Source of the DNA: Fibrobacter sp. UWEL | GTDB lineage: Bacteria > Fibrobacterota > Fibrobacteria > Fibrobacterales > Fibrobacteraceae | DNA length: 64,000 nt | Direction of reading: 5' to 3' | Assembly (NCBI RefSeq): GCF_900142535.1 | Contig: NZ_FRBE01000002.1 | Coordinates: forward strand, 62,001-126,000 | Made by a program: the position numbers and the translations under genes | The notes under the pieces: generated by a model | The model's database searches: none | Told to the model about the DNA's origin: nothing | The model's input: the letters and a program-made list of their open reading frames with translations, nothing else | In this document: one piece after another, positions 1 to 64,000 of the stretch | How the letters are laid out: every line of letters begins with the position of its first letter | How positions within the stretch are numbered: position 1 is the stretch's first letter

Positions 1-843
1 CACAATGAACTTTTCATAGTTCATCCATTTCAAGAGAGTGGAATTCTTTGTCTTCCAGTCAGTAGCATAGTAGGGATAACCTAACCAGGAACCCAAGCTA
101 TCCACCACTTCACCAGCAATCCAGTGGTCCGTCAGGCGGAACTGGACACCAGTTACAGCATCGCCAATACCCAGCAGTTTCTGTAATTCAGGAATTCCAA
201 TGTACGCCAAATTTCCATCATACTCGTACGTACCCGTCTCAAAGATACCGCTGACAACGCACATGAGCATCTTGGGGCCACCGCCGGCCACAACCGCATC
301 GGGGCTCTGGAACGTCTGAAGAACAAGCTTATCGCCAACAACCACACGAAGTCTGTTTGCAAGACCGGAGCCCAGGATAATGCCCGGACGGAGCTTGCCG
401 CTCAAGTCTTCCAGACTGTCAATGGAGTAGTTACCCCACTTGATGTACTTGTGGATGTCCGTTACCGTCTTGGCAGATTCAGTCTCGATACCGTAAATGA
501 CAATGCCGTCGTTTACCTTCTTGGAGCTGATGCCCACCTTATACACCAGGAAAGGAGACGCACCCGTCACACGAGGTTCACGAGCACGGACTTCCTTCAT
601 CAGGCTGTCGTAGGGAGCGATTGCTTCCCCATTGTAGGACATAATATCGAAGTGAGCATCCTTGCCAATCATCTGGGCAGTGACTTCTTCTTCGAAACCA
701 TTTACAGCAGCAAGAGCCACCACCAGCGCAAAAACGCCGATGGAAACGCCCAGCATACTGAAAACGCCAATAAGAGAAACAAAGAGGCTCTTACGCTGAG
801 CCCCCAAGTATCTCCAGGCAATAAGCCATTCAAGTTTCTTCAT
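1..843 (-). CDS. LolC/LolE-family lipoprotein-release ABC transporter permease (partial)
   Basis: Reading leftward from an ATG at 841-843, the frame stays open for 281 codons to the window edge, so the C-terminus is missing. The protein starts MKKLEWLIAWRYLGAQRKS, followed by a long hydrophobic segment (about residues 23-48) and a large extracytoplasmic domain beginning NGFEEEV. This is the layout of the MacB/FtsX-type permeases that form LolCDE, which extracts lipoproteins from the inner membrane. The 'F..R.a' N-terminus and the 'GV..G...L' first membrane helix are typical of LolC/E, but C and E cannot be told apart here. It lies 100 bp downstream of lysS in the same direction, separated by a repeat hairpin. 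No good Shine-Dalgarno sequence is visible, so it may be read through from lysS. Confidence 0.85.
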   Translation of the reverse strand, partial: MKKLEWLIAWRYLGAQRKSLFVSLIGVFSMLGVSIGVFALVVALAAVNGFEEEVTAQMIGKDAHFDIMSYNGEAIAPYDSLMKEVRAREPRVTGASPFLVYKVGISSKKVNDGIVIYGIETESAKTVTDIHKYIKWGNYSIDSLEDLSGKLRPGIILGSGLANRLRVVVGDKLVLQTFQSPDAVVAGGGPKMLMCVVSGIFETGTYEYDGNLAYIGIPELQKLLGIGDAVTGVQFRLTDHWIAGEVVDSLGSWLGYPYYATDWKTKNSTLLKWMNYEKFIV

Positions 844-943
844 ACACAGTTACGAGAGACAAGTTACGAGATACGAGATATGAATTATGAATTAGGAGTT
901 AAGAGAAAAACTCAGCTCTGATAATTCATAATTCATCACTGAT
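844..943. repeat. AT-rich heptamer repeat with 15-bp hairpin
   Basis: The gap between lysS and the permease gene is made of degenerate heptamers (ttacgag, atatgaa, ttatgaa). The segment at 880-894 (ATGAATTATGAATTA) is the perfect reverse complement of 922-936, giving a 15-bp stem with a 27-nt loop. The same repeat family occurs at 29615, 42820, 43588 and 62414. Confidence 0.8.
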
Positions 944-2458
944 TTACACTTCGGGCTTCATCAGCGGGAAGAGTTGCACGTCGCGGATGGTTTCCTGATT
1001 GGTCAAGAGCATGATCATACGGTCGATACCGAAGCCCACACCACCGGTAGGAGGCAGACCAGATTCGATAGCGTGCAGGAAGTTTTCGTCCATGGGGTGA
1101 GTTTCGCCTTCACCACCGCGGCCACGACGGACCTGGTCTTCCAGGAGTTCGCGCTGACGGATGGGGTCATTCAATTCGGTATAGGCGTTGCCCAGTTCCC
1201 AGCCGTTTGCGTACGGTTCAAACTGTTCGATGAGGCCTTCCTGGGTACGGTGCTTCTTGCAAAGCGGAGTAGATTCGGTAGGCATGTCGATAATGAAGGT
1301 AGGCTGGATCAGCTGTTCTTCAACAGTCAGTTCAAACAATTCCAGAATACCACGACCACGGCTGAATTCGCCATCCAGATGGCCACCCAGTTCATCGATC
1401 TTAGCCTGGATCTGTTCGTCGGACAGGTCATCCACCTTGATGCCGCCGAACTTTTCGATAGCACCCTTCATGGTGTAACGGGGCCACGGAGCCTTAAAGT
1501 CGATTTCCTTGCCCTGAGTCATGATCTTGGTGGTGCCGTTTGCAGCGATACAGGCGCGTTCGTAGATGTTTTCGAAGTGAACCATCATATCATTGTAGTC
1601 TGCATAGGCTTCGTAGAATTCCAGACCGGTGAATTCCGGGCTATGGGTACGGTCCATACCTTCGTTACGGAAGTTCTTGGAGAATTCAAAAACCTTTTCC
1701 ATACCGCCCACAATGCAGCGCTTCAGGTAAAGTTCCGGAGCAACGCGCATGTAGAGGGTCATGTCGCAAGCGTTATGGTGAGTGGTAAACGGACGAGCGT
1801 TTGCACCGCCATAAATGGGCTGCAGAGTCGGGGTTTCCACTTCGATGTAGCCCTTTTCGATGAGGTATTCACGAATGGACTGCATGATCTTGGAACGCTT
1901 GATAAATACTTCCTTCACGTCGTCGTTCAGGGCCATGTCCACATAACGCTGACGGTAGCGGGTATCCACGTCGGCAAATTCGTTGAAAACAACCTTGTTG
2001 CCGTTTTCATCGATCTTTTCCTTGGCAACGGGCAGGGGGCGCACAGCCTTGGAAAGCATGGTCACCTTCTTCACGCGAACGGAGTATTCGCCACTCTGGG
2101 TTTCGAACATGGTGCCGTTTACGCCAATGAAGTCGCCAAGGTCGGTCATCTTTACGATTTCGTAGTTTTCTTCGCCAACTTCGTCGCGGGCGCAAACCAC
2201 CTGCAAGCGGCCATAACGGTCCTTCAGGTGCATAAAGCACATCTTGCCCTTACGATTGAAACGAACCACACGGCCTGCAAAAGCAACTTCTTCACCGCTA
2301 GCGATCAGGGCGTCCTTGTTTTCCTTAAGGACCTTGGAATCGTGAGTGCGGTTGAACTTGTGGGGATAGGCTTCGATACCCATTTCCTTGAACTTTTCGA
2401 GCTTATCAAGGCGGGCCTTCACCTGGTCATTCATATCGGGCATATTGACGTTAATCAT
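944..2458 (-). CDS. lysS: Lysyl-tRNA synthetase, class II
   Basis: A 504-residue protein that charges tRNA-Lys with lysine in the cytoplasm. The N-terminal OB-fold anticodon-binding domain (about residues 55-140) contains GRVVRFNRKGKMCFMHL. The class II catalytic core follows, with motif 2 (FRNEGMDRTHSPEFTGLE) and motif 3 near the C-terminus (GGVGFGIDRMIMLL). Length is normal for bacterial LysS. The ATG at 2458 follows AAGGTAG about nine bases upstream. The next gene leftward is the LolC/E-type permease. The long open frame on the opposite strand across this gene is a codon-usage shadow. Confidence 0.97.
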   Translation of the reverse strand: MINVNMPDMNDQVKARLDKLEKFKEMGIEAYPHKFNRTHDSKVLKENKDALIASGEEVAFAGRVVRFNRKGKMCFMHLKDRYGRLQVVCARDEVGEENYEIVKMTDLGDFIGVNGTMFETQSGEYSVRVKKVTMLSKAVRPLPVAKEKIDENGNKVVFNEFADVDTRYRQRYVDMALNDDVKEVFIKRSKIMQSIREYLIEKGYIEVETPTLQPIYGGANARPFTTHHNACDMTLYMRVAPELYLKRCIVGGMEKVFEFSKNFRNEGMDRTHSPEFTGLEFYEAYADYNDMMVHFENIYERACIAANGTTKIMTQGKEIDFKAPWPRYTMKGAIEKFGGIKVDDLSDEQIQAKIDELGGHLDGEFSRGRGILELFELTVEEQLIQPTFIIDMPTESTPLCKKHRTQEGLIEQFEPYANGWELGNAYTELNDPIRQRELLEDQVRRGRGGEGETHPMDENFLHAIESGLPPTGGVGFGIDRMIMLLTNQETIRDVQLFPLMKPEV

Positions 2459-2516
2459 GTTATCTACCTTATTCTTGTAAAGGGATTAAATTTTGAACGT
2501 CAACAAGATAGAAATT

Positions 2517-3824
2517 TTACCAGGCGATTAAGCCTAACTCCAGAGCAAAGGTGTGGTTAATTGCAGTCGCTTCAATCCCCTTGATGTTATCTGCACGAAC
2601 CCTATTCCCATCATCGTCATATTTATATGACCTGGACATCGTTTCAGAATCGTCAAAGGTACCGATTTGCATCATGTACTTGAAACGAACATTAAGTCCA
2701 AAGGAAATCGCTCCCATGTGGGAAGGTCTTGTGGCAATCAGGTGGGAATCAATATTGACCCCCAGAATATATTGGGGATCGATATACATTTCCATAGTCT
2801 CCAAGTCCGTAGATCCGTAGCCAAGGAAGGGGGTAACTTTCAAAAATCTAGAATCAAAAGCTGTATAGCCCAAGGTTACACCAACACTTTCATCCTCATA
2901 GGTTCCCCAAATCTGATAATTAAACTTAGGTTTCGTGACCAAGCCAAAAGACCAGAACACCCCAAGGGAAAAACGCTTGATTTGCAGTTCCGCTTCAACA
3001 TAGAAGCTGGTTCCCATTCGATCCCTCAAGTAGTCCGTAGCCTCTCCACTAAGGAACCCGAGCCACTTACCCGCATAAACCCCAAGTCCACCTGTATAGT
3101 ACTTGTGTGCCCAGGGGTCCCTAGCAAACAGGCGTTCTTCATCCATCACTCCCTGCACAAAGGGAATCGTCTGATTTTTTAGATACTCCGCATGTTCTGA
3201 CATCGGGTATTTCCATACAAACTCTTTAGCTCGTTTCAGGAAATCTTCAGCCCTTATAGTATCGCGAACGACTCGATAGAAGAAAATTTTGCTTCCATAT
3301 TCAATGGTCTGAATACCAATCACATGTTCTGCCGCCAGGAGGACTCCATAAAGGTCCTTATTTTCTTGACTGGCGTCAGACTGTACCGCACGATTGTAAA
3401 GGGAATCGCCAATTTCAGGAGTAAACGGTTTAAGGCCACGATAGAGGTATTTGCTTAAGTTATCCTCAACCGTAATGCGATTTTCCTGTTCCGGAGTATA
3501 GCTAGAATCCATAACCAAACGGCGGCGATTTGCATACTCGCGGATGGCCTCGTCATAGCGATTGAGTTCGGAGTAAATCAGGTATTCCTCAAAACGATTC
3601 AGAGGAGCCCCGTTGGAAACGCCGGCCTGCAGGTATTCAAATGCAGTGGCAGCCCTCTCCATGTCCTTATTTTCAAGAGCTTCTTTCAAGGCTTCGCGGG
3701 CACGGGAATAAAGTTCCTTCTTGGAAGGTTGTGAATTAGCCAGAAATGCAGGTTCCTGAGCAGTCTCTTCCGCAAAGAGAAAACTTGCAAGAAACAAAGC
3801 CAGGACAATCAATCGTTTCATCAT
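2517..3824 (-). CDS. Putative outer-membrane protein, helical N-domain plus barrel (paralogue 3)
   Basis: A 435-residue exported protein, not recognised by name. A signal peptide (MMKRLIVLALFLASFLFA) is followed by a helical, TPR-like region (about residues 30-240), with segments such as KKELYSRAREALKEAL and YDEAIREYANRRR. The rest is a probable beta-barrel beginning HKYYTGGLGVYAGKW and ending in Trp, as outer-membrane proteins often do. It shares the blocks S-K-K-E-L-[FY]-S-R-A-R, YTGG, and FDSRFLKV-PF-G with the next gene upstream, and less closely with the third copy. It starts one base after the stop of paralogue 2, so translation is probably coupled. It is the last gene of the five-gene operon. 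The function is unknown. Confidence 0.75.
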   Translation of the reverse strand: MMKRLIVLALFLASFLFAEETAQEPAFLANSQPSKKELYSRAREALKEALENKDMERAATAFEYLQAGVSNGAPLNRFEEYLIYSELNRYDEAIREYANRRRLVMDSSYTPEQENRITVEDNLSKYLYRGLKPFTPEIGDSLYNRAVQSDASQENKDLYGVLLAAEHVIGIQTIEYGSKIFFYRVVRDTIRAEDFLKRAKEFVWKYPMSEHAEYLKNQTIPFVQGVMDEERLFARDPWAHKYYTGGLGVYAGKWLGFLSGEATDYLRDRMGTSFYVEAELQIKRFSLGVFWSFGLVTKPKFNYQIWGTYEDESVGVTLGYTAFDSRFLKVTPFLGYGSTDLETMEMYIDPQYILGVNIDSHLIATRPSHMGAISFGLNVRFKYMMQIGTFDDSETMSRSYKYDDDGNRVRADNIKGIEATAINHTFALELGLIAW

Positions 3825-3825
3825 A

Positions 3826-5067
3826 TTACCACCAGTAAATACCTAAACCCACAGAGAACGCATGATTGGTATAATCTCCTGACACAGAATGATACACACC
3901 GTTCTCGTCGCGATATTTATCGCTATAGCTGGAGAACTTTGCCATATACTTCAGGCGAAGCTGGACAGAAGCGACGGGTGCTCTCATTCGGCGAGGAGTT
4001 GTAGTCCAAATGCGGATATCAAGATTTGATCCCATCAAGAAATGATTATGGGCATCTATTTCCAAGACTTCAATGGTGGTGGCACCAATACCGATAAAGG
4101 GTACGACCTTCAGGAATTTCGAATCAAAGACATCAAAACCAGCGGTAAAACCAATGCTGTAACCATCATCTTCATCATAGGACGGAGAATCACTATCAAC
4201 GTATTTCCGTTCGGCATCAATACCATAAGCAACAAAAGCGCCCAGATTCACTCGCCAGAACTGCATTTCAAATTCCAGCATATAGGTACCCATATCCATC
4301 TTGATAAAGTTGGAAGCATCACCAGTAATACCACCCCACCATCTGGAATAATAAGCGCCATATCCGCCAGTATAGAACTTGTGCTTCAAAGGTTCCTTTT
4401 GGAAGTCGACATATTCTTGAGCCATGGGAATAAGGCCCTTTTTCAAATACCCCGCATGAACTGAATTAGGATACTTCTGGACGAAATCTTCAGCACGCTT
4501 CACAAATTCATCTGCATATGCAGTTTCCCTAACACCGATGGCAACATGATAAGTGCCAGGAACCATATAACCATTCTGTCCAAAAACCAGTTCCGAAAGC
4601 AGTAACACGCTAAACAGATCCTTACGTTCTTGATCAATATCCGTGGATGCAATCAAATTATCCAGAGAGTCCACTTGACTTCTCGTGATTTCATCAGCAT
4701 TTGCGGTCAAGTAATAATTCAATCCGTCTTTTTCTTGAACTCTGGCATGAAGTGCCGGATCGTAAGGATTGTAGTCCATATCCAGGAAAAGCCTGCGCCC
4801 CTCAAAATAGGTTTCGAGAGCATCCCCGTAACGATGCATCCCCATATTGGCATAGTATTCCTCGTTTGCCGTCAGCGGGGCGCCATTATCCAAATTGGCC
4901 TTCAGGTAATCCAGAGCCTCCCCTGCCCGAGCAGTATCGCCACTTTCCAGAGATTCCTTCAGGACATCGCGGGCTCTACTAAACAATTCCTTCTTGGAAA
5001 CCTGTCCGCCTTCTGCAAAGACGGATACAGCAAGAAGAACCAATAAATACAAGACAATTCTTTTCAT
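3826..5067 (-). CDS. Putative outer-membrane protein, helical N-domain plus barrel (paralogue 2)
   Basis: A 413-residue protein with a signal peptide (MKRIVLYLLVLLAVSVFA) and predicted mature N-terminus EGGQVSKKELFSRAR. A helical region rich in Ala, Glu and Leu (about residues 25-230) includes AEDFV-like and YPNSVHAGYLKK motifs seen in repeat scaffold proteins. It then changes to alternating hydrophobic strands from KFYTGGYGAYYSRWW to the C-terminal YWW, consistent with an outer-membrane barrel with an aromatic last residue. It is the closest relative of the gene at 2517. The gaps to its neighbours are one and three bases, so these are operon partners from tandem duplication. No enzymatic motif is visible. 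Confidence 0.75.
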   Translation of the reverse strand: MKRIVLYLLVLLAVSVFAEGGQVSKKELFSRARDVLKESLESGDTARAGEALDYLKANLDNGAPLTANEEYYANMGMHRYGDALETYFEGRRLFLDMDYNPYDPALHARVQEKDGLNYYLTANADEITRSQVDSLDNLIASTDIDQERKDLFSVLLLSELVFGQNGYMVPGTYHVAIGVRETAYADEFVKRAEDFVQKYPNSVHAGYLKKGLIPMAQEYVDFQKEPLKHKFYTGGYGAYYSRWWGGITGDASNFIKMDMGTYMLEFEMQFWRVNLGAFVAYGIDAERKYVDSDSPSYDEDDGYSIGFTAGFDVFDSKFLKVVPFIGIGATTIEVLEIDAHNHFLMGSNLDIRIWTTTPRRMRAPVASVQLRLKYMAKFSSYSDKYRDENGVYHSVSGDYTNHAFSVGLGIYWW

Positions 5068-5070
5068 GAA

Positions 5071-6438
5071 TTACCAAAGATAAATGCCTAAACCCAAGGC
5101 AAAGAATGCTTCATAGCCTTCGCCCTTTGCAACATTCGTATCAATGTCCATAGAAGAAACACCAAACTTGCCCACCACAGAGAGGCTAGAAAGTTTACTG
5201 CTGGAGGCCAGGAAGTAAGCGGTAATAAACTTGAAATCCACATTGACACCAAGAATGCCACGGAATCCTTCTTCATCAAGTCCGGATGATTCGGAATTAC
5301 CGGCAGGGCTTAAGCTCGTACCGCCCACCACATAGTTATTCTTGTAGCGGTAATTCATATAGGACGTTTCAGCGCCAAAATAAGGGCGAACCTTTAGATA
5401 ACGGGAATCGTAAACCACCCAGCCCAGGCCCCATCCAAAGGAGGAAATTCCGGAAACCCCAGAATTGACCAGTTCCAGCAAGGCAGTAAAGCGGCCAAAC
5501 TGGATATAGAATTCCCAGTTCACAGGAACAGGATCCGGTTCATAAATGTCATTACGATAGACATCCTCGTAACCAATCCCGAAACCACCCATGGCCAAAT
5601 AAAGGTTGAAGCCAAAGCCGCCCGTATAAAGCTTATTCTCGATGACCGTCTCCTTATTTTCACGGCGCTTCAGCATCTTTAAATCCCAGATGCTCATGCG
5701 AGAAAGAGGTCCCAGAATGGTATGTTTCATCCAGGGTGCATCAGGATCATCGGGATACTTTTCCACAAAGGCTTCAGTCAGGGCACGGACATCCTGCCCC
5801 ACCTTTTCATCCATATAGGCAAAGCGCAACATGGAAAGAATTTCCAGCTTGCGACGTTTCACATCGGGAAGCCTGGAGTTGTTGATTTTCGCAACAACCA
5901 ATTCATAGGGAGCCTTTGTTGTATCCTGAGATTTCCAGAACTTGACCACATGAAGATATAGGGGATCGTCTTTGATGGTATGCACATCGGAATCATATTT
6001 GCCGGTATCCAGAAGAGTACGGTAATGATCCACATAGTGGTCCGTCAATTGGTCCAGCATATTCATTTCCGTATAAATAGTTTCCAATTCAAACGGCAAA
6101 TAGGAAGCAACTCTTCTAGATTCCAAGCCTTTCAGCTGATTCACCAATTCCGCCACTTTCTTGGAATCTTTCTTCTGAACCGCTTCCAGAATCTGATCAC
6201 GACAGACATAGATGGGTTCCAATTCCGTAGGCGATGTCATCAAGGATTTTTCAAATTCATCCAGAGAATTATTGCTTTCAACCGCCGTAGATTCCGTTGA
6301 ATCCATCGATTCTGTTGAATCTTCAGAATTCTTTTCAGCGGCAGGCTTATCAAACAGGCTCTGTTCAAAACTGCTGAAGTCCTTTGCAAAAACAAGAGAA
6401 GACGTCAAAGCAAGAAGTGCAAATACAATATTCTTCAT
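5071..6438 (-). CDS. Putative outer-membrane protein, helical N-domain plus barrel (paralogue 1)
   Basis: A 455-residue protein and the most divergent of the three paralogues. The signal peptide is MKNIVFALLALTSSLVFA. A Ser/Glu-rich spacer unique to this copy follows (ESMDSTESTAVESNNS, about residues 38-60). Then come the helical domain (QVKGLE/YTEMNMLDQLTDHYVDHYRT region) and a barrel-like half starting KLYTGGFGFNLYLAMGG, with YDSRYLKVRPYFGAE matching the signature of its sisters, and a final Trp. A GGGGTG-type ribosome binding site precedes ATG 6438. It lies ten bases after the small lipoprotein gene. The role is unknown; a surface or envelope scaffold is only a guess. Confidence 0.73.
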   Translation of the reverse strand: MKNIVFALLALTSSLVFAKDFSSFEQSLFDKPAAEKNSEDSTESMDSTESTAVESNNSLDEFEKSLMTSPTELEPIYVCRDQILEAVQKKDSKKVAELVNQLKGLESRRVASYLPFELETIYTEMNMLDQLTDHYVDHYRTLLDTGKYDSDVHTIKDDPLYLHVVKFWKSQDTTKAPYELVVAKINNSRLPDVKRRKLEILSMLRFAYMDEKVGQDVRALTEAFVEKYPDDPDAPWMKHTILGPLSRMSIWDLKMLKRRENKETVIENKLYTGGFGFNLYLAMGGFGIGYEDVYRNDIYEPDPVPVNWEFYIQFGRFTALLELVNSGVSGISSFGWGLGWVVYDSRYLKVRPYFGAETSYMNYRYKNNYVVGGTSLSPAGNSESSGLDEEGFRGILGVNVDFKFITAYFLASSSKLSSLSVVGKFGVSSMDIDTNVAKGEGYEAFFALGLGIYLW

Positions 6439-6448
6439 CTTTACACCC

Positions 6449-6847
6449 CTACTTTGTGGCCAACAGGTCAGCCGTTAAAACTTGACATTCTTCCATGCGG
6501 CTTACATAAATGCCACCCGCATAAAAGCCTCGACTCACAATCTTATTCTCGTACTTTTTCACAAATACAAGATCAGCACCAAGTTCCCTTGCCGCATTTT
6601 CAAGGGCAGCCACCGCATCATCTACCTTACAGTCAGAATTCGTATTGGTCTGCATCACCGCCACCAGTTCCGTATTCTCGGGAATAATGGGGAGTTCCGG
6701 CCCATAGATAAAACTCACCTTGGTAAGGGAATCCAGCGGAGCACGTTTTTCATCGGAATAACGCACCATGTATTCCGTAGAGGAGCAAGCCGTAATGAAA
6801 AAGAAAATTGCAGAAACAACAATCATCAATAAAGCAAATCGTTTCAT
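6449..6847 (-). CDS. Small lipoprotein, DUF4156-like
   Basis: A 132-residue lipoprotein. The signal peptide ends in the lipobox ITAC, so Cys21 would be lipidated. The mature part contains ALENAARELGADLVFVKKYE and two further Cys residues (NSDCKVD and MEECQVL) that could form a disulphide. The 'A-E-G-A-[ND]' block resembles small RcsF/DUF4156-type envelope lipoproteins, but this is a weak resemblance. AAGGAG lies seven bases before the ATG. The start overlaps the stop of the FISUMP lipoprotein gene by four bases (ATGA), so the two are translationally coupled. It is the second gene of the envelope operon. Confidence 0.7.
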   Translation of the reverse strand: MKRFALLMIVVSAIFFFITACSSTEYMVRYSDEKRAPLDSLTKVSFIYGPELPIIPENTELVAVMQTNTNSDCKVDDAVAALENAARELGADLVFVKKYENKIVSRGFYAGGIYVSRMEECQVLTADLLATK

Positions 6848-7725
6848 CGGGCACTCCTTACACAGCGAACAGAATAATATTCACCAGACTGATAGTTCGT
6901 GTAATAAGCGTGGTCATCATCACCGGAAACCCACATGATGTAACCATCAACGGTCATAAATGCAGCGGCACTACCAGCTTCACGATACGCGATGTTATCC
7001 TTAAAGCCTGTAGGAAGTGCATTAAACCCAATGACATCCTCACCCTTGCGATTCTTGTCACCTACAAAAGTCTTGCTTTTGAGAGCCTTTCCTGCAACCA
7101 CATAACCACCCACAATATCCCACAAGTCCTTATACTGATCCATATACGGGAGTTTAAAACCCGCTGGGCAAATACTATCCAGGGTAGAACCGGGGCCACC
7201 CACCATGTAATACCTAGTATAGAGTCTGCAGTTCTTTGCCCCCAGCAAGTTGACGCAATCATCATAGGTTGTGTTATTGCCGCCATCATAATCCAGATTT
7301 TCCGCCATCCATTCCAGGCCACCTACGATAACCGTCTTATAAGTACGGCCATCACGAGAATCCACGAAGGAACTGGTGGAATAATCAATTCTATTCGCAG
7401 GAACAGTCTGTCGAGCATCCGGATCATAATAAGGCAAGCCCTCTAATTCCGGAGCGGTGCTAGGCAGAGATCGAATTTCGGTCCAATCCTTGTCAATACA
7501 GGCATAGACTAGGGCGTTGCTCACCATATAAAAGAGCTTGCCGTCAAGAGAATCTGTGCACTTTGGCAGATAGGAATCATCCCTAGATACAGACCCCCAG
7601 AAACCATCTACAATGTAATCCACATTTTTGTCCGCATATTGCGGACGGGGGTCATAGCCAGCATCTGTGGTGCAAGCTACGAAAATTACGCTTATAAGCG
7701 CAAGAATCCAATATAATCCTCGCAT
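6844..7725 (-). CDS. FISUMP-domain lipoprotein
   Basis: A 293-residue lipoprotein with lipobox FVAC (Cys18). The C-terminal part (about residues 115-293) carries the Fibrobacter succinogenes major paralogous domain: GRTYKTVIVGGLEWMAENLDYD, then a pair of Cys residues, ICPAGFKLP, and the closing YSVRCVRSAR. The domain has a lectin-like or sulfatase-modifying-factor-like appearance and its function is unknown in the literature I know of. It is the first gene of the operon that includes three barrel proteins, so the product is probably part of the same envelope structure. The start is preceded by AGGTAAAAGGTT, and a TATATTTC box lies about 20 bases further upstream. Confidence 0.88.
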   Translation of the reverse strand: MRGLYWILALISVIFVACTTDAGYDPRPQYADKNVDYIVDGFWGSVSRDDSYLPKCTDSLDGKLFYMVSNALVYACIDKDWTEIRSLPSTAPELEGLPYYDPDARQTVPANRIDYSTSSFVDSRDGRTYKTVIVGGLEWMAENLDYDGGNNTTYDDCVNLLGAKNCRLYTRYYMVGGPGSTLDSICPAGFKLPYMDQYKDLWDIVGGYVVAGKALKSKTFVGDKNRKGEDVIGFNALPTGFKDNIAYREAGSAAAFMTVDGYIMWVSGDDDHAYYTNYQSGEYYSVRCVRSAR

Positions 7726-7743
7726 AACCTTTTACCTCGCGAG

Positions 7744-7751
7744 GAAATATA
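7744..7751 (-). promoter_or_regulatory. Candidate -7 box of the envelope operon
   Basis: TATATTTC on the minus strand, about 18 bases before ATG 7725, followed by the palindrome CCTCGCGAGG (7736-7745). It fits the TAnnTTTN pattern seen across the window. No clear -33 element is visible. Confidence 0.45.
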
Positions 7752-7866
7752 GAATTTGGATAAAAAAAAGTCTAATAAACTAAAAAGTTAATCCTTAAAA
7801 ACAAGCAAAAAACGTCTGCCGGTAAAGTTTTTTTACAACGTAGTATGTATCAGCTAGTGTTCAAAA

Positions 7867-8235
7867 TTAAAGCTGATAGAACGGAGTTTCATCCTTATCG
7901 CGATACTCGTGCTTCTCGTAGTAGCCTATAAGTGTACCGTCTTCGTCGCGGAGGGCGACCATGTAGCCGTCCTTGTTCTGCTTGTCGTTGAAGAAGGTAT
8001 GAACGCGGTTGTTGCTCGGGCTCTCGGCGAACCAGGCGATAACCTTGCGGATCTTTTCCTGGGAATCCGGATTATGGCAGTCCATAAGGCTACGGCTCAC
8101 TAGGGCGGCTCCCCCACGCTTGGCATAACGTTCACAAGCGATCGGGTTCATGTACACAATCTTGTGGTCCAAGTCGCAAACAACAATGTTCGCGTTGTCC
8201 TGGTCGATGATAGATTTAAACAGTTTGTTGAGCAT
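7867..8235 (-). CDS. Single-domain PAS sensor protein
   Basis: A 122-residue protein that is a lone PAS fold: ANIVVCDLDHKIVYMNPIAC (N-terminal strands and helix), a middle helix with DCHNPDSQEKIRKVIAWF, then the strands VHTFFNDKQNKDGYMVALRDEDG and IGYYEKHEY. No output domain is attached, so it would signal by protein contact or bind a ligand or heme; several His and Cys residues (DCHN) are candidates. ATG 8235 has no Shine-Dalgarno sequence. Instead TATATTTA ends four bases upstream, inside the T-tract of the glyS terminator, so the mRNA is probably leaderless and separate from glyS. Confidence 0.8.
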   Translation of the reverse strand: MLNKLFKSIIDQDNANIVVCDLDHKIVYMNPIACERYAKRGGAALVSRSLMDCHNPDSQEKIRKVIAWFAESPSNNRVHTFFNDKQNKDGYMVALRDEDGTLIGYYEKHEYRDKDETPFYQL

Positions 8236-8239
8236 GTCG

Positions 8240-8247
8240 TAAATATA
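8240..8247 (-). promoter_or_regulatory. Candidate -7 box of PAS gene
   Basis: TATATTTA on the minus strand with only CGAC between it and the ATG. It overlaps the poly-T end of the glyS terminator. Confidence 0.5.
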
Positions 8248-8276
8248 AAAAGAAGGCCACCCTTGCGAGTAGCCTT
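8243..8276 (-). terminator. Rho-independent terminator of glyS
   Basis: On the minus strand the stem AAGGCTAC/GTGGCCTT (8269-8276 with 8253-8260, one G-T pair) is followed by CTTTTTAT. It lies 54 bp after the glyS stop. A second perfect hairpin, AGGGGAAAA/TTTTCCCCT, lies between them at 8297-8321 and directly follows the stop codon. Confidence 0.8.
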
Positions 8277-8329
8277 GCTGTAAAGGAAAGGAGTCCAGGG
8301 GAAAAACTTAGGTTTTCCCCTGCATCACC

Positions 8330-9742
8330 TTAGCAACCAAGCTTTGCAGCCAGGTATGCTTCCAGTTCGTCGATCTTAACCAGTTCCTGCTGCATGGAGT
8401 CACGTTCACGGACGGTGACGTAGCCCAGCTTTGCCGGATCGGATTCGCCTTCGCCAACGGTGTCGAAGTCGACGGTAACGCAGAACGGAGTACCCAGTTC
8501 GTCCTGACGGCGGTAACGCTTACCAATGGACTGAGTTTCATCGTATTCAACGTTCCAGCGCTGGAGCAGCTGTTCGTACAGTTCTTCAGCCTTAGCCTTG
8601 ACCTGTCCCTTCTTAACCAGCGGGAGCACGGCAACCTTAACCGGAGCAACCTTCGGGTCGAAGTGGAGAACGGTACGTTCATCGTTTTCGAGCTTCTGGA
8701 CTTCGTAGGCGTCGCAGAGGAGAACGAGGAGCAAGCGTTCCACACCCAGGGACGGTTCAACAACGTACGGAACGTAACGCTTGTTGTTCACCTGGTCGTT
8801 GTATTCCTGCTTAACCTTGGATTCGTTCTGGTGAGCAGTCAAGTCGAAGTTGGTACGGCTTGCGATACCCCACAGTTCGCCCCAACCGAACGGGAATTCG
8901 TATTCAACGTCGGTGGTACCGTTGGAGTAGTGAGAAAGTTCTTCCTTGGCATGTTCGCGGAGGCGGAGCTTGGATTCGTTCACGCCCAGGTCCTTGATGA
9001 GCCAGTTGAAGCAGTACTTGCGCCAGAAGTTGTACCAGTCAAGTTCGGTGCCCGGTTCGCAGAAGAATTCCAGTTCCATCTGTTCGAATTCGCGGGTACG
9101 GAAAATGAAGTTACCCGGGGTAATTTCGTTACGGAAGGACTTACCGATCTGACCGACGCCAAACGGAATGCGGGGGCGAACGTTGTCAACGATGTTCTTG
9201 AAGTCAACGAAGATACCCTGAGCGGTTTCCGGACGGAGGTAAACCTTGTTACCTTCACCTTCGATAACGCCGATTTCGGTCTGGAACATCAGGTTGAATG
9301 CGCGGGGCTTGGTGAACTCGGTCTTGCCGCAGCTCGGGCATTCGATCTTGTTTTCAACCATCAATTCTGCGATCTGGTCGAAGTTCTTGCCGGCGCAGCA
9401 GCCGTCACCCAGCTTTTCTTCCAGCAGGTGGTCAGCGCGGAAACGTTCATGGCAAGCCAAGCAGTCAACCAGCGGGTCAGAGAAGTTACCGACGTGGCCG
9501 GAAGCCTTCCAAACGCGGGGGTTCAAGAGAATGGAGCTATCAAGACCGAGAACATCCTTACGGGAAGTAACGAACTTCTTCCACCAGAGGTTCTTGATGT
9601 TGCGCTTCAGTTCGACACCATACGGACCGTAGTCCCAAGTATTTGCCAAACCATCATAAATTTCGGAACCCGGGAAAATGAAACCGCGGCGCTTGCAGAG
9701 GGAGATGATGTCCTTGAGGGCATCCTGTACTTTCTTTGCCAT
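8330..9742 (-). CDS. glyS: Glycyl-tRNA synthetase, dimeric (alpha2) type
   Basis: A 470-residue class IIa enzyme that charges tRNA-Gly. The N-terminus MAKKVQDALKDIISLCKRRGFIFPG and LANTWDYGPYGVELK match the single-chain glycine ligase of eukaryotes, archaea and some bacteria, not the alpha2beta2 type. A zinc-site-like insert carries Cys pairs (CLACHERF, CPSCGKTEF). Motif 2 is FRNEITPGNFIFRTREFEQME, and the C-terminal anticodon-binding domain starts near PVKVAVLPLV. The frame is open further upstream to 9892, but ATG 9742 follows AAAAAGGA, and the candidate promoter box at 9836-9843 lies downstream of the earlier start codon, so 9742 is chosen. Confidence 0.96.
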   Translation of the reverse strand: MAKKVQDALKDIISLCKRRGFIFPGSEIYDGLANTWDYGPYGVELKRNIKNLWWKKFVTSRKDVLGLDSSILLNPRVWKASGHVGNFSDPLVDCLACHERFRADHLLEEKLGDGCCAGKNFDQIAELMVENKIECPSCGKTEFTKPRAFNLMFQTEIGVIEGEGNKVYLRPETAQGIFVDFKNIVDNVRPRIPFGVGQIGKSFRNEITPGNFIFRTREFEQMELEFFCEPGTELDWYNFWRKYCFNWLIKDLGVNESKLRLREHAKEELSHYSNGTTDVEYEFPFGWGELWGIASRTNFDLTAHQNESKVKQEYNDQVNNKRYVPYVVEPSLGVERLLLVLLCDAYEVQKLENDERTVLHFDPKVAPVKVAVLPLVKKGQVKAKAEELYEQLLQRWNVEYDETQSIGKRYRRQDELGTPFCVTVDFDTVGEGESDPAKLGYVTVRERDSMQQELVKIDELEAYLAAKLGC

Positions 9743-9835
9743 TTTATATATCCTTTTTCGGCCGAACCTGAACTTTGCAGGCATATCCTTTGGCCGGACT
9801 AGGAACCTACCTGGATGATAGGCCCTGACGGGGGG

Positions 9836-9843
9836 CAAATATA
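9836..9843 (-). promoter_or_regulatory. Candidate -7 box and structured leader of glyS
   Basis: TATATTTG on the minus strand, followed by GCCCCCC and a leader of roughly 90 nt before ATG 9742. The leader can pair CCGGCC near 9810 with GGCCG near 9766, so a structured 5' UTR is possible. No known glycine or T-box pattern was recognised. Confidence 0.55.
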
Positions 9844-9949
9844 GAAAAGAAATACTAGAGCTTGTATTCTTGAGAACGTTTATAGAACACAAATTGATAG
9901 GTCAAACAACTAAATAGCTTACAATTATGACATTCAGGTAAAAAAAAGG

Positions 9950-9957
9950 TATCTTTG
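9950..9957 (+). promoter_or_regulatory. Candidate -7 box of M23 peptidase gene
   Basis: TATCTTTG, a perfect match to the Bacteroidetes -7 consensus TAnnTTTG, with 11 nt to ATG 9969 and no Shine-Dalgarno sequence. Confidence 0.55.
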
Positions 9958-9968
9958 CCACCACTACC

Positions 9969-10934
9969 ATGAATTTCAAGACGATCATTACCCTCTGTGC
10001 CCTGCCCCTGGCTATTTTCGCCCAGGATGCAAACACAGCGCCCAATGAAGCCGCCCAAAGCGTGGCTGTTACCGAAAGTGAATTTTCTGGCAATCCCGCC
10101 ATTGACTCCGCCGACGCAGGCAACATCGATGCTCCTGCAAAGGCAATTTCCGAATCAGAGGCATCAGCAGCAGCTGTTGCAGCGGTTGACACCGAAGCCG
10201 ATAGCACCTCCGAAGCCGATGACGAAAAGGAAATGTCCCAGGAAGAAGCGGACGCCGAACTGGCCGCTGCCATGGAAAGCGATGCCGCCAATGGCAACAG
10301 CAAGCTTGCCCTGGACATGAGCAAGGCCGCCATCCCCACCGAAAGCCGACGTATTGCAGGTCCCTATGGACTACGCACCTACCGCATGCACCGCGGTGTT
10401 GACCTGGGCTTGTGTCATGGAGAAGACCGCACCATCGTCGCAGCATTTGCAGGCAAGGTGAAGCTGGTTCGTAACCAGGGTCGCCGTAAAGGTTACGGCA
10501 AGTATGTGATTATCGATCACGGAAATGGCCTTACTACACTCTACGCCCACTTGGCTAGCTGGAAGGTAAAGGTGGGTGACGAACTCCAGGCTGGCGACAC
10601 CGTAGGTGTTGGCGGCAACACGGGACGTTCCTTCGGCGCACACCTCCATTTCGAAATGAAGTATAATGGCGTCTATATTGACCCCACTACCGTCTTCAAT
10701 TTCCAGGAAGGCAATTACGTTTCTGCCATGGCAGAAATCGACCCGGCGCAAATCCAGGCCGTGGAAGACGAATACCAGAAGGAACTTTCCAAGCACCGCT
10801 ACTACAAGGTACGTCGTGGCGATTGCCTGGGTAAGATCGCCCGCAAGTACGGAACCACCGTAGGCAAGCTGAAACGCCTCAATGGCCTCCGCAGCGACAG
10901 CATCCGCCCGGGTCAAGTGCTGAAATGTTCCTAA
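9969..10934 (+). CDS. M23 metallopeptidase with C-terminal LysM
   Basis: A 321-residue exported protein. The signal peptide ends LAIFA, which would leave Gln as first mature residue (QDANT). An Ala/Glu/Asp/Ser-rich spacer runs to about residue 120. The M23 (LytM-type) domain follows, with GPYGLRTYRMHRGVDLG, the 'H-G-D' zinc motif and the catalytic HLHFEMK near residue 222, so the zinc ligands look intact. A LysM peptidoglycan-binding motif closes the protein (YYKVRRGDCLGKIARKYG...RPGQVLKC). It likely cuts peptidoglycan cross-bridges during growth or division, or activates amidases. The dus gene follows after 11 bp. It is a paralogue of the gene at 27688. Confidence 0.9.
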   Translation: MNFKTIITLCALPLAIFAQDANTAPNEAAQSVAVTESEFSGNPAIDSADAGNIDAPAKAISESEASAAAVAAVDTEADSTSEADDEKEMSQEEADAELAAAMESDAANGNSKLALDMSKAAIPTESRRIAGPYGLRTYRMHRGVDLGLCHGEDRTIVAAFAGKVKLVRNQGRRKGYGKYVIIDHGNGLTTLYAHLASWKVKVGDELQAGDTVGVGGNTGRSFGAHLHFEMKYNGVYIDPTTVFNFQEGNYVSAMAEIDPAQIQAVEDEYQKELSKHRYYKVRRGDCLGKIARKYGTTVGKLKRLNGLRSDSIRPGQVLKCS

Positions 10935-10945
10935 ATTAGCTGGAC

Positions 10946-12031
10946 ATGAAGCCAATCTACTTCGCTCCCCTTCAAGGATTTACCGAATGCGCTTACCGCC
11001 AAGCGCATTTTTCTTATGTAGGCGGAGTGGACGCGTACTACACCCCCTTCCTTCGGGTGGAAAAAGGTGAAGTCCGCCCCAAGGATTTGCGGAATCTACA
11101 GCAGGACCTGGAATTCATCAAAAGCCAACGAACCAATGAATGTCATTGCGAGAATCAGGCATACCAAGCAAGTGATGATGAAACCAGTCACTTTTACAAC
11201 GTCATTCCGCAGGTCATCTGCCGCGACGCAGCAGAACTCCGCATTCTAATAGACGCTATCCAAAAGCAGAAACAAGATTACGGTTTTGCAGCCGATGAAG
11301 TCTTCCCGCAAATAGACATTAATATGGGGTGCCCCTTCCCCATGCAGGCAAAGTCGGGCCGCGGTTCCGGGCTCCTCCCGCGAGTAGACGCCGTAAAGGA
11401 AATCTTCCAGGAAATATCAAAACGAGCAACCCCTCGTCATTCTGAACGTAGTGAAGAATCCATTAAATTCAGCGTCAAGATGCGTCTAGGCTACACCTCC
11501 CCCGAGGAATGTCTAGCCCTATTGCCTCTCCTGAATGAAGCCCCCCTCGCCCACATCACGATGCACCCGCGGTTAGGCATCCAACAGTATAAGGGCGCTC
11601 TGGACTTCGAAGGATTCAAGGCGTTCTACGAGGGTTGCAAACATCCCGTTATATTCAACGGTGACATCTCCAGCACTAAGGACATTCAAGCCATCGCTGA
11701 CCGCTTCCCGAACCTCAAGGGGATCATGATCGGCCGCGGCCTGCTGGCCAATCCCGCATTGGCAACGCAATATCAAGCTGGTTCAAAAAAAACAGGCAAT
11801 CCCATCCCGGCGCTCATCAAAATACACAGTTCCCTTCTGGCCGATTACCGCAAGCGTCTCCAGGGCGATTCCCAAATCCTGGATAAGATTCGCCCCTTCT
11901 GGACATACGCCACAGAAGCCGCCCAGACCAATCCAGAAATGTCCAACTATCTCCCAAAGCACACTATAAAGAAAATCGCCAAGGCCAGAAACCTCAGCGA
12001 ATATCTAGACGCAGTTAACGAGCTTGGTTAA
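10946..12031 (+). CDS. dus: tRNA-dihydrouridine synthase family protein
   Basis: A 361-residue FMN-dependent enzyme of the Dus family, which reduces uridine in tRNA. The N-terminus IYFAPLQGFTECAYRQAHF is a typical Dus start. The catalytic loop INMGCPFPMQAKSGRGSGLL puts the proton-donor Cys at residue 129. SVKMRLGYTSPEE and FNGDISSTKDI are the substrate and FMN-phosphate regions, and MIGRGLLANPAL is the C-terminal FMN motif. Residues 161-173 contain an in-frame insertion, HSERSEES, encoded by a REP-like palindrome half (11435-11460) exactly before the SVKMRLG strand. The gene sits 11 bp after the M23 gene and converges on clc. Confidence 0.9.
   Translation: MKPIYFAPLQGFTECAYRQAHFSYVGGVDAYYTPFLRVEKGEVRPKDLRNLQQDLEFIKSQRTNECHCENQAYQASDDETSHFYNVIPQVICRDAAELRILIDAIQKQKQDYGFAADEVFPQIDINMGCPFPMQAKSGRGSGLLPRVDAVKEIFQEISKRATPRHSERSEESIKFSVKMRLGYTSPEECLALLPLLNEAPLAHITMHPRLGIQQYKGALDFEGFKAFYEGCKHPVIFNGDISSTKDIQAIADRFPNLKGIMIGRGLLANPALATQYQAGSKKTGNPIPALIKIHSSLLADYRKRLQGDSQILDKIRPFWTYATEAAQTNPEMSNYLPKHTIKKIAKARNLSEYLDAVNELG
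11435..11460 (+). repeat. REP-like element inside dus coding sequence
   Basis: cgtcattctgaacgtagtga followed by agaatc matches one arm of the palindromic repeat seen at 31015-31090 and 34463-34622. It is read in frame as RHSERSEES. A possible older remnant (gtcattgcgagaatcagg) lies at 11140-11157. Confidence 0.75.
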
Positions 12032-12055
12032 TCAAAAGAGAGACTGCATCCTAGC

Positions 12056-13840
12056 TCAACTCGCTTTCTGCTGCACAATCTTGTCGTATGCCTTAAAGAT
12101 GGCGCCGTGGCTTAAGACGCCTATCACTTCCCCGTTCTTATTCTTAACGCAAAGTTCCTGCAGCGACGTGCGAACGAAAATCCGCAGAGCGGAATGCAAA
12201 TCCATAGTATCCAGCAGCATGGGGGCCCTTACGGTACAGTCGGAAATCAGCAAGTGCTGAATCAAGTCCGGAGAGCTGATGTAAGCATTCTTCACGATGG
12301 ACATATCCAGCAAGCCGATGTAAGTTCCCGTATGTTCGTGGCCGAGGGAAAGTCCCGCAGGTGTTCTGGAAGTACCTTCGTAAACGGGATAGACGTAGTC
12401 CACTTCAATATCCTTCAGGACGTCGGAAAGGGAATCTTCACCGCGGAGGGTTTTCATTTCGCAATGTTCAATCACATCGCCGACGGTGGTTACCTTCAAC
12501 ACATCCACATCCATGTCGCCACGGTGAGCAGGGGAAGCAAACTTGTTCAGGACCTGGCTCTTGTAAATGCTCCAAGGTCTGGAGAAGGCAATGTGCATCA
12601 CGGCTGCAATCAAAAGTCCAGGCAGCAAGCTGTAACTTCCGGTCATTTCGCAAACCATGACCACGCCTGCAATGGGAGCCTTGGCAGCTCCAGCAAAGAA
12701 AGCGGCCATGCCTACCAAGATAAACATTTCGGGAGAACGAATCACGCCAGGGGCAACCAGTTCGCAAACGCCCGCAAAGGCAGCTCCCAGCACGCCACCG
12801 ATAAACAGGGACGGTCCGAATACGCCACCGGATCCGCCGGAACCCACCGTCAATCCTGTTGCCACAATCTTTGCCAGCACAATGGCAAGCAGCAGTAAAA
12901 CACCCCAGATGGTATGAGGCATCATGGCACCCATCACTTCGCCGATGAATTCAAAACCACCACCAGCCACTTCGGGGTAAGCCAGCACCAGCACAGAAAT
13001 CATCAGGCCGCCAATAGCAGGCTTAATCCAGTTGGGAACTTGCCAGCGGGCAAATCGATTCTCGGATTCGCTATAGCAGCGCACATACAAGTAAGAGAAG
13101 GGGAAGCACAATATGCCAAGAACAGCACAGCATCCCAATTCCACCGCATTGGCAAAGGGGAACACCGGGACGCCCGCAATAGCAGGTTCCGTCCCCACAA
13201 AGGCAATATAGACAGTAAAGGCAACGACGGAAGAAACGATCGAAGTCGCAAATGCATTGGATTCAAAATCTTCGCGGTAAAGGACTTCCACAGAAGTCAA
13301 CGCACCTGCCAGAGGAGCCTTGAAGATAGAGCCCAGGCCAGCGGCAGTACCTGCCAAAGTAAACTGGCGACGCAAACTCTGGGGCATTTTGAAGCCATGA
13401 CAGAGGGTGGATGCCACTCCGGAACCAATCTGGGAAATGGGGCCTTCGTAACCAGCACTACCGCCAGTAGCCAGCGTGATAATACTGGTCAAGAATTTTA
13501 CGGGAGCGACACGTTTACGAATCTTTCCACCTTCATGATGGAAGGACTTGATCATGTTATCCGTGCCCTGTCCCGCAGTTTCGGGAGCCTTGGCGATGAC
13601 ATAAATGATGACACCCACAATTAAGCCGCCAATGGCAGGCATAATGGCGAAAGTCCACCAGGGAAGAGCGTTTTCCCCTGTCCAGGGCATTTTCACCAAG
13701 GATGTTGCCAGTCCCAAACCAAAATGGAAGGCAACCGCCACAAGACCCGTCACAAAACCGATTACAGCCGCAAGGAAGATCTTCGGCATATAGCCGTTGA
13801 CCACCAGGAATCTGTTAAACCGCTTAATAAATTGTGACAT
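12056..13840 (-). CDS. ClC-family chloride channel/transporter with CBS pair
   Basis: A 594-residue membrane protein. The ClC core (about residues 15-445, some ten membrane segments) has the gating-Glu motif GYEGPISQIGSG, a changed first selectivity loop (GQGTDN instead of GSGIP), and GSGGSGGVFGPSLFIGG. The sequence LTSVEVLYRED aligns with the region of the internal proton glutamate of E. coli ClC (E203), but Val occupies that place, as in animal ClC channels. Two CBS domains form the C-terminus (about 455-590) and may bind nucleotides. A GTG start 11 codons upstream is possible, but ATG 13840 fits better and has a TATCTTG box 8-9 bases upstream. Confidence 0.9.
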   Translation of the reverse strand: MSQFIKRFNRFLVVNGYMPKIFLAAVIGFVTGLVAVAFHFGLGLATSLVKMPWTGENALPWWTFAIMPAIGGLIVGVIIYVIAKAPETAGQGTDNMIKSFHHEGGKIRKRVAPVKFLTSIITLATGGSAGYEGPISQIGSGVASTLCHGFKMPQSLRRQFTLAGTAAGLGSIFKAPLAGALTSVEVLYREDFESNAFATSIVSSVVAFTVYIAFVGTEPAIAGVPVFPFANAVELGCCAVLGILCFPFSYLYVRCYSESENRFARWQVPNWIKPAIGGLMISVLVLAYPEVAGGGFEFIGEVMGAMMPHTIWGVLLLLAIVLAKIVATGLTVGSGGSGGVFGPSLFIGGVLGAAFAGVCELVAPGVIRSPEMFILVGMAAFFAGAAKAPIAGVVMVCEMTGSYSLLPGLLIAAVMHIAFSRPWSIYKSQVLNKFASPAHRGDMDVDVLKVTTVGDVIEHCEMKTLRGEDSLSDVLKDIEVDYVYPVYEGTSRTPAGLSLGHEHTGTYIGLLDMSIVKNAYISSPDLIQHLLISDCTVRAPMLLDTMDLHSALRIFVRTSLQELCVKNKNGEVIGVLSHGAIFKAYDKIVQQKAS

Positions 13841-13848
13841 CGCGGCGC

Positions 13849-13856
13849 ACAAGATA
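13849..13856 (-). promoter_or_regulatory. Candidate -7 box of clc gene
   Basis: TATCTTGT on the minus strand, followed by GCGCCGCG and ATG 13840. It lies directly after the V-ATPase terminator T-tract. Confidence 0.4.
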
Positions 13857-13895
13857 GAAAAAAAGAACCCCACGCATATTCTGCGCGAGGTTCTT
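13856..13895 (-). terminator. Terminator of the V-ATPase operon
   Basis: The minus strand reads AAGAACC (13889-13895), an interior arm with CGCGCAGAATATGCGTG, then GGTTCTT (13863-13869) and a run of seven T. It is located 22 bp after the last gene of the operon. Confidence 0.85.
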
Positions 13896-13917
13896 CAATT
13901 GCGATTTACGCGAAGGG

Positions 13918-14376
13918 CTACGACACTAACATCATCGAGAACACCATGATGAACAAGGCAACGGTTTCACCCACGCCAAGCACCATCAGGCTGTTCACTA
14001 GACCCTTGCCGGTTTCGCCCAAACCGTTACAGGCATTAGATGCTGCCTTGCCCACATACCATCCGGAGAACATAATGCCCAGTCCACCGAAGATGCCCAC
14101 ACCCAGGCAAGCAGCCCAGTTGTGGAAATCAGGCTTGTTGCATGCATTCAAGATGGTATTCATCAGGAGCATGCCATAAATCGTCTGCGCAATAGGTGCG
14201 CCCACGAACACAAGCAAGGTGAACATAGCGTTCTTCCCCTTAAGGTAGGCTTTCTTCCACGATCCGATCGCCGCCATGCCGGCAGTACTGCAACCCATTG
14301 CAGAGCCGACTGCGGAAAGACCGAGAGCCGCGGCGGCGCCCATCTTGCCGAGAGTCACTATTGTTTCTTGATCCAT
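13918..14376 (-). CDS. atpK: V-type ATP synthase subunit K, second paralogue (K2)
   Basis: A 152-residue proteolipid of two helical hairpins that forms the membrane rotor ring. The ion-binding Glu in the fourth helix is kept (GVGETVALF, E137), as are Gln64 and Tyr67 in the second helix (APIAQTIYG). Compared with K1 and with Enterococcus hirae NtpK, the second-helix Thr/Ser is Ala63 and the third-helix Gln is Val108 (GWYVGKAA). Both are sodium ligands in NtpK, so this copy may bind protons, or sodium more weakly. It is the last gene of the operon, 30 bp after K1. Its reading frame, membrane pattern and Glu are intact, so it is not a decayed copy. Confidence 0.92.
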   Translation of the reverse strand: MDQETIVTLGKMGAAAALGLSAVGSAMGCSTAGMAAIGSWKKAYLKGKNAMFTLLVFVGAPIAQTIYGMLLMNTILNACNKPDFHNWAACLGVGIFGGLGIMFSGWYVGKAASNACNGLGETGKGLVNSLMVLGVGETVALFIMVFSMMLVS

Positions 14377-14406
14377 TCTTTACCTCAAAGGTTACGAATC
14401 AATCAA

Positions 14407-14868
14407 TTAAGCGAAGGTCTGGGTTGCGAACACCATGACGAACAGGGCAACAGTTTCGACCACACCGAGAACCATCAGGTAGTTCACCATGCCCTTGCCG
14501 GTTTCGCCCAAAGCGTCACAAGCAACAGCACCAGCCTTTCCCTGGAACCATGCGGAAGCCATCATGCCGAGGCCGCCGAAGATACCGGCACCGAGGCAAG
14601 CAGCCCAGTTGTTGAAGTTTTCAGCATTTGCTGCACCCAGGATGAAGTTCATCAGGAGCATGCCGTAAATGGTCTGGGAAATGGGAGCACCCACAAACAC
14701 AAGGAGAGTGAAGAGAGCACTCTTGCCCTGAGCGTAAGCCTTCTTCCAGACGGTGATTGCAGACATACCAGCGGTACCGCAACCAAGGGCAGAACCGAGA
14801 GCACCGAGGCCGAGAGCTGCTGCTGCACCCATCTTGCCGAGAGTAACCATGGTTTCGTGATCTAACAT
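14407..14868 (-). CDS. atpK: V-type ATP synthase subunit K, first paralogue (K1)
   Basis: A 153-residue rotor proteolipid with four membrane helices in two hairpins. The residues Ser64 and Gln65 (APISQTIYG), Tyr68, Gln109 (AWFQGKAG) and Glu138 (GVVETVALF) match, almost number for number, the sodium-site residues T64, Q65, Q110 and E139 of E. hirae NtpK. A sodium-binding site is therefore likely. The gene follows atpI and precedes the second K copy. The two copies are about two thirds identical by eye, which suggests an old duplication rather than a recent one. Confidence 0.95.
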   Translation of the reverse strand: MLDHETMVTLGKMGAAAALGLGALGSALGCGTAGMSAITVWKKAYAQGKSALFTLLVFVGAPISQTIYGMLLMNFILGAANAENFNNWAACLGAGIFGGLGMMASAWFQGKAGAVACDALGETGKGMVNYLMVLGVVETVALFVMVFATQTFA

Positions 14869-14892
14869 ATTTTTATCCTCTACTTGTTGTTA

Positions 14893-16749
14893 TTAAACGT
14901 TTTTCCGTTTCTTGAACGGGTTAAAGCCAAAACCGCTCCACTGCAGGTCAAGGCCGTTAGAAAATTCAAGGGTGTTCAAACGCACTGCGTGAACCGCCAC
15001 ACCCATGACGGCAAGTGCAATGTTCAGGGCATGAACAAAGAGTAGCACAACGGCTGCACCAAGGAGACCGCCTACAGAACCGAACATGGGCGAAAGCATT
15101 TCGCTGAAGGATTCTGCAATGGCAGCACCGGAAAGGCCCACTGCGAACAGACGGATGTAGCTAATCACATCCACGAAGTTGTTCACGATGTTCAAGGCGA
15201 GCATAGGAATAGAAATCCATTCTTCCTTGAGCTTGGAAGGAGGCACAGAGAACAGCACCAGAAGCACTACACCAGCGATGAGCACATAGATCATCGGAGC
15301 GGAAGTAGGACCGCTGAAGAAGTTTCTGAACACTTCCGGGACCTTGTCGCCCAGCACCATGTTTCCTGCCAGGAAGAACATGTACCAGGTGGAGAACAGC
15401 CAGCCAACCTGAGCCAGAGCTGTAGTACTCTTACGCTGGATCTGGACAATCACATTCCAAACGTGTGCAATAGTCAGATGGACCACTGCAATGCAGAAAC
15501 AGAAGAACTGCATGTTGGAAGACTGACGGATCCAATGCATGGCATTCTTCAGACCCTCGGGGCAGAAGGATGCATTCGCCAAATCAAGATTTGCAACCCA
15601 GGGAGCAATTTCCGGAGTCAAACCAAGATAGCTTGCATTCATGATGCCCCAAACGATGGTCGCACCACTCATAAGGTACATAAAGCTAAAGCCTGCACTC
15701 TTGGATTTCGGAGCCTTCTTGCGGGCAACGATAGTGAGTGCCAGGAACAGAGCTCCGTAGAAGGCATCACCAACGATGATGGCAAAGAACAGGCTGAAGA
15801 AAGCCAGGAACACTGCGGAAACGTCGATTTCCTTGTAGCCCGGAACGATACCGATAATATCGTACAGGAACTGCATGGGTTTCGCAATGGGCTTGTGGGT
15901 CAAAAGCGTGGGAACCATGTCGTCGTCGGAAGGATCTTCTTCACGGACGCCCCAGCCGTTTGCCTTTGCTGCTTCCTGAATTTCGTTCATGCGAGTAGCA
16001 GGAGCGAAACCCTGGATCATGGCGATGCTTGCACCTGCAAGCATACCGCTTGCAGCTTCCTGAAGATCATATTCTTCGTCGGCGTCAGCCAGTTCAGAAT
16101 CGATTTCGGAACGCTTGGCAGCAAGACCTTCCAGAGTCTGGTCAGCCTTTGCAAGTTCAGCACTTGCGGCTTCCAGCTTCTGGCGCATTTCAGCCAGAGA
16201 CATAGACGGCAGAGGAAGTTCCACAGCATCCTTGACGGCTGCAGGTTCTTCACCCTTGCTAATGACTGCATAAAGATTGCCAGTAAGGTTCTGGCCAAAC
16301 GGCAGCACGACGGCGCCATCGGCAGCAGAAATAGTCTTGCTGGGATCAACTTCATAGAGTTTTACGAAAACACCGCTCTCTTCCAGAGACTTCACGGTCT
16401 CGGGATCCAGATTGCCGAAGTTGTTCAGGCGGTTCAAATCATTGTGGAGCTTAGAGATTTCGTCAGTAGCGTCCTTCTTGACCTGCACCATCTGGTGGAC
16501 TGCTTCAACAGCAGGCATTTCAGCAACAGATGCGTCCAGAGCGACAGCATCCTTCCCTGCCTTGGCAGGAATTGCTTCAAGAGCCTTACGGATTCGGGTG
16601 ACCTTGGACTTGGCAGCATTCAGCTTCACGCCCGTGGGGTTAACCAGCGGAGTGACATGAAGGATGCCCATTTCGCGGAGCTTTTCGAGAGAAGCTTCAC
16701 GATCCTTGTCCAGGCAGAGAATGGTTACTTTCTTCATAGGAGTAATCAT
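14893..16749 (-). CDS. atpI: V-type ATP synthase subunit I (a-type stator)
   Basis: A 618-residue stator membrane subunit that forms the ion half-channels next to the K ring and anchors the peripheral stalk. The cytoplasmic N-terminal half (about residues 1-300) has long alpha-helical and coiled-coil stretches (SAELAKADQTLEGLAAKRSE). The C-terminal half has seven to eight membrane helices, including LFAVGLSGAAIAESF, where the essential channel Arg (ISYIRLFAVG) is present. The start overlaps the stop of atpD by four bases (ATGA). The length is usual for bacterial V-type I subunits. Confidence 0.95.
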   Translation of the reverse strand: MITPMKKVTILCLDKDREASLEKLREMGILHVTPLVNPTGVKLNAAKSKVTRIRKALEAIPAKAGKDAVALDASVAEMPAVEAVHQMVQVKKDATDEISKLHNDLNRLNNFGNLDPETVKSLEESGVFVKLYEVDPSKTISAADGAVVLPFGQNLTGNLYAVISKGEEPAAVKDAVELPLPSMSLAEMRQKLEAASAELAKADQTLEGLAAKRSEIDSELADADEEYDLQEAASGMLAGASIAMIQGFAPATRMNEIQEAAKANGWGVREEDPSDDDMVPTLLTHKPIAKPMQFLYDIIGIVPGYKEIDVSAVFLAFFSLFFAIIVGDAFYGALFLALTIVARKKAPKSKSAGFSFMYLMSGATIVWGIMNASYLGLTPEIAPWVANLDLANASFCPEGLKNAMHWIRQSSNMQFFCFCIAVVHLTIAHVWNVIVQIQRKSTTALAQVGWLFSTWYMFFLAGNMVLGDKVPEVFRNFFSGPTSAPMIYVLIAGVVLLVLFSVPPSKLKEEWISIPMLALNIVNNFVDVISYIRLFAVGLSGAAIAESFSEMLSPMFGSVGGLLGAAVVLLFVHALNIALAVMGVAVHAVRLNTLEFSNGLDLQWSGFGFNPFKKRKNV

Positions 16750-17387
16750 GCGGCTACCCCCTTATTCTGAGCGGCTGCGGCATCCTGTGCTGCGGCACGA
16801 GCGGTAGACTTGCCCTTGGCAAGCTTAGAACGTGCAACACCAGAAGTCTGCTGGTCACCCAGGAAGATGTTAATCTTACGGATGTTATCCTTGGCTTCGG
16901 GAATCTTGACCTTTTCGAAAAGATTCACACGCTGGCTGGTGGTACGGAGTTCCATGGAAAGCAATTCGTACTGCTTTTCGAGAACGCGGCGTTCCAGGCG
17001 CAGGGAGATAAGGCCCTGCAGACTACGGATACCGTCGTCCAGCCAAACCGGCGTAGTAAAGAAGTCAGGGATGGTCACATTAAAGTCTACCCCATCGAAT
17101 GTAGGAATGCGGACACCGGCGATGTTTCCTTCGCCCTGGCGCACTTCCTTCACCGACAGGTACTTAGACCAATCGATAGGTTCGGCATACAGCGAAATCC
17201 AGGAGGACATGCTCTTACGGAGTTTGTCTTCCTCCTCTCGCTTTGCCATCACCCTCTCCTGGAGCGTACGCATTTCCATCTGCAGCTGTTGCTTTTTCAG
17301 CAAGAGCGTCGGCAGATAGCGCTGGAAGCGCTTCAATGCGTCGCGTTCCGCCTTGAGGGCGTTTTTGGTTAACTTGACTTTAGCCAT
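16746..17387 (-). CDS. atpD: V-type ATP synthase subunit D (central stalk)
   Basis: A 213-residue central-shaft subunit, equivalent to F-type gamma. It is a long antiparallel helical pair: KNALKAERDALKRFQRYLPTLLLKKQQLQMEM at the N-terminus and LRTTSQRVNLFEKVKIPEAKDNIRKI near the C-terminus are the standard signature. The end is Ala-rich and probably disordered. It lies three bases after atpB and overlaps atpI, consistent with one transcript. No subunit F gene is present in the operon, although D normally partners F in the shaft. Confidence 0.95.
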   Translation of the reverse strand: MAKVKLTKNALKAERDALKRFQRYLPTLLLKKQQLQMEMRTLQERVMAKREEEDKLRKSMSSWISLYAEPIDWSKYLSVKEVRQGEGNIAGVRIPTFDGVDFNVTIPDFFTTPVWLDDGIRSLQGLISLRLERRVLEKQYELLSMELRTTSQRVNLFEKVKIPEAKDNIRKINIFLGDQQTSGVARSKLAKGKSTARAAAQDAAAAQNKGVAA

Positions 17388-17390
17388 GAA

Positions 17391-18692
17391 TTACCCCTTC
17401 TTGGGCCAATACTGACTAATCATCTTGGAAGGAATACCGGTTTCTTCGGGTTCGAAGCAATCAGCAAGGATTGTCCAGCCCAGATCCAGAGCCTGTTCCA
17501 GAGGAATGTTCACAGACAGGTCCATCATTTCCTTTTCGAAACGAGTACCGTACTTCAACAGCTTCTGGTCCCAAGTACTCATGTTGAAGCCCATAGACTG
17601 CTTTTCAAGAGTTTCCTTGAAGGAAGCATAGAGCTGGATCATGGTATTCATGATGGTACGATGGTCGCTACGGGTCTTACCGTTCACCTGCTGCTTCAAA
17701 CGAGACAGAGAACCGAACGGTTCGATACGGCCCTTACGGAGATAGAACTGACCTTCGGTAATGTAACCGGTGTTATCCGGAACCGGATGGGTCACGTCAT
17801 CGCCCGGCATGGTGGTAACAGCGAGGATGGTAATAGAACCTGCGTCGGTGAAGTCCACAGCCTTTTCGTAACGGCTAGCGAGAGAAGAGTAAAGATCGCC
17901 AGGATAACCACGGTTAGACGGAATCTGTTCCATGGTAATTGCAATTTCCTTCATGGCGTCAGCAAAGTTGGTCATGTCGGTGAGGAGCACCAGCACGTTC
18001 TTGCCTTCGGTTGCGAACTTTTCGGCAACAGCAAGAGAAGCATCCGGAACCAGCAAGCATTCCACAATGGGGTCAGATGCAGTGTGCATGAACATCACGG
18101 TACGGCTAAGAGCACCGTTCTTTTCCAGGTAATCCTTCAGGTACAGATAGTCATCGTGCTTCAGGCCCATACCGCCAAGAACGATCACGTCCACTTCTGC
18201 CTGCAGAGCAATACGGGCAAGCAGTTCGTTGTACGGTTCACCAGCGATAGAGAAGATCGGAAGCTTCTGGGACACCACGAGAGTGTTGAACACGTCAATC
18301 ATGGGGATACCGGTACGCACCATGGTCTTGGGAATCACGCGCTTTGCCGGGTTCACAGAAGGACCACCAATGGTAATGCGTTCGCCGTCTACTTCGGGAC
18401 CGTTGTCACGGGGCATGCCAGCACCGTTAAATACGCGGCCAAGGAGAGCTTCGGAATAAGGAACCTTCATAGGTTCGCCAAGGAAGCGAACTTCAGAGTC
18501 GGTAGAAACGCCACGGGCACCTGCGAAAACCTGCAGGTCAACCATGTCACCGTCAATACGGATCACACGGGCGAGAGAAGTACCGAAAGAGCTAGTAACC
18601 TGAGCCAGTTCCTGGTTAGCAACGCCTTCTGCTCTCAGGGAGATCACAGAACCAGCGATGCGTTCAATACGATGGTAAGCAACATTATGCAT
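17391..18692 (-). CDS. atpB: V-type ATP synthase subunit B
   Basis: A 433-residue non-catalytic subunit of the hexameric head. The N-terminal beta-barrel (residues 1-75) is followed by the nucleotide-binding-like domain, in which the P-loop is degenerate ([15 protein letters not shown]), as expected for [21 protein letters not shown] and [20 protein letters not shown] are family blocks, and the latter holds the arginine finger region. The gene starts eight bases inside the end of atpA. Confidence 0.97.
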
Positions 18693-20442
18693 TGACAGTT
18701 ACCTCCTTCACGGAAGCAGTAATATTGGATTCGATGTCCTTGAATTCTGCAGAATCCATTGCCACACGGTTCCAGTCCTTAGTAGCCTGAGTCAGCTTCA
18801 GGAAGAAGGTACGTGCAATGTCCTTTTCTGCGAAAGTCATAGGAGTCTTCAAAATAGAGTAGACCTTGTCGAACACATACTTCTGACGGTCGCCGGTGCA
18901 GGCAGCGTCAATTTCGTGGTATGCGTCCTGCTGCAGGTAGACTGCATCAAGGTATTCAGACTTAAGATAGGTAATGAAGTCATCGATGGAGGTACCTTCT
19001 TCGCCCACCACCTTCATCATGTTGTTGACGTCAACGCCAGCAGCAAGAATCTTGCGAGCATCGGCAACCTTCTTCACATCGATAATGCCTTCGTACTTGG
19101 ACCAGGAATCCAGCGGGTGGATTGCCGGGAAGCGGCGCTGGTCGGAACGTTCACGGGAAAGGCCGAGGAATGCGCCCACCACCTTCAAGGTAGCCTGGGT
19201 CACCGGTTCTTCGAAGTTACCACCTGCAGGAGAAACGGAACCGCCGATGGTCACAGAACCAGTGGAACCATCCTTCAGGCGAACAACGCCACCGCGTTCG
19301 TAGAAGGCAGCAATCACAGATTCCAAGTAAGCCGGGAAGGCTTCTTCACCCGGAATTTCTTCCAGACGGCCAGACATTTCACGAAGAGCCTGTGCCCAAC
19401 GAGAAGTAGAGTCAGCAAGCAGCAACACGTTCAGACCCATCTGGCGATAGTATTCAGCCAGGGTCACGCCAGTGTAAACGGAAGCTTCACGAGCAGCCAC
19501 CGGCATGGAAGAAGTGTTACAAATAATCAAAGTACGTTCCATGAGGGACTTACCGGTACGGGGGTCAATCAACTCAGGGAATTCGCGAAGGGTTTCCACC
19601 ACTTCACCAGCACGTTCACCGCAAGCGGCCAGGATCACGATGTCCACGTCAGCATAACGGCTCATGAGCTGCTGCAGCACAGTCTTACCAGCACCGAAGG
19701 GGCCCGGAGTACAGAAGGTACCACCCTGCATCACAGGGAAGAAGGTATCCACAATGCGCTGCTGCATGGTCAAAGGCTTGGTGGGGCGAAGACGTTCTTC
19801 GAAAGCCTTGATAGGCATCTTCACCGGCCAGGTCTGGACCATCTTGATTTCAATCTTTTCGCCCTTTTCGTTCTTCACGACGGCAACAACGTCTTCCACG
19901 ACGTGTTCGCCAGCGGCAACGACGGATTCTACGGTCACCTTGCCGAGAACCTTGAAGGGAACCATGATGCGGTGAGTGAACACGCCTTCGGGTACGGTAC
20001 CGATGGTGTCACCAGCAACCAGCACATCACCCGGCTTAGCAACCGGAGTGAAAGCCCACTTGCGGTCACGGGGCAGAGCCGGCAGGTACTTACCGCGCTG
20101 CAGGAAGAAGCCGCACTGTTCGGCAAGTTCAGGCAGGGGGTTCTGCAGACCATCGAACACCTGAGTCAGAAGACCAGGTCCCAGTTCCACAGAAAGCAGT
20201 TCGCCAGTGAATTCGACTTCGTCGCCAGCCTTAAGGCCGGTGGTATCTTCGAACACCTGAAGTTCTGCATAATCGCCACGGATACGAATCACTTCGCTCT
20301 TCAGCGGGATAATTTCGGACTTGCCATCCTTAGTCTTGGAGGGCAACTTGGCGTAAGCCACTTCGTTCTGAGACACGGCGCTTTCGAACTTGACGCGAAT
20401 CAAGTTACCGTTGACGCCGATGATTTTTCCGATACTAGCCAT
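18685..20442 (-). CDS. atpA: V-type ATP synthase catalytic subunit A
   Basis: A 585-residue catalytic subunit. It has an N-terminal barrel, the long 'non-homologous' insert typical of V/A-type A subunits (about residues 110-200, [14 protein letters not shown]), and the Walker A loop [12 protein letters not shown]. The catalytic Glu region is [18 protein letters not shown], and [21 protein letters not shown] follows. The frame is open seven codons further, but ATG 20442 has GGAGGT about nine bases upstream, so it is the start. It overlaps nothing and begins 18 bp after the DUF2764 stop. Confidence 0.97.
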
Positions 20443-20459
20443 TGAAAATGGACCTCCGG

Positions 20460-20996
20460 TCATTCCTGAACAAAGTCAGGATCGTTTGCATTAATAACGT
20501 TGAGAACAGCTGCGTCGCCGGCCTTTTCGGAAAGGCGGGCCCAACGCGCACAAATTTGGAGCTTGATTGCGTATGCGTATACGTGCTTGACGGTTTCCTC
20601 CCCCACACCTGCGAGGCAGTCCACCAGCCAGAAACGAGCCTTGTCCAGATCCTGCTCTTTTTCCATAGGATTGGACTTGGCAAACGCATCCTGAACCATC
20701 TTGGCGAAGTAGACGTCGTAACCGGCAAAGCTACGTTCGCTGAAACGAACATCGGGGCCCCATGCCTGAGCGCGGAGCCTGCCGGAAACGTTCTTCATCT
20801 GGATTTCGTGAGCCTGGTAGGCCTGCACGAACTCATCGTCAGAAGGTTCATCGTTAATCAAGGCGTTCAGAGCTTCGATTTCAGCCTGGTCCAGGGCGCC
20901 TTCACAACGGCTACGGAAATCATCCATAGTCAGGGGCGGCACGTCACCCAGGTTGATCATCGGCAATGAAGCCATTAAATAAGAAGGAGAACTCAT
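20460..20996 (-). CDS. DUF2764 protein of the V-ATPase operon
   Basis: A 178-residue soluble, mainly helical protein. The start SSPSYLMASLPMINLGDVPPLTMDDFRSRC and the middle 'W..y' helices match the DUF2764 family that sits between subunits E and A in Bacteroidetes, spirochaete and chlamydial V-ATPase operons. Its position is where subunit C or F would be, and neither is encoded here. It could therefore be a functional replacement for the C-type collar subunit, but this is inferred from gene order only. AAGGCG precedes the ATG. Confidence 0.8.
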   Translation of the reverse strand: MSSPSYLMASLPMINLGDVPPLTMDDFRSRCEGALDQAEIEALNALINDEPSDDEFVQAYQAHEIQMKNVSGRLRAQAWGPDVRFSERSFAGYDVYFAKMVQDAFAKSNPMEKEQDLDKARFWLVDCLAGVGEETVKHVYAYAIKLQICARWARLSEKAGDAAVLNVINANDPDFVQE

Positions 20997-21009
20997 TGAT
21001 TCGCCTTAA

Positions 21010-21612
21010 TTACTTAGCCTGTGCTGCAGCGTTAACAACCTTGGCCAGCTGCGGGCGGAGCAATGCAGAAAGAGCGTCTGCCATTGCCTTTTCGGTAAAT
21101 TCGTGGGTGACCTTGCCACCGTCCAGCTTGACGCGGAAGCCATACTTGACCCCCTTGTCGCTAGAAACTTCTACACCGTTGGAAAGCTGCTTTGCAAATT
21201 CGCCAGTGACGAAAGAGGCAAGCTTCTTGGCATCGTCTTCGCTGAAGTCTACTTCAACGTGGGCGGTGTAGCCCTTAGCCAAAGAAAGGAGCATTTCCTT
21301 GATGGTAGATTCGTCCAGGGACTTTTCCACCTGGAGGGAGAGCAGGTTAAGAATCATATCCTGAAGATTCTTGCCTACAGAGAGAAGAAGATCGCGTGCG
21401 GACTGTTCCAAAGTGCGTTCGCTACGTTCGGTAAATGCTTCTGCGTCCTTATCGGCCTTAGCAAGCTTTGCCTGAGCTTCAGCTTCGGCTGCCTTCACAA
21501 TTTCGGCTGCCTTTTCCTTAGCCTTGGCAATAATTGCCGCTGCATCGTTTTCGGCCTTGTCAACTGCATCTTTCTGGATGCGTTCCATAAGGTATTGCAA
21601 ATCTTCTGCCAT
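21010..21612 (-). CDS. atpE: V-type ATP synthase subunit E (peripheral stalk)
   Basis: A 200-residue stalk subunit. Residues 1-95 form a charged, Ala/Lys/Glu-rich helix (AAAIIAKAKEKAAEIVKAAE) expected to make a coiled coil with a partner stalk subunit. The C-terminal half is a mixed alpha/beta head-binding domain (VEVDFSEDDAKKLASF). It is the first gene of the operon, with GGAG eight bases upstream of ATG 21612 and an AT-rich leader. The partner (G/H-type) subunit is not recognisable here; the I subunit or another locus may supply it. Confidence 0.93.
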   Translation of the reverse strand: MAEDLQYLMERIQKDAVDKAENDAAAIIAKAKEKAAEIVKAAEAEAQAKLAKADKDAEAFTERSERTLEQSARDLLLSVGKNLQDMILNLLSLQVEKSLDESTIKEMLLSLAKGYTAHVEVDFSEDDAKKLASFVTGEFAKQLSNGVEVSSDKGVKYGFRVKLDGGKVTHEFTEKAMADALSALLRPQLAKVVNAAAQAK

Positions 21613-21752
21613 ATTATATCTCCAAATAAATCATTATCCCGATAAAAGCTCTTTCCATACGATTTCACACGGAAAAACGTCCGAAAGTAGCCTTTCAGAA
21701 AAAAGTTCGGTAAGAATATACAAGTAATTTTTGTAAAAAGGCGAGTTTTTCT

Positions 21753-21791
21753 TTAAAAAAAACAAAAAATCGGGATGAAAACCCCGATTTT
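21753..21791 (-). terminator. Terminator downstream of RNase H gene
   Basis: Minus strand AAATCGGG (21783-21790) pairs with CCCGATTT (21767-21774), followed by a T-rich tract. The rest of the 21613-21907 gap is AT-rich and would hold the V-ATPase promoter; a TATATTCT stretch at 21713-21720 is the only candidate box I see. Confidence 0.8.
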
Positions 21792-21907
21792 ACCGATGAA
21801 ATGTAAAGTCCTTAAGCTCTTTTTTACAAAGACTGGATAAAGTAAAGAAATCTTTTCAAATTCTTATAATTATATGTTATTGAAATCCAAGGAAAAGATG
21901 ATAAATC

Positions 21908-22501
21908 CTACTTTTTCATCCGATCCTTGCTCTTGGCAATGGCTTCCTTGGCCAATTTATCCACCAATTCGTTCCACTTGACCCCCGTATGGGCGGCAAC
22001 TTTCTCGAACTTTACTCGATGAAGGAAAGGCTGGGCCGCAGAAACGTATCGTTTGGCAATATTGCTCTTGGCCTGCCACTCTCCCTTCGCCCAGCGGGCG
22101 ATGCCTTCGTAGTCATGACAAATGACTCCATTCTTATCATTGGCGTCCAGCCACTTCATGGCCTGGTAGGAAGCCATAACCTCGCCATCAATGTTGCGGC
22201 TTTCGGCTTCAAAGGCAGTAATTCCAGACCCGCGGGCAATTTCTTCGTCATTTTCTGTCACGACAAAGCCCCAGCCGGAATAGGGAAAGCCAGGAGAAAA
22301 GGATCCGTCAACGAACACGCGGATTCCACCGGGAGCAGGGGCTGCCATGCCGGAAATCCAGGCTTCGGCTTCGGCCTTGGTGCCAAAGGACTTAAAAAGC
22401 ACGCCTTTCACGCCGTGAGTGAGTTTCTGGCACTCATCCCAGGTGGTTACGATCTTGCTTTCCGTAGGAGTCTTAATTGCGTAGAACTTTGATTTAGCCA
22501 T
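21908..22501 (-). CDS. rnhA: Ribonuclease H with N-terminal viroplasmin domain
   Basis: A 197-residue enzyme that cuts the RNA strand of RNA-DNA hybrids. Residues 1-50 are a caulimovirus-VI-like RNA/DNA hybrid-binding domain (FYAIKTPTESKIVTTWDEC, VKGVLFKSFGTKAEAEAWI), also found in eukaryotic RNase H1. The catalytic domain has D65 (VDGSFS), E107 (DGEVMA), D130 (CHDYEG), H171 (AAHTG) and D181 (NELVDKLA), all intact. There is no Shine-Dalgarno sequence: TAAATTTG ends four bases before the ATG, suggesting a leaderless mRNA. It is divergent from the gene at 22540. Confidence 0.93.
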   Translation of the reverse strand: MAKSKFYAIKTPTESKIVTTWDECQKLTHGVKGVLFKSFGTKAEAEAWISGMAAPAPGGIRVFVDGSFSPGFPYSGWGFVVTENDEEIARGSGITAFEAESRNIDGEVMASYQAMKWLDANDKNGVICHDYEGIARWAKGEWQAKSNIAKRYVSAAQPFLHRVKFEKVAAHTGVKWNELVDKLAKEAIAKSKDRMKK

Positions 22502-22505
22502 AAGA

Positions 22506-22513
22506 CAAATTTA
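22506..22513 (-). promoter_or_regulatory. Candidate -7 box of rnhA
   Basis: TAAATTTG on the minus strand, with TCTT between it and ATG 22501. It shares a 38-bp gap with the divergent box at 22527-22534. Confidence 0.55.
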
Positions 22514-22526
22514 GTTAAAGTTTAGT

Positions 22527-22534
22527 TATATTTC
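22527..22534 (+). promoter_or_regulatory. Candidate -7 box of gene at 22540
   Basis: TATATTTC followed by GGCCC and then the GTG start codon. It has the same arrangement as the mscS gene (TAAATTTA-GGCCC-GTG). Confidence 0.55.
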
Positions 22535-22539
22535 GGCCC

Positions 22540-23088
22540 GTGAAACCATCTCTTTATTTTGCAGACCGATTCCGTTACTTTTTCAAGCGATTCTACAGCG
22601 ACCTTAAGCTGTTTGAATGGTTTAAGGAACGTGCAGGCGAAGAATCCGATAGCATTTCCTATCCGGACATGGTGAAGGGATGTCCCAAGACTTTGATTTT
22701 CCTGTCCAAGGATGTTGAACATTCCTCCAGATTTCTGAAGGAACTGTCCAAGACTGTTACGCAGAATGCAAGGTTCTGTGTTCATGAAACCCTACAGACA
22801 ACCGTTGCATCCCATCAGGGACACGCCTTCTACTATAGCGATTCTGAATGCCGCTATGGCGAAACCGCCTTTGAAACTCTGGAAGAAAAGATCCGAGAGT
22901 ATGCACCGGAAATTTGCATCTACATTGGAGAGAACTTCCTCCCCCGCCTTTATCTGGCAAAGATCAGTGGCGCAAAATGTCGAATCGGCTTTAGATGCGA
23001 AGATGTTTATCCATTCCTGAATATCAGCCTGCAGCATGACAAATCCACCGAAGCCGCATTGCTCAACCAGTATTTCGAGGTGAAGTAA
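22540..23088 (+). CDS. Unknown protein, possibly DUF6913/glycosyltransferase-9-like
   Basis: A 182-residue soluble protein with GTG start. Features are FADRFRYFFKRFYSDLKLFEWFK at the N-terminus, an alpha/beta region (KTLIFLSKD, EICIYIGENFLP) and the C-terminal block AKCRIGFRCEDVYPFLNISL. The last block resembles both 'RIGF' segments of GT9 heptosyltransferases and the end of short Bacteroidetes DUF6913 proteins. Neither identification is firm. The stop overlaps the start of the PHP gene (TAATG), so the two are coupled. A leaderless-type promoter lies directly before the GTG. Confidence 0.6.
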   Translation: MKPSLYFADRFRYFFKRFYSDLKLFEWFKERAGEESDSISYPDMVKGCPKTLIFLSKDVEHSSRFLKELSKTVTQNARFCVHETLQTTVASHQGHAFYYSDSECRYGETAFETLEEKIREYAPEICIYIGENFLPRLYLAKISGAKCRIGFRCEDVYPFLNISLQHDKSTEAALLNQYFEVK

Positions 23089-23957
23089 TGCAGAAGGGCT
23101 TTTCTACCATCATTACGGAAAACGGCGGTTATGCGGATCTTCATCTGCATACCAAGCTTTCTGATGGTAGCCTGGACGTAGAAGAACTGCTGACCCTAAG
23201 CAAGCGCAAGGGACTCCGCTGCATTTCCATTACGGACCACGACAATCTGGATTCCTACAACCTGGCGATCGAACCCGCAAAGGCAATTGGTCTTGAGATT
23301 ATCCCGGGTATCGAGATTTCTTCCGTATGGCAGGGAAAAGACATCCATATTCTGGGTTACTACTGTGACCCCACCAACTTGGCCCTGAACATGGAACTTC
23401 AGGATTTCGCCAAGCAGAGAATTACCCGAGCCAAGGCCATCATCAAGAAGTTGAACGCTCTTGGAATTGACATTACCTACGAAAAGGTCTTGAGCTACTG
23501 CAAGGGAAAGGTTATCGGACGCCCTCATATTGCCATGTCCCTAGTGGATGAGGAATATATCGGAAGTTTCTCCGAGGCATTTACCAAGTATCTGGGCGAC
23601 GGCTGTGTGGCCTTCGTCGAGAAGAAGGGCCTTAACCCCCAGCAGACCATCCGCCTCATTGAAAATGCAGGTGGCATTGCGGTGCTCGCCCACCCCTACA
23701 AGTCCGGCGTCAGTGACGAATTCATCGAACAGATGGTGGAATGGGGCGTTCAGGGAATGGAAGTGTACTGCCCCTCCCAGAAGGGTGCGGTGGGACGTAA
23801 GTACAAGGAAATGGCCCAACATTTTGGCCTGGTAGGAACCGGCGGATCCGACTTCCATACGGAAAGCGGTACTTATCCGCCGAACTGCACCAAGATGCCT
23901 TATACCGTAGTCCAAGCCCTCAGGGAACGTCGTGAAAAGTTCCGTGCCGAATGGTAA
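23088..23957 (+). CDS. PHP-domain phosphoesterase (TrpH/RNase AM-like)
   Basis: A 289-residue enzyme of the polymerase-and-histidinol-phosphatase superfamily. Metal-binding motifs are intact: DLHLHTKLSD, ITDHDN, a central E in PGIEIS, HILGYY, AHPYKSG, and the closing GGSDFH. The order and length match the YciV/TrpH group, which in E. coli is a 5'-3' exonuclease for small RNA and nucleotide fragments. The start codon overlaps the stop of the preceding gene by one base. The exact substrate cannot be read from sequence. Confidence 0.88.
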   Translation: MQKGFSTIITENGGYADLHLHTKLSDGSLDVEELLTLSKRKGLRCISITDHDNLDSYNLAIEPAKAIGLEIIPGIEISSVWQGKDIHILGYYCDPTNLALNMELQDFAKQRITRAKAIIKKLNALGIDITYEKVLSYCKGKVIGRPHIAMSLVDEEYIGSFSEAFTKYLGDGCVAFVEKKGLNPQQTIRLIENAGGIAVLAHPYKSGVSDEFIEQMVEWGVQGMEVYCPSQKGAVGRKYKEMAQHFGLVGTGGSDFHTESGTYPPNCTKMPYTVVQALRERREKFRAEW

Positions 23958-23963
23958 TGACTG

Positions 23964-26000
23964 ATGGTTGGTCGTCTCCAACAGATTTTAACCCTCAAGT
24001 GCCTGCTCCTGCTGGTGCTGTTTCTTGCGGGTCTTACTCAGGCTGAAGTCCTCCATCAGGGAAAGGATACCCGCCCCACGCCTCAGGATTCTGTATTCCA
24101 GACACCTTGGGGAATTGACCCGGCCCCTCGTGAGACCGACGCCGGTCGTTGGGTCCTGCCCCTTCGGGAAGTGATGCAGCGGACTTATGATGTTTCCGGC
24201 CAGAAGTCGGAATGGGTTCTGGGAACCTCCATCCTGGGAAATCCGGAACTGGACGCAAGCTCCATGGGGATGGCGTCCCTTACCAAGCGCTATCCCAGCA
24301 AGTTGGCCGGACTTTACACCACCCGCTTAAGTTATGACGGATCCACCCTGAACTTGAATGGAGACAACGGAATCCTCCTGGAAGAGCCCAAGGGCATTGC
24401 CGTAGACACTCCCATTACTGACTTAGACTGGGAGCGGCCTGCCTTTAGTGGAAACGCTCTTCACCTGGATTTCAGGCGCTTGATTACAGATTCCGTAACA
24501 CTGGACCTGGGACTTTCCGCCCACTCCAACGTGGATTCCAAGGAATACAGCTACACCAACGTGACCCACTCTCCCTATTTTGCCCTAGGTCGCGACTCCA
24601 GCCAGATTCCCTTTGGCGGACGAAACATCGCCATGAACAGCATGCATATCCAGCCCACCCTGACCTGGCGTTTTGGATACGGCAAGGCTTTTGCCAAGGT
24701 GAACTATTTCAGTCTAGAAAACGCAGACAACACCAACCACAAGGTGCTGTTGGATACCTTGGACAAGTCCATCAGAACGTTCCAGGCAGATCCCTACACC
24801 ATTGACATCAAGGCAATGACCTACGGCGCTGGCGTGGAGTTCTACCCCATCAAGGGGCTCACCATCTCCACGGACATTACCTACGGGGAACACGAAATTG
24901 AGGAAGACTCCCTTGCAAGGATCGGCTTTGGCGTTAACGAGTATACCGACACTCTGGGATACCTTCACAGGGACACCTCCTTCTACGACACAGTAAAGAC
25001 CATCAACTACCAGACCATCTATGGAAACGCAGGCATTTCCTACCAGAGCCTTTTGAACCCCGCCCTGAAGTTTAGTTACGAGTTTTTAAACGGCTATAGT
25101 GACGGAAGCCAGGTTGAAACCGTGACCTACATGCAGGACCGCGAACTTGGCTACCTGGAATTGTCGGATACTTTAGGGGGCTGGATCATGTTCCGAACCC
25201 AGACAGGTATGCAGAGAAATAGTTCCCTGCGAGACAGTGTGGATTTCGCCAAGGCCTATTCTGCAGATGTACTGGCCCTCCTCCCCTTCCACCTGCGTTT
25301 GAACGGAAGCTATAGGCACGACAATCGTTTCCCCGACATGGCACAACTGAAGTTTAACGAAACGGGCCGTCTGGCTTTTGCTAACCAGGATTTGAAATAT
25401 GAAGAACGGGATCGAATGGCTCTGAATGCTGGCTGGCAGATGCGCGATGTATTCTACGGGCTGGGACTGCGTTATGAAAACGTGGACAACCTGATGAAGC
25501 CCGCCTGGGTGAAAGACGGAGCAGTAGATTCCACCAGCAATCTGAGCGATGTATACCGCTGGGAAAATATCAGCCACGTTACCTCCCTGGACTGGATCCT
25601 GCAGGTGGGCTTCAGACTGGGCAACTGGAAGTTCTATCTGGAACGTGGAGAAACGCTGGACAGAAACCGCATCCTTCTGGATACGCCTCGACTTTACTAC
25701 AAGGGAAGCATTCACTGGCAGAACCGTTTTGTCCAGGATCGTCTGGGCGTCAGTGTCCGTGTGGACTGGCAATGGTTTGGCGACCGCTATGACTGCACCA
25801 TTAACGAGAACGGCAAGCCCGAGCTGGAATACATGAAGAAGTATCTGGCTCTGGACTTTGAAGCCCGCATGCAGATTCTTTCCTTTGAACTTTACAGCAG
25901 AATCGAGAACTTCAACCACAGTATTTATATGCCGGAATCCGGCTATACTCCTGAAGGTCTGCGAATCGCTTATGGTATCGTATGGACCTTCGGAAACTAG
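23964..26000 (+). CDS. Large outer-membrane beta-barrel protein
   Basis: A 678-residue protein with a signal peptide (hydrophobic LKCLLLLVLFLAGLTQA, cut before EVLHQG). From about residue 100 onward the protein is a run of alternating strands with aromatic girdles (LHLDFRRLITDSVTLDLGL, FYLERGETLDRNRILL, VWTF). It looks like a TonB-receptor or porin barrel, but no recognisable plug domain and no TonB box are seen in the short N-terminus. The C-terminus is VWTFGN. It begins six bases after the PHP gene and overlaps the glutaminyl cyclase gene. The transported or bound substrate is unknown. Confidence 0.75.
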   Translation: MVGRLQQILTLKCLLLLVLFLAGLTQAEVLHQGKDTRPTPQDSVFQTPWGIDPAPRETDAGRWVLPLREVMQRTYDVSGQKSEWVLGTSILGNPELDASSMGMASLTKRYPSKLAGLYTTRLSYDGSTLNLNGDNGILLEEPKGIAVDTPITDLDWERPAFSGNALHLDFRRLITDSVTLDLGLSAHSNVDSKEYSYTNVTHSPYFALGRDSSQIPFGGRNIAMNSMHIQPTLTWRFGYGKAFAKVNYFSLENADNTNHKVLLDTLDKSIRTFQADPYTIDIKAMTYGAGVEFYPIKGLTISTDITYGEHEIEEDSLARIGFGVNEYTDTLGYLHRDTSFYDTVKTINYQTIYGNAGISYQSLLNPALKFSYEFLNGYSDGSQVETVTYMQDRELGYLELSDTLGGWIMFRTQTGMQRNSSLRDSVDFAKAYSADVLALLPFHLRLNGSYRHDNRFPDMAQLKFNETGRLAFANQDLKYEERDRMALNAGWQMRDVFYGLGLRYENVDNLMKPAWVKDGAVDSTSNLSDVYRWENISHVTSLDWILQVGFRLGNWKFYLERGETLDRNRILLDTPRLYYKGSIHWQNRFVQDRLGVSVRVDWQWFGDRYDCTINENGKPELEYMKKYLALDFEARMQILSFELYSRIENFNHSIYMPESGYTPEGLRIAYGIVWTFGN

Positions 26001-26725
26001 CTCTTGCGATCTTTACCTGCGTGGGATTCGTTCTGGCTGCAGCGCCTGAAATCCAGCCTACCATTGTAGACTCCGTTTCCCACCCCATGAATCATTTCAC
26101 CCAGGGGCTTTTCTTTGACGGGAAGGAACTGGTGGAAACCACGGGACTTTACGGCAAGTCCGGACTTTACCGCCGCACTTTGGACGGCAAGGTTCTGGAT
26201 TCCGCCCGACTGGATGACCGCTATTTCGGGGAAGGTTCCATCGCCCTCGGGGATGACATTTTCTACCTGACCTGGAAAGCGAGAAAAGGTTTTATCTACA
26301 GCCGTAAGCCCTTCAAACTGAAGGGCGAATTCGCCATCCCTACGGAAGGCTGGGGCCTGACCTTCTGGCGTGATGTCCTGCTCATGAGTAACGGCAGCAA
26401 CCAGCTGATTCAAATTCACCCCCGCACTTTTGCCGTACAGGGCGTCATCAACGTGATGGACGGAACCTCCGCAGTGACCATGCTAAACGAATTGGAACTG
26501 GTGGGCAATACTCTTTACGCCAACATCTGGCAGACGGATTTAATCGCGGTCATTGACTTGCCCAGCGGGAAGGTGCAGAAATATCTGGACTTTTCCAAGA
26601 AAGTAGCGGAACTCCGGAAGAAGTATCCCCGCATGGACGTGCTGAACGGAATCGCATTCGACGGCAAGGACATGTGGATCACCGGAAAGAACTGGCCCTA
26701 CATCTACAAGATCAAGGGATTTTAG
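25982..26725 (+). CDS. Glutaminyl-peptide cyclotransferase (five-bladed propeller type)
   Basis: A 247-residue exported enzyme that turns an N-terminal Gln into pyroglutamate. Signal peptide MDLRKLALAIFTCVGFVLAAA is followed by family blocks: HFTQGLFFDG, ETTGLYGKSG, FGEGSI, LTWKARKGFIY, TEGWGLTFW, MSNGSNQL, NELELVGNTLYANIWQTDLIAVID and a final LNGIAFDGKDMWITGKNWP. These are the plant-papaya/bacterial QC signatures. It overlaps the upstream barrel gene by 19 bases. Two proteins in this window have signal peptides leaving Gln at +1 (9969 and 46029), so substrates exist. Confidence 0.92.
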   Translation: MDLRKLALAIFTCVGFVLAAAPEIQPTIVDSVSHPMNHFTQGLFFDGKELVETTGLYGKSGLYRRTLDGKVLDSARLDDRYFGEGSIALGDDIFYLTWKARKGFIYSRKPFKLKGEFAIPTEGWGLTFWRDVLLMSNGSNQLIQIHPRTFAVQGVINVMDGTSAVTMLNELELVGNTLYANIWQTDLIAVIDLPSGKVQKYLDFSKKVAELRKKYPRMDVLNGIAFDGKDMWITGKNWPYIYKIKGF

Positions 26726-26733
26726 GAAGCGTT

Positions 26734-27300
26734 ATGGGAGCCATCAAGGAACCGGCAAAGGTAAAAGTCATCGTAGGTATTCTTGCGAAGGATGCCGAGG
26801 CTGTTGAATCTGTGCGCGCAACCCTGAGAGAAAAGTTCGGCGAAGAGGACCTGAACCTAGCCCCCTTCCCCTTTACCTTCACCAATTACTACGTAGACGA
26901 AATTGGAGCCGCACCCGTCAGGGCGTTCTTTAGTTACGAAACCTTGATTGACCGCACGGAAATCGTGGATATTAAGCTCTGGACCAACGACGTTGAATTG
27001 GCCATCGCCGAAGCCGCAGGCACCCCGGGACTCCGTCCTGTAAATCTGGATCCGGGTTACATGACCTTGGGACAATTCTTTTTGGCCACCACCAAGGACC
27101 AGCGCCAGCGTGTGTACATGCAGCGGGGCATTTTCGTGGAGCCCACCCTCTATTTTCAGGAAGGACATTTCCATGCCTTCGACTGGACTTATCGAGACTA
27201 CCAGAGCGAAACCTACATCAAGTACCTGGAACAGGTGCGTGCAAGACTCGCCTACCAGCACTCCACAGGCCGCCCCTACCGTTTGAGGAATGAAAAATGA
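26734..27300 (+). CDS. DUF4416 family protein
   Basis: A 188-residue cytoplasmic protein. MGAIKEPAKVKVIVGIL, FTNYYVDEIGA, IKLWTNDVE, RPVNLDPGYM, FFLATTKDQRQRVYM and FDWTYRDY form the DUF4416 pattern, which is common in Deltaproteobacteria, spirochaetes and Fibrobacteres. The function is unknown. The frame is open to 26674, but ATG 26734 has AGGAAG close upstream and begins the family consensus. It lies eight bases after the glutaminyl cyclase and overlaps the DUF486 gene by four. Confidence 0.88.
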   Translation: MGAIKEPAKVKVIVGILAKDAEAVESVRATLREKFGEEDLNLAPFPFTFTNYYVDEIGAAPVRAFFSYETLIDRTEIVDIKLWTNDVELAIAEAAGTPGLRPVNLDPGYMTLGQFFLATTKDQRQRVYMQRGIFVEPTLYFQEGHFHAFDWTYRDYQSETYIKYLEQVRARLAYQHSTGRPYRLRNEK

Positions 27301-27668
27301 AAGCCGGAATCTTTACCATACTTCTTCTCTGCTGCTCTAACGTCTTCATGACCTTCGCCTGGTACGGAAACCTGAAGCTGAAGGAACTGCATATTAGTAC
27401 CGACTGGCCCCTGATTCTTGTGATTCTCGCAAGCTGGGGTTTGGCACTTCTGGAATACTGCTTTATGATTCCTGCTAATTCCATCGGCAGCCGCATTAAC
27501 GGAGGCCCTTTTAGCCTGATGCAGCTGAAGATTATCCAGGAAGCCATCTCCCTCACCATCTTCACAGTGATTGCAGTGACGGTTTTTCATACGGAAACCT
27601 TACAATGGAATCATATTGTGGCTTTCCTCTGCATTATTGCAGCCGTATTCTTCGCTTTCCTGAAATAA
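27297..27668 (+). CDS. DUF486 family membrane protein (DMT-like)
   Basis: A 123-residue protein with four membrane helices. FMTFAWYGNLK, WGLALLEYCFMIPANSIGS and MQLKIIQEAISLTIF are the DUF486 hallmarks; this family belongs to the small drug/metabolite transporter clan. No substrate is known. The start overlaps the DUF4416 stop (ATGA), with AGGA just upstream. Confidence 0.9.
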   Translation: MKAGIFTILLLCCSNVFMTFAWYGNLKLKELHISTDWPLILVILASWGLALLEYCFMIPANSIGSRINGGPFSLMQLKIIQEAISLTIFTVIAVTVFHTETLQWNHIVAFLCIIAAVFFAFLK

Positions 27669-27687
27669 TAACTACCTTGTAACAACC

Positions 27688-28956
27688 ATGGGAGTTACAG
27701 GTTCGTTCAAAAGAGTTAGCCTTCTTTTGGCTATGGGTCTTGCATTGTTGTGCATGAACGTTCCTGCTAATGCAAAGACTTCCGGAAAGGCAACAAGCCA
27801 AAAACAAACCACTGCCAAGGAAGAAGTCCAGAAGGATTCCGCAAAGGAAACGAAGAAGGACTCCAAGAAAAAAGCCTCCGCGAAAACGTCCACAAAGACC
27901 TCCGCAAAAAAAGAGACCGCTAAAAAAGAAACTGCTAAGAAAGAAAGCGGAAAGAAAGAATCCGCGAAGAAAGAGACTAGCAAAAAGGATTCAAAGAAGA
28001 CTGCAAAGGATTCTTCCAAGAAGGATCCGAAGGCTGCTAAGAAGGATTCCAAAAAGGATAAGAAGGACAAGAAGTCCAAGAAAAAGAATCCTCCAAAGCA
28101 CATCCGTACCGGCAAGGCGGAACTAGTCGACGACAACTTCGATCCCGAGGCAATTGCCGCAGAAGAAGCCCAGGATTCCAGCAAGGTGACCATCGAAGCG
28201 GACGACCCCAAGGCATTTACCAAGGCCCTGCTGTACGAGAAAGAAGGCGTGGACTTTGAAGTGGTGAACACCAATGAGGGAAAGGAAACCAACCTGGCCC
28301 AGCAGGATTCCGCCTTCTTGCCTTCCGTGGATTATTTTGATTTTTCCGATATGCTCATTCCCGTGACACACGAAGCGCTCCTGGGATCCCCCTACGGCGT
28401 CCGTAGCCATCGCCTGCATCGAGGCGTGGACGTAAACGTGATCATGAAGGAGCCCATTGTAGCGGCTTATCCTGGAACCGTCATTATGTCCAAATACAAC
28501 AAGGGCGGCTACGGGCATTACGTGCTGGTGGAACACGAAAACGGACTGCAGACTCTTTACGGACATTTAGCCAAGAGAACCGTCAAGGTGGGCGACTACG
28601 TATATCCCGGCGACATTGTGGGTCTAGCCGGCAATACCGGGCGATCCTCCGGAGCTCACCTCCACTTTGAAATTCGTTATGGCGAAGTCAACATTGATCC
28701 GGCCACTGTAGTCAACTTCCCCAAGTGGGAGCTCCAACCTGGCGTCGACAAACTTTCCAAGAAGAAAGTCTATGACGAACACCGCAAGATGCAAGCCAAA
28801 GTGAAAAAAGAAAACACCTACGTGGTCAAGAATGGAGACACCTTGACCGATGTGGCCCTGTGGTTTAACATCTCCGAAGAAGCGGTCATCCGCATTAACA
28901 ATCTCCCTCTGGACAAGCCCATCAAGGTGGGACAAGTCCTGAGAGGATGCAAATAA
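27688..28956 (+). CDS. M23 metallopeptidase with Lys-rich spacer and C-terminal LysM
   Basis: A 422-residue exported protein. The signal peptide (cut near ANA-KT) is followed by an extraordinary spacer, about residues 30-135, made almost only of Lys, Ser, Ala, Thr, Glu and Asp in KKxxAKK-type repeats. It could bind anionic cell-wall polymers or the outer membrane. The M23 domain has SPYGVRSHRLHRGVDVNV and the zinc motif HLHFEIRYG. LysM closes the protein (YVVKNGDTLTDVALWFN...IKVGQVLRGC). It is a paralogue of the gene at 9969, with the same domain order but a basic instead of acidic spacer. No Shine-Dalgarno sequence precedes the start; TACCTTG lies nine bases before the ATG. Confidence 0.88.
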   Translation: MGVTGSFKRVSLLLAMGLALLCMNVPANAKTSGKATSQKQTTAKEEVQKDSAKETKKDSKKKASAKTSTKTSAKKETAKKETAKKESGKKESAKKETSKKDSKKTAKDSSKKDPKAAKKDSKKDKKDKKSKKKNPPKHIRTGKAELVDDNFDPEAIAAEEAQDSSKVTIEADDPKAFTKALLYEKEGVDFEVVNTNEGKETNLAQQDSAFLPSVDYFDFSDMLIPVTHEALLGSPYGVRSHRLHRGVDVNVIMKEPIVAAYPGTVIMSKYNKGGYGHYVLVEHENGLQTLYGHLAKRTVKVGDYVYPGDIVGLAGNTGRSSGAHLHFEIRYGEVNIDPATVVNFPKWELQPGVDKLSKKKVYDEHRKMQAKVKKENTYVVKNGDTLTDVALWFNISEEAVIRINNLPLDKPIKVGQVLRGCK

Positions 28957-28989
28957 AAACGCATTAAAGCGTCGAGTTAGCCGCGGCGA

Positions 28990-29610
28990 TTACAGCGCCA
29001 GAAAAGCGGCCTTCAGTTCACGAGTAGCGGCTTCTGGATCCGCAGATTTCTGAATGGCAGAAACCGCACAGATACCCTTGATACCAGAACCAGCCAGAAC
29101 ATGGATGTTATCCTTGTTCAAGCCACCGATTGCGTTTACGGGAATAGGCACAGCCTTTACGATTTCCTTCAGGGTGTCTACGCTAGTAAGAATGGTAACC
29201 ACCTTAGTCGTTGTGGGATAGATTGCCCCAACCCCACAATAGTCCGCACCTTGTTCGTAGGCTTCAAGAGCCTGAGGCACTGTCTTGGTAGTGGCACCGA
29301 TGATCTTGCCCGGTCCCATGAGCTTGCGAGCTACGGCAACCGGCATATCGGTCTGGCCCACATGAACACCCTCGGCACCTATGGCGAGAGCAACGTCCAC
29401 ACGGTCATCGATAATGAGGGGCACGTTGTAACGGCTAGTGACTTCATGAACCGCAGCGGCCAACTCCATGTACTCGCGGGTAGACTTGTTCTTTTCGCGA
29501 AGCTGAATGATGGTAGCGCCACCCTTGCAGGCAGCCTCTATAGAAGGCAAGAACTGTTCAGCAGGAACCGTGGAACTATCAGTGATGAAGTAAAGAGTAG
29601 TATCTAACAT
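28990..29610 (-). CDS. thiE: Thiamine-phosphate synthase
   Basis: A 206-residue TIM-barrel enzyme joining HMP-PP and thiazole phosphate to give thiamine phosphate. It has YFITDSS, GGATIIQLREKNKSTRE (pyrophosphate site), PLIIDDRVDVALAIGAEGVHVGQTDMP, GATTKT, DYCGVGAIYPTTTK and the GG phosphate loop (NAIGGLNKDNI). It is the last gene of the thi operon, separated from thiH by a heptamer-repeat hairpin. No thiC or thiD is in the window. Confidence 0.95.
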   Translation of the reverse strand: MLDTTLYFITDSSTVPAEQFLPSIEAACKGGATIIQLREKNKSTREYMELAAAVHEVTSRYNVPLIIDDRVDVALAIGAEGVHVGQTDMPVAVARKLMGPGKIIGATTKTVPQALEAYEQGADYCGVGAIYPTTTKVVTILTSVDTLKEIVKAVPIPVNAIGGLNKDNIHVLAGSGIKGICAVSAIQKSADPEAATRELKAAFLAL

Positions 29611-29614
29611 GATG

Positions 29615-29680
29615 ATTTATGAGTTATGAATTACGAGTTATGAGGTCCTTTCGTAATTCATAATTCATCCTTCGTAATTG
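29615..29680. repeat. Heptamer repeat hairpin between thiH and thiE
   Basis: Units such as ttatgag, ttatgaa and ttacgag; ATGAATTACGA (29626-29636) is the perfect reverse complement of 29651-29661. It fills almost the whole gap. Confidence 0.8.
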
Positions 29681-29683
29681 TCA

Positions 29684-31000
29684 TTAAACGTATAGGTAAT
29701 CATTCAGCACGGGTTGTAGGCCTTCGCCGCTGATGTCCTTGTACATGGCGTCAAAGCTGCGGGCATCGTTGATTTCGAACTGTTCGTCACCTTCAGCGTC
29801 GGAAGTTTCCTTGCCGGCATTCACGTCAGCCGTCTTGGTCTTAACTTCTTCCCCACCTTCCTTGTACTTTTCTTCGTGGTCGCCTACGCCGGTAGAAACG
29901 CCTGCGGAAACCTTGGTGGCACAGATCTTGACGATGCCGTTACGGAATTCCTTGGACTCGCGGCTGGAGACGGTAATACCCACGAAAGGCATAAAGATGC
30001 GGTAAGCGCAAAGCACCTGGCACAATTCCTTCTCGTGAACATCCAGCGGATTAATCTTATCGTTATTCACGATGGGACGGAGACGCGGGCAGGACAAGCT
30101 CATTTCGGCGTGAGGGTACTTCTTCTGCAGATAGAACACATGGAGGGCGCTGGCCAAGGCATCCTTACGGAAGTCGGACAAGCCAAGCAATGCAGAGAAA
30201 CCGCAGCCGCGCATGCCTCCCATGAGGGCGCGTTCCTGAGAATCAAAACGGTACGGATAAATACGCTTATGCCCCATCAGGTGCAGCTGTTCGTAACGTT
30301 CGCTGTCGTAAGTTTCCTGGAAAACCGTCACGTAGTCTACCCCACATTCGTGGAGATACTTGTACTCGTCGGTATTCATGGGGTAAACTTCAACACCCAC
30401 CATGCGGAAATACTTGTGAGCAATCTTGCAGGCTTCGCCGATGTATTCCACACTGCTCTTGGCGCGGCTTTCACCTGTAAGCAACAGGATTTCTTCCATG
30501 CCACTGTCGGCGATGACCTTCATCTCGTGCTCGATCTGTTCCATGGAAAGCTGCATGCGCTTGATTTTATTGTAGCAGTTGAAGCCGCAATAGACGCAAT
30601 AGTTTTCGCAGTAGTTAGCAATGTAGATGGGCGTAAAGAAATACACCGTATTGCCAAAATGCTTGCTGGTTTCCAGCTTTGCCTTCTGGGCCATCTTTTC
30701 CAGGAAGGGCGCTGCTGCCGGAGATAGGAGCGCCTTGAAATCTTCCACGGTACAAGTGTGATGATCCAGAGCGGCAAGTACATCACGGGCGGTGTACTTG
30801 CTAAAGTCCACAGAATCCACATGGCTCATGACCTTCCCCGGGATTTCGGAGTGGATCACTTCCATATCCTTCATGTACTCCATGTGGTTGGTGCGAGCAC
30901 TAGGATCCGTCTCAATACGGTGCTTACGCTCCAAAGCCGCTGGGGACAAAGAGTCAGAGTCAATAAAATAACGTTCGTCGTGATATTCTTTTTCAGACAT
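29684..31000 (-). CDS. thiH: 2-iminoacetate synthase (radical SAM)
   Basis: A 438-residue radical-SAM enzyme that splits tyrosine to give dehydroglycine for thiazole synthesis. The 4Fe-4S motif is CENYCVYCGFNC. GVEVYPMNTDEYKYLHECG, VTVFQETYDSERY, RFDSQERALMGGMRGCGFSALLGL and SLSCPRLRP are conserved family blocks. Between VGDHEEKYK and EQFEINDARSFD, about residues 380-410, there is a charged low-complexity insert (EEVKTKTADVNAGKETSDAEG) not usual for ThiH, which is normally about 370-ish residues long. It works with ThiG and sulfur-carrying ThiS, both encoded upstream. Confidence 0.95.
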   Translation of the reverse strand: MSEKEYHDERYFIDSDSLSPAALERKHRIETDPSARTNHMEYMKDMEVIHSEIPGKVMSHVDSVDFSKYTARDVLAALDHHTCTVEDFKALLSPAAAPFLEKMAQKAKLETSKHFGNTVYFFTPIYIANYCENYCVYCGFNCYNKIKRMQLSMEQIEHEMKVIADSGMEEILLLTGESRAKSSVEYIGEACKIAHKYFRMVGVEVYPMNTDEYKYLHECGVDYVTVFQETYDSERYEQLHLMGHKRIYPYRFDSQERALMGGMRGCGFSALLGLSDFRKDALASALHVFYLQKKYPHAEMSLSCPRLRPIVNNDKINPLDVHEKELCQVLCAYRIFMPFVGITVSSRESKEFRNGIVKICATKVSAGVSTGVGDHEEKYKEGGEEVKTKTADVNAGKETSDAEGDEQFEINDARSFDAMYKDISGEGLQPVLNDYLYV

Positions 31001-31014
31001 AAAACAATCCCTAT

Positions 31015-31090
31015 GTCATTCTGAGCGGAATGCCGTAGGCATGGAGTCGAAGAATCTAGATTCCTCGACTGCGCTCGGAATGACATTCAC
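31015..31090. repeat. REP-like palindrome between thiG and thiH
   Basis: gtcattctgagcggaatgcc ... tcgaagaatctagattcctcgactgcgctcggaatgac: two inverted copies of the GTCATTCCGAGCGCAGTCGA-type unit meeting at AATCTAGATT. It can form a long cruciform or RNA hairpin. Confidence 0.85.
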
Positions 31091-31095
31091 AAAAA

Positions 31096-31866
31096 TTAGT
31101 CCCTCAGGAATCCGGTGAGGGGATCGCTGGCGGCGGCACCACGAACCAGCACGCGGCCCATGCCGGAGAGGTAAGCGTTGCGGCCGGCTTCAATAGCAGA
31201 CTTGAAGGCGGCTGCCATGCGAGGCAAGTCACCTGCAGTTGCGAGAGCCGTATTGGCCATCACGGCGGCTGCGCCCATTTCCATGGCTTCGCAAGCCTGG
31301 GACGGCTTACCGATGCCGGCGTCCACGATGATGGGCAATTCAATTTCATCAATGAGAATCTGGATGAAGTCCTTGGCAGAAAGACCGCGGTTAGAACCGA
31401 TGGGAGCCGCCAAAGGCATCACGGCTGCGGCACCTGCATTCACCAAGTCGCGAGCCACGTTCAAGTCGGCATGCATGTAAGGCAGCACAACGAAACCTTC
31501 CTTAGCCAGAATTTCGGTAGCCTTGATGGTTTCGTAGTTGTCCGGCAGCAGGTACTTGGAATCGCGCATGATTTCAATCTTCACGAAATCACCGCAGCCC
31601 AATTCACGAGCCAGGCGAGCAATGCGAACTGCTTCGTCTGCATTGCGGGCGCCAGAAGTATTGGGCAACAAAGTTGCACTCTTGGGGATGTAATCCAGAA
31701 TGTTTTCGTGTTCCTTGGTATTGGCTCGGCGTACGGCGCAGGTAATGATTTCTGCACCAGCATACTGCACCGCAGCTTCAATCAGCTTCAGGGAGTACTT
31801 GCCAGAACCGAGAATAAAGCGGGAGTTGAACTCATGACCGCCAAGAACAAGTTTATCGTTTTCCAT
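31096..31866 (-). CDS. thiG: Thiazole synthase
   Basis: A 256-residue TIM-barrel enzyme that builds the thiazole ring from DXP, dehydroglycine and ThiS-thiocarboxylate. The Schiff-base Lys lies in [12 protein letters not shown]-type context, which here reads [85 protein letters not shown] and [27 protein letters not shown] are classic ThiG blocks. It lies between thiF and thiH, with REP-like sequences in both flanking gaps. Confidence 0.96.
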
Positions 31867-31890
31867 TATTCAATCCTTAATTATTAAACT

Positions 31891-31918
31891 CTTAGATCCT
31901 TCGACTTCGCTCAGGATG
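31891..31918. repeat. REP-like half element at the end of thiF
   Basis: cttagatccttcgacttcgc followed by tcaggatgac. It supplies the last sense codons and the TGA stop of thiF (on the minus strand GTCATCCTGA reads V-S-S-stop). Confidence 0.75.
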
Positions 31919-32546
31919 ACACAGCGGATTCAAATCCACAGATGATTCGCACAATGGTTTGTGCTTGGTGGGCGGCGCAGGCCATGACGCGGGGGGCCAC
32001 TAGCCCGATTCCATTGTTCACGTCACTGACGCCATCGCCACACAAATAAAAATTCTTCGACACGCGGCGGGTCTGGATGGAGTTAGCATCACCGAAGCCA
32101 GCCATTCCCGAGGCCGCCACCAGTACCTTGCCATTTTCCAAAACCGCATTCACCAGCATAGCCTTGGCTTCTGCATTATCAAAAGCCTCGCAAACCACAT
32201 CAGCCTTCCCAACCAGTTCCATAACGTTTTCTTCCGTCACACGAGCCTGATGGGATTCCAATTCAATATAGGGAGCAATTTCGCGAAGGTTTTCGGGCAA
32301 GGCAACAGCCTTGGGCATTCCCACCTGGCAGGCTTTGTACTGCTGACGATGCAAGTTGGTCACGTCCACACAGTCAAAATCAACAAGCACCAAGCGACCA
32401 ACACCAGCGCGAGCCAATGCAATAGCCACATTGGACCCGAGACCGCCCAAACCGCAGACCGCCACCGTGGCCGCCTGCAACTTTGCGACGTTTTCTTCTC
32501 CCTGGCGAGCAATCAAAGCGGCCAGCATGTCTTCCAGAGAAGGCAT
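31911..32546 (-). CDS. thiF: ThiS adenylyltransferase
   Basis: A 211-residue E1-like enzyme that adenylates the C-terminus of ThiS. It has the nucleotide loop GLGGLGSNVAIALARAGVGRLVLVDFDCVDVTNLHRQQY, VCEAFDNAEAK, and ASGMAGFGDANSIQTRRVSKNFYLCGDG. This is the short ThiF type found with ThiH/ThiE in anaerobes. The chosen ATG at 32546 overlaps the thiS stop (TAATG). The C-terminal SAVSS is encoded by a REP-like unit that also gives the stop, so the natural end of the protein has probably been replaced. Confidence 0.94.
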   Translation of the reverse strand: MPSLEDMLAALIARQGEENVAKLQAATVAVCGLGGLGSNVAIALARAGVGRLVLVDFDCVDVTNLHRQQYKACQVGMPKAVALPENLREIAPYIELESHQARVTEENVMELVGKADVVCEAFDNAEAKAMLVNAVLENGKVLVAASGMAGFGDANSIQTRRVSKNFYLCGDGVSDVNNGIGLVAPRVMACAAHQAQTIVRIICGFESAVSS

Positions 32547-32755
32547 TAACCACCACCCATAAAGCAAACCACTTCCAAGGAATCCCCATCTTTAAGGATG
32601 GTCTCGGCGTACTTTGCCTTAGGCACAATTTCGTAGTTCTTTTCCACCGCGATACACTTGATGTTGTAATCGGTGGTGGCCAGATAATCAGCCACGGACT
32701 TTCCTGCGAAAACCTGTCCGTCTGCTTCGATGTCAATGCCATTGACTTTAATCAT
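32546..32755 (-). CDS. thiS: Sulfur carrier protein ThiS
   Basis: A 69-residue ubiquitin-fold protein ([16 protein letters not shown] ... [14 protein letters not shown]). The C-terminal Gly-Gly needed for thiocarboxylate formation is present, with one extra Gly after it. The start at 32755 is set by GGAGG at 32760-32764, which is also the 3' edge of the TPP riboswitch. The open frame continues 14 codons upstream, but that part is riboswitch. It is the first gene of the operon. Confidence 0.95.
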
Positions 32756-32759
32756 TATA

Positions 32760-32860
32760 CCTCCGTTGGCATTATCCAAATCAGGTGCGGTAAGCAATCA
32801 GAACCCGGTCAAAAACAGTTCAATTGCACTCTCAGCCGGTTTTACCAGCTCCCGTATGGC
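32760..32860 (-). promoter_or_regulatory. TPP riboswitch (THI element)
   Basis: On the minus strand: CATACGGGAGC, then CGGCTGAGAG (HMP-binding helix), GACCGGGTTC, then CACCTGATTTGGATAATGCC and AACGGAGG. These are the conserved TPP-aptamer blocks in the right order and spacing. The thiS Shine-Dalgarno sequence lies in the last bases of the aptamer, so TPP binding should block translation rather than end transcription; no terminator lies between aptamer and gene. Confidence 0.95.
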
Positions 32861-32861
32861 A

Positions 32862-32869
32862 CAAAGTTA
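32862..32869 (-). promoter_or_regulatory. Promoter of the thi operon
   Basis: TAACTTTG (TAnnTTTG) directly before the riboswitch, with TTG at 32890-32892, 20 nt upstream. This is the best -33/-7 pair in the window. Confidence 0.65.
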
Positions 32870-32964
32870 AAAAAACTTGAAATTTTCGGCAACAGCGGAT
32901 TCCATCACGAGACGACTCTACGCGGAACCTCCATTATTGATTCAAGCGAGATTCTTGTAGGAAT

Positions 32965-34077
32965 TTATTCTTCGGTTTCCACCATTACACAACGAACGGA
33001 TAGACCATTAGTTTTGCGAACAGGATAAATAGAATTATACGTATTTGAAGTCATTTGCAAACCAGACATAGATCTGATTGATGGATCATCAGAGCTTTCC
33101 ACGGGATAATGCCAACATGTACTCTCATTCAAATCCACAAACCCTTCTTCCAAATTATATCCTGCACCAACGAGAGAGAAACCGCTATAATTAAGACCTC
33201 CAAAACCTTCTGAACGAGTCCCCTTTACCCCGGCATCGTTACCTTTTGCATTTACAATGATTTCATAGTCATCATAAGTCAACAGACGCCAACCATCCGG
33301 ACAAATACCTTGGTGATTTTCCTTGATTAATTCAGCACAACTCTCCGTGTTACAACGGCTGGGCAATTGCATCATTTCAGCCCATTGGTACAATCCACCA
33401 TATCGATCACATTTAGTGGTGTCATCATCATAACAATAACGTTCAATAATCGAATCATCCTTTTGATCTTCTACGCCAGGAACATCAACGCCGATATTCA
33501 AGTTTTCGGCCATGACTGTAATAGGAACGAATTTTTTAAGGTTATTCCTTCCATTGATTGTCAAATAGTAATACTTTCGGCCATTTCTTGCATCGGTAAA
33601 CTGTTTGTACGCCCCAGAATGAATGCTATCTGAATAGAAAACCCTACTATGATTGTAAGGTTTATACTGGCTACTACTAGACACGATCACACTACTAGAA
33701 GAGGCCACAGAGCTGCTGCTCTTGCTCTCCGAGCTTAGACACTGCGCCTCGGCAATGCCGATGCAAGCATCGCCGCTGCTCTCGGCTTGAGGGTCTTTGG
33801 CTTCGGCGCTAGAGGTCGGTTTTACAGAACTGCTGGACTTGTCCTTGGTTTCTACACTAGAGCTCGAGACCTCGGTAGAAGAAGAGGACTTTGCTTCAGA
33901 GGAGCTGCTGCTCTTAGCTTCTTCGCTAGAAGAGCTGTTCTTGCTGCAGGAATCATCATCCTGAGCAACGCTAGAGCTGGATGGATCGTCATTATTTGCG
34001 TTTGAGCCATTATCGCCGCCACATGCGACAAAACCAACGACAAAAGCCATTACAGCCAAAGTCTTGAATACATTCAT
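32965..34077 (-). CDS. FISUMP-domain lipoprotein with poly-serine linker
   Basis: A 370-residue lipoprotein; lipobox GFVAC, Cys19. Residues 30-140 are a Ser-rich linker (SSSSEEAKSSSSSEAKSSSS and similar) interrupted by one Cys-containing stretch (GDACIGIAEAQCLSS). The FISUMP domain (about 150-370) has PITVMAENLNIG, YCYDDDTTKCDRYGGLYQWAEMM, GICPDGWRLLTYDDYE, GFSLVGAGY and the closing LSVRCVMVE. The start has GGAGGATTAAG before it. A surface protein displayed by a flexible stalk is likely; binding to plant material is plausible but unproven. Confidence 0.92.
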   Translation of the reverse strand: MNVFKTLAVMAFVVGFVACGGDNGSNANNDDPSSSSVAQDDDSCSKNSSSSEEAKSSSSSEAKSSSSTEVSSSSVETKDKSSSSVKPTSSAEAKDPQAESSGDACIGIAEAQCLSSESKSSSSVASSSSVIVSSSSQYKPYNHSRVFYSDSIHSGAYKQFTDARNGRKYYYLTINGRNNLKKFVPITVMAENLNIGVDVPGVEDQKDDSIIERYCYDDDTTKCDRYGGLYQWAEMMQLPSRCNTESCAELIKENHQGICPDGWRLLTYDDYEIIVNAKGNDAGVKGTRSEGFGGLNYSGFSLVGAGYNLEEGFVDLNESTCWHYPVESSDDPSIRSMSGLQMTSNTYNSIYPVRKTNGLSVRCVMVETEE

Positions 34078-34121
34078 CTTAATCCTCCTAACTAAACCTA
34101 TGGCAGTTTAAACCCAACAGG

Positions 34122-34130
34122 CAAAATATA
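34122..34130 (-). promoter_or_regulatory. Candidate -7 box of Ser-rich FISUMP gene
   Basis: TATATTTTG on the minus strand, 44 nt before ATG 34077, with a normal Shine-Dalgarno sequence in between. It lies just downstream of the GH43 terminator. Confidence 0.5.
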
Positions 34131-34136
34131 ATAAAG

Positions 34137-34165
34137 CCTCGAAAGTTTTTTTCTAACTTTCGAGG
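34137..34165 (-). terminator. Terminator of the GH43 operon
   Basis: A perfect 11-bp stem CCTCGAAAGTT/AACTTTCGAGG with a seven-base loop, 65 bp after the stop of the 34230 gene. The T-rich tail on the minus strand is weak (CTTTATTATATTTTG). Confidence 0.75.
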
Positions 34166-34229
34166 TTCATATCAAATATCGCGGCTAATACTACTAATGC
34201 CGAGATTCCTATGCATGACTAAAGGACCT

Positions 34230-35981
34230 TTAAGGATTTACAACCTTCAGAGTTTCTTTACCGGAACGGACTAGGAACGTTCCGCGCCCCACGTTATTCA
34301 TCGATACTTGAGAGCCAAATCCACACTGGACAATATGCCCGTTCAGGCTAAATACAGTCCAATGCGCCTCCCCCGCCAGGCGCACCATTCTTGCAAGAGG
34401 ATCATAGTTCATGGAACGAGACAAGACCTTTGTTGCAAGGTGCAATGAAGTTTCGGAGGAACTAGATCCCTCGACTGCGCTCGGGATGACACCAGAGGAA
34501 CTGCTCGGGATGACGCTTGAAGATGAGCTCGGGATGACAGAGGAGGAGCTGCTAGATCCCCGATCGGGGTCGGGGATGACATCGGAGGAACTGCTGGATT
34601 CCTCGACTGCGCTCGGAATGACACTCGATACGAATTGGATTTTCTGGTTATCGGTTCCGGAGCGGACCCAGGTAATGAGGGGCATGCCGGGTTCCTTGGA
34701 AACGTTTAGAATGTCGCCCAGATAGTCGTCGTCGTAATTGGCGAACAGATAGTAACCCTTCTTTTCGGAGGCGTTTTCAATACGGATTTCGCAGGGTGTT
34801 GCGCTGGTGCGGACGGTATCCAGCAACACGGCCTGGGGGCAGTAATATTTCTTGGTGCCGTAATTCTGCAAAGTGTAATGGCGAGCGGTCTTCCCGGCGG
34901 CAACAATCCACAGCTGATTATCAGCCGTTTCGTCAGCAGTCTGCTGAATGACCATGTCACCATCATCCTGCAACGCCAAATTACTGTGGGAAACGGTCAA
35001 GCGATACGCACCATCCTTAATGAGGGCGTTGTTCACCTTGTCTACACCATCGGTGCGAACAATCTTCTGGATGTTTCCATCGCGATCATAGTACAGGTAG
35101 TCGATATTCACGGAACGGCGGTAAGTCCAGCCGCCAGGAGAATTGGCGCCGTGGTGCATAAAGTACCAGTGGCCCATGTACTTGAAAATGGCCTGATGAT
35201 TGGTTTCGGAATTGTCTTCCTTGGCGTTAATCACGCCCTTCTGTGTCCAGGGGCCATTAATGGAAGGCGCCATGGAATAGTTGGTGGTAGAAGGATAACC
35301 GGAAGCATAACTGAAGTAATAGTTCCCGCGGAACTTGTGCATCCAGGGAGCTTCAAAGAAATCCTTGATTCCAATATCTTCCGGCTTGCTGGCCAGCTCA
35401 ATCATGTTCTCTTTCAGCTTAACGCGGCGGCCGGCATTCCAGGAGCCCCAATACATCCAGATGTCGTCACCGTCATAGAAAATGGCGGGGTCAATATTCA
35501 GCTTGACATCATTTTCAGTAAGGTCCGTCACCAACGCATGACCGATGGCATCTACCCACGGACCCGACGGATGGTCGGCTACAGCAACACCGATTGCAAA
35601 GCCTTCATCCTGCTTGATGGAGCCGTGATGTACCGCCACATACCAGTAGTACTTACCATTTCGATATTCGCAGTGGCCCGCAAAGGCGCTTGCATCGGCC
35701 CACTTGAAAGTCTTGTAACTGAGCACGGCACCGTAATCATGGTAATTCTCCATGTCGGTAGTTACCAGAACGTGCCAGTCGTTCATCAAGAAGAACTTGT
35801 TGTTGGTACCCTGCGCCCCCTGTTCATCGTGGCCCGCAAAAATAAACAAGCTATCGTTATGAACCAACGCTGCAGCATCGGCAGAATAGAATGCAGTCGT
35901 AATAGGATTAGCTGCCTGTGCAACGGTAACCACACCGAACATTGCACAAGCAGTAACCCCCAAAAGTTTCCACAAACCCAT
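34230..35981 (-). CDS. GH43-type glycosidase with ricin-like module, Ser linker and sorting domain
   Basis: A 583-residue secreted enzyme. Signal peptide (residues 1-23, ending AQA). The five-bladed-propeller GH43 domain runs to about residue 310, with the catalytic base Asp in FYSADAAALVHND, the pKa-modulating Asp in NIDPAIFYDGDDIWMYWGSW and the acid Glu in FFEAPWMHKF. Residues 335-450 look like a ricin-type/CBM13 module (YRLTVSHSNLALQDDGD, DNQLWIV). Residues about 454-515 are a Ser-rich linker made by translated REP-like repeats (VIPSAVEESSSS). The last 65 residues resemble a type IX secretion sorting domain (VFSLNGHIV...GTFLVRSG). It probably acts on arabinan or arabinoxylan. Confidence 0.88.
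   Translation of the reverse strand: MGLWKLLGVTACAMFGVVTVAQAANPITTAFYSADAAALVHNDSLFIFAGHDEQGAQGTNNKFFLMNDWHVLVTTDMENYHDYGAVLSYKTFKWADASAFAGHCEYRNGKYYWYVAVHHGSIKQDEGFAIGVAVADHPSGPWVDAIGHALVTDLTENDVKLNIDPAIFYDGDDIWMYWGSWNAGRRVKLKENMIELASKPEDIGIKDFFEAPWMHKFRGNYYFSYASGYPSTTNYSMAPSINGPWTQKGVINAKEDNSETNHQAIFKYMGHWYFMHHGANSPGGWTYRRSVNIDYLYYDRDGNIQKIVRTDGVDKVNNALIKDGAYRLTVSHSNLALQDDGDMVIQQTADETADNQLWIVAAGKTARHYTLQNYGTKKYYCPQAVLLDTVRTSATPCEIRIENASEKKGYYLFANYDDDYLGDILNVSKEPGMPLITWVRSGTDNQKIQFVSSVIPSAVEESSSSSDVIPDPDRGSSSSSSVIPSSSSSVIPSSSSGVIPSAVEGSSSSETSLHLATKVLSRSMNYDPLARMVRLAGEAHWTVFSLNGHIVQCGFGSQVSMNNVGRGTFLVRSGKETLKVVNP
34463..34622. repeat. Cluster of REP-like units inside a GH43 gene
   Basis: Full units at 34463-34490, 34551-34580 and 34593-34622 and short halves near 34503 and 34525, spaced by serine codons. 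The minus strand reads VIPSAVEES, VIPDPDRG, VIPSSSSS and so on, all in frame. Confidence 0.9.
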
Positions 35982-36007
35982 CTTTTACTCCCTTTCAAAA
36001 TCCTCAA

Positions 36008-36042
36008 AAATGCTAGATCCCCGATCTGGGTCGGGGATGACA
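36008..36042. repeat. REP-like palindrome between the two GH43 genes
   Basis: ATCCCCGA-TCTGGG-TCGGGGAT followed by gac; the same unit as 34551-34580, here outside a gene. Confidence 0.85.
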
Positions 36043-36051
36043 TTTGGGGAC

Positions 36052-38163
36052 TTATTTCACCTTAACGATGTAATTTGCCTTAGGCAGATTTTCGAATCGG
36101 ACTTCTGTACCAGCCATTGCCCCACGAATATCGCGAGAGGCAACAACCTGACCCATGGAATTCAGCAAGTAAACTTTCTGAGCCCCAGCAAGATTCAAGC
36201 GTACGAGATAAGAACCATCCATACGGGTAACGGTAAAGCCTCGTGCCGCAACAGAAGCAGTTACAAGTGCATCCTTGCTGTCACTACTAGATCCCTCGGC
36301 TCCGCTCGGGATGACAGAGGAAGAGGAGCCCGGGATGACATCGGAGGAAGAGCTGGAGATGACAGCGGAAGAGGAGCTGGGGATGACAGCGGAAGCCTTG
36401 AACATCATATTACCCACCACAACTTCACCGGATACGCCGCTTGCTGTGAGGTAGAAATCCTGAACGCCGGTCAATTTCTTGGAGCCACCTAAGGTTGAGC
36501 AAGTCACTTCGCTCCAGCCATTTGCAGCAGCCACACCCTTACTCAGGTCACATTCAGAAACCACAGTCCCCGCCTTGGAATCCAAGCGCAAAGCCAACTT
36601 TCCAGCGGAGCCCTTCACCATCACGCGAACGTCCGTACTCTTGATGGAATCCGTCACCACGTTTTCAAAAATCGCATAACCGCCATCCTTCATGGCCAAC
36701 TGGTCATTTTCATCCAGACGAATACGGATACCGTTATCAAATCCGTTACCCGGGATGGTATCACGAATCACGCGCAAGAAGTCGATGCGGTCCAGTTCAG
36801 AGAAGTAGTTATTCGGAATGGGGCGCACTTCAATAAAGTTTCCGCCACGCTTCAAAGTCGCAGGAATCATCACCGTGGAATTTTCCGGGAAAGTTCCCCA
36901 GGAACCTGTAGGCGGAAGCTTCACCGTCTGTTCCTTACCGTTGATGGAAACGCCATGAGTTGCAGCGCCTTCACCGCCGTTAGCATAACGATAACGCAGC
37001 AAGTATTCACCCGCCTGAGGAATGTTCATGGGCAAGCGAATCTTGGAGCCTTCGGTATTCACGTAAGACAGGTATTCACCATTGGAAGCAGTCTTGCTGG
37101 TAGCGATAGCCAAGTCACCGCTTACCGCACGAGTCAAGGCACCATGTTCGGCTTCGGCGCTCAGGTAACGTCCCAGGAAAGGCTGACCCATTTCCGCCCA
37201 GTTGTCATCGGTGAACACCACGTCACGAATATGGATGTGATTGTACTTGTCGCCGGCGTTGTCATAATAATGATGGACAAAACGCACGCGGTTAATATCC
37301 TGGAAAGGTTCGCCACCGCCCGGGCCCACATAACGACCATAACGTTCCAGCAAAATAGTGCCGCCACCGCTAGCCAAATCCTTGCCGTCACGATCATAAT
37401 AAGGACCAGTCACCTTATCAGCGCGGCCCATGGCAGTCTTGTAAGTGGTCTGCTCAATGTTTGCACCCTGCTGGCAGCACTTGTCCCAGGCGGTAAACAA
37501 AAAGAACTTTCCGTCATGTTCAATAAGGCTGGGACCTTCCACTGCGCCACCGCTTGCAGTTGTCACACGACGGGCAATGTTATACACCGTCTTATCGTCA
37601 GAAGCCTGATAGCCAGTTTCGCCGTTCAACTTAATCAATTGAATACCCAACCCGAAGGAGCCAAAAGCCATCCAGTATTCACCAGCAGAAGTCTTAATGA
37701 CGTCGGCGTCAATTGCGTTATATTTGTCGGAAGCCACCGTATGGAACACATGACCCTTATCGGTCCAGCCATAGCCAGAAGTACCCGGCACCATGGATTT
37801 GGAAGCCGTATAACCAATGGCAGATGTGCGCTTGCCGAAAACGGAACCGCAATAATACACGCGGAACTCATCATCGAACTTGTAAATATCGGGAGCCCAC
37901 ACATCTTCCATGGTGGGAGCGTAAGTATAAATCCACTTGGGGAAAGAAGTCATGGTCTTGCCATGAGCCTTCCAGGAAACCATATCCTCCGTGGTCCACA
38001 GAGAAAGCTGGTTGTTGGTAGTCATGAGGGCATAACCGTCCTCGAAACGGACCATGCTGGGGTCGTGACCACCCTGCAAATTATCCTTGGCATACCAATC
38101 GGCGGCAGAAACAACGCCACAGGCAAACAAGCCGGCCAAGCACACAAACTTTGTTCTATTCAT
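36052..38163 (-). CDS. GH43-type arabinanase-like enzyme with CBM6, second module, Ser linker and sorting domain
   Basis: A 703-residue secreted enzyme. Signal peptide, residues 1-21. The GH43 propeller (about 25-330) has GGHDPSMVRF, DVWAPDIYKFDD, the middle Asp in NAIDADVIKT and Glu in GAVEGPSLIEHDG. A CBM6-type carbohydrate-binding module follows (about 335-465; SAEAEHG, YANGGEGAATHGVSING, LDRIDFLRV). A further beta-sandwich runs to about 605. The Ser linker (588-630) is again read from REP-like units. The C-terminus (VYLLNSMGQVVAS...NYIVKVK) resembles a type IX sorting domain. ATG 38163 follows GGGGTGA and is preferred to a GTG three codons earlier. Confidence 0.9.
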   Translation of the reverse strand: MNRTKFVCLAGLFACGVVSAADWYAKDNLQGGHDPSMVRFEDGYALMTTNNQLSLWTTEDMVSWKAHGKTMTSFPKWIYTYAPTMEDVWAPDIYKFDDEFRVYYCGSVFGKRTSAIGYTASKSMVPGTSGYGWTDKGHVFHTVASDKYNAIDADVIKTSAGEYWMAFGSFGLGIQLIKLNGETGYQASDDKTVYNIARRVTTASGGAVEGPSLIEHDGKFFLFTAWDKCCQQGANIEQTTYKTAMGRADKVTGPYYDRDGKDLASGGGTILLERYGRYVGPGGGEPFQDINRVRFVHHYYDNAGDKYNHIHIRDVVFTDDNWAEMGQPFLGRYLSAEAEHGALTRAVSGDLAIATSKTASNGEYLSYVNTEGSKIRLPMNIPQAGEYLLRYRYANGGEGAATHGVSINGKEQTVKLPPTGSWGTFPENSTVMIPATLKRGGNFIEVRPIPNNYFSELDRIDFLRVIRDTIPGNGFDNGIRIRLDENDQLAMKDGGYAIFENVVTDSIKSTDVRVMVKGSAGKLALRLDSKAGTVVSECDLSKGVAAANGWSEVTCSTLGGSKKLTGVQDFYLTASGVSGEVVVGNMMFKASAVIPSSSSAVISSSSSDVIPGSSSSVIPSGAEGSSSDSKDALVTASVAARGFTVTRMDGSYLVRLNLAGAQKVYLLNSMGQVVASRDIRGAMAGTEVRFENLPKANYIVKVK
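36287..36400. repeat. REP-like units inside the second GH43 gene
   Basis: A full unit, ctagatccctcggctccgct followed by cgggatgac (36287-36315), then three shortened units (cgggatgac, ggagatgac, ggggatgac) separated by serine codons, read as VIPSGAEGSSS, VIPGSSSS, VISSSSS and VIPSSSS. Confidence 0.85.
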
Positions 38164-38208
38164 ACAATTCACCCCACACGCTTTCGCGAGAAAACAACAC
38201 CAATACTC

Positions 38209-38216
38209 TAAATATA
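38209..38216 (-). promoter_or_regulatory. Candidate -7 box of the GH43 operon
   Basis: TATATTTA on the minus strand, about 45 nt before ATG 38163. The region 38217-38340 is very AT-rich and holds nothing else I recognise. Confidence 0.45.
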
Positions 38217-38346
38217 CCTTAAAGAATATTTAAAGTCAACGTTTTTATTAAAATAGCAACAAAATAAGCATTTGTAGACTTATTTAAATTATATAAAAGT
38301 CCACACTTTTGTAATAAAAATACAAGCAGTAACACCCCGCAGGTAA

Positions 38347-38371
38347 TAAAAAAAGAGCGGTAAAACCGCCC
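38347..38371 (-). terminator. Terminator of mscS-like gene
   Basis: Minus strand GGGCGG-TTTTA-CCGCTC followed by TTTTTTTATT, 22 bp after the stop. Confidence 0.85.
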
Positions 38372-38392
38372 TATTTTCTCAATTTCGCCAGT

Positions 38393-39316
38393 TTAAAGAT
38401 TGTACTTGGGGATTTCTGGAACTTCCCCCAGGTGTATACCCATCTTTTTCAGGGTATCCGGATCCGAAAGTTGGGATAAATCATCCTCTTCCTCGTCCAC
38501 AGTAGTCGCGACAACGCCACCTTCCTGACGGATATGAACCACTCGCTGAGGATAGGGAATCTCGATGTTCTTTTCGTCCAGAATGTTCTTGATAATCCCT
38601 AAATATTTTCGCTGCAGCTCTTGGTATTCGTAAGTACGTACCCACACCCAGATAGAAATGTTCACACCGCTGTCAGCCAGTTCCTCCACGAAAATCTTTG
38701 CCGGGGGAAGTTTCAGGAAGCGGGATTCCTCGTTGACCATCTTACGCAACACGCAAAAAGCCACATCCAGGGATGTTTCGTAGGATACTGAAACCGTCAA
38801 ATCCAGGCGGCGAACCATGTTCCGGCTGTAATTCACAATGGGAGCCCCCCACAAGGAACTGTTGGGCGCAGAAACGTAAAGGCCATCCATAGTCTCGAAG
38901 GTCGTATTAAATAGTCCAATACCGCCAATTTTGCCCTTCACGTCACCACATTCAATGTAGTCCCCCGCCTTAAAGGGACTCAAGAACAGCAGCAAAATGC
39001 CGGAAGCCACATTAGAAAGGGTATCCTTCAGGGCGAGGCCCACCGCAAGGCTTGCGGCGCCAATCATAGCCAACAGGCCATTGGTATTCACGCCCAAAAT
39101 GTTCAAGCAGAGCAACAGCCCCAGCACATAAAGGGTGTATTTAAACAAGTCAGAAACAAGGGGAATAGCCGCCCGGTCCAAGCCCTTTCGAGAAGCTCGA
39201 TCCAGCCCTTTCTTAAAGCCCCAGGTCAAAATCTTGATGATTACAATGACGAGCACCACCAAAAGCAGCTGCTCTATAATCAAATCCTTAGGGATGAGTT
39301 CTCTAATCTTTTCCAC
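38393..39316 (-). CDS. MscS-family mechanosensitive channel
   Basis: A 307-residue inner-membrane channel that opens under membrane tension to release solutes. Membrane helices lie at about residues 15-33 and 55-75, and the pore helix carries the Gly/Ala-packed motif MIGAASLAVGLALKDTLSNVASGILLLF. The beta domain has GDYIECGDVKGKIGGIGLFNTTFETMDGLYVSAPNSSLWGAPIVNYSRN. The tail (about 260-307) is acidic. The start is GTG; TAAATTTA-GGCCC precedes it directly and there is no Shine-Dalgarno sequence. Confidence 0.94.
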   Translation of the reverse strand: MEKIRELIPKDLIIEQLLLVVLVIVIIKILTWGFKKGLDRASRKGLDRAAIPLVSDLFKYTLYVLGLLLCLNILGVNTNGLLAMIGAASLAVGLALKDTLSNVASGILLLFLSPFKAGDYIECGDVKGKIGGIGLFNTTFETMDGLYVSAPNSSLWGAPIVNYSRNMVRRLDLTVSVSYETSLDVAFCVLRKMVNEESRFLKLPPAKIFVEELADSGVNISIWVWVRTYEYQELQRKYLGIIKNILDEKNIEIPYPQRVVHIRQEGGVVATTVDEEEDDLSQLSDPDTLKKMGIHLGEVPEIPKYNL

Positions 39317-39321
39317 GGGCC

Positions 39322-39329
39322 TAAATTTA
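39322..39329 (-). promoter_or_regulatory. Candidate -7 box of mscS-like gene
   Basis: TAAATTTA on the minus strand, five bases (GGCCC) before GTG 39316. Confidence 0.5.
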
Positions 39330-39352
39330 CATTAACCCCCTATCAAATTAAA

Positions 39353-39377
39353 GAGGGCGGCTCTAAGAACCGTCCTC
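39353..39377 (-). terminator. Terminator of Dcu transporter gene
   Basis: Minus strand GAGGACGG/CCGCCCTC stem with one mismatch, followed by TTTAATTT; 30 bp after the stop. Confidence 0.65.
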
Positions 39378-39406
39378 AGTTTGAAATTCATCACATTTTG
39401 AAAGTT

Positions 39407-40780
39407 TTAGAAGAAAACTCTCACAATTACGGACCCAACAATGGTGGATACGATCACGCTGGTCATACCGGGGAGCATAAAGCTATGGTTCAGCAAGTAT
39501 TTACCAATAACCGTAGTTCCAGAACGGTCGAAGTTCACCGTGGCAATGTCAGAGGGATAATTCGGGATGAAGAAGTAACCATAGACACTGGGGAGAACAC
39601 CCAGAAGAACGACGCCATCAATTCCCAGGCTATAGGCCAGCGGGAGCATGGACACCACAACAGCGCCCTGAGAGTTGATCAGCACGGAAACAGCGAAGAA
39701 AGCAAAGGCGATTGCCCAGGGATAATGCTGGACAATATCCTTCAGGCCTCCCTGCATCACGTCCATGTAGTTGGCAAAATAGGTATCAGCCAGCCATGCA
39801 ATGCCGTAAATAGCCACCACAGCCACCATACCAGACTGCCAGACAGCACCGGAAACAGCCTTCTTGGGCTGAGCCTTACAGAGAAGAATCATGAAAGCAG
39901 CAGCAGAAATCATCACGATCTGGATAATGACATTCATGCCGATGGGCTTCATCTGGGCAACGCCATCCACAATCTTACCTGTGGGAACAACAGGACGAAT
40001 ATCGTGACCCGCAATCTGGAACACAGAGAACATGACAATCACAGCAAGAGCAATCAGGAACACGAAAACAGAACGCTTAGCTTCCTTAGTCACTTCCTTA
40101 TCCAGAAGAGAAGCGGTGTTGCCGTACATGTATTCCTTCATCTGCGGGTCCTTAAGGCGAGCCTGGAAGGCAGGGTCCTTATCCAGGTCGAGACCGCGCT
40201 TGTAGCTCAGGGCGGCAGCAGCCATCAAGCCGCAAATACAGGAGGGAATGGTAACAGCAATAACCTGCAGGTTGTTGATTTCAAAGCCATGGGCATTGGA
40301 AATCACCACGAAGGATGCCACCGCAGCGGCGATGGGAGAACAGGTAATACCCACCTGGGAAGCAACGGAAGCCACAGCGCAGGGACGTTCCGGACGGATC
40401 CCCTTCTTCAGGGAGATGTCACAGATAATGGGCATCAAGGTATAAACCACATGACCCGTACCTACGAGAACGGTCAGGAAGAATGTGCAAAGCGGAGCCA
40501 GGAAGATAATCTGGTTGGGGTGCTTACGCAATAGCTTTTCCGCCAGCTGGATCAACCAGTCCATACCGCCTGCGGCCTGCATAATACCGGCGCAGGTCAC
40601 GGCTGCGATAATGATGTAAATAACATCGGTAGGCGGCTTACCCGGAGCCATCCCGAAGCCAAGCACTAGAATGGCAAGGCCAATGCCGGAAATCGCACCC
40701 AAGGCCAGGCTTCCATAACGGGAACCTACATAAAGAGCGGCCAACACAATCAAAAGCTGAATAATCATTAGCGCAGTCAT
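39407..40780 (-). CDS. Anaerobic C4-dicarboxylate transporter, DcuA/DcuB family
   Basis: A 457-residue inner-membrane carrier of the Dcu family, exchanging fumarate, malate or aspartate for succinate. It has 10 or more membrane segments, GTGHVVYTLMPIICDISLKKGIRPERPCAVASVASQVGITCSPIAAA near residue 120 (the Dcu signature), and VFFIPNYPSDIATVNFDRSGTT near the end. The frame is open ten codons further, but ATG 40780 follows GGAGG by five bases. Lying beside mdh, it fits succinate export in a fumarate-fermenting anaerobe. DcuA and DcuB cannot be separated by sight. Confidence 0.93.
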   Translation of the reverse strand: MTALMIIQLLIVLAALYVGSRYGSLALGAISGIGLAILVLGFGMAPGKPPTDVIYIIIAAVTCAGIMQAAGGMDWLIQLAEKLLRKHPNQIIFLAPLCTFFLTVLVGTGHVVYTLMPIICDISLKKGIRPERPCAVASVASQVGITCSPIAAAVASFVVISNAHGFEINNLQVIAVTIPSCICGLMAAAALSYKRGLDLDKDPAFQARLKDPQMKEYMYGNTASLLDKEVTKEAKRSVFVFLIALAVIVMFSVFQIAGHDIRPVVPTGKIVDGVAQMKPIGMNVIIQIVMISAAAFMILLCKAQPKKAVSGAVWQSGMVAVVAIYGIAWLADTYFANYMDVMQGGLKDIVQHYPWAIAFAFFAVSVLINSQGAVVVSMLPLAYSLGIDGVVLLGVLPSVYGYFFIPNYPSDIATVNFDRSGTTVIGKYLLNHSFMLPGMTSVIVSTIVGSVIVRVFF

Positions 40781-40891
40781 AAAACCTCCGTCAACAAGTG
40801 TTATAAGCAACCCATATCAGTTTGATAAGGAATACTTATTGAAACTAAACAAAAGTTTCAACAAAAGACCGCAGATTTACAAAAAAAACGC

Positions 40892-40922
40892 AAAAAAACG
40901 CCCTCGGCTAAACCGAGAGCGT
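40892..40922 (-). terminator. Terminator of mdh
   Basis: Minus strand ACGCTCTCGG-TTTAG-CCGAGGGCGT followed by seven T; 28 bp after the stop. Confidence 0.92.
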
Positions 40923-40950
40923 CTTTAAAATCGCGAGAGCGTGGAGCTAA

Positions 40951-41994
<1,044 letters not shown>

Positions 41995-42068
41995 TCAAGT
42001 AAATAAGAAGCCAAACCGCCCCTGGCGGCTCAAAAGGTCAAACAATAGCCATAAAGGGGCCTTTTAGC

Positions 42069-42076
42069 TAAATTTG
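42069..42076 (+). promoter_or_regulatory. Candidate -7 box of TauE/SafE gene
   Basis: TAAATTTG, then CCCCGCATT and ATG 42086. Confidence 0.55.
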
Positions 42077-42085
42077 CCCCGCATT

Positions 42086-42814
42086 ATGGAACTTTCGGTT
42101 ATTGGCATCTTATTTGGGATTAGCTGTATAGGCAGTTTTATCCAGCGGGTCAGCGGGTTCGGATTTGGCATTTTCGTCATGACCGTCCTCCCCTACCTCC
42201 TTCCCAGCTACGGGGAAGCTACCGCCTTGTCCGGAATGCTTGCCGGATCCATGTCCATCGTCGTTTTCCTCCGTATGCGAAAATATATCGTCTGGAAGGA
42301 AGTTCTCCCCATCCTGGGTATCTTTACGGTCATCAGTTTCTTTGCAGTGGGCGCTGTAGCCAGTTTAGACGGCAGGTTTCTGCGACACGTCCTTGGCGCG
42401 ATCCTTATTATCATAAGCATCTACTTTTTCTTCTTCAGTGAAAAAATCAAGCTGAAACCCACTGTTTTCGTCCAATCTATTATAGGCGTCATCGCTGGCA
42501 TCATGGGCGGGTTCTTCGCCATGCAGGGGCCGCCCTCCGTTCTGTATTTTTTGGCATCCTGCGAAACGAAGGAAAAGTACATCGCCCATAGCCAGGTGTA
42601 TTTCGCCCTAGGCAACCTGATGATGACCTTCTTTAGAGCGGGTAACGGGTTCGTGACGCCTATGGTAGGAATGGCCTACGGTTGTGGCATTTTCGGCGTG
42701 GCTCTGGGCGTATTCATCGGAAGCAAAGTCTTCAAGAAGATTCCGCACAAAGTATTGAAAAAAGTCGTATACGTCTATATGGCAATAAGCGGTATTATCG
42801 CACTCTGCGCATAA
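42086..42814 (+). CDS. TauE/SafE-family membrane transporter
   Basis: A 242-residue protein with about eight membrane helices, of the sulfite/organosulfonate exporter family. The two internal repeats start with the typical GFGFGIFVMTVLPYL and GVIAGIMGGFFAMQGPP motifs. The substrate cannot be predicted. A TTG four codons earlier also opens the frame, but ATG 42086 is the natural start. The mRNA is probably leaderless. A heptamer-repeat array follows the gene. Confidence 0.9.
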   Translation: MELSVIGILFGISCIGSFIQRVSGFGFGIFVMTVLPYLLPSYGEATALSGMLAGSMSIVVFLRMRKYIVWKEVLPILGIFTVISFFAVGAVASLDGRFLRHVLGAILIIISIYFFFFSEKIKLKPTVFVQSIIGVIAGIMGGFFAMQGPPSVLYFLASCETKEKYIAHSQVYFALGNLMMTFFRAGNGFVTPMVGMAYGCGIFGVALGVFIGSKVFKKIPHKVLKKVVYVYMAISGIIALCA

Positions 42815-42819
42815 CTGTA

Positions 42820-42917
42820 TTAGTTATGAGTTATGAGTTATGAGTTACGAGATATGAGTTATTAGTTATGAGATATGAATTATGAGGTTCAAGTTTCATA
42901 ATTCGTAATTTATAATT
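42820..42917. repeat. Heptamer repeat array
   Basis: At least eight tandem heptamers (ttatgag, ttacgag, atatgag, ttattag), then an inverted segment; GAATTATGA near 42876 pairs with TCATAATTC near 42896. It runs up to the promoter box of the next gene. Confidence 0.85.
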
Positions 42918-42925
42918 TATAATTG
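42918..42925 (+). promoter_or_regulatory. Candidate -7 box of phosphodiesterase gene
   Basis: TATAATTG, eight bases before ATG 42934. It is created by the last units of the heptamer array. Confidence 0.4.
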
Positions 42926-42933
42926 TTCACTGT

Positions 42934-43593
42934 ATGCGCGCTTTAATTCTTTCTGACATTCATGGATCTGCTATTGCAGCCCGCCAGGCACTCTCATTCT
43001 TCGAGAAGCTGAACTGCGACAAAATTTTCCTGCTGGGAGACACCCTTTATCACGGCCCTCGCAATCCTCTTCCCGAGGGACATGGCCCTATGGGCGTCGT
43101 AGAAGCCTTGAAACCTTACGCAGGCAAGATTGTTGCCGCCCGCGGGAACTGCGACGCCGATGTAGACCTGATGATGCTGGAATTCATCAAGATTGAGGAC
43201 GAGTACGCCGTAGTGGAAGATCCTGCGGTAGACGGAGGCCGCCGCACCATCCGTCTGTTCTTAAGTCACGGTCACATTTTCCTTCCGGAATGTTTCCCGC
43301 CTAATGCGCTTGACCAGCTGGAACCTACCGAAGAAAAGGGACGTTCCATCGACGCCTATCTTTACGGTCACACCCACATTTGGGACTTGCACAAGAATTT
43401 CAAGAACATCCTGATGGTAAACCCGGGCTCCACCAGCCTGCCTAAGGGCGGTAAGGTTGCCTCATTTGGCGTCTACGAAAGCTATGATAAACCAGACCAT
43501 CGCGGTAACCTAGCGAAATTTTCAATTCACGCGCTTGATACCGGCAGGGAAATCGCAAGCTTCGAAATCAACGACAGGAATAATGAGATATGA
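42934..43593 (+). CDS. YfcE-family metallophosphodiesterase
   Basis: A 219-residue calcineurin-like enzyme. All five metal motifs are present: SDIHGS, LGDTLYHGPRN, ARGNCDAD, LSHGHI and YGHTHIWD. E. coli YfcE cleaves phosphodiesters in vitro; the cellular substrate is unknown. It is flanked on both sides by heptamer repeats. Confidence 0.92.
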   Translation: MRALILSDIHGSAIAARQALSFFEKLNCDKIFLLGDTLYHGPRNPLPEGHGPMGVVEALKPYAGKIVAARGNCDADVDLMMLEFIKIEDEYAVVEDPAVDGGRRTIRLFLSHGHIFLPECFPPNALDQLEPTEEKGRSIDAYLYGHTHIWDLHKNFKNILMVNPGSTSLPKGGKVASFGVYESYDKPDHRGNLAKFSIHALDTGREIASFEINDRNNEI

Positions 43594-43660
43594 GTTATGA
43601 ATTATGATTTGCATAACGATTTTTCATATTTCACCTTTCATTTTTCATTTATTAAAAACT
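43588..43660. repeat. Heptamer repeat array
   Basis: taatgagatatgagttatga and then attatg, followed by the opposite-strand type ttttcatatttcacctttca and tttttcattt. It overlaps the last bases of the phosphodiesterase gene. Confidence 0.75.
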
Positions 43661-43663
43661 TAC

Positions 43664-43671
43664 TATAATTG
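43664..43671 (+). promoter_or_regulatory. Candidate -7 box of SpmAB gene
   Basis: TATAATTG with five bases to ATG 43677. Confidence 0.45.
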
Positions 43672-43676
43672 AATAT

Positions 43677-44924
43677 ATGGTTCTGAACGTAATTTGGCTT
43701 ATCTTTTTCTTTGGCGCTTTTATCGCCTGCGTCGTCCAGTGGTTGGCATTTGGCGATAGCGGTATTTTCAACAAGGCAATCCTGGGTGCTTTTGACATGT
43801 CCAAGACTGCGTTCGAAATCGCCCTGGGTCTTACAGGTATCTTGAGCCTTTGGCTGGGCATCCTGAAAATTGGAGAAAAAGCTGGCGCAGTCCAGATTTT
43901 GGCCAAGTTGGTTCAGCCCCTCTTTAGCAGACTTTTCCCGGAAATTCCTAAGGGACACCCCGTGGTGGGCACCATGCTCATGAACATCAGCGCCAATATG
44001 CTGGGTCTTGATAATGCGGCAACCCCTATGGGACTTAAGGCCATGAAAGAACTCCAGGACTTGAATCCCAACGAAGACAAGTCCGTCGCCAGCGATTCCC
44101 AGATTATGTTCCTGGTGCTGAACGCCAGCGGGCTTACCTTGATTCCTGTCAGCATCATGACTTACCGCGCCCAGATGGGTGCAGCCAACCCTAGCGACGT
44201 TTTCCTCCCCCTTCTGCTTTCTACGTTCTTTAGCACCATGGCGGGCATTTTCGCCCTCAGTTTCTTCCAGAAGGTCAAGCTGAAGGATCCTGTAACTGTA
44301 GCATGGCTGGGCGGCCTTTCCTCCGCCGTCATTGCCATCATGTTCTACTTCAGTCACCTGACAGCGGAAGCCATCGGTACCACCAGCCTCTTCATTAGCG
44401 GTATTGTGCTCTTCGGCGTAATTGTTGCATTCCTCGGCCTAGCCTGCTATCGCAAGGTTCAAGCCTACGAAGCCTTCGTGGAAGGTGCCAAGGACGGTTT
44501 CCATACTGCAGTGATGATCATCCCCAACCTGGTCGCCATTCTTGTGGGTGTTGCGGTATTCAGAGCTAGCGGAGCCATGGACCTTTTGATGAATGGTATT
44601 TCCGCACTGCTGGGTATGATCGGCGTAGGAAATGATGTAGTACCCGCCCTACCGACAGCGATTATGAAGCCATTAAGTGGTAGTGGCGCCCGCGGCATGA
44701 TGATCGACGCCATGAAGACTCTTGGCCCCGATAGTTTTGCTGGCCGCCTGAGCTGTATGTTCCAGGGTGCCGCCGACACCACCTTCTACATTATCGCCGT
44801 ATACTTCGGTTCTGTTGGCGTCAAGAAGACTCGTCACGCCGTGACCTGCGCACTCATCGCCGATGCCGTAGGCGTCATCGCCGCCATCGCCATCGCCTAC
44901 ATCTTCTTCCCGCCAGTTGGTTAA
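43677..44924 (+). CDS. SpmA-SpmB fusion (nucleoside-recognition domain membrane protein)
   Basis: A 415-residue membrane protein. The N-terminal half is SpmA-like (MLMNISANMLGLDNAATPMGLKAMKELQDLNP) and the C-terminal half SpmB-like (FVEGAKDGFHTAVMIIPNLVAILVGVAVFRASGA, then LPTAIMKPLSGSGARGMMIDAM and GAADTTFYIIAVYFGSVG). Both halves carry a 'Gate'/nucleoside-recognition domain. In Bacillus the separate proteins help spore-core dehydration, but fused copies occur widely in Gram-negative non-spore-formers, where the role is unknown. The convergent partner is the CaCA exchanger. Confidence 0.92.
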   Translation: MVLNVIWLIFFFGAFIACVVQWLAFGDSGIFNKAILGAFDMSKTAFEIALGLTGILSLWLGILKIGEKAGAVQILAKLVQPLFSRLFPEIPKGHPVVGTMLMNISANMLGLDNAATPMGLKAMKELQDLNPNEDKSVASDSQIMFLVLNASGLTLIPVSIMTYRAQMGAANPSDVFLPLLLSTFFSTMAGIFALSFFQKVKLKDPVTVAWLGGLSSAVIAIMFYFSHLTAEAIGTTSLFISGIVLFGVIVAFLGLACYRKVQAYEAFVEGAKDGFHTAVMIIPNLVAILVGVAVFRASGAMDLLMNGISALLGMIGVGNDVVPALPTAIMKPLSGSGARGMMIDAMKTLGPDSFAGRLSCMFQGAADTTFYIIAVYFGSVGVKKTRHAVTCALIADAVGVIAAIAIAYIFFPPVG

Positions 44925-44961
44925 CGTTTTTATCAAAGCCGAAATAAATAATTCAAGCATT

Positions 44962-44999
44962 AAAAAGGCCCCGTTCAAAAAATGAACGGAGCCTTTTTT
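44962..44999. terminator. Bidirectional terminator (SpmAB / CaCA exchanger)
   Basis: AAAAAGGC-C-CCGTTCA / TGAACGG-A-GCCTTTTTT: A-tract, long stem, T-tract, working on both strands. Confidence 0.92.
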
Positions 45000-45014
45000 C
45001 AATCTTGTAGTGTA

Positions 45015-46025
45015 TTAAAGAACGCCGGTAGTCTTAAGGCCAAGGATAGTCAGGTACGCCACGTAGACCAGCAAGAGGACAATGCCGGCAACGCGGTTAA
45101 TGCGACCATCACCCTTACGGCGGAATCCAAGCACCAGAAGGGACAAGGTCAAGATTCCCATAAGGGGCATATCGCGATAAAGGACTTCCCCATCAATCTG
45201 GTTCATAGGAGAAATGGAAGCGGCAATACCCACCACCATCAAGGTATTGAACAGATTGGAGCCGATAATGTTGCCGACAGCCAAATCGTCCTCCCCCTTA
45301 CGAGCGGCAGCAATAGAGCTGGCCAATTCAGGAAGAGAAGTTCCAATGGCAACAATGGTCAAACCAATGAGGAGATCGCTTACGCCAAGGCTATGAGCGA
45401 TATCCACCGCACCCCAAACCAGAGCTCGGGAACTTGCCACCAGAAGGCCCATACCCAGGACCAGCCAGAAAATGGACTTGCCCAAGCTCATAGGCTTTTC
45501 CGCAGATTCAGAGACTTCAGCTAGTTCACCGGCTTCGGCAGGTTCAGTAGCCTTATTGGCAGACTTCTTTTCCTTCCAGATGTTAAAGCCCATGACACCA
45601 AAGAAGACAGCGAGGAAAACCACGCCATCCAAACGGGAAACATCCCCATCCAGCAAAAGCAAGATGGAAAGAACGGTCACCCCTATCAGCAAGGGAAGGT
45701 CCTTCTTAAGTACAGAACGTTGCACCAGGATGGGTGAAATCAGGGCGGTCACACCTAAGATTAAAGCAATATTGGCGATATTGCTTCCGTAGGCATTACC
45801 AAGCGCCAACTGGGGGTTTCCCTGCACAGCAGAGAGTGCGGACACGACCATCTCGGGAGCACTAGTGCCAAAACCCACAATGACCATGCCGATGAGTAAG
45901 GTAGACATGCCGCAGAACTTGGCAACACCAACGGCGCCGTCCACGAACTTATCGGCACTCCATACCAATACAACTAACCCCACAATGACAGCCAGGATGG
46001 CCGGAAGCAAATCAACAATATTCAT
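45015..46025 (-). CDS. CaCA-family Na+/Ca2+ exchanger (YrbG-like)
   Basis: A 336-residue cation antiporter with two inverted repeats of five helices. The alpha repeats are GFGTSAPEMVVSALSAVQGNPQLALGNAYGSNIANI and AIGTSLPELASSIAAARKGEDDLAVGNIIGSNLFN, with acidic ion ligands in place. A charged loop (about residues 150-180) joins the halves. It lies three bases after the Ala/Pro-rich barrel gene and shares its transcript. Confidence 0.95.
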   Translation of the reverse strand: MNIVDLLPAILAVIVGLVVLVWSADKFVDGAVGVAKFCGMSTLLIGMVIVGFGTSAPEMVVSALSAVQGNPQLALGNAYGSNIANIALILGVTALISPILVQRSVLKKDLPLLIGVTVLSILLLLDGDVSRLDGVVFLAVFFGVMGFNIWKEKKSANKATEPAEAGELAEVSESAEKPMSLGKSIFWLVLGMGLLVASSRALVWGAVDIAHSLGVSDLLIGLTIVAIGTSLPELASSIAAARKGEDDLAVGNIIGSNLFNTLMVVGIAASISPMNQIDGEVLYRDMPLMGILTLSLLVLGFRRKGDGRINRVAGIVLLLVYVAYLTILGLKTTGVL

Positions 46026-46028
46026 ATT

Positions 46029-47126
46029 TTAGAACGGGTAAAGAGTTACACCAACACCGAAGCTGGAAGTACTCAGGTTCAGGTCCATAACATCCGTCTG
46101 GCCAGAAGCGCTGAGATAGCCATCATACAGATCATTCAGGCCCAATTCAGCACGAACATCCAGAGAGATATACTTATTTGCAAGAACAGAGAAGCCAAAT
46201 ACCAAGCTCCAGTCCATAGAGTTACGGTAATCTTCATCAATCATGTCAGCACTGCTCTTTACCTTCTTCTTGGTATCCGGATCGGTGAAGGAAACCTTCA
46301 GCTCATCCTGGAGAGGGATGGACACTTGGGCACCCATATCAAAGAAGAAGCGAGAACCTACAGACTTGAAGGTGAACAGGACAGGAATATCCAGTTTCTT
46401 CTGTTCAAACTTAAAGTGAGTGGCAACCCTGTCATCACCAGAGCCGATGTAGTAGTTTTCGCTAGCATTGCTCTGTTCATAGAGCAAACCAAGCTTTACA
46501 CCCATGGTGTATTCATTGAGAGGAATGGTTGCGCTGATACCAGCTCGCCAGGCAAGGCCATCAAAGGATACTTCATCCCAGTCGCCATAACTGCCATTGC
46601 TCATGTAGTAGCTATGAACACTAGCCTGAGCGCCAATCTTAAATTCCATAGGAATACGACCACGGAGCTGATCCATGGTAACGGTATCCGGACCAGCCTG
46701 TTCAGCAACGTAAACCGTATGCACCGGAGTTCCGTCCATGCCAATATAGACTCGTTCTACATAAGTAGGCTTCTGTGCAGCGGGCTGAGCTGTACGAACG
46801 GCCTGAGGAGCGGGTTCTGCCGCGGGAGCAGCAACGGGAGCGGGAGCAGGTTCTGCAACAGGGGCTGCAGCTACAGGTGCGGGAGTTGCTTCAGTTTCGC
46901 CACGAACAGCAACCGGAGCGGCAGCCTCTTCAGCGGCAGGAGCTTCAGCTGCGGGTGCCGCAGAAGCTGTTTCAGGAACTTCCTTTTCAAGATTTGTATA
47001 AGCGGCTTCAGCCTTAGCTTCGGTAGCGGCCGGTTCTGCAGCAGGTGCTACAGCAGCGGGTTCCTGAGCAAAAGACATTGCAGCAAAGGTTGCAATAGCA
47101 AGTGCAGACTTCATTTTTAAATTCAT
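46029..47126 (-). CDS. Outer-membrane barrel protein with Ala/Pro-rich N-terminal region
   Basis: A 365-residue protein. The signal peptide ends AAMSFA, leaving Gln as the first mature residue (QEPAAV), a likely target of the glutaminyl cyclase at 25982. Residues 22-120 are Ala, Pro, Glu and Val-rich (PAPVAAPAAEPAPQAV), a probable periplasm-spanning or disordered stretch. The rest is a barrel of about ten strands with FKIGAQASVHSYYMSNG and a C-terminal VTLYPF ending in Phe. GGAGGA lies six bases before ATG 47126. Precise function unknown. Confidence 0.8.
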   Translation of the reverse strand: MNLKMKSALAIATFAAMSFAQEPAAVAPAAEPAATEAKAEAAYTNLEKEVPETASAAPAAEAPAAEEAAAPVAVRGETEATPAPVAAAPVAEPAPAPVAAPAAEPAPQAVRTAQPAAQKPTYVERVYIGMDGTPVHTVYVAEQAGPDTVTMDQLRGRIPMEFKIGAQASVHSYYMSNGSYGDWDEVSFDGLAWRAGISATIPLNEYTMGVKLGLLYEQSNASENYYIGSGDDRVATHFKFEQKKLDIPVLFTFKSVGSRFFFDMGAQVSIPLQDELKVSFTDPDTKKKVKSSADMIDEDYRNSMDWSLVFGFSVLANKYISLDVRAELGLNDLYDGYLSASGQTDVMDLNLSTSSFGVGVTLYPF

Positions 47127-47155
47127 AAAAATCCTCCATAGTTTTACATTAGCGT

Positions 47156-47161
47156 ATTATA
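47156..47161 (-). promoter_or_regulatory. Candidate -10 (TATAAT) of the barrel/exchanger operon
   Basis: TGCTATAATACGC on the minus strand, about 30 bases before ATG 47126. It is sigma70-like rather than TAnnTTTG. Confidence 0.4.
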
Positions 47162-47236
47162 GCATTTTAGGTAAAGAAAAGACAACCTTATCCCCCATTT
47201 ATTTGGATAAAAACACGATTTATCTAGACAAAATAC

Positions 47237-47244
47237 TAGATTTC
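47237..47244 (+). promoter_or_regulatory. Candidate -7 box of pepA
   Basis: TAGATTTC followed by AACCC and ATG 47250. Confidence 0.4.
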
Positions 47245-47249
47245 AACCC

Positions 47250-48764
47250 ATGAAGATTAATATTGTCAAAGCAGCCTCGGGCAAGGCAAATGTTTCTGCC
47301 CTCTTTTTCGTAAAGCAGTCTGTTCAATTTTCCAATATTATTAGCGAAGCAGCTACCGTCCAGGTAGAATCCGTCCTGAAGGGAATGGTCGATGGGCCCT
47401 TCGAAGACCTGGAACTTCTTGAAATTGATGGAACCTCCACCATCTTCGTGAACGCCGCCAAGGAACGTGGCATTTCCAGTCTGGATCACCTGCGCATGGC
47501 AGCCTATCGCCTGGCCAAGAAGGCCATGGCCCGCCAGATTCCCGTGGTAAACATTATGCTTGCGGACGCAGCCGACGAACAGTTCAAGGCAATCGCCCAC
47601 GGTTTGAACAGTGCCAACTACAAGTTTGACGCCTACAAGAGTAAGCAGAAGGATAATTTCCAGGTCACTTTTGAAATCGTCGCAGGTGACAAGTCTAGTG
47701 ATTTTAAGGCCATCGAAGAAGAAGTTGCTGTGGAACAGACCGCAGTTACTCTAGCCAAGAATTTGGTAAACACTCCGGCAGCAGACCTGACTCCCGAAGA
47801 CTTCGTGGAAAATGCAAAGACCATCGCCAAGTATACTCCAGGCCTTTCCATCAAGGTTCGTGACGTAAAACAGCTGGAAAAGGAAGGCTTCATGGGTCAC
47901 GTTACCGTGGGTAAGGGCAGCGAGCGTCCTCCCTACATGGTAACCATTTCCTATGACGGCACCAAAAGTTCTTCTCGCGCAGGCAAGAAGAGCGAAAGAA
48001 CCTCCGCCGACCATCTGGTTCTGGTAGGTAAAGGCCTTTGCTTCGATACAGGCGGTCTCTGCCTGAAGCCGCCTAAATCCATGCCCGAAATGATCAGCGA
48101 CATGACAGGGGCCGCTACGGTCCTAGCAGCCATCCAGGCCATAGCCACCTTGAAGTTGCCCCTGAAGGTTAGTGCAGTTCTCTGCCTGGCAGAAAACGCC
48201 ATCGGAAACAAGTCCGTGCTTCCCGGCGATATCTTTACCGCCAAGAATGGCAAGACGGTGATGGTGGACAACACCGACGCAGAAGGCCGCCTTGTCCTCA
48301 GTGACGGCCTGGCAGAAGCAGGTCTTATCGGCGCCACCCACATTGTGGATCTGGCCACCTTGACAGGCGCCATGGTCCGCGCTCTGGGATACGCCATTGC
48401 AGGCTTCTTCAGCAATGACGATCCTCTGGCACTGAACATCATTAACTCCGGCGAAGCATCCTGTGAAAAATTCTGGAGCATGCCTCTGGAAGAAGAATAC
48501 GCAGATGGCCTAAAGGATAAATTCGCTGATTTGAAGAATACAGGCTCCGACGCTGGCGCCATCAGTGCAGCCCTGTTCCTCCAGGAATTCGTCCCGGCAG
48601 ATACCGCATGGGCTCACTTGGATATTGCAGGCACCGCCTTTGTTACCAAGAAGTGGAAATACACCGAATATGGCGCCACCGGCTTTGGTGTACAGACTTT
48701 AATTGAACTTGCACGCAGGATGTCCAACGCCACCGCCGCATCCGAAGAATACAAGGAGATTTAA
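47250..48764 (+). CDS. pepA: Leucyl aminopeptidase (M17)
   Basis: A 504-residue hexameric zinc/manganese aminopeptidase. The N-terminal domain reaches about residue 165. The catalytic domain has GKGLCFDTGGLCLKPPKSM (metal-binding), DMTGAATVLAA, ENAIGNKSVLPGDI, the signature NTDAEGRLVLSDGL and TLTGAMVRALG. A short loop, TKSSSRAGKKSERTSADHL, is inserted before the GKGL motif. The flavodiiron gene starts two bases after its stop. There is no Shine-Dalgarno sequence. Confidence 0.95.
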   Translation: MKINIVKAASGKANVSALFFVKQSVQFSNIISEAATVQVESVLKGMVDGPFEDLELLEIDGTSTIFVNAAKERGISSLDHLRMAAYRLAKKAMARQIPVVNIMLADAADEQFKAIAHGLNSANYKFDAYKSKQKDNFQVTFEIVAGDKSSDFKAIEEEVAVEQTAVTLAKNLVNTPAADLTPEDFVENAKTIAKYTPGLSIKVRDVKQLEKEGFMGHVTVGKGSERPPYMVTISYDGTKSSSRAGKKSERTSADHLVLVGKGLCFDTGGLCLKPPKSMPEMISDMTGAATVLAAIQAIATLKLPLKVSAVLCLAENAIGNKSVLPGDIFTAKNGKTVMVDNTDAEGRLVLSDGLAEAGLIGATHIVDLATLTGAMVRALGYAIAGFFSNDDPLALNIINSGEASCEKFWSMPLEEEYADGLKDKFADLKNTGSDAGAISAALFLQEFVPADTAWAHLDIAGTAFVTKKWKYTEYGATGFGVQTLIELARRMSNATAASEEYKEI

Positions 48765-48766
48765 TC

Positions 48767-49942
48767 ATGTTCTCTTACGAAATGAAAGTGACCGATACCA
48801 TCAAGTATGTTGGCGTAAACGACCACGAAATTGACCTGTTCGAAGGCCAGTTCGAAGTACCCCTGGGCATGGCCTACAACTCCTATGTAATCCTGGACGA
48901 ACAGATTGCCGTGATGGATTCCGTGGACCAGAACTTCGGCGAACAGTGGCTCGCCAATATTGCCGCAGTCATCGGCGACAAGCAGCCTGCCTATCTGGTG
49001 GTGCACCACATGGAAATGGACCATTCCGCAAACATCCAGCTGTTCATGGAAAAGTATCCTGCAGCAAAGATCGTTGCTTCCAAGATGGCTTTCACCATGA
49101 TGAAGAATTTCTTTGGTACCGACTACGCCGACCGTCAGGTTGTAGCTGGCGAAGGCACCAAGATCGAACTGGGCGCACACACCCTGAATTTCGTCACCGC
49201 AGCCAACGTTCACTGGCCCGAAGTCATCATGAGCTACGAATCCAGCGAAAAAGTCCTGTTCTCTGCAGACGCCTTCGGTAAGTTCGGCGCAAACGACGTG
49301 GAAGACCCGGAAGGCTGGGCCTGCGAAGCCCGCCGCTACTACTTCGGCATCGTAGGCAAGTTCGGCGCAAACGCCCAGGCAGTTCTCGCAAAGCTTGCCG
49401 GCATCCAAGTGGAAAAGATCTGCGCCCTCCACGGTCCCACCATCATCGGCGAAGTGGAAACCTACCTGAACTATTACAAGATCTGGACCAACTACGACGT
49501 AGAATCCGAAGGCGTCATGATCGCCTACACCTCCGTCTATGGCAACACCAAGAAAGCTGTGGAACAGCTGGCCGACATCCTGAAGGCCAAGGGCTGCAAG
49601 AAGGTCGTGGTGGCAGATCTCGCCCGCGAAGACACCTACGAAAACATCGAGAACGCCTTCCGTTACGGCAAGCTGGTTCTTGCAACCACCACCTACAACA
49701 CCGGCGTGTTCCCCAAGATGCGTGAATTCATCGACCACCTGCTGGAACGCAATTACCAGAAGCGCACCGTCGCCTTTATGGAAAACGGTTCCTGGGCCCC
49801 TGCCGCCGCAAAGAATATGGCCGCCATGTTCGAAGGCGCAAAGGACATTACCGTTGCCCAGAACAAGGTCAGCATCAAGATCGCTGTGAAGCCCGAAAAC
49901 GTCGCCCAGATGGAAAAAATGGCCGACGAACTGCTGGCCTAG
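48767..49942 (+). CDS. Flavodiiron protein (A-type flavoprotein)
   Basis: A 391-residue oxygen or nitric-oxide reductase protecting anaerobes. The beta-lactamase-fold domain (about 1-250) has the diiron ligands HHMEMDHS, NVHWPE, SADAFG and ALHGP, all present. The flavodoxin domain (about 255-391) binds FMN through AYTSVYGNTKKAVEQL and has TTTYNTGVFP. No rubredoxin domain is fused. It is the second gene after pepA, joined by a two-base gap. Confidence 0.94.
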   Translation: MFSYEMKVTDTIKYVGVNDHEIDLFEGQFEVPLGMAYNSYVILDEQIAVMDSVDQNFGEQWLANIAAVIGDKQPAYLVVHHMEMDHSANIQLFMEKYPAAKIVASKMAFTMMKNFFGTDYADRQVVAGEGTKIELGAHTLNFVTAANVHWPEVIMSYESSEKVLFSADAFGKFGANDVEDPEGWACEARRYYFGIVGKFGANAQAVLAKLAGIQVEKICALHGPTIIGEVETYLNYYKIWTNYDVESEGVMIAYTSVYGNTKKAVEQLADILKAKGCKKVVVADLAREDTYENIENAFRYGKLVLATTTYNTGVFPKMREFIDHLLERNYQKRTVAFMENGSWAPAAAKNMAAMFEGAKDITVAQNKVSIKIAVKPENVAQMEKMADELLA

Positions 49943-49990
49943 CGTCATTCTCGAGAGGCAATTGTCATTCTCGCGAAAGCGAGAATCTAG
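49943..49990. repeat. REP-like element after the flavodiiron gene
   Basis: gtcattctcgcgaaagcgag followed by aatct is a palindrome (ATTCTCGC-GAAA-GCGAGAAT), next to a partial copy (gtcattctcgagagg). Confidence 0.75.
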
Positions 49991-49992
49991 CT

Positions 49993-50029
49993 AAAAAAAA
50001 GTTCTCTTCTTTAAGAAGGGAACTTTTTT
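49993..50029. terminator. Bidirectional terminator (flavodiiron / GGDEF)
   Basis: AAAAAAGTTCTCTTCTT-TAAGAAGGGAACTTTTTT; the last bases overlap the stop of the GGDEF gene at 50028. Confidence 0.88.
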
Positions 50030-51557
50030 ACTTTTGGCGGAAGAAGGTAAAGGAACGTCCTTCAATCTTCTTGCTTTCGTAGGTACAGGAGTCCGCCTGC
50101 TGGTAAAGTTCGTTGAAGTCCACCTTACCGCCTCTATAGAAGGTAGCACCGAGACTTACGCTGATTTGATAATCTTCGTGACCTTCAATCACGGCATTGG
50201 ACAGTTCCGCAAAGAAACGACCGAAGGCAAGACATCCCTGTTCTTCTGTAATGACCTTGTTCAGGAACACCATATATTCGTCCCCACCAAGTCTCAAGAG
50301 GATATCTCCATCACGGAAGGTTCGGCGCATGGCTTCTGCAACAGCGATGATCACCTTATCGCCGGTCTGATGTCCAAAGTTATCGTTTACATACTTGAAC
50401 TTGTCTACGTCAAAAAGACAGAGCAAGCCTCTCTTATCCTCATGGAGAGCTTCCTTAATCTTGGATACGCCCCCATTACGATTTAAAAGACCGGTCATGG
50501 CATCGGTTTCCGCCTGGGAAATCAATTCCTTTTCGCGACGTTTCTGTTCATCAATATCTTCCACTGCAAACAGAACGAAACGAGGCAGTTCCCCCTTCTT
50601 GTCATAATCCACATTCACGTAACGAGCACGACACCAAGCGCCTTTCTTGGACAAGTATTCGTGGGTAATGGTTCGCTTGCCTTTAAGGCGTTCCGCTACG
50701 GTGGATACGTCCACAAATCGAATAGCGGCATCCTTGAAATCAGGATCGGCGCTAAATTCAATACCGCGAACCACCTGGCGACCAAAGTCACGATCCAACG
50801 AGCTATTCAGAACCTGATTCAAATCCTTGGTACTGCGGATTTCTGCATAGAGACCCGTTTTCAAATCCGCATGGTGCATACAGAGATAAATGGTCGAGAT
50901 GGACTTCAGGTAGCGGGTCATCTGCTCCTGATTGGTCAGTTCTTCCACACGGTTTTCGAAAATGAAACGTTCCAGTCTGATTCGCATCATGTACATGCCG
51001 AGAATCAGGCCCACGCTGCTATAAACCAGCATATTTGCAACTTCAAGAACCCGCATATCCGCAGGCTTGAATAATGCAACCAGATGGACAAAAATAAGTC
51101 CCAACACAAAATACATGATAATGGTAACCGGCGGACGCACCGTAAAGAACATGGGCACAATGGCAAACATGATCAGTAAGGAGATGGTCAACTGGTTAGG
51201 AGTCGCCACAAAGGCCAAAATAAAGCCAAATCCAAACAAGCATAAGTTAAACAAATACACCAACCATATCAAAAGTTTGGGATATTTGGGTACAAGGAAC
51301 TTGTTAACGAAAAAGATAATCAGGGAGGTAACAAAGCCAAAAGCATACCCAAGGTTCTGGGACATTTTAGCATCAACGCTTAACCCAGAAAAAACAATCA
51401 AGGCCAAAGCGAACATCACCACTGCAATACGGGAGAAGGCATGCAGGGCCTGCTGGTTACTACGGGCTACAGCGTCCTTGATCTTCGGGAAATCCCTGGG
51501 ATCCGTCTGGGCGTTTAGTACGTAATCCTTACACCATTTAAAAGTTGCTTTTAACAC
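50028..51557 (-). CDS. Membrane diguanylate cyclase with PAS-like domain
   Basis: A 509-residue protein with a GTG start. Six membrane helices span about residues 40-200, a PAS-like region about 215-345 (ISTIYLCMHHADLKTGLY ... FVLFAVEDIDEQKRREKEL) and a GGDEF domain from about 350. LFDVDKFKYVNDNFGHQTGD holds the metal and guanine sites. The active loop is GGDEY rather than GGDEF. The product-inhibition motif RxxD is present five residues before it (RDGD-ILLRL-GGDEY). It likely makes c-di-GMP and is feedback-controlled. It is divergent from guaA. Confidence 0.9.
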   Translation of the reverse strand: MLKATFKWCKDYVLNAQTDPRDFPKIKDAVARSNQQALHAFSRIAVVMFALALIVFSGLSVDAKMSQNLGYAFGFVTSLIIFFVNKFLVPKYPKLLIWLVYLFNLCLFGFGFILAFVATPNQLTISLLIMFAIVPMFFTVRPPVTIIMYFVLGLIFVHLVALFKPADMRVLEVANMLVYSSVGLILGMYMMRIRLERFIFENRVEELTNQEQMTRYLKSISTIYLCMHHADLKTGLYAEIRSTKDLNQVLNSSLDRDFGRQVVRGIEFSADPDFKDAAIRFVDVSTVAERLKGKRTITHEYLSKKGAWCRARYVNVDYDKKGELPRFVLFAVEDIDEQKRREKELISQAETDAMTGLLNRNGGVSKIKEALHEDKRGLLCLFDVDKFKYVNDNFGHQTGDKVIIAVAEAMRRTFRDGDILLRLGGDEYMVFLNKVITEEQGCLAFGRFFAELSNAVIEGHEDYQISVSLGATFYRGGKVDFNELYQQADSCTYESKKIEGRSFTFFRQK

Positions 51558-51612
51558 ATCAATAATGTAAGTAAATATTCACGGAAATGTTAACGAAAAA
51601 CCCATCTTTTTC

Positions 51613-51621
51613 TATCTTTTG
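51613..51621 (+). promoter_or_regulatory. Candidate -7 box of guaA
   Basis: TATCTTTTG, then CCCCGT and ATG 51628. The expected RNA start falls within about three bases of the ATG. Confidence 0.6.
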
Positions 51622-51627
51622 CCCCGT

Positions 51628-53451
51628 ATGAAGAATGTAGATACTATTGCCGTTCTCGATTTTGGTGGTCAGTACGCCCACTTGATCGCAAACCGTGTCC
51701 GCCGTCTCGGCGTTTTCACCGAAATTCACTCCCCTAACTGCGACGTTTCCGAACTGGAAGGCGTTAAGGGCATTATTTATTCCGGTGGTCCCTCCAGCGT
51801 TTACGCAGCCGATGCTCCGGAATACAATCCCGAAATTTTGAGCCTGCCGGTACCCAAGCTGGGTATCTGCTACGGTCATCAGCTCATCGCCCAGCAGTTG
51901 GGCGGTCATGTTGAACCGGGCAAGGTCAAAGAATACGGTATTGCCGACTTGATCGTTGGCGACGAAAAGTGCCCCATCTTGAAGGACCTGCCCAAGGCCT
52001 CCCCCATGTGGATGAGCCATGGCGACCAGGTGACCAAGCTGCCCGAAGGCTACCGCATTGTGGCTAGCACCAAGGACTGCGAAATTGCAGCAGTTGCATT
52101 CGACGAACGCAAGATCTACGGCATCCAGTTCCACCCCGAAGTGACCCACAGTAAGTTCGGCATGAAGCTTCTCGAAAACTTCATCGACATTACCGGCGCA
52201 CAGAAGACCTGGAACATGCACAGCTATCTGCCCCTCATTACCGCCCGCATCCAGGAACAGGTGAAGGACCGCAAGGTATTCCTGCTGGTTTCCGGCGGTG
52301 TGGACTCCACGGTGGCATTCGTTCTATTGAACCGCGTGCTTGGCCCCGAAAAGGTTCTGGGCCTCCATGTGGACAACGGCATGATGCGTCTGGGCGAATC
52401 CCAGAAGATCATGGACTTCCTCAAGGCCGAAGGCATGAACAACCTCCAGATCCGCGACGCCAGCGAACACTTCCTGGCAAAGTTGAAGGGCGTTACCGCT
52501 CCGGAAACCAAGCGCGGCATCATCGGCAAGGAATTCCTGGTCGTCAAGGACGAAGAAATGGCCAAGCTGAACCTTGACCCCAACCAGTGGATGATGGCTC
52601 AGGGTACCATTTACCCCGACACCATCGAATCTGGTGGCACCAAGAACGCCGACAAGATCAAGACCCACCACAACCGCGTCCAGGAAGTTCTGGACCTGAT
52701 GGAAAAGGGTCTGGTTCTTGAACCTCTGGCAGACCTTTACAAGGACGAAGTCCGCGCCCTTGGCGAAGAACTGGGAATTCCCCACAACCTCGTCTGGCGT
52801 CATCCCTTCCCGGGTCCGGGTCTGGGCGTCCGCCTGCTCTGCAGCGATGGCGTTCTGACTGACGACATGGTGAAGTTTGAAGACGTGAAGGACACTCAGG
52901 GCGGCTCCCTGGCCGACTACCTGAAGGCAAACAACATTTCTGGCCGCATGCTCCCCATCAAGAGCGTTGGCGTTCAGGGCGATGGCCGTACTTACGCACA
53001 GCCGTTCCTGTTGACTACCGCCGGCCTCAGCTGGAAGGATTGCGAAAAGTTCTCCACCGAACTGGCAAACCGCTTTAAGGCCATCAACCGCGTGATCTAT
53101 CAGATTGGTACTGTGGCTGATGAAGATCCGAAGCTGGTGGAACAGTTCGCTACCCGCGAAAACTTCGACACCCTCCGCAAGTTCGATGATATCTGCACTA
53201 CCTTCTTGCAGGAAAACAAGCTGTACGAAGAAATCTGGCAGATGCCCGTTGTGTCTGTGCCGCTGCGCACCGCAGGCAAGCCCTGCATCGTGATGCGCCC
53301 GGTGAACTCCACCGAAGCCATGACCGCAAACTTCGCTGAAATTGACCAGGGCATGCTCGCAGGCCTCTGGCGCAAGTTCGAAGCGGTCGGTGCCGGCTCC
53401 CTCTGGTACGACGTCACCCACAAGCCTCCTGGAACTATCGAGTGGGAGTAA
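51628..53451 (+). CDS. guaA: GMP synthase (glutamine-hydrolysing)
   Basis: A 607-residue two-domain enzyme converting XMP to GMP. The class I amidotransferase domain (1-200) has Cys in LGICYGHQL and His/Glu in GIQFHPEVTHS. The ATP-pyrophosphatase domain has the P-loop LLVSGGVDSTVAF. The C-terminal dimer domain ends KPPGTIEWE. At 607 residues it is some 80 longer than the E. coli enzyme; the extra sequence lies around LLCSDGVLTDDMVKFEDVKD to GRMLPIKSVGVQGD and IGTVADEDPKLVEQFATRENFDTLRKF. No Shine-Dalgarno sequence; TATCTTTTG precedes directly. Two diguanylate cyclase genes flank it. Confidence 0.96.
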   Translation: MKNVDTIAVLDFGGQYAHLIANRVRRLGVFTEIHSPNCDVSELEGVKGIIYSGGPSSVYAADAPEYNPEILSLPVPKLGICYGHQLIAQQLGGHVEPGKVKEYGIADLIVGDEKCPILKDLPKASPMWMSHGDQVTKLPEGYRIVASTKDCEIAAVAFDERKIYGIQFHPEVTHSKFGMKLLENFIDITGAQKTWNMHSYLPLITARIQEQVKDRKVFLLVSGGVDSTVAFVLLNRVLGPEKVLGLHVDNGMMRLGESQKIMDFLKAEGMNNLQIRDASEHFLAKLKGVTAPETKRGIIGKEFLVVKDEEMAKLNLDPNQWMMAQGTIYPDTIESGGTKNADKIKTHHNRVQEVLDLMEKGLVLEPLADLYKDEVRALGEELGIPHNLVWRHPFPGPGLGVRLLCSDGVLTDDMVKFEDVKDTQGGSLADYLKANNISGRMLPIKSVGVQGDGRTYAQPFLLTTAGLSWKDCEKFSTELANRFKAINRVIYQIGTVADEDPKLVEQFATRENFDTLRKFDDICTTFLQENKLYEEIWQMPVVSVPLRTAGKPCIVMRPVNSTEAMTANFAEIDQGMLAGLWRKFEAVGAGSLWYDVTHKPPGTIEWE

Positions 53452-53640
53452 GCCGAATCCTGCGAAAACATGCTCGCATGTTTTCATAGGTGAGGCGCAC
53501 GACACGCACTTTTGCGAAGCAAAAGTGCAATGGGAGTAGCGCGGAGCCAAGTGTCGCAAAAATGAGCTCGCTCATTTTTATGACCGAGGCGAACAAGCGG
53601 ACGCTGGAGCCGCAGGCGTAAGCGTCAATAAGGCGAATCC
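53452..53640 (+). repeat. Array of perfect hairpins downstream of guaA
   Basis: Three perfect hairpins in a row: 53464-53485 (GAAAACATG-CTCG-CATGTTTTC), 53506-53528 (GCACTTTTGC-GAA-GCAAAAGTGC), 53558-53579 (AAAAATGAG-CTCG-CTCATTTTT). The first and third are diverged copies of a longer unit, each followed by a 'gaggcg-acga/acaag-cg' stretch. The phrase 'aa-g/c-cgaatcctgc' occurs at both ends (53451-53463 and 53631-53643). No open frame of note. Confidence 0.8.
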
Positions 53641-53643
53641 TGC

Positions 53644-53678
53644 AAAAAAATCCGCAGTTTCAAAGCTGCGGATTTTTT
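53644..53678. terminator. Bidirectional terminator (guaA / GGDEF)
   Basis: AAAAAAATCCGCAG-TTTCAAAG-CTGCGGATTTTTTC, ten bases before the stop of the gene at 53689 and after the hairpin array. Confidence 0.92.
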
Positions 53679-53688
53679 CATTTCTTAA

Positions 53689-54840
53689 CTAAACTTTTCT
53701 GCGGTCAAAGCCACTTTCGCGGTAGTAGTTACACTTGGCTTCGTACATCATCTTTTCAGCACGTTTCGCAACGTTTCGGATGGATTCCCCCGTCATTCCT
53801 TCCGCATATCCTACAGAGATTCCCACAGGGATATTCGAGCCCATTTCGATCTCGCGGCAACACCCGACCGCCCCATCCACTTCTTCACGAACCGTTTCCA
53901 GCGGGGTATCAAAGTATAGGGCAACAAATTCATCGCCGCCCACCCTATAGACTCGATAGGCGGACTTTAAGTTCTGCTGTAAATTCGAGGCAATTCTCTT
54001 GATGAGAAGGTCTCCATCCGCATGTCCCAGATTGTCATTGACAGTCTTCAGCCCATTGACATCACCCATCACGTAGATTAGGCTATCGCCTTTCTTCATT
54101 CGATCTGAGACTCTGTTTTCCACATCGTACTCATAGCAATTGCGGTTCCAGATTTTAGCCTTTTGATCGATAAAGGCCTTTTCCTTGAATTTGCCTACGG
54201 GATTTTCAATGGCAAAGAAAATTGCTGCAGCAATCAGAGTCATTGCCGGAGCCGTAAAGAAAAATTCTGGCACTAGAATCTGCAGGGCCATCAAACACAT
54301 GGATACGATGGACAGCGGAACAAGGACCTTGGTAGTGGATTCACGAACCCACTTCTTGTTCAAGATAATGACAATATCTGCAACGATAAGGAATAGGAAT
54401 GCCAGGCCAAAGGTTAAGAATGGGCCCACTCCGTGACTATACCTTGTATAGGAGCCCTGGATATATTCCAAGGGAGACAGGATGGTGGCCACAAAAACTA
54501 CCGCAGCAACGGAATAGTATATCGCCTTGACATTCTTTGGGATTCGCCCACGAAGGTAAACCAAGGACAGGGCATATTCAAAGTAAAAGATGGAGAACAG
54601 CAACGCAAAGAAGAACAACATCAGGTGACAGACGTCATTCACAATCTTCGGAATCCATTCCATATTCACCGTAATCTCGGTTACAAGAGCGAAAACGCAA
54701 TGGGCAAGACTGGCCAGGGCGAACTTGAAGAAGAAGTCCTTGCCCTTTCTGAACTGCGAACAATACCGGTCATAGACGATCAGAAATACCATGATAGTAA
54801 TGGAGAATATTTCCGGTCTCAGAACAATCAAGACGTTCAT
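53689..54840 (-). CDS. Seven-helix membrane diguanylate cyclase
   Basis: A 383-residue protein. Residues 1-215 form seven membrane helices (7TM-type sensor: FSITIMVFLIVYD, LMLFFFALLFSIFYFEYAL, FLTFGLAFLFLIVADIVIIL). The GGDEF domain (about 225-383) has YVMGDVNGLKTVNDNLGHADGD and an intact GGDEF loop (YRVGGDEFVAL). Where RxxD is expected, KSAY is found, so product inhibition through the I-site is probably absent, unlike the GGDEF protein on the other side of guaA. Confidence 0.92.
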   Translation of the reverse strand: MNVLIVLRPEIFSITIMVFLIVYDRYCSQFRKGKDFFFKFALASLAHCVFALVTEITVNMEWIPKIVNDVCHLMLFFFALLFSIFYFEYALSLVYLRGRIPKNVKAIYYSVAAVVFVATILSPLEYIQGSYTRYSHGVGPFLTFGLAFLFLIVADIVIILNKKWVRESTTKVLVPLSIVSMCLMALQILVPEFFFTAPAMTLIAAAIFFAIENPVGKFKEKAFIDQKAKIWNRNCYEYDVENRVSDRMKKGDSLIYVMGDVNGLKTVNDNLGHADGDLLIKRIASNLQQNLKSAYRVYRVGGDEFVALYFDTPLETVREEVDGAVGCCREIEMGSNIPVGISVGYAEGMTGESIRNVAKRAEKMMYEAKCNYYRESGFDRRKV

Positions 54841-54920
54841 TTACTTTTTTCCCAAAACACGCTAAAACTCAATTTACCGATGAAAACAAAGTAATGTAAT
54901 TATAGTATTTACGATTCTTT

Positions 54921-54949
54921 TTGACAAATTCTTTTTTCAGTGCGATAAT
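54921..54949 (+). promoter_or_regulatory. Sigma70-type promoter of the small acidic protein gene
   Basis: TTGACA (54921-54926), exactly 17 nt, GATAAT (54944-54949). This is the only textbook -35/-10 pair I find in the window. Confidence 0.8.
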
Positions 54950-54983
54950 AGTTCTAGAAAGCCTTATGAAGGAGTATCAAATC

Positions 54984-55184
54984 ATGGCTAGAAAGAAGAA
55001 AAATCATGAAGAAATGGATAGCAACATCCCCGAAAACGAAGATCTTCCCGAAGAAGAACGTGAAGACGAAATGGAAGAGGATGATTCCGAGGATATGGGT
55101 GTAGACGAGATGTTCGGAAATTCCACGCCCGGTAGTGCACACCGCGACCTGGACGTCTGGGGCAGCGAAGACTACGAAAGCTAA
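54984..55184 (+). CDS. Small highly acidic protein
   Basis: A 66-residue protein, not recognised. The start is basic (MARKKKNHEE), then a long acidic stretch (Asp/Glu more than half of residues 18-45, EEREDEMEEDDSEDMG), then DEMFGNSTPGSAHRDLDVW. GAAGGAG lies nine bases before the ATG. The strong promoter and the 17-bp terminator suggest an abundant single-gene mRNA. It could be a nucleic-acid mimic, chaperone or ribosome-associated factor; none of these is shown by the sequence. Confidence 0.75.
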   Translation: MARKKKNHEEMDSNIPENEDLPEEEREDEMEEDDSEDMGVDEMFGNSTPGSAHRDLDVWGSEDYES

Positions 55185-55220
55185 AAGAAATGTCTCAGGA
55201 AACTCCTGAGACATTTCTTT
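55184..55220 (+). terminator. Terminator of the small acidic protein gene
   Basis: A perfect 17-bp stem AAAGAAATGTCTCAGGA / TCCTGAGACATTTCTTT with loop AAC; it starts at the last base of the stop codon. Confidence 0.92.
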
Positions 55221-55248
55221 ATTTAGTCTTGAATCGCTGAAATCTATA

Positions 55249-55277
55249 AAAACAAGGCCCCGCATTACTGCGGAGCC
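55249..55277 (-). terminator. Terminator of gap
   Basis: Minus strand AGGCTCCGCA-GTAA-TGCGGGGCCT, then TGTTTTTAT; 32 bp after the stop. Confidence 0.85.
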
Positions 55278-55309
55278 TCATTTAAGTTATTTAAGCTGTT
55301 AGGCTAAAA

Positions 55310-56412
<1,103 letters not shown>

Positions 56413-56448
56413 TAGGTCTTTTTAGAATTTTTTTTGCATTTTACCCTT

Positions 56449-59400
56449 ATGAATTTGAATTTCGCCAAAAATTTTCGTCTAGTCCCCCTTTTCGGGCTGT
56501 TTTTTCTGGTTTCCTGTGCAGGAAACGGCCAACCCCTAACCGAGGCCGGTCCCCGAAATGGTTCTGGAGACACCCAGGTAAGTAAGCCAGGCACTACCGA
56601 GAGCTACTTCGACGACTATTCTCCCAGCGGAACTTCCAATCACCAAAGCGCCTCCACCCAGGCGTCCTCCCCTGCCGGTCAGGCTGTAGGAGCAATCCAG
56701 TCGGAAGGATTCAAGTTCAATCCCCCTAAGGGAGGCTGGGCACTCATTAGTGGACCGGAAGCTGGCGAAACAGGTATTCCCTACGAATTCTACAATGCAG
56801 GCTCTGGACGCCGCGCGGTTCTTATGGAAGTGGAACTTCCCAAGGGCGAACCTATGCGTCTGATGGACCGCGCCCAGATGGAAATGCAGGCATTTGAATC
56901 CAGCGGCAAGAAGGCAACCCTGGCAGAAACCTACCCCGGCGAAGCATTTGGCGCAACTGGCGCATTCTTTGACGTAGCGGGCAAGCGTTACGACACTCCC
57001 TACGAAGCGGTAGGCTTTGTGGCCGGAGGCAGCAATCGAGTTTACACCCTGACCCTTTCCGCCACCGACAACGTGCCCGAAACAGGCAAGCTGAAGGAAG
57101 AATGGCAGGAATTCTTTAGTGATTTCACCCTTTTTGAAGTGGCGGAAGAAAGCGGTCCGGAACTTTCCCCGGAACGTGTGCAGCAGTTCAATTCCCAGGA
57201 GTTGGGCTATAGCTGGAGCGTGAAGGACACCCTCTGGCACAACTGGATGGGTATCAGCCGTGAAAACGAGGACCCGGACCTGGTATTGACCAACAAGGCT
57301 GAAGACATTTCCCTATTTATATATGGTGCAAATGTACCCAGCGAAGAGGTAAGCCAGAGTGATTTATTCAAGGTCTTGCTGGTGCGTCTTGGCGTAGACC
57401 CCAACAATCCGACGCTGGAAGTCCACCGTCAGAAGGTGGGCGACCGCTATGCACAGGACTTTACCCTCACCCATGTGGTGAACAAGTTTGATTTCCACTA
57501 CAAGGGACGTTTCTTCTATGACAATGGCCGCGGAGTGTTGATCGTTTCCTGGACTCAGGGCATCAACAAGTCCAAGTACGGCAAAGTGATGGACAACGCC
57601 ATCGACGGACTTAAAATGGGGGCAGCCCCCACGGCCAACACAGGTTCTGCCGATGACGCCAAAAAACTGGCAAAGTTTAACGCCGCCCTCATGAGCCAGG
57701 TGGGCCTGCTGCGTCTGCTGGAAGACCAGCCCCTGGTGGCCTTGAGCTACTTTGAGCGCGCCAACAAGATGGATCCGGAAGAACCCCTGTACCTGATTAA
57801 CTGCGGTTTCGTCTACCAGATGAAGGAACTGTACGGTCCGGGCATCAACCACTTCCAGAGCCAGATGGAGCTGGTCCGCAAGAACGGCAAACTACTGTCC
57901 GTTCTGGGCGAAATGTACGAAGCATTATTTGACTACGGACATGCCCGCGAATATGCGGAAGCAGCCCTGCGTTACACCCCAAACAATCCGGAATACGTCA
58001 TTAACTTAAGCGATGCCCTGTGGGGCTTGGGCCAGCGTAACCAGTCCCTTATGGTGGTGCAGCGCCTTTACGATACTCAGCCCAATTCTCGACTGGGCGT
58101 TTACCTGGCAAAGACCTACATGGGTCTGGACCAGTATGCAGAAGCCGTAGATATTCTCTATGGTGTTCGTGGACGCTTTGGCATGAGCGTGGAACTGGGA
58201 ACAACCTTGATGGACGCCCTGATGTTCCTGGGCCGCTATGAAGAAGCCCGTGCCATCGGCGAAGAGACCTTGAATAAGGATCGTAACGACTACAAGATCT
58301 GGACTACCCAAGGCAAGATTCTCTTCTACTCTCGTAACTATCGCGATGCGGAAAAAGCCTTGACCAAGGCACTTTCTCTCCGGGCCGATAACGAAGATGC
58401 CAAGAGTTTCCTTTCTGCCACCAAGGCATTCCTGGGTAAGGCAGACAACCGCACCCTGCAAAAGCCCATCGATCCGGTGGAACCCCGCACCGCAGACCTG
58501 AAGACCATGCTGAACAGCAAGGCCAAGGCCGAAGCAACGGATGGGGACTTCCCTGCCGTGATCCACTACCGCAAGGAAATGCTGAAGGCGGACAAGGGCG
58601 CCAGCTGGACTCGTTCCGAAGAAATGCTCATGGAAATCCTGGATACCCGCGGTACAGCAATCTATCGCGAATTCACCTTCGATTTCCTGCCAGGTTTTGA
58701 CAGAATTTACCTGAATGCCCTGGAAGTTTACGACAGCAATTTCAAACTGAAGCAGAAGGCCAACCTGAACGGAGCCTACATTACCTACGCTACGGAAGTC
58801 GGCGGTGGAAACGAATCCCAGACAGCCCACTTCCCCCTGCAGGAACTGGCTCCCGGTGATTTTATCTACCTGCAGTTCAGCCGCACCAATATTGAAAACA
58901 AGGGCATGATTCCCTACACGGACTTCGTAAGCTCTAGGGACATTCCCATCGGTGAATCCGTATTCCGCATTTACGCCGACACATCCAAGTTCGTGACGGA
59001 AGAATACGGCGACATCAAGAAGAAGAACATCAAGGGCGGCGTGGAATGGTCCGTGGAAGATCCTGTGGTAATCCGCAAGGAACTTTACATGCCCGTCTAT
59101 CAGGACTTCGGTTCCGGCATTCTCCTGACGGGAAAGCAAAAGTGGAGCGAAGTCGGCGAAGACTACGAAAACCTCATTAAGCACCAGTTCAAGCAGGCTG
59201 TCGCTGTCCGCGAGAAGGCTCAGGAAGTAAAGGGCCGTAAGGCAGGTGACAATGCGGTTCACGCCCTGGCAAGATTCGTCCGTAACGACATCCGTTATCG
59301 CGACATCCGCTTCGGCGGCCATAGCTTAATTCCCCAGACGGCAGAATCCACCCTGAAGCAGCACCGCGGTGACTGTAAGGATATGGCACTCCTCCTAAAG

Positions 59401-60300
59401 GAAATGCTCCAGGCAATTGGCGTCAAGAGTTATCTCACCGCCATCCACCTGAAGGAAGAAGGTTACGAACATCTGCCCACCATCCAGCAGTTCAACCACA
59501 TGATCCTTTACGTTCCCAAGCAGGGCGACATTAGCGAAATGTGGATCGACGCTACGGACAAGACTGGAAACGACCGCCCCATTCCTCTGGATATGGAAGG
59601 CAAGGTGGCCTTGGTAATTGACGGAGAGAATAGCCATGTGGTCACTACTCCCGTTCTGGAAAAGAACCAGGAACATCAGATTGCCATTGAGCACCGCCTG
59701 TTTATCTCCAACAGCGGGGAAAGCCAGTTCCGCGATTCCGTTACCTTGGCAGGTAAGTTCGGCAGCGCCATGCGTAACCGTTTCTACGGCCGCGACGTGA
59801 AGGAACAGGAAAAGCTGATGGAAGAATTCCTCATGACCGGCATTCCCGACGTGAATATCGGCAACGTGAAGATTGGCAACCTGACGGAATTCAACAAGCC
59901 ACTCACCTTGGTTGTAACATACGCCTCCAAGGGATATTTCGGCCAGGGTGGATCCGAACTGAAGGGACGCTTCCCCAACGTGTGGGAACGTAGCCTCTTC
60001 AAGTTCCCCAAGGTAAACAAGCGCCATCATCCCATCCGTATGCCTCAGGAAACGCTCTTCAGCTATACCATGAAGGTTACAGCCGAAGGTGGCCGCGACG
60101 TGGAAGTGGTTAGCCCCAAGTCCTTTAATCGCGAACCGGATTACGTGAGCTACGAAAAGGGCTGCAAGGACAATGGCGCCCAGAGTTGCATCAACTGGAC
60201 CACTTTTGCCCTGTATGCAGATGCCAGCGAGTATGAAAAGATTCGTGAGGAATGGACCTACCTGCTCAGCGAAACTAGCCCCATGATTGTGGTAAAATAA
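56449..60300 (+). CDS. Large lipoprotein with TPR repeats, DUF3857 and transglutaminase-like domain
   Basis: A 1283-residue lipoprotein; lipobox FLVSC. A disordered Ser/Gly/Pro stretch reaches about residue 85. Next come two repeats of an alpha/beta domain (GGWALISGPEAGETGIPYEF; GYSWSVKDTLWHNWMG). TPR repeats follow at about 405-690 (LALSYFERANKMDPEEP, DYGHAREYAEAALRYTPNNPEY, ALTKALSLRADNEDA). DUF3857 (about 735-930) precedes a transglutaminase-like core whose triad looks intact: Cys976 (RGDCKDMA), His1017 (FNHMI) and Asp1034 (DATDK). A beta-rich tail ends the protein. It may remodel or cross-link envelope proteins, or act as a protease. Confidence 0.87.
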   Translation: MNLNFAKNFRLVPLFGLFFLVSCAGNGQPLTEAGPRNGSGDTQVSKPGTTESYFDDYSPSGTSNHQSASTQASSPAGQAVGAIQSEGFKFNPPKGGWALISGPEAGETGIPYEFYNAGSGRRAVLMEVELPKGEPMRLMDRAQMEMQAFESSGKKATLAETYPGEAFGATGAFFDVAGKRYDTPYEAVGFVAGGSNRVYTLTLSATDNVPETGKLKEEWQEFFSDFTLFEVAEESGPELSPERVQQFNSQELGYSWSVKDTLWHNWMGISRENEDPDLVLTNKAEDISLFIYGANVPSEEVSQSDLFKVLLVRLGVDPNNPTLEVHRQKVGDRYAQDFTLTHVVNKFDFHYKGRFFYDNGRGVLIVSWTQGINKSKYGKVMDNAIDGLKMGAAPTANTGSADDAKKLAKFNAALMSQVGLLRLLEDQPLVALSYFERANKMDPEEPLYLINCGFVYQMKELYGPGINHFQSQMELVRKNGKLLSVLGEMYEALFDYGHAREYAEAALRYTPNNPEYVINLSDALWGLGQRNQSLMVVQRLYDTQPNSRLGVYLAKTYMGLDQYAEAVDILYGVRGRFGMSVELGTTLMDALMFLGRYEEARAIGEETLNKDRNDYKIWTTQGKILFYSRNYRDAEKALTKALSLRADNEDAKSFLSATKAFLGKADNRTLQKPIDPVEPRTADLKTMLNSKAKAEATDGDFPAVIHYRKEMLKADKGASWTRSEEMLMEILDTRGTAIYREFTFDFLPGFDRIYLNALEVYDSNFKLKQKANLNGAYITYATEVGGGNESQTAHFPLQELAPGDFIYLQFSRTNIENKGMIPYTDFVSSRDIPIGESVFRIYADTSKFVTEEYGDIKKKNIKGGVEWSVEDPVVIRKELYMPVYQDFGSGILLTGKQKWSEVGEDYENLIKHQFKQAVAVREKAQEVKGRKAGDNAVHALARFVRNDIRYRDIRFGGHSLIPQTAESTLKQHRGDCKDMALLLKEMLQAIGVKSYLTAIHLKEEGYEHLPTIQQFNHMILYVPKQGDISEMWIDATDKTGNDRPIPLDMEGKVALVIDGENSHVVTTPVLEKNQEHQIAIEHRLFISNSGESQFRDSVTLAGKFGSAMRNRFYGRDVKEQEKLMEEFLMTGIPDVNIGNVKIGNLTEFNKPLTLVVTYASKGYFGQGGSELKGRFPNVWERSLFKFPKVNKRHHPIRMPQETLFSYTMKVTAEGGRDVEVVSPKSFNREPDYVSYEKGCKDNGAQSCINWTTFALYADASEYEKIREEWTYLLSETSPMIVVK

Positions 60301-60340
60301 ATTTTAGAATCCAAATACATTTAATTTGTACAAATAAATG

Positions 60341-60348
60341 TATATTTG
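60341..60348 (+). promoter_or_regulatory. Candidate -7 box of TM2 gene
   Basis: TATATTTG, 24 bases before ATG 60373. Confidence 0.5.
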
Positions 60349-60372
60349 GGTTCTTCACATTGGGGTTTCATT

Positions 60373-61056
60373 ATGGATAAAATTTACAGCAAGAACAAAG
60401 CTCTACTTACCGCAATCTTTCTAGGGCTTTTGGGAGTTCACAACTTCGTTTGGGGAAAGCCGGTCCAAGGCTTTGTCAAGATTGCCCTTTTTGCCGCCAC
60501 AATCGTAGCAAAAAATATGGGCCAGGAGTTAGCCGACAGTGTCCTCGAACTGATTTTGGCGATTACCGTCTTTGTAGACCTGTTCAGCATCAAGAACGGA
60601 TCCTTTTTCCAGTCCAACAACGTCCGGGAAGCTTCTGGAATCGTAAAGCTGATCATGTATATGTTCATTCTATTCATAGGCGGCCTTTCTCTGTACGGCC
60701 TTAAGTGCGATGTGGACGACGCCTTGATTAAGGATTCCGGAAAGACATTTACACCCTTTGACATTGCTGAAGCATACTATAAGAACGAAGTCAGCGCAGA
60801 TGCGTTTTTCACAAAGAACCGCTTCAATATCGAAGGGCAGGTGGCATTCATCAAATCGGCAAAAGGCATCAACGTCATGCTGGAGCCACCTCAGCTCCCC
60901 AACAAGGAGATGTTCCTTCCCGTATTGAACTTCCCGACTTCTCAAAAAAACAGAATTGCCCTTCTTCAGCCAGGCTCTAGCATTAAGGCTTCCTGCATTG
61001 GAAAAGGAGCCGGATCGGGAATGTTCATTGCCACCAAGTGTAAAATTAAACTCTAA
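60373..61056 (+). CDS. TM2-domain membrane protein with OB-like C-terminal domain
   Basis: A 227-residue protein. The N-terminal TM2 domain is YSKNKALLTAIFLGLLGVHNFVWGKPVQGFVKI, then two or three further membrane helices (about 45-120). The soluble part (about 135-227) resembles the tRNA_anti-like OB fold (FDIAEAYYKNEVSADAFFTKNRFNIEGQVAFI ... GSSIKASCIGKGAGSGMFIATKCKI). An upstream TTG in frame lies inside the promoter box and is rejected as start. Function unknown. Confidence 0.82.
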   Translation: MDKIYSKNKALLTAIFLGLLGVHNFVWGKPVQGFVKIALFAATIVAKNMGQELADSVLELILAITVFVDLFSIKNGSFFQSNNVREASGIVKLIMYMFILFIGGLSLYGLKCDVDDALIKDSGKTFTPFDIAEAYYKNEVSADAFFTKNRFNIEGQVAFIKSAKGINVMLEPPQLPNKEMFLPVLNFPTSQKNRIALLQPGSSIKASCIGKGAGSGMFIATKCKIKL

Positions 61057-61068
61057 AGTATTCAAGGC

Positions 61069-61099
61069 AAAAGCCGCGCCAATTATGGCACGGCTTTTC
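61069..61099 (+). terminator. Terminator of TM2 gene
   Basis: AAAAGCCGCGCC-AATTAT-GGCACGGCTTTT, one mismatch, 13 bases after the stop. Confidence 0.85.
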
Positions 61100-61119
61100 T
61101 CGTATCACTAGCATTTTTT

Positions 61120-61127
61120 TATCTTTA
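61120..61127 (+). promoter_or_regulatory. Candidate -7 box of hisS
   Basis: TATCTTTA then CGCCCACT and ATG 61136. Confidence 0.5.
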
Positions 61128-61135
61128 CGCCCACT

Positions 61136-62413
61136 ATGAGTATTGCAATTCCCCAGCTGCCGAAAGGCACCCGCGATTTTTATCCTGAAGCACAGCGCAT
61201 TCAGAACTATATCTTTGACACTTGGCGTAAAACCGCCGAAGAATTCGCCTACGAAGAATACGAAGGCCCCATGTTTGAACACCTGGAGCTGTACACCGGC
61301 AAGTCCGGCGAAGAAATCGTAAGCCAGCTTTACAACTTTGTGGACAAGGGCGACCGTGAAATCGCTCTCCGCCCCGAAATGACTCCGACCCTGGCCCGTT
61401 TAGTGATCCAGAAGGCTCGTGAACTGAAGAAGCCCTTCAAGTGGTTCTCCATGCCCCGCCTGTTCCGCTACGAAAAGGCTCAGAAGGGTCGCCTTCGTGA
61501 ATTCTTCCAGCTGAACATGGACATCATCGGTACCGAAAGCATCTATGCCGAAGCCGACCTGATGGCAGCCATCGCTACCATGCTCCGCAAGTTCGGCCTG
61601 AAGGATGGTGAATTCGCCATTGGCGTTTCTAGCCGCAAGTTGCTGGCAACATACCTGGACGAAATTGGCGCACCGAATCCGGCACAGGTCTACCCCGCTC
61701 TCGACCGCCGTCTGAAAATCGGCCCGGAAGCCTTTGCCAAGGCTCTCGCCGATGCCGGCCTCACTGAAGATCAGGTGGCAAAGCTGGACGCTTTCATGAG
61801 CTGCAAGTCCATCGAAGAAGTGGCTGCCTCCGTACATAGCGAAGCTGCAACCGCCGCTCTCGACGAAATCAAGGACTTGTTCGCCACTCTGGAAGCCGCA
61901 GGTTACGGCGAATGCGTAAACCTGGACCTCAGCATCGTTCGCGGCCTGGCCTACTACACCGGCATCGTGTTCGAAGTGTTCGACAAGGGTAAATCCATGC
62001 GCGCTATTGCTGGTGGTGGCCGTTATGACAGCCTTACCGAAAAGCTTGGTGGCGACCGTATTCCGGGCGTTGGCTTTGGCATGGGCGACGTTGTGCTTGC
62101 AGACTTGCTCCGCGAACACAACCTGCTCCCCAGCCCCAAGCAGAGCGTCGACTTCTACATCGCAAGCTTCACCAACGACATGAAGAAGGTCTTTGAAGCA
62201 GCCCAGATCTTCCGCGCAGGCGGCAAGACCGTTTCCCACCCGCTGGCATCCATGAAGATGGGCAAGCAGCTGGACCAGGCAAACTACCAGGGCGCAAAGA
62301 TTGTGGTTTATGTTGATGGCGACAAGGCACAGGCCGGCGAGTTCGAATACAAGGACCTCCGCGACGGCACCATGCACGTTGGCAACGTAGAAGCAATCAA
62401 GGCTGCACTATAA
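61136..62413 (+). CDS. hisS: Histidyl-tRNA synthetase
   Basis: A 425-residue class II enzyme charging tRNA-His. It has PKGTRDFYPEAQ, motif 2 (FRYEKAQKGRLREFFQLNMDIIG), the histidine-specific LDLSIVRGLAYYTGIVFEV and AGGGRYDSL, and a C-terminal anticodon-binding domain from about residue 340 (VDFYIASFTNDMKKVFEAAQIFRAGGK). Length is normal. No Shine-Dalgarno sequence; the mRNA is probably leaderless. Confidence 0.96.
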   Translation: MSIAIPQLPKGTRDFYPEAQRIQNYIFDTWRKTAEEFAYEEYEGPMFEHLELYTGKSGEEIVSQLYNFVDKGDREIALRPEMTPTLARLVIQKARELKKPFKWFSMPRLFRYEKAQKGRLREFFQLNMDIIGTESIYAEADLMAAIATMLRKFGLKDGEFAIGVSSRKLLATYLDEIGAPNPAQVYPALDRRLKIGPEAFAKALADAGLTEDQVAKLDAFMSCKSIEEVAASVHSEAATAALDEIKDLFATLEAAGYGECVNLDLSIVRGLAYYTGIVFEVFDKGKSMRAIAGGGRYDSLTEKLGGDRIPGVGFGMGDVVLADLLREHNLLPSPKQSVDFYIASFTNDMKKVFEAAQIFRAGGKTVSHPLASMKMGKQLDQANYQGAKIVVYVDGDKAQAGEFEYKDLRDGTMHVGNVEAIKAAL

Positions 62414-62500
62414 ATGAAGTATGAAGGGTGAAAAATTAAGAATGGTTAACATCAAATTTTTCATCTTTCATCTTTCATCTTTCATTAATTATTCTCGGTT
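62414..62500. repeat. Heptamer repeat with inverted arms
   Basis: atgaagtatgaagggtgaaa then aatt on one side and aatttttcatctttcatctt, tcatctttcatt on the other: three exact tttcatc heptamers and a TGAAAAATT/AATTTTTCA inverted pair. Confidence 0.75.
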
Positions 62501-62503
62501 ATA

Positions 62504-64000
62504 ATGTCTCCTCTTAAAACTCTACTCAGTATTCTTAGCCTTTTCGTGGTACTTGGCCTGATGGCCGCAGTTTACCCAGAAGGCGGTATTTCTGTTGGTG
62601 ATTATACACTTCGATTCCCGGCCCTTACGGATATTTTCGTGAAGGATGACGGACAGTCCAGCGATTCCGCAGGAGTCGCCCAGGCTGATCCGGAAGCAGC
62701 CCTCAAGGAAATGCTGGAAGCAACCCGCCAAAAGGAATTCGCAGAATTCTCCGACTCCCTGAATTTCTATGAAGAGTTTTTCCAGAAGGGACGAACCAGG
62801 TTCGATCTTCCCAACGACGACCCCACCTGGTTTGACCGTTTCTTCCTGCACTTGGAGCTGGCGGAAATGGACAGCACGGTGGTCCACATCGTTCACTACG
62901 GCGACTCCCAGCTGGAAGAAGACCGCATTTCCTCCACCATTCGCGAAGACCTGCAGTCTAAGTTTGGCGGAAATGGTCCGGGCATGTTGCCACCTATCCT
63001 GAATACTCCGTCCATGAACACCTCCTACTGGAACAATGGCGACCTGAAGCGTTTCATGGTGTACGCAACTGCGGATGACATGGCAACCCATAACCGTTAT
63101 GGCATTCTTGCCCAGATGGCAGAATTGAACGGTAATGCAGTGATCGGTCTGAAGAAGCGTATTGAACGTAAGGACAAGTTCCCCCACGTTGGCGGCTACG
63201 CCACCATTAAGGTTCTTGCAGGCAATCGCGGCAACCTGAAGCTGAAGCTCACCTACGAAAGTTCCTATCAGGATTCCGTAGGCGTCAATGAAGACGGAAC
63301 TGTAAAATACAAGAAGAAGACAAAGACTGTAGATGCAGGTGCTCCCCAGATTGAAAAGATGAAAAAGCTGGCGGTTTATACTTGGAAACTTGCAGATACA
63401 ACCTCCAGCGCAAAAATCAACCTTAGTGGCAACACGGATATTTACGCCATCGCAGCAGATGGTAAGTACGGTGTCGCAGTGGACAACGTGGCCATGCGCG
63501 GAAGCTCCGGCACCATGTTCCATAAGATTGACGCAGAACTTCTGGCCGAATCCTACAAGGCAATGAACGCCCGCCTGATCATTATGGAATACGGTGGAAA
63601 CCTGGTCCCGGGCACCAGTTCCAAGAACATCGATTGGACCAAGAAGATTATTACCAAGCAGATCAAGACCATCCAGGAAGCAAACCCCAATGCGGACATC
63701 CTGTTCATCGGCCCTGCAGATATGGCAAAGCAGGTGGATGGCAAGTGGCAGACTTATCCGGCATTGAATATGACCATCAAGGCACTGCGTGAAGTGGCTC
63801 TGGAAAACGGCCTCGCCTATTGGGACATGCACCGAGTCATGGGCGGTAACGGATCCATCATGAAGTGGGTCAAGAAGGAACCGCCTCTTGGCTTTACGGA
63901 TCACGTCCACTTCACCCGCCGCGGAGCCGCCTACATGGGCGACCTCTTCAGCGAAGCTCTGAAAATGCATTACGATTACTTCAAGTTCCGCGACGTGCAC
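62504..64000 (+). CDS. SGNH/GDSL-family hydrolase (partial)
   Basis: At least 499 residues, open at the window end. An N-terminal membrane anchor or signal (LKTLLSILSLFVVLGLMAAVY) is followed by a spacer to about residue 120. The SGNH domain has block I VVHIVHYGDSQLEEDRI (nucleophile Ser in GDSQ), block III-like IIMEYGGNLV, and the closing Asp-His pair in FTDHVHFTRRGAAYMG, preceded by AYWDMHRVMGG. Family members deacetylate cell-wall or capsule sugars. The exact substrate is unknown. The end of the protein is outside the window. Confidence 0.82.
   Translation, partial: MSPLKTLLSILSLFVVLGLMAAVYPEGGISVGDYTLRFPALTDIFVKDDGQSSDSAGVAQADPEAALKEMLEATRQKEFAEFSDSLNFYEEFFQKGRTRFDLPNDDPTWFDRFFLHLELAEMDSTVVHIVHYGDSQLEEDRISSTIREDLQSKFGGNGPGMLPPILNTPSMNTSYWNNGDLKRFMVYATADDMATHNRYGILAQMAELNGNAVIGLKKRIERKDKFPHVGGYATIKVLAGNRGNLKLKLTYESSYQDSVGVNEDGTVKYKKKTKTVDAGAPQIEKMKKLAVYTWKLADTTSSAKINLSGNTDIYAIAADGKYGVAVDNVAMRGSSGTMFHKIDAELLAESYKAMNARLIIMEYGGNLVPGTSSKNIDWTKKIITKQIKTIQEANPNADILFIGPADMAKQVDGKWQTYPALNMTIKALREVALENGLAYWDMHRVMGGNGSIMKWVKKEPPLGFTDHVHFTRRGAAYMGDLFSEALKMHYDYFKFRDVH

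Follow-up and report, generated by a model that had tools for sequence, protein, structure and literature searches.

The V-type ATPase operon of Fibrobacter sp. UWEL encodes two rotor subunits, K1 and K2, and the ion-site residues are split between them: K1 has the complete set of side chains of a Na+-type site, and K2 has a reduced one. This split between two co-encoded rotor subunits is real, conserved and old. It suggests that one motor may transport Na+ as well as H+.

The operon lies on the minus strand of the window (the whole stretch of 64,000 nucleotides that was analysed, from a genome of 3.53 Mb) in the order E-C-A-B-D-I-K1-K2, with the rotor pair last (Table 1). Subunits A, B, D, I, K1 and K2 were identified with profiles, and E and C by their position. 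As the sequence-only reading had noted, the genes for K1 (153 aa) and K2 (152 aa) are intact and adjacent; a spacer of 30 bases separates them, and the proteins are identical at 110 of 152 aligned residues (72%). Both belong to the NF005174 family of V-type K subunits, with scores of 211.6 bits for K1 and 202.3 bits for K2 against a cut-off of 127, and both are encoded with other V-ATPase subunits on the same strand, as membership of that family requires.

Each of the two genes is preceded by a purine-rich, Shine-Dalgarno-like leader. On the operon strand no promoter-like site was found between K1 and K2, and no RNA families were found within the operon; a hairpin across the K2 start is barely above chance strength (z -1.56). 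The operon probably ends at the terminator-like stem after K2. Two terminator-like sites were observed in the region where 1.6 are expected, and the one after K2 is long and well placed.

A gene for a ClC-type chloride channel/antiporter lies directly downstream of this site. Close relatives and some horse-gut Fibrobacter (ten loci) also have a ClC-type gene in the vicinity of the operon, and none was seen there in the F. succinogenes loci. In two close relatives (L119:2801-3396 and L120:2808-3403) the K1-K2 spacer is about 106 bases longer than that of the window (14377-14406), with flanking genes nearly identical to the window's.

Table 1 The V-ATPase operon and its downstream neighbourhood in the window
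Feature	Position	Strand	Evidence
Probable V-type ATPase subunit E	21010-21612	-	Position and coiled-coil-like sequence
Probable V-type ATPase subunit C (d)	20460-20996	-	Operon position and length only
V-type ATPase subunit A	18685-20463	-	NF003220, 781.4 bits, cut-off 470
V-type ATPase subunit B	17391-18692	-	NF002555, 757.9 bits, cut-off 431
V-type ATPase subunit D	16746-17387	-	NF002565, 257.9 bits, cut-off 189
V-type ATPase subunit I, stator, with SYIRLFAVGLSG motif holding the conserved Arg	14893-16749	-	NF004429, 395 bits, under the cut-off
K1, V-type ATPase rotor subunit K, full Na+-type ligand set (S64, Q65, Q109, E138; Y68)	14407-14868	-	
K2, rotor subunit K paralogue, reduced ligand set (A63, Q64, V108, G136, E137; Y67)	13918-14376	-	
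Terminator-like stem of 15 pairs with a T run, immediately downstream of K2	13862-13896	-	Consensus scan
ClC-type chloride channel/antiporter gene	12056-13842	-	

Ion-site residues of K1 and K2

The reference for the ion site was E. hirae NtpK, with a sequence that agrees with PDB 2BL2 over its whole length. The pocket of NtpK consists of L61, T64, Q65, Q110 and E139, with Y68 bonded to E139 (PMC10382590; ligand set also in PMC2359735), and the sequence-only reading was correct in treating this ligand set as established. In our alignment T64, Q65, Y68, Q110 and E139 of NtpK line up with S64, Q65, Y68, Q109 and E138 of K1 and with A63, Q64, Y67, V108 and E137 of K2, each in its own numbering. 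The register stayed the same whichever of three gap penalties was used, and a profile from which K2 and NtpK had been left out reproduced it. A misalignment of Gln109 and Val108 with NtpK Q110 is thereby rejected, and the two residue assignments proposed earlier are confirmed, namely that K1 retains the Na+-binding residues of NtpK and that K2 keeps Gln64, Tyr67 and Glu137 and has Ala63 and Val108 in place of two ligands. In NtpK numbering, used from here on unless stated, the side-chain set Thr/Ser64, Gln65, Gln110 and Glu139 is complete in K1 and incomplete in K2 (Ala64, Val110). The Leu61-equivalent position moves with the gap penalty; in NtpK this residue gives a backbone carbonyl only. 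One further difference had been overlooked: K2 has a Gly at position 138, beside the essential Glu, where the others have Val, Ile or Ala.

Against 2bl2, AlphaFold models of K1 and K2 (mean pLDDT 93.1 and 88.4) give Z scores of 18.9 and 18.6, respectively, with 147 residues matched. Four helices are predicted in both proteins, with a single ion-binding Glu in the last one (Glu138 in K1, Glu137 in K2, own numbering), which is invariant. The earlier idea that the second subunit could alter the gear ratio of the enzyme is not supported by this comparison. Each protein keeps one Glu per four-helix unit and, with one carboxylate in each, swapping K1 and K2 would leave the number of ions per turn unchanged unless the size of the ring changes. 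From the residues at the site, we infer that K2 may change the Na+/H+ preference.

The direction of such a change has to be judged from other enzymes. At positions 61, 64, 65 and 110 of NtpK, E. hirae has other residues than H+-coupled K proteins (PMC9006882), and the human H+ V-ATPase c subunit has an Ile aligned with V108 of K2 (own numbering). The E. hirae site is nearly non-selective, its use of Na+ stemming from a large Na+ excess (PMC3692424), and by analogy the loss of ligands at a site of this kind should shift it towards H+. However, in a published survey Gln65 is a mark of Na+, and enzymes predicted to use H+ carry Leu, Ile or Val in its place (PMC2359735); K2 has Gln65 where the H+-type criterion of that survey asks for an aliphatic residue, which argues for caution in an H+ reading of its site. 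Water could also replace the lost ligands of K2, with Na+ binding retained. A contribution from the neighbouring subunit is not expected: the ion in NtpK is held inside one four-helix subunit (PMC2359735), so a neighbouring K1 could not lend its Gln to the K2 site.

Conservation and origin of the pair

The comparison drew on about 128 loci, which yielded 216 K-like stretches. The pattern A64-Q65-Y68-V110-G138-E139 is present in all 89 full-length K2 (65 distinct DNA sequences, 32 distinct proteins), and S64, Q65, Q110 and E139 in all 79 full-length paired K1 (55 distinct DNA sequences); the Gln/Val split is thus conserved in relatives, as the sequence-only reading had asked. Residues that are fixed in K2 and never seen in K1 are those at 64, 110 and 138, in the pocket or beside it, and those at 51, 95, 119 and 128, among others, elsewhere. 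In the 25 distinct single-K proteins, a set that includes two from contig ends in Fibrobacter itself, position 64 is always S or T and position 110 always Q; Gln65 and Glu139 are likewise kept in all single-K relatives. Since these residues are shared by single-K proteins and K1, K1 represents the old state and K2 the derived one. The WYVGK pattern also hits unrelated places, and its count does not enter these conservation figures. The scan of the genome collection covered close relatives and had limited reach beyond the phylum; among plasmids and viral contigs no relatives were found.

Pairs of K1 and K2 are found in three genera of the Fibrobacteraceae, namely that of the window and two more (F. 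intestinalis included), and six other sampled genera have one K only. At these loci, the sampled relatives in other Fibrobacterota, in Kiritimatiellota and in Victivallales have a single K with the K1 pattern. The maximum-likelihood tree places K2 in one clade (branch support 100/99), for which a single origin is sufficient; judged from sequence, K2 arose once, inside the Fibrobacteraceae. The split between the lineage of the window and that of F. succinogenes is seen in both K1 and K2, hence the duplication is older than this split. The synonymous difference between K1 and K2 within a genome is 0.54-0.73, which marks the pair as old and not homogenised.

Several trivial origins of the pattern were considered and rejected. 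Gene conversion keeping the pair alike and recent copying are both ruled out by the synonymous difference (54-73%). Sequencing error, chance or a private mutation is ruled out by 89 K2 copies with a fixed pattern that is absent in single-K relatives. Candidates for independent pairs elsewhere in the phylum, in three genomes outside the Fibrobacteraceae, proved to be two K matches on different contigs, and those recovered at full length have Na+-type site residues.

Rearranged copies also occur. Some Fibrobacter genomes have a second partial locus (L050:2653-4453 and five others) with the last third of subunit I (none seen in L116), a K1, often truncated at the N-terminus, and an intact K2. A broken copy is seen in L114. 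Subunit I, with its tail lost, is fused in frame to K1 in a 765-aa ORF (L069:890-3184; MAG RUG14609). Two hybrid K genes (L070:570-1055 and L077:281-691) join a K1 body to a K2 end, with Gln110 and Gly138, and reflect recombination within the pair or chimeric assembly. Finally, loss of the K1 tail and stop fuses K1 and K2 in frame in one ORF of 310 aa (L062:3524-4453 and L111:3034-3939, the same genome). This fusion is known from one MAG only (RUG10790) and may be real or an assembly artefact; if real, it would force K1 and K2 to be neighbours in a ring.

The degraded extra copy in one genome (L114) would fit the idea that K2 is a redundant or degenerating gene that merely adds rotor subunits, and with about ten rotor subunits per enzyme extra genes can help. 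However, dosage alone would leave K1 and K2 alike or homogenised, and K2 evolves more slowly than K1, under stronger purifying selection (median dN/dS 0.056 versus 0.115), with its differences fixed. A pseudogene is ruled out by the low dN/dS, and we consider dosage or decay, already disfavoured, very improbable.

One enzyme and its ring

Only two PF00137 proteins are present in the genome, K1 and K2. The ATP-synt_ab profile matches the V-type A and B subunits of this operon and, more weakly (100.8 bits), one protein on another contig, which we take to be Rho. No F-ATPase and no other c/K gene were found in the genome with these two profiles. With a sole rotary ATPase and no other c/K gene, K1 and K2 must both serve one enzyme. 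The genome also has an oxaloacetate-decarboxylase-type (OAD) beta subunit, a Na+ pump, and NuoH-like proteins, and neither Rnf/Nqr nor a membrane pyrophosphatase was found in it; given this inventory, Na+ and H+ gradients are both plausible.

The sequence-only reading had placed a mixed ring and a choice between two rings side by side. The mixed ring is now favoured: K1 and K2 are the last genes of one operon, the terminator-like site stands only after K2, and no other c/K gene is present. The choice finds no support in the sequence. Gene order, the status of sole ATPase and the one fused ORF are only suggestive of a heteromeric ring, and co-assembly in one ring, like the kind of ion that K2 carries, is what we infer from the genes.

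Our best explanation is that the V-ATPase rotor gene was duplicated once, long ago, in gut Fibrobacteraceae, giving K1 and K2. K1 has retained the ancestral Na+-type pocket, and K2 has lost two of five Na+ ligands, the Thr/Ser64 hydroxyl and Gln110, and gained a Gly beside its essential Glu. With Glu139, Gln65 and Tyr68 in place, K2 can still take an ion that neutralises the charge past the Arg of the stator. The two subunits, probably made from one transcript and serving the only rotary ATPase of the cell, would then co-assemble in one ring, and one motor would be tied to both gradients. In such a ring the K1 sites would use Na+, and the K2 sites would use H+ for the most part or bind Na+ far less tightly; this is the likeliest of the readings considered, and we place it a little short of probable. 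A ring with Na+ sites in K1 and H+ sites in K2 by design, moving a fixed mix of Na+ and H+ per turn and locking the gradients together, seems to us rather unlikely.

It is also possible that the ring is mixed for the sake of structure. K2 would then be an asymmetry or assembly subunit that sets the docking of subunit C/D or the building of the ring, and its site would carry the same ion as that of K1, held by Glu, Tyr68, Gln65 and water. In eukaryotes, V-ATPase rings combine c, c' and c'', and the ion stays the same. Gln65 and Glu139 are kept in all K2 copies, and fixed differences extend beyond the pocket, to positions 50, 51 and 119 among others; of these, changes such as Q51K and D119N could point to a structural role. 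However, three of the fixed changes that break residues otherwise conserved in K1 and single-K proteins lie in the pocket or beside it (64, 110 and 138), and a purely structural role would not need the loss of both ligands. We regard this alternative as unlikely.

Two alternative homomeric rings, a Na+ ring of K1 or a weaker-Na+ or H+ ring of K2 according to conditions such as rumen pH, would be in line with two full-length, self-sufficient subunits. The habitats are compatible with it as well: named records with the pair point to rumen, caecum or faeces whenever they give a source, and several single-K relatives, by their record names, apparently come from digesters or groundwater. However, the genes are adjacent, with no promoter-like site between them and a terminator-like site after K2. 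Leaving aside the two hybrid genes, subunit I is followed by K1 and then K2 wherever a locus of the pair-bearing genera is uninterrupted, and one is found without the other only at contig ends and in those hybrids. In F. succinogenes S85, the V-ATPase cluster (Fisuc_2835-2842) is treated as a putative proton pump (PMC5442110). In the same study atpD alone is up-regulated among the V-ATPase genes of acid-grown cells, which also speaks against a switch of rings, and no discussion of the two K genes was found there. A choice between two rings appears quite improbable.

From a broader perspective, rotary ATPases are commonly classed as either Na+ or H+ machines. If the preferred reading of one ring with unlike sites is true, the mixed rotor would tie the Na+ and H+ gradients together in a fixed ratio and offer a natural way to find out if sites of two kinds can coexist in one ring. 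Since this is the only rotary ATPase of Fibrobacter, the matter is relevant to how a leading rumen cellulose degrader manages its energy and tolerates pH, and it can be tested in a culturable type strain, F. succinogenes S85.

Comparison with known rotors

Mixed rotors are already known from Acetobacterium woodii and from the eukaryotic V-ATPase; split ion ligands would be new, if the ring is mixed, and no description of a V-type ring with such a split was found in the open-licence literature. A search of the same literature for biochemical data on the Fibrobacter V-ATPase likewise turned up none. The gene order of the Fibrobacter operon is that of NF005174 (PRK06649), the bacterial E-C-A-B-D-I-K type. 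Within the same phylum, Chitinispirillum has a single-K KIDBACE cluster that was read as Na+ type (PMC4814513). K1 and K2 share with E. hirae NtpK (2BL2) the fold and a four-helix subunit with one Glu each; K1 has all of its side-chain ligands, with Ser for Thr64, and K2 is without those at Thr64 and Gln110. The E. hirae ring is built from ten copies of one K (PMC2359735).

The Na+-F1FO c-ring of A. woodii and Clostridium aceticum (c1, c2 and c3) likewise combines different subunits encoded by one operon in a bacterial rotor (PMC7911925), and the structure 4bem is among the fold matches of the K1 and K2 models. There, c1 lacks the carboxylate in one hairpin, which gives fewer ions per turn, and the remaining sites are all of Na+ type. 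By contrast, no carboxylate is lost in K1 and K2; the neutral ligands differ instead. Chains of the eukaryotic V-ATPase rotor are also among the fold matches. That rotor (c, c' and c'') is a heteromeric V-type ring of four-helix paralogues with the same fold, and it has, as K2 does, an aliphatic residue at the Gln110 position. However, all its sites are H+ sites, no Na+ ligand set is divided among its paralogues, and K2 retains Gln65. Finally, Na+ and H+ meet in one rotary enzyme in the ATP synthase of Methanosarcina acetivorans, a case cited by PMC7911925 and taken up in PMC3692424; there, one promiscuous kind of site serves both ions, whereas the case proposed for Fibrobacter would involve two kinds of rotor subunit.
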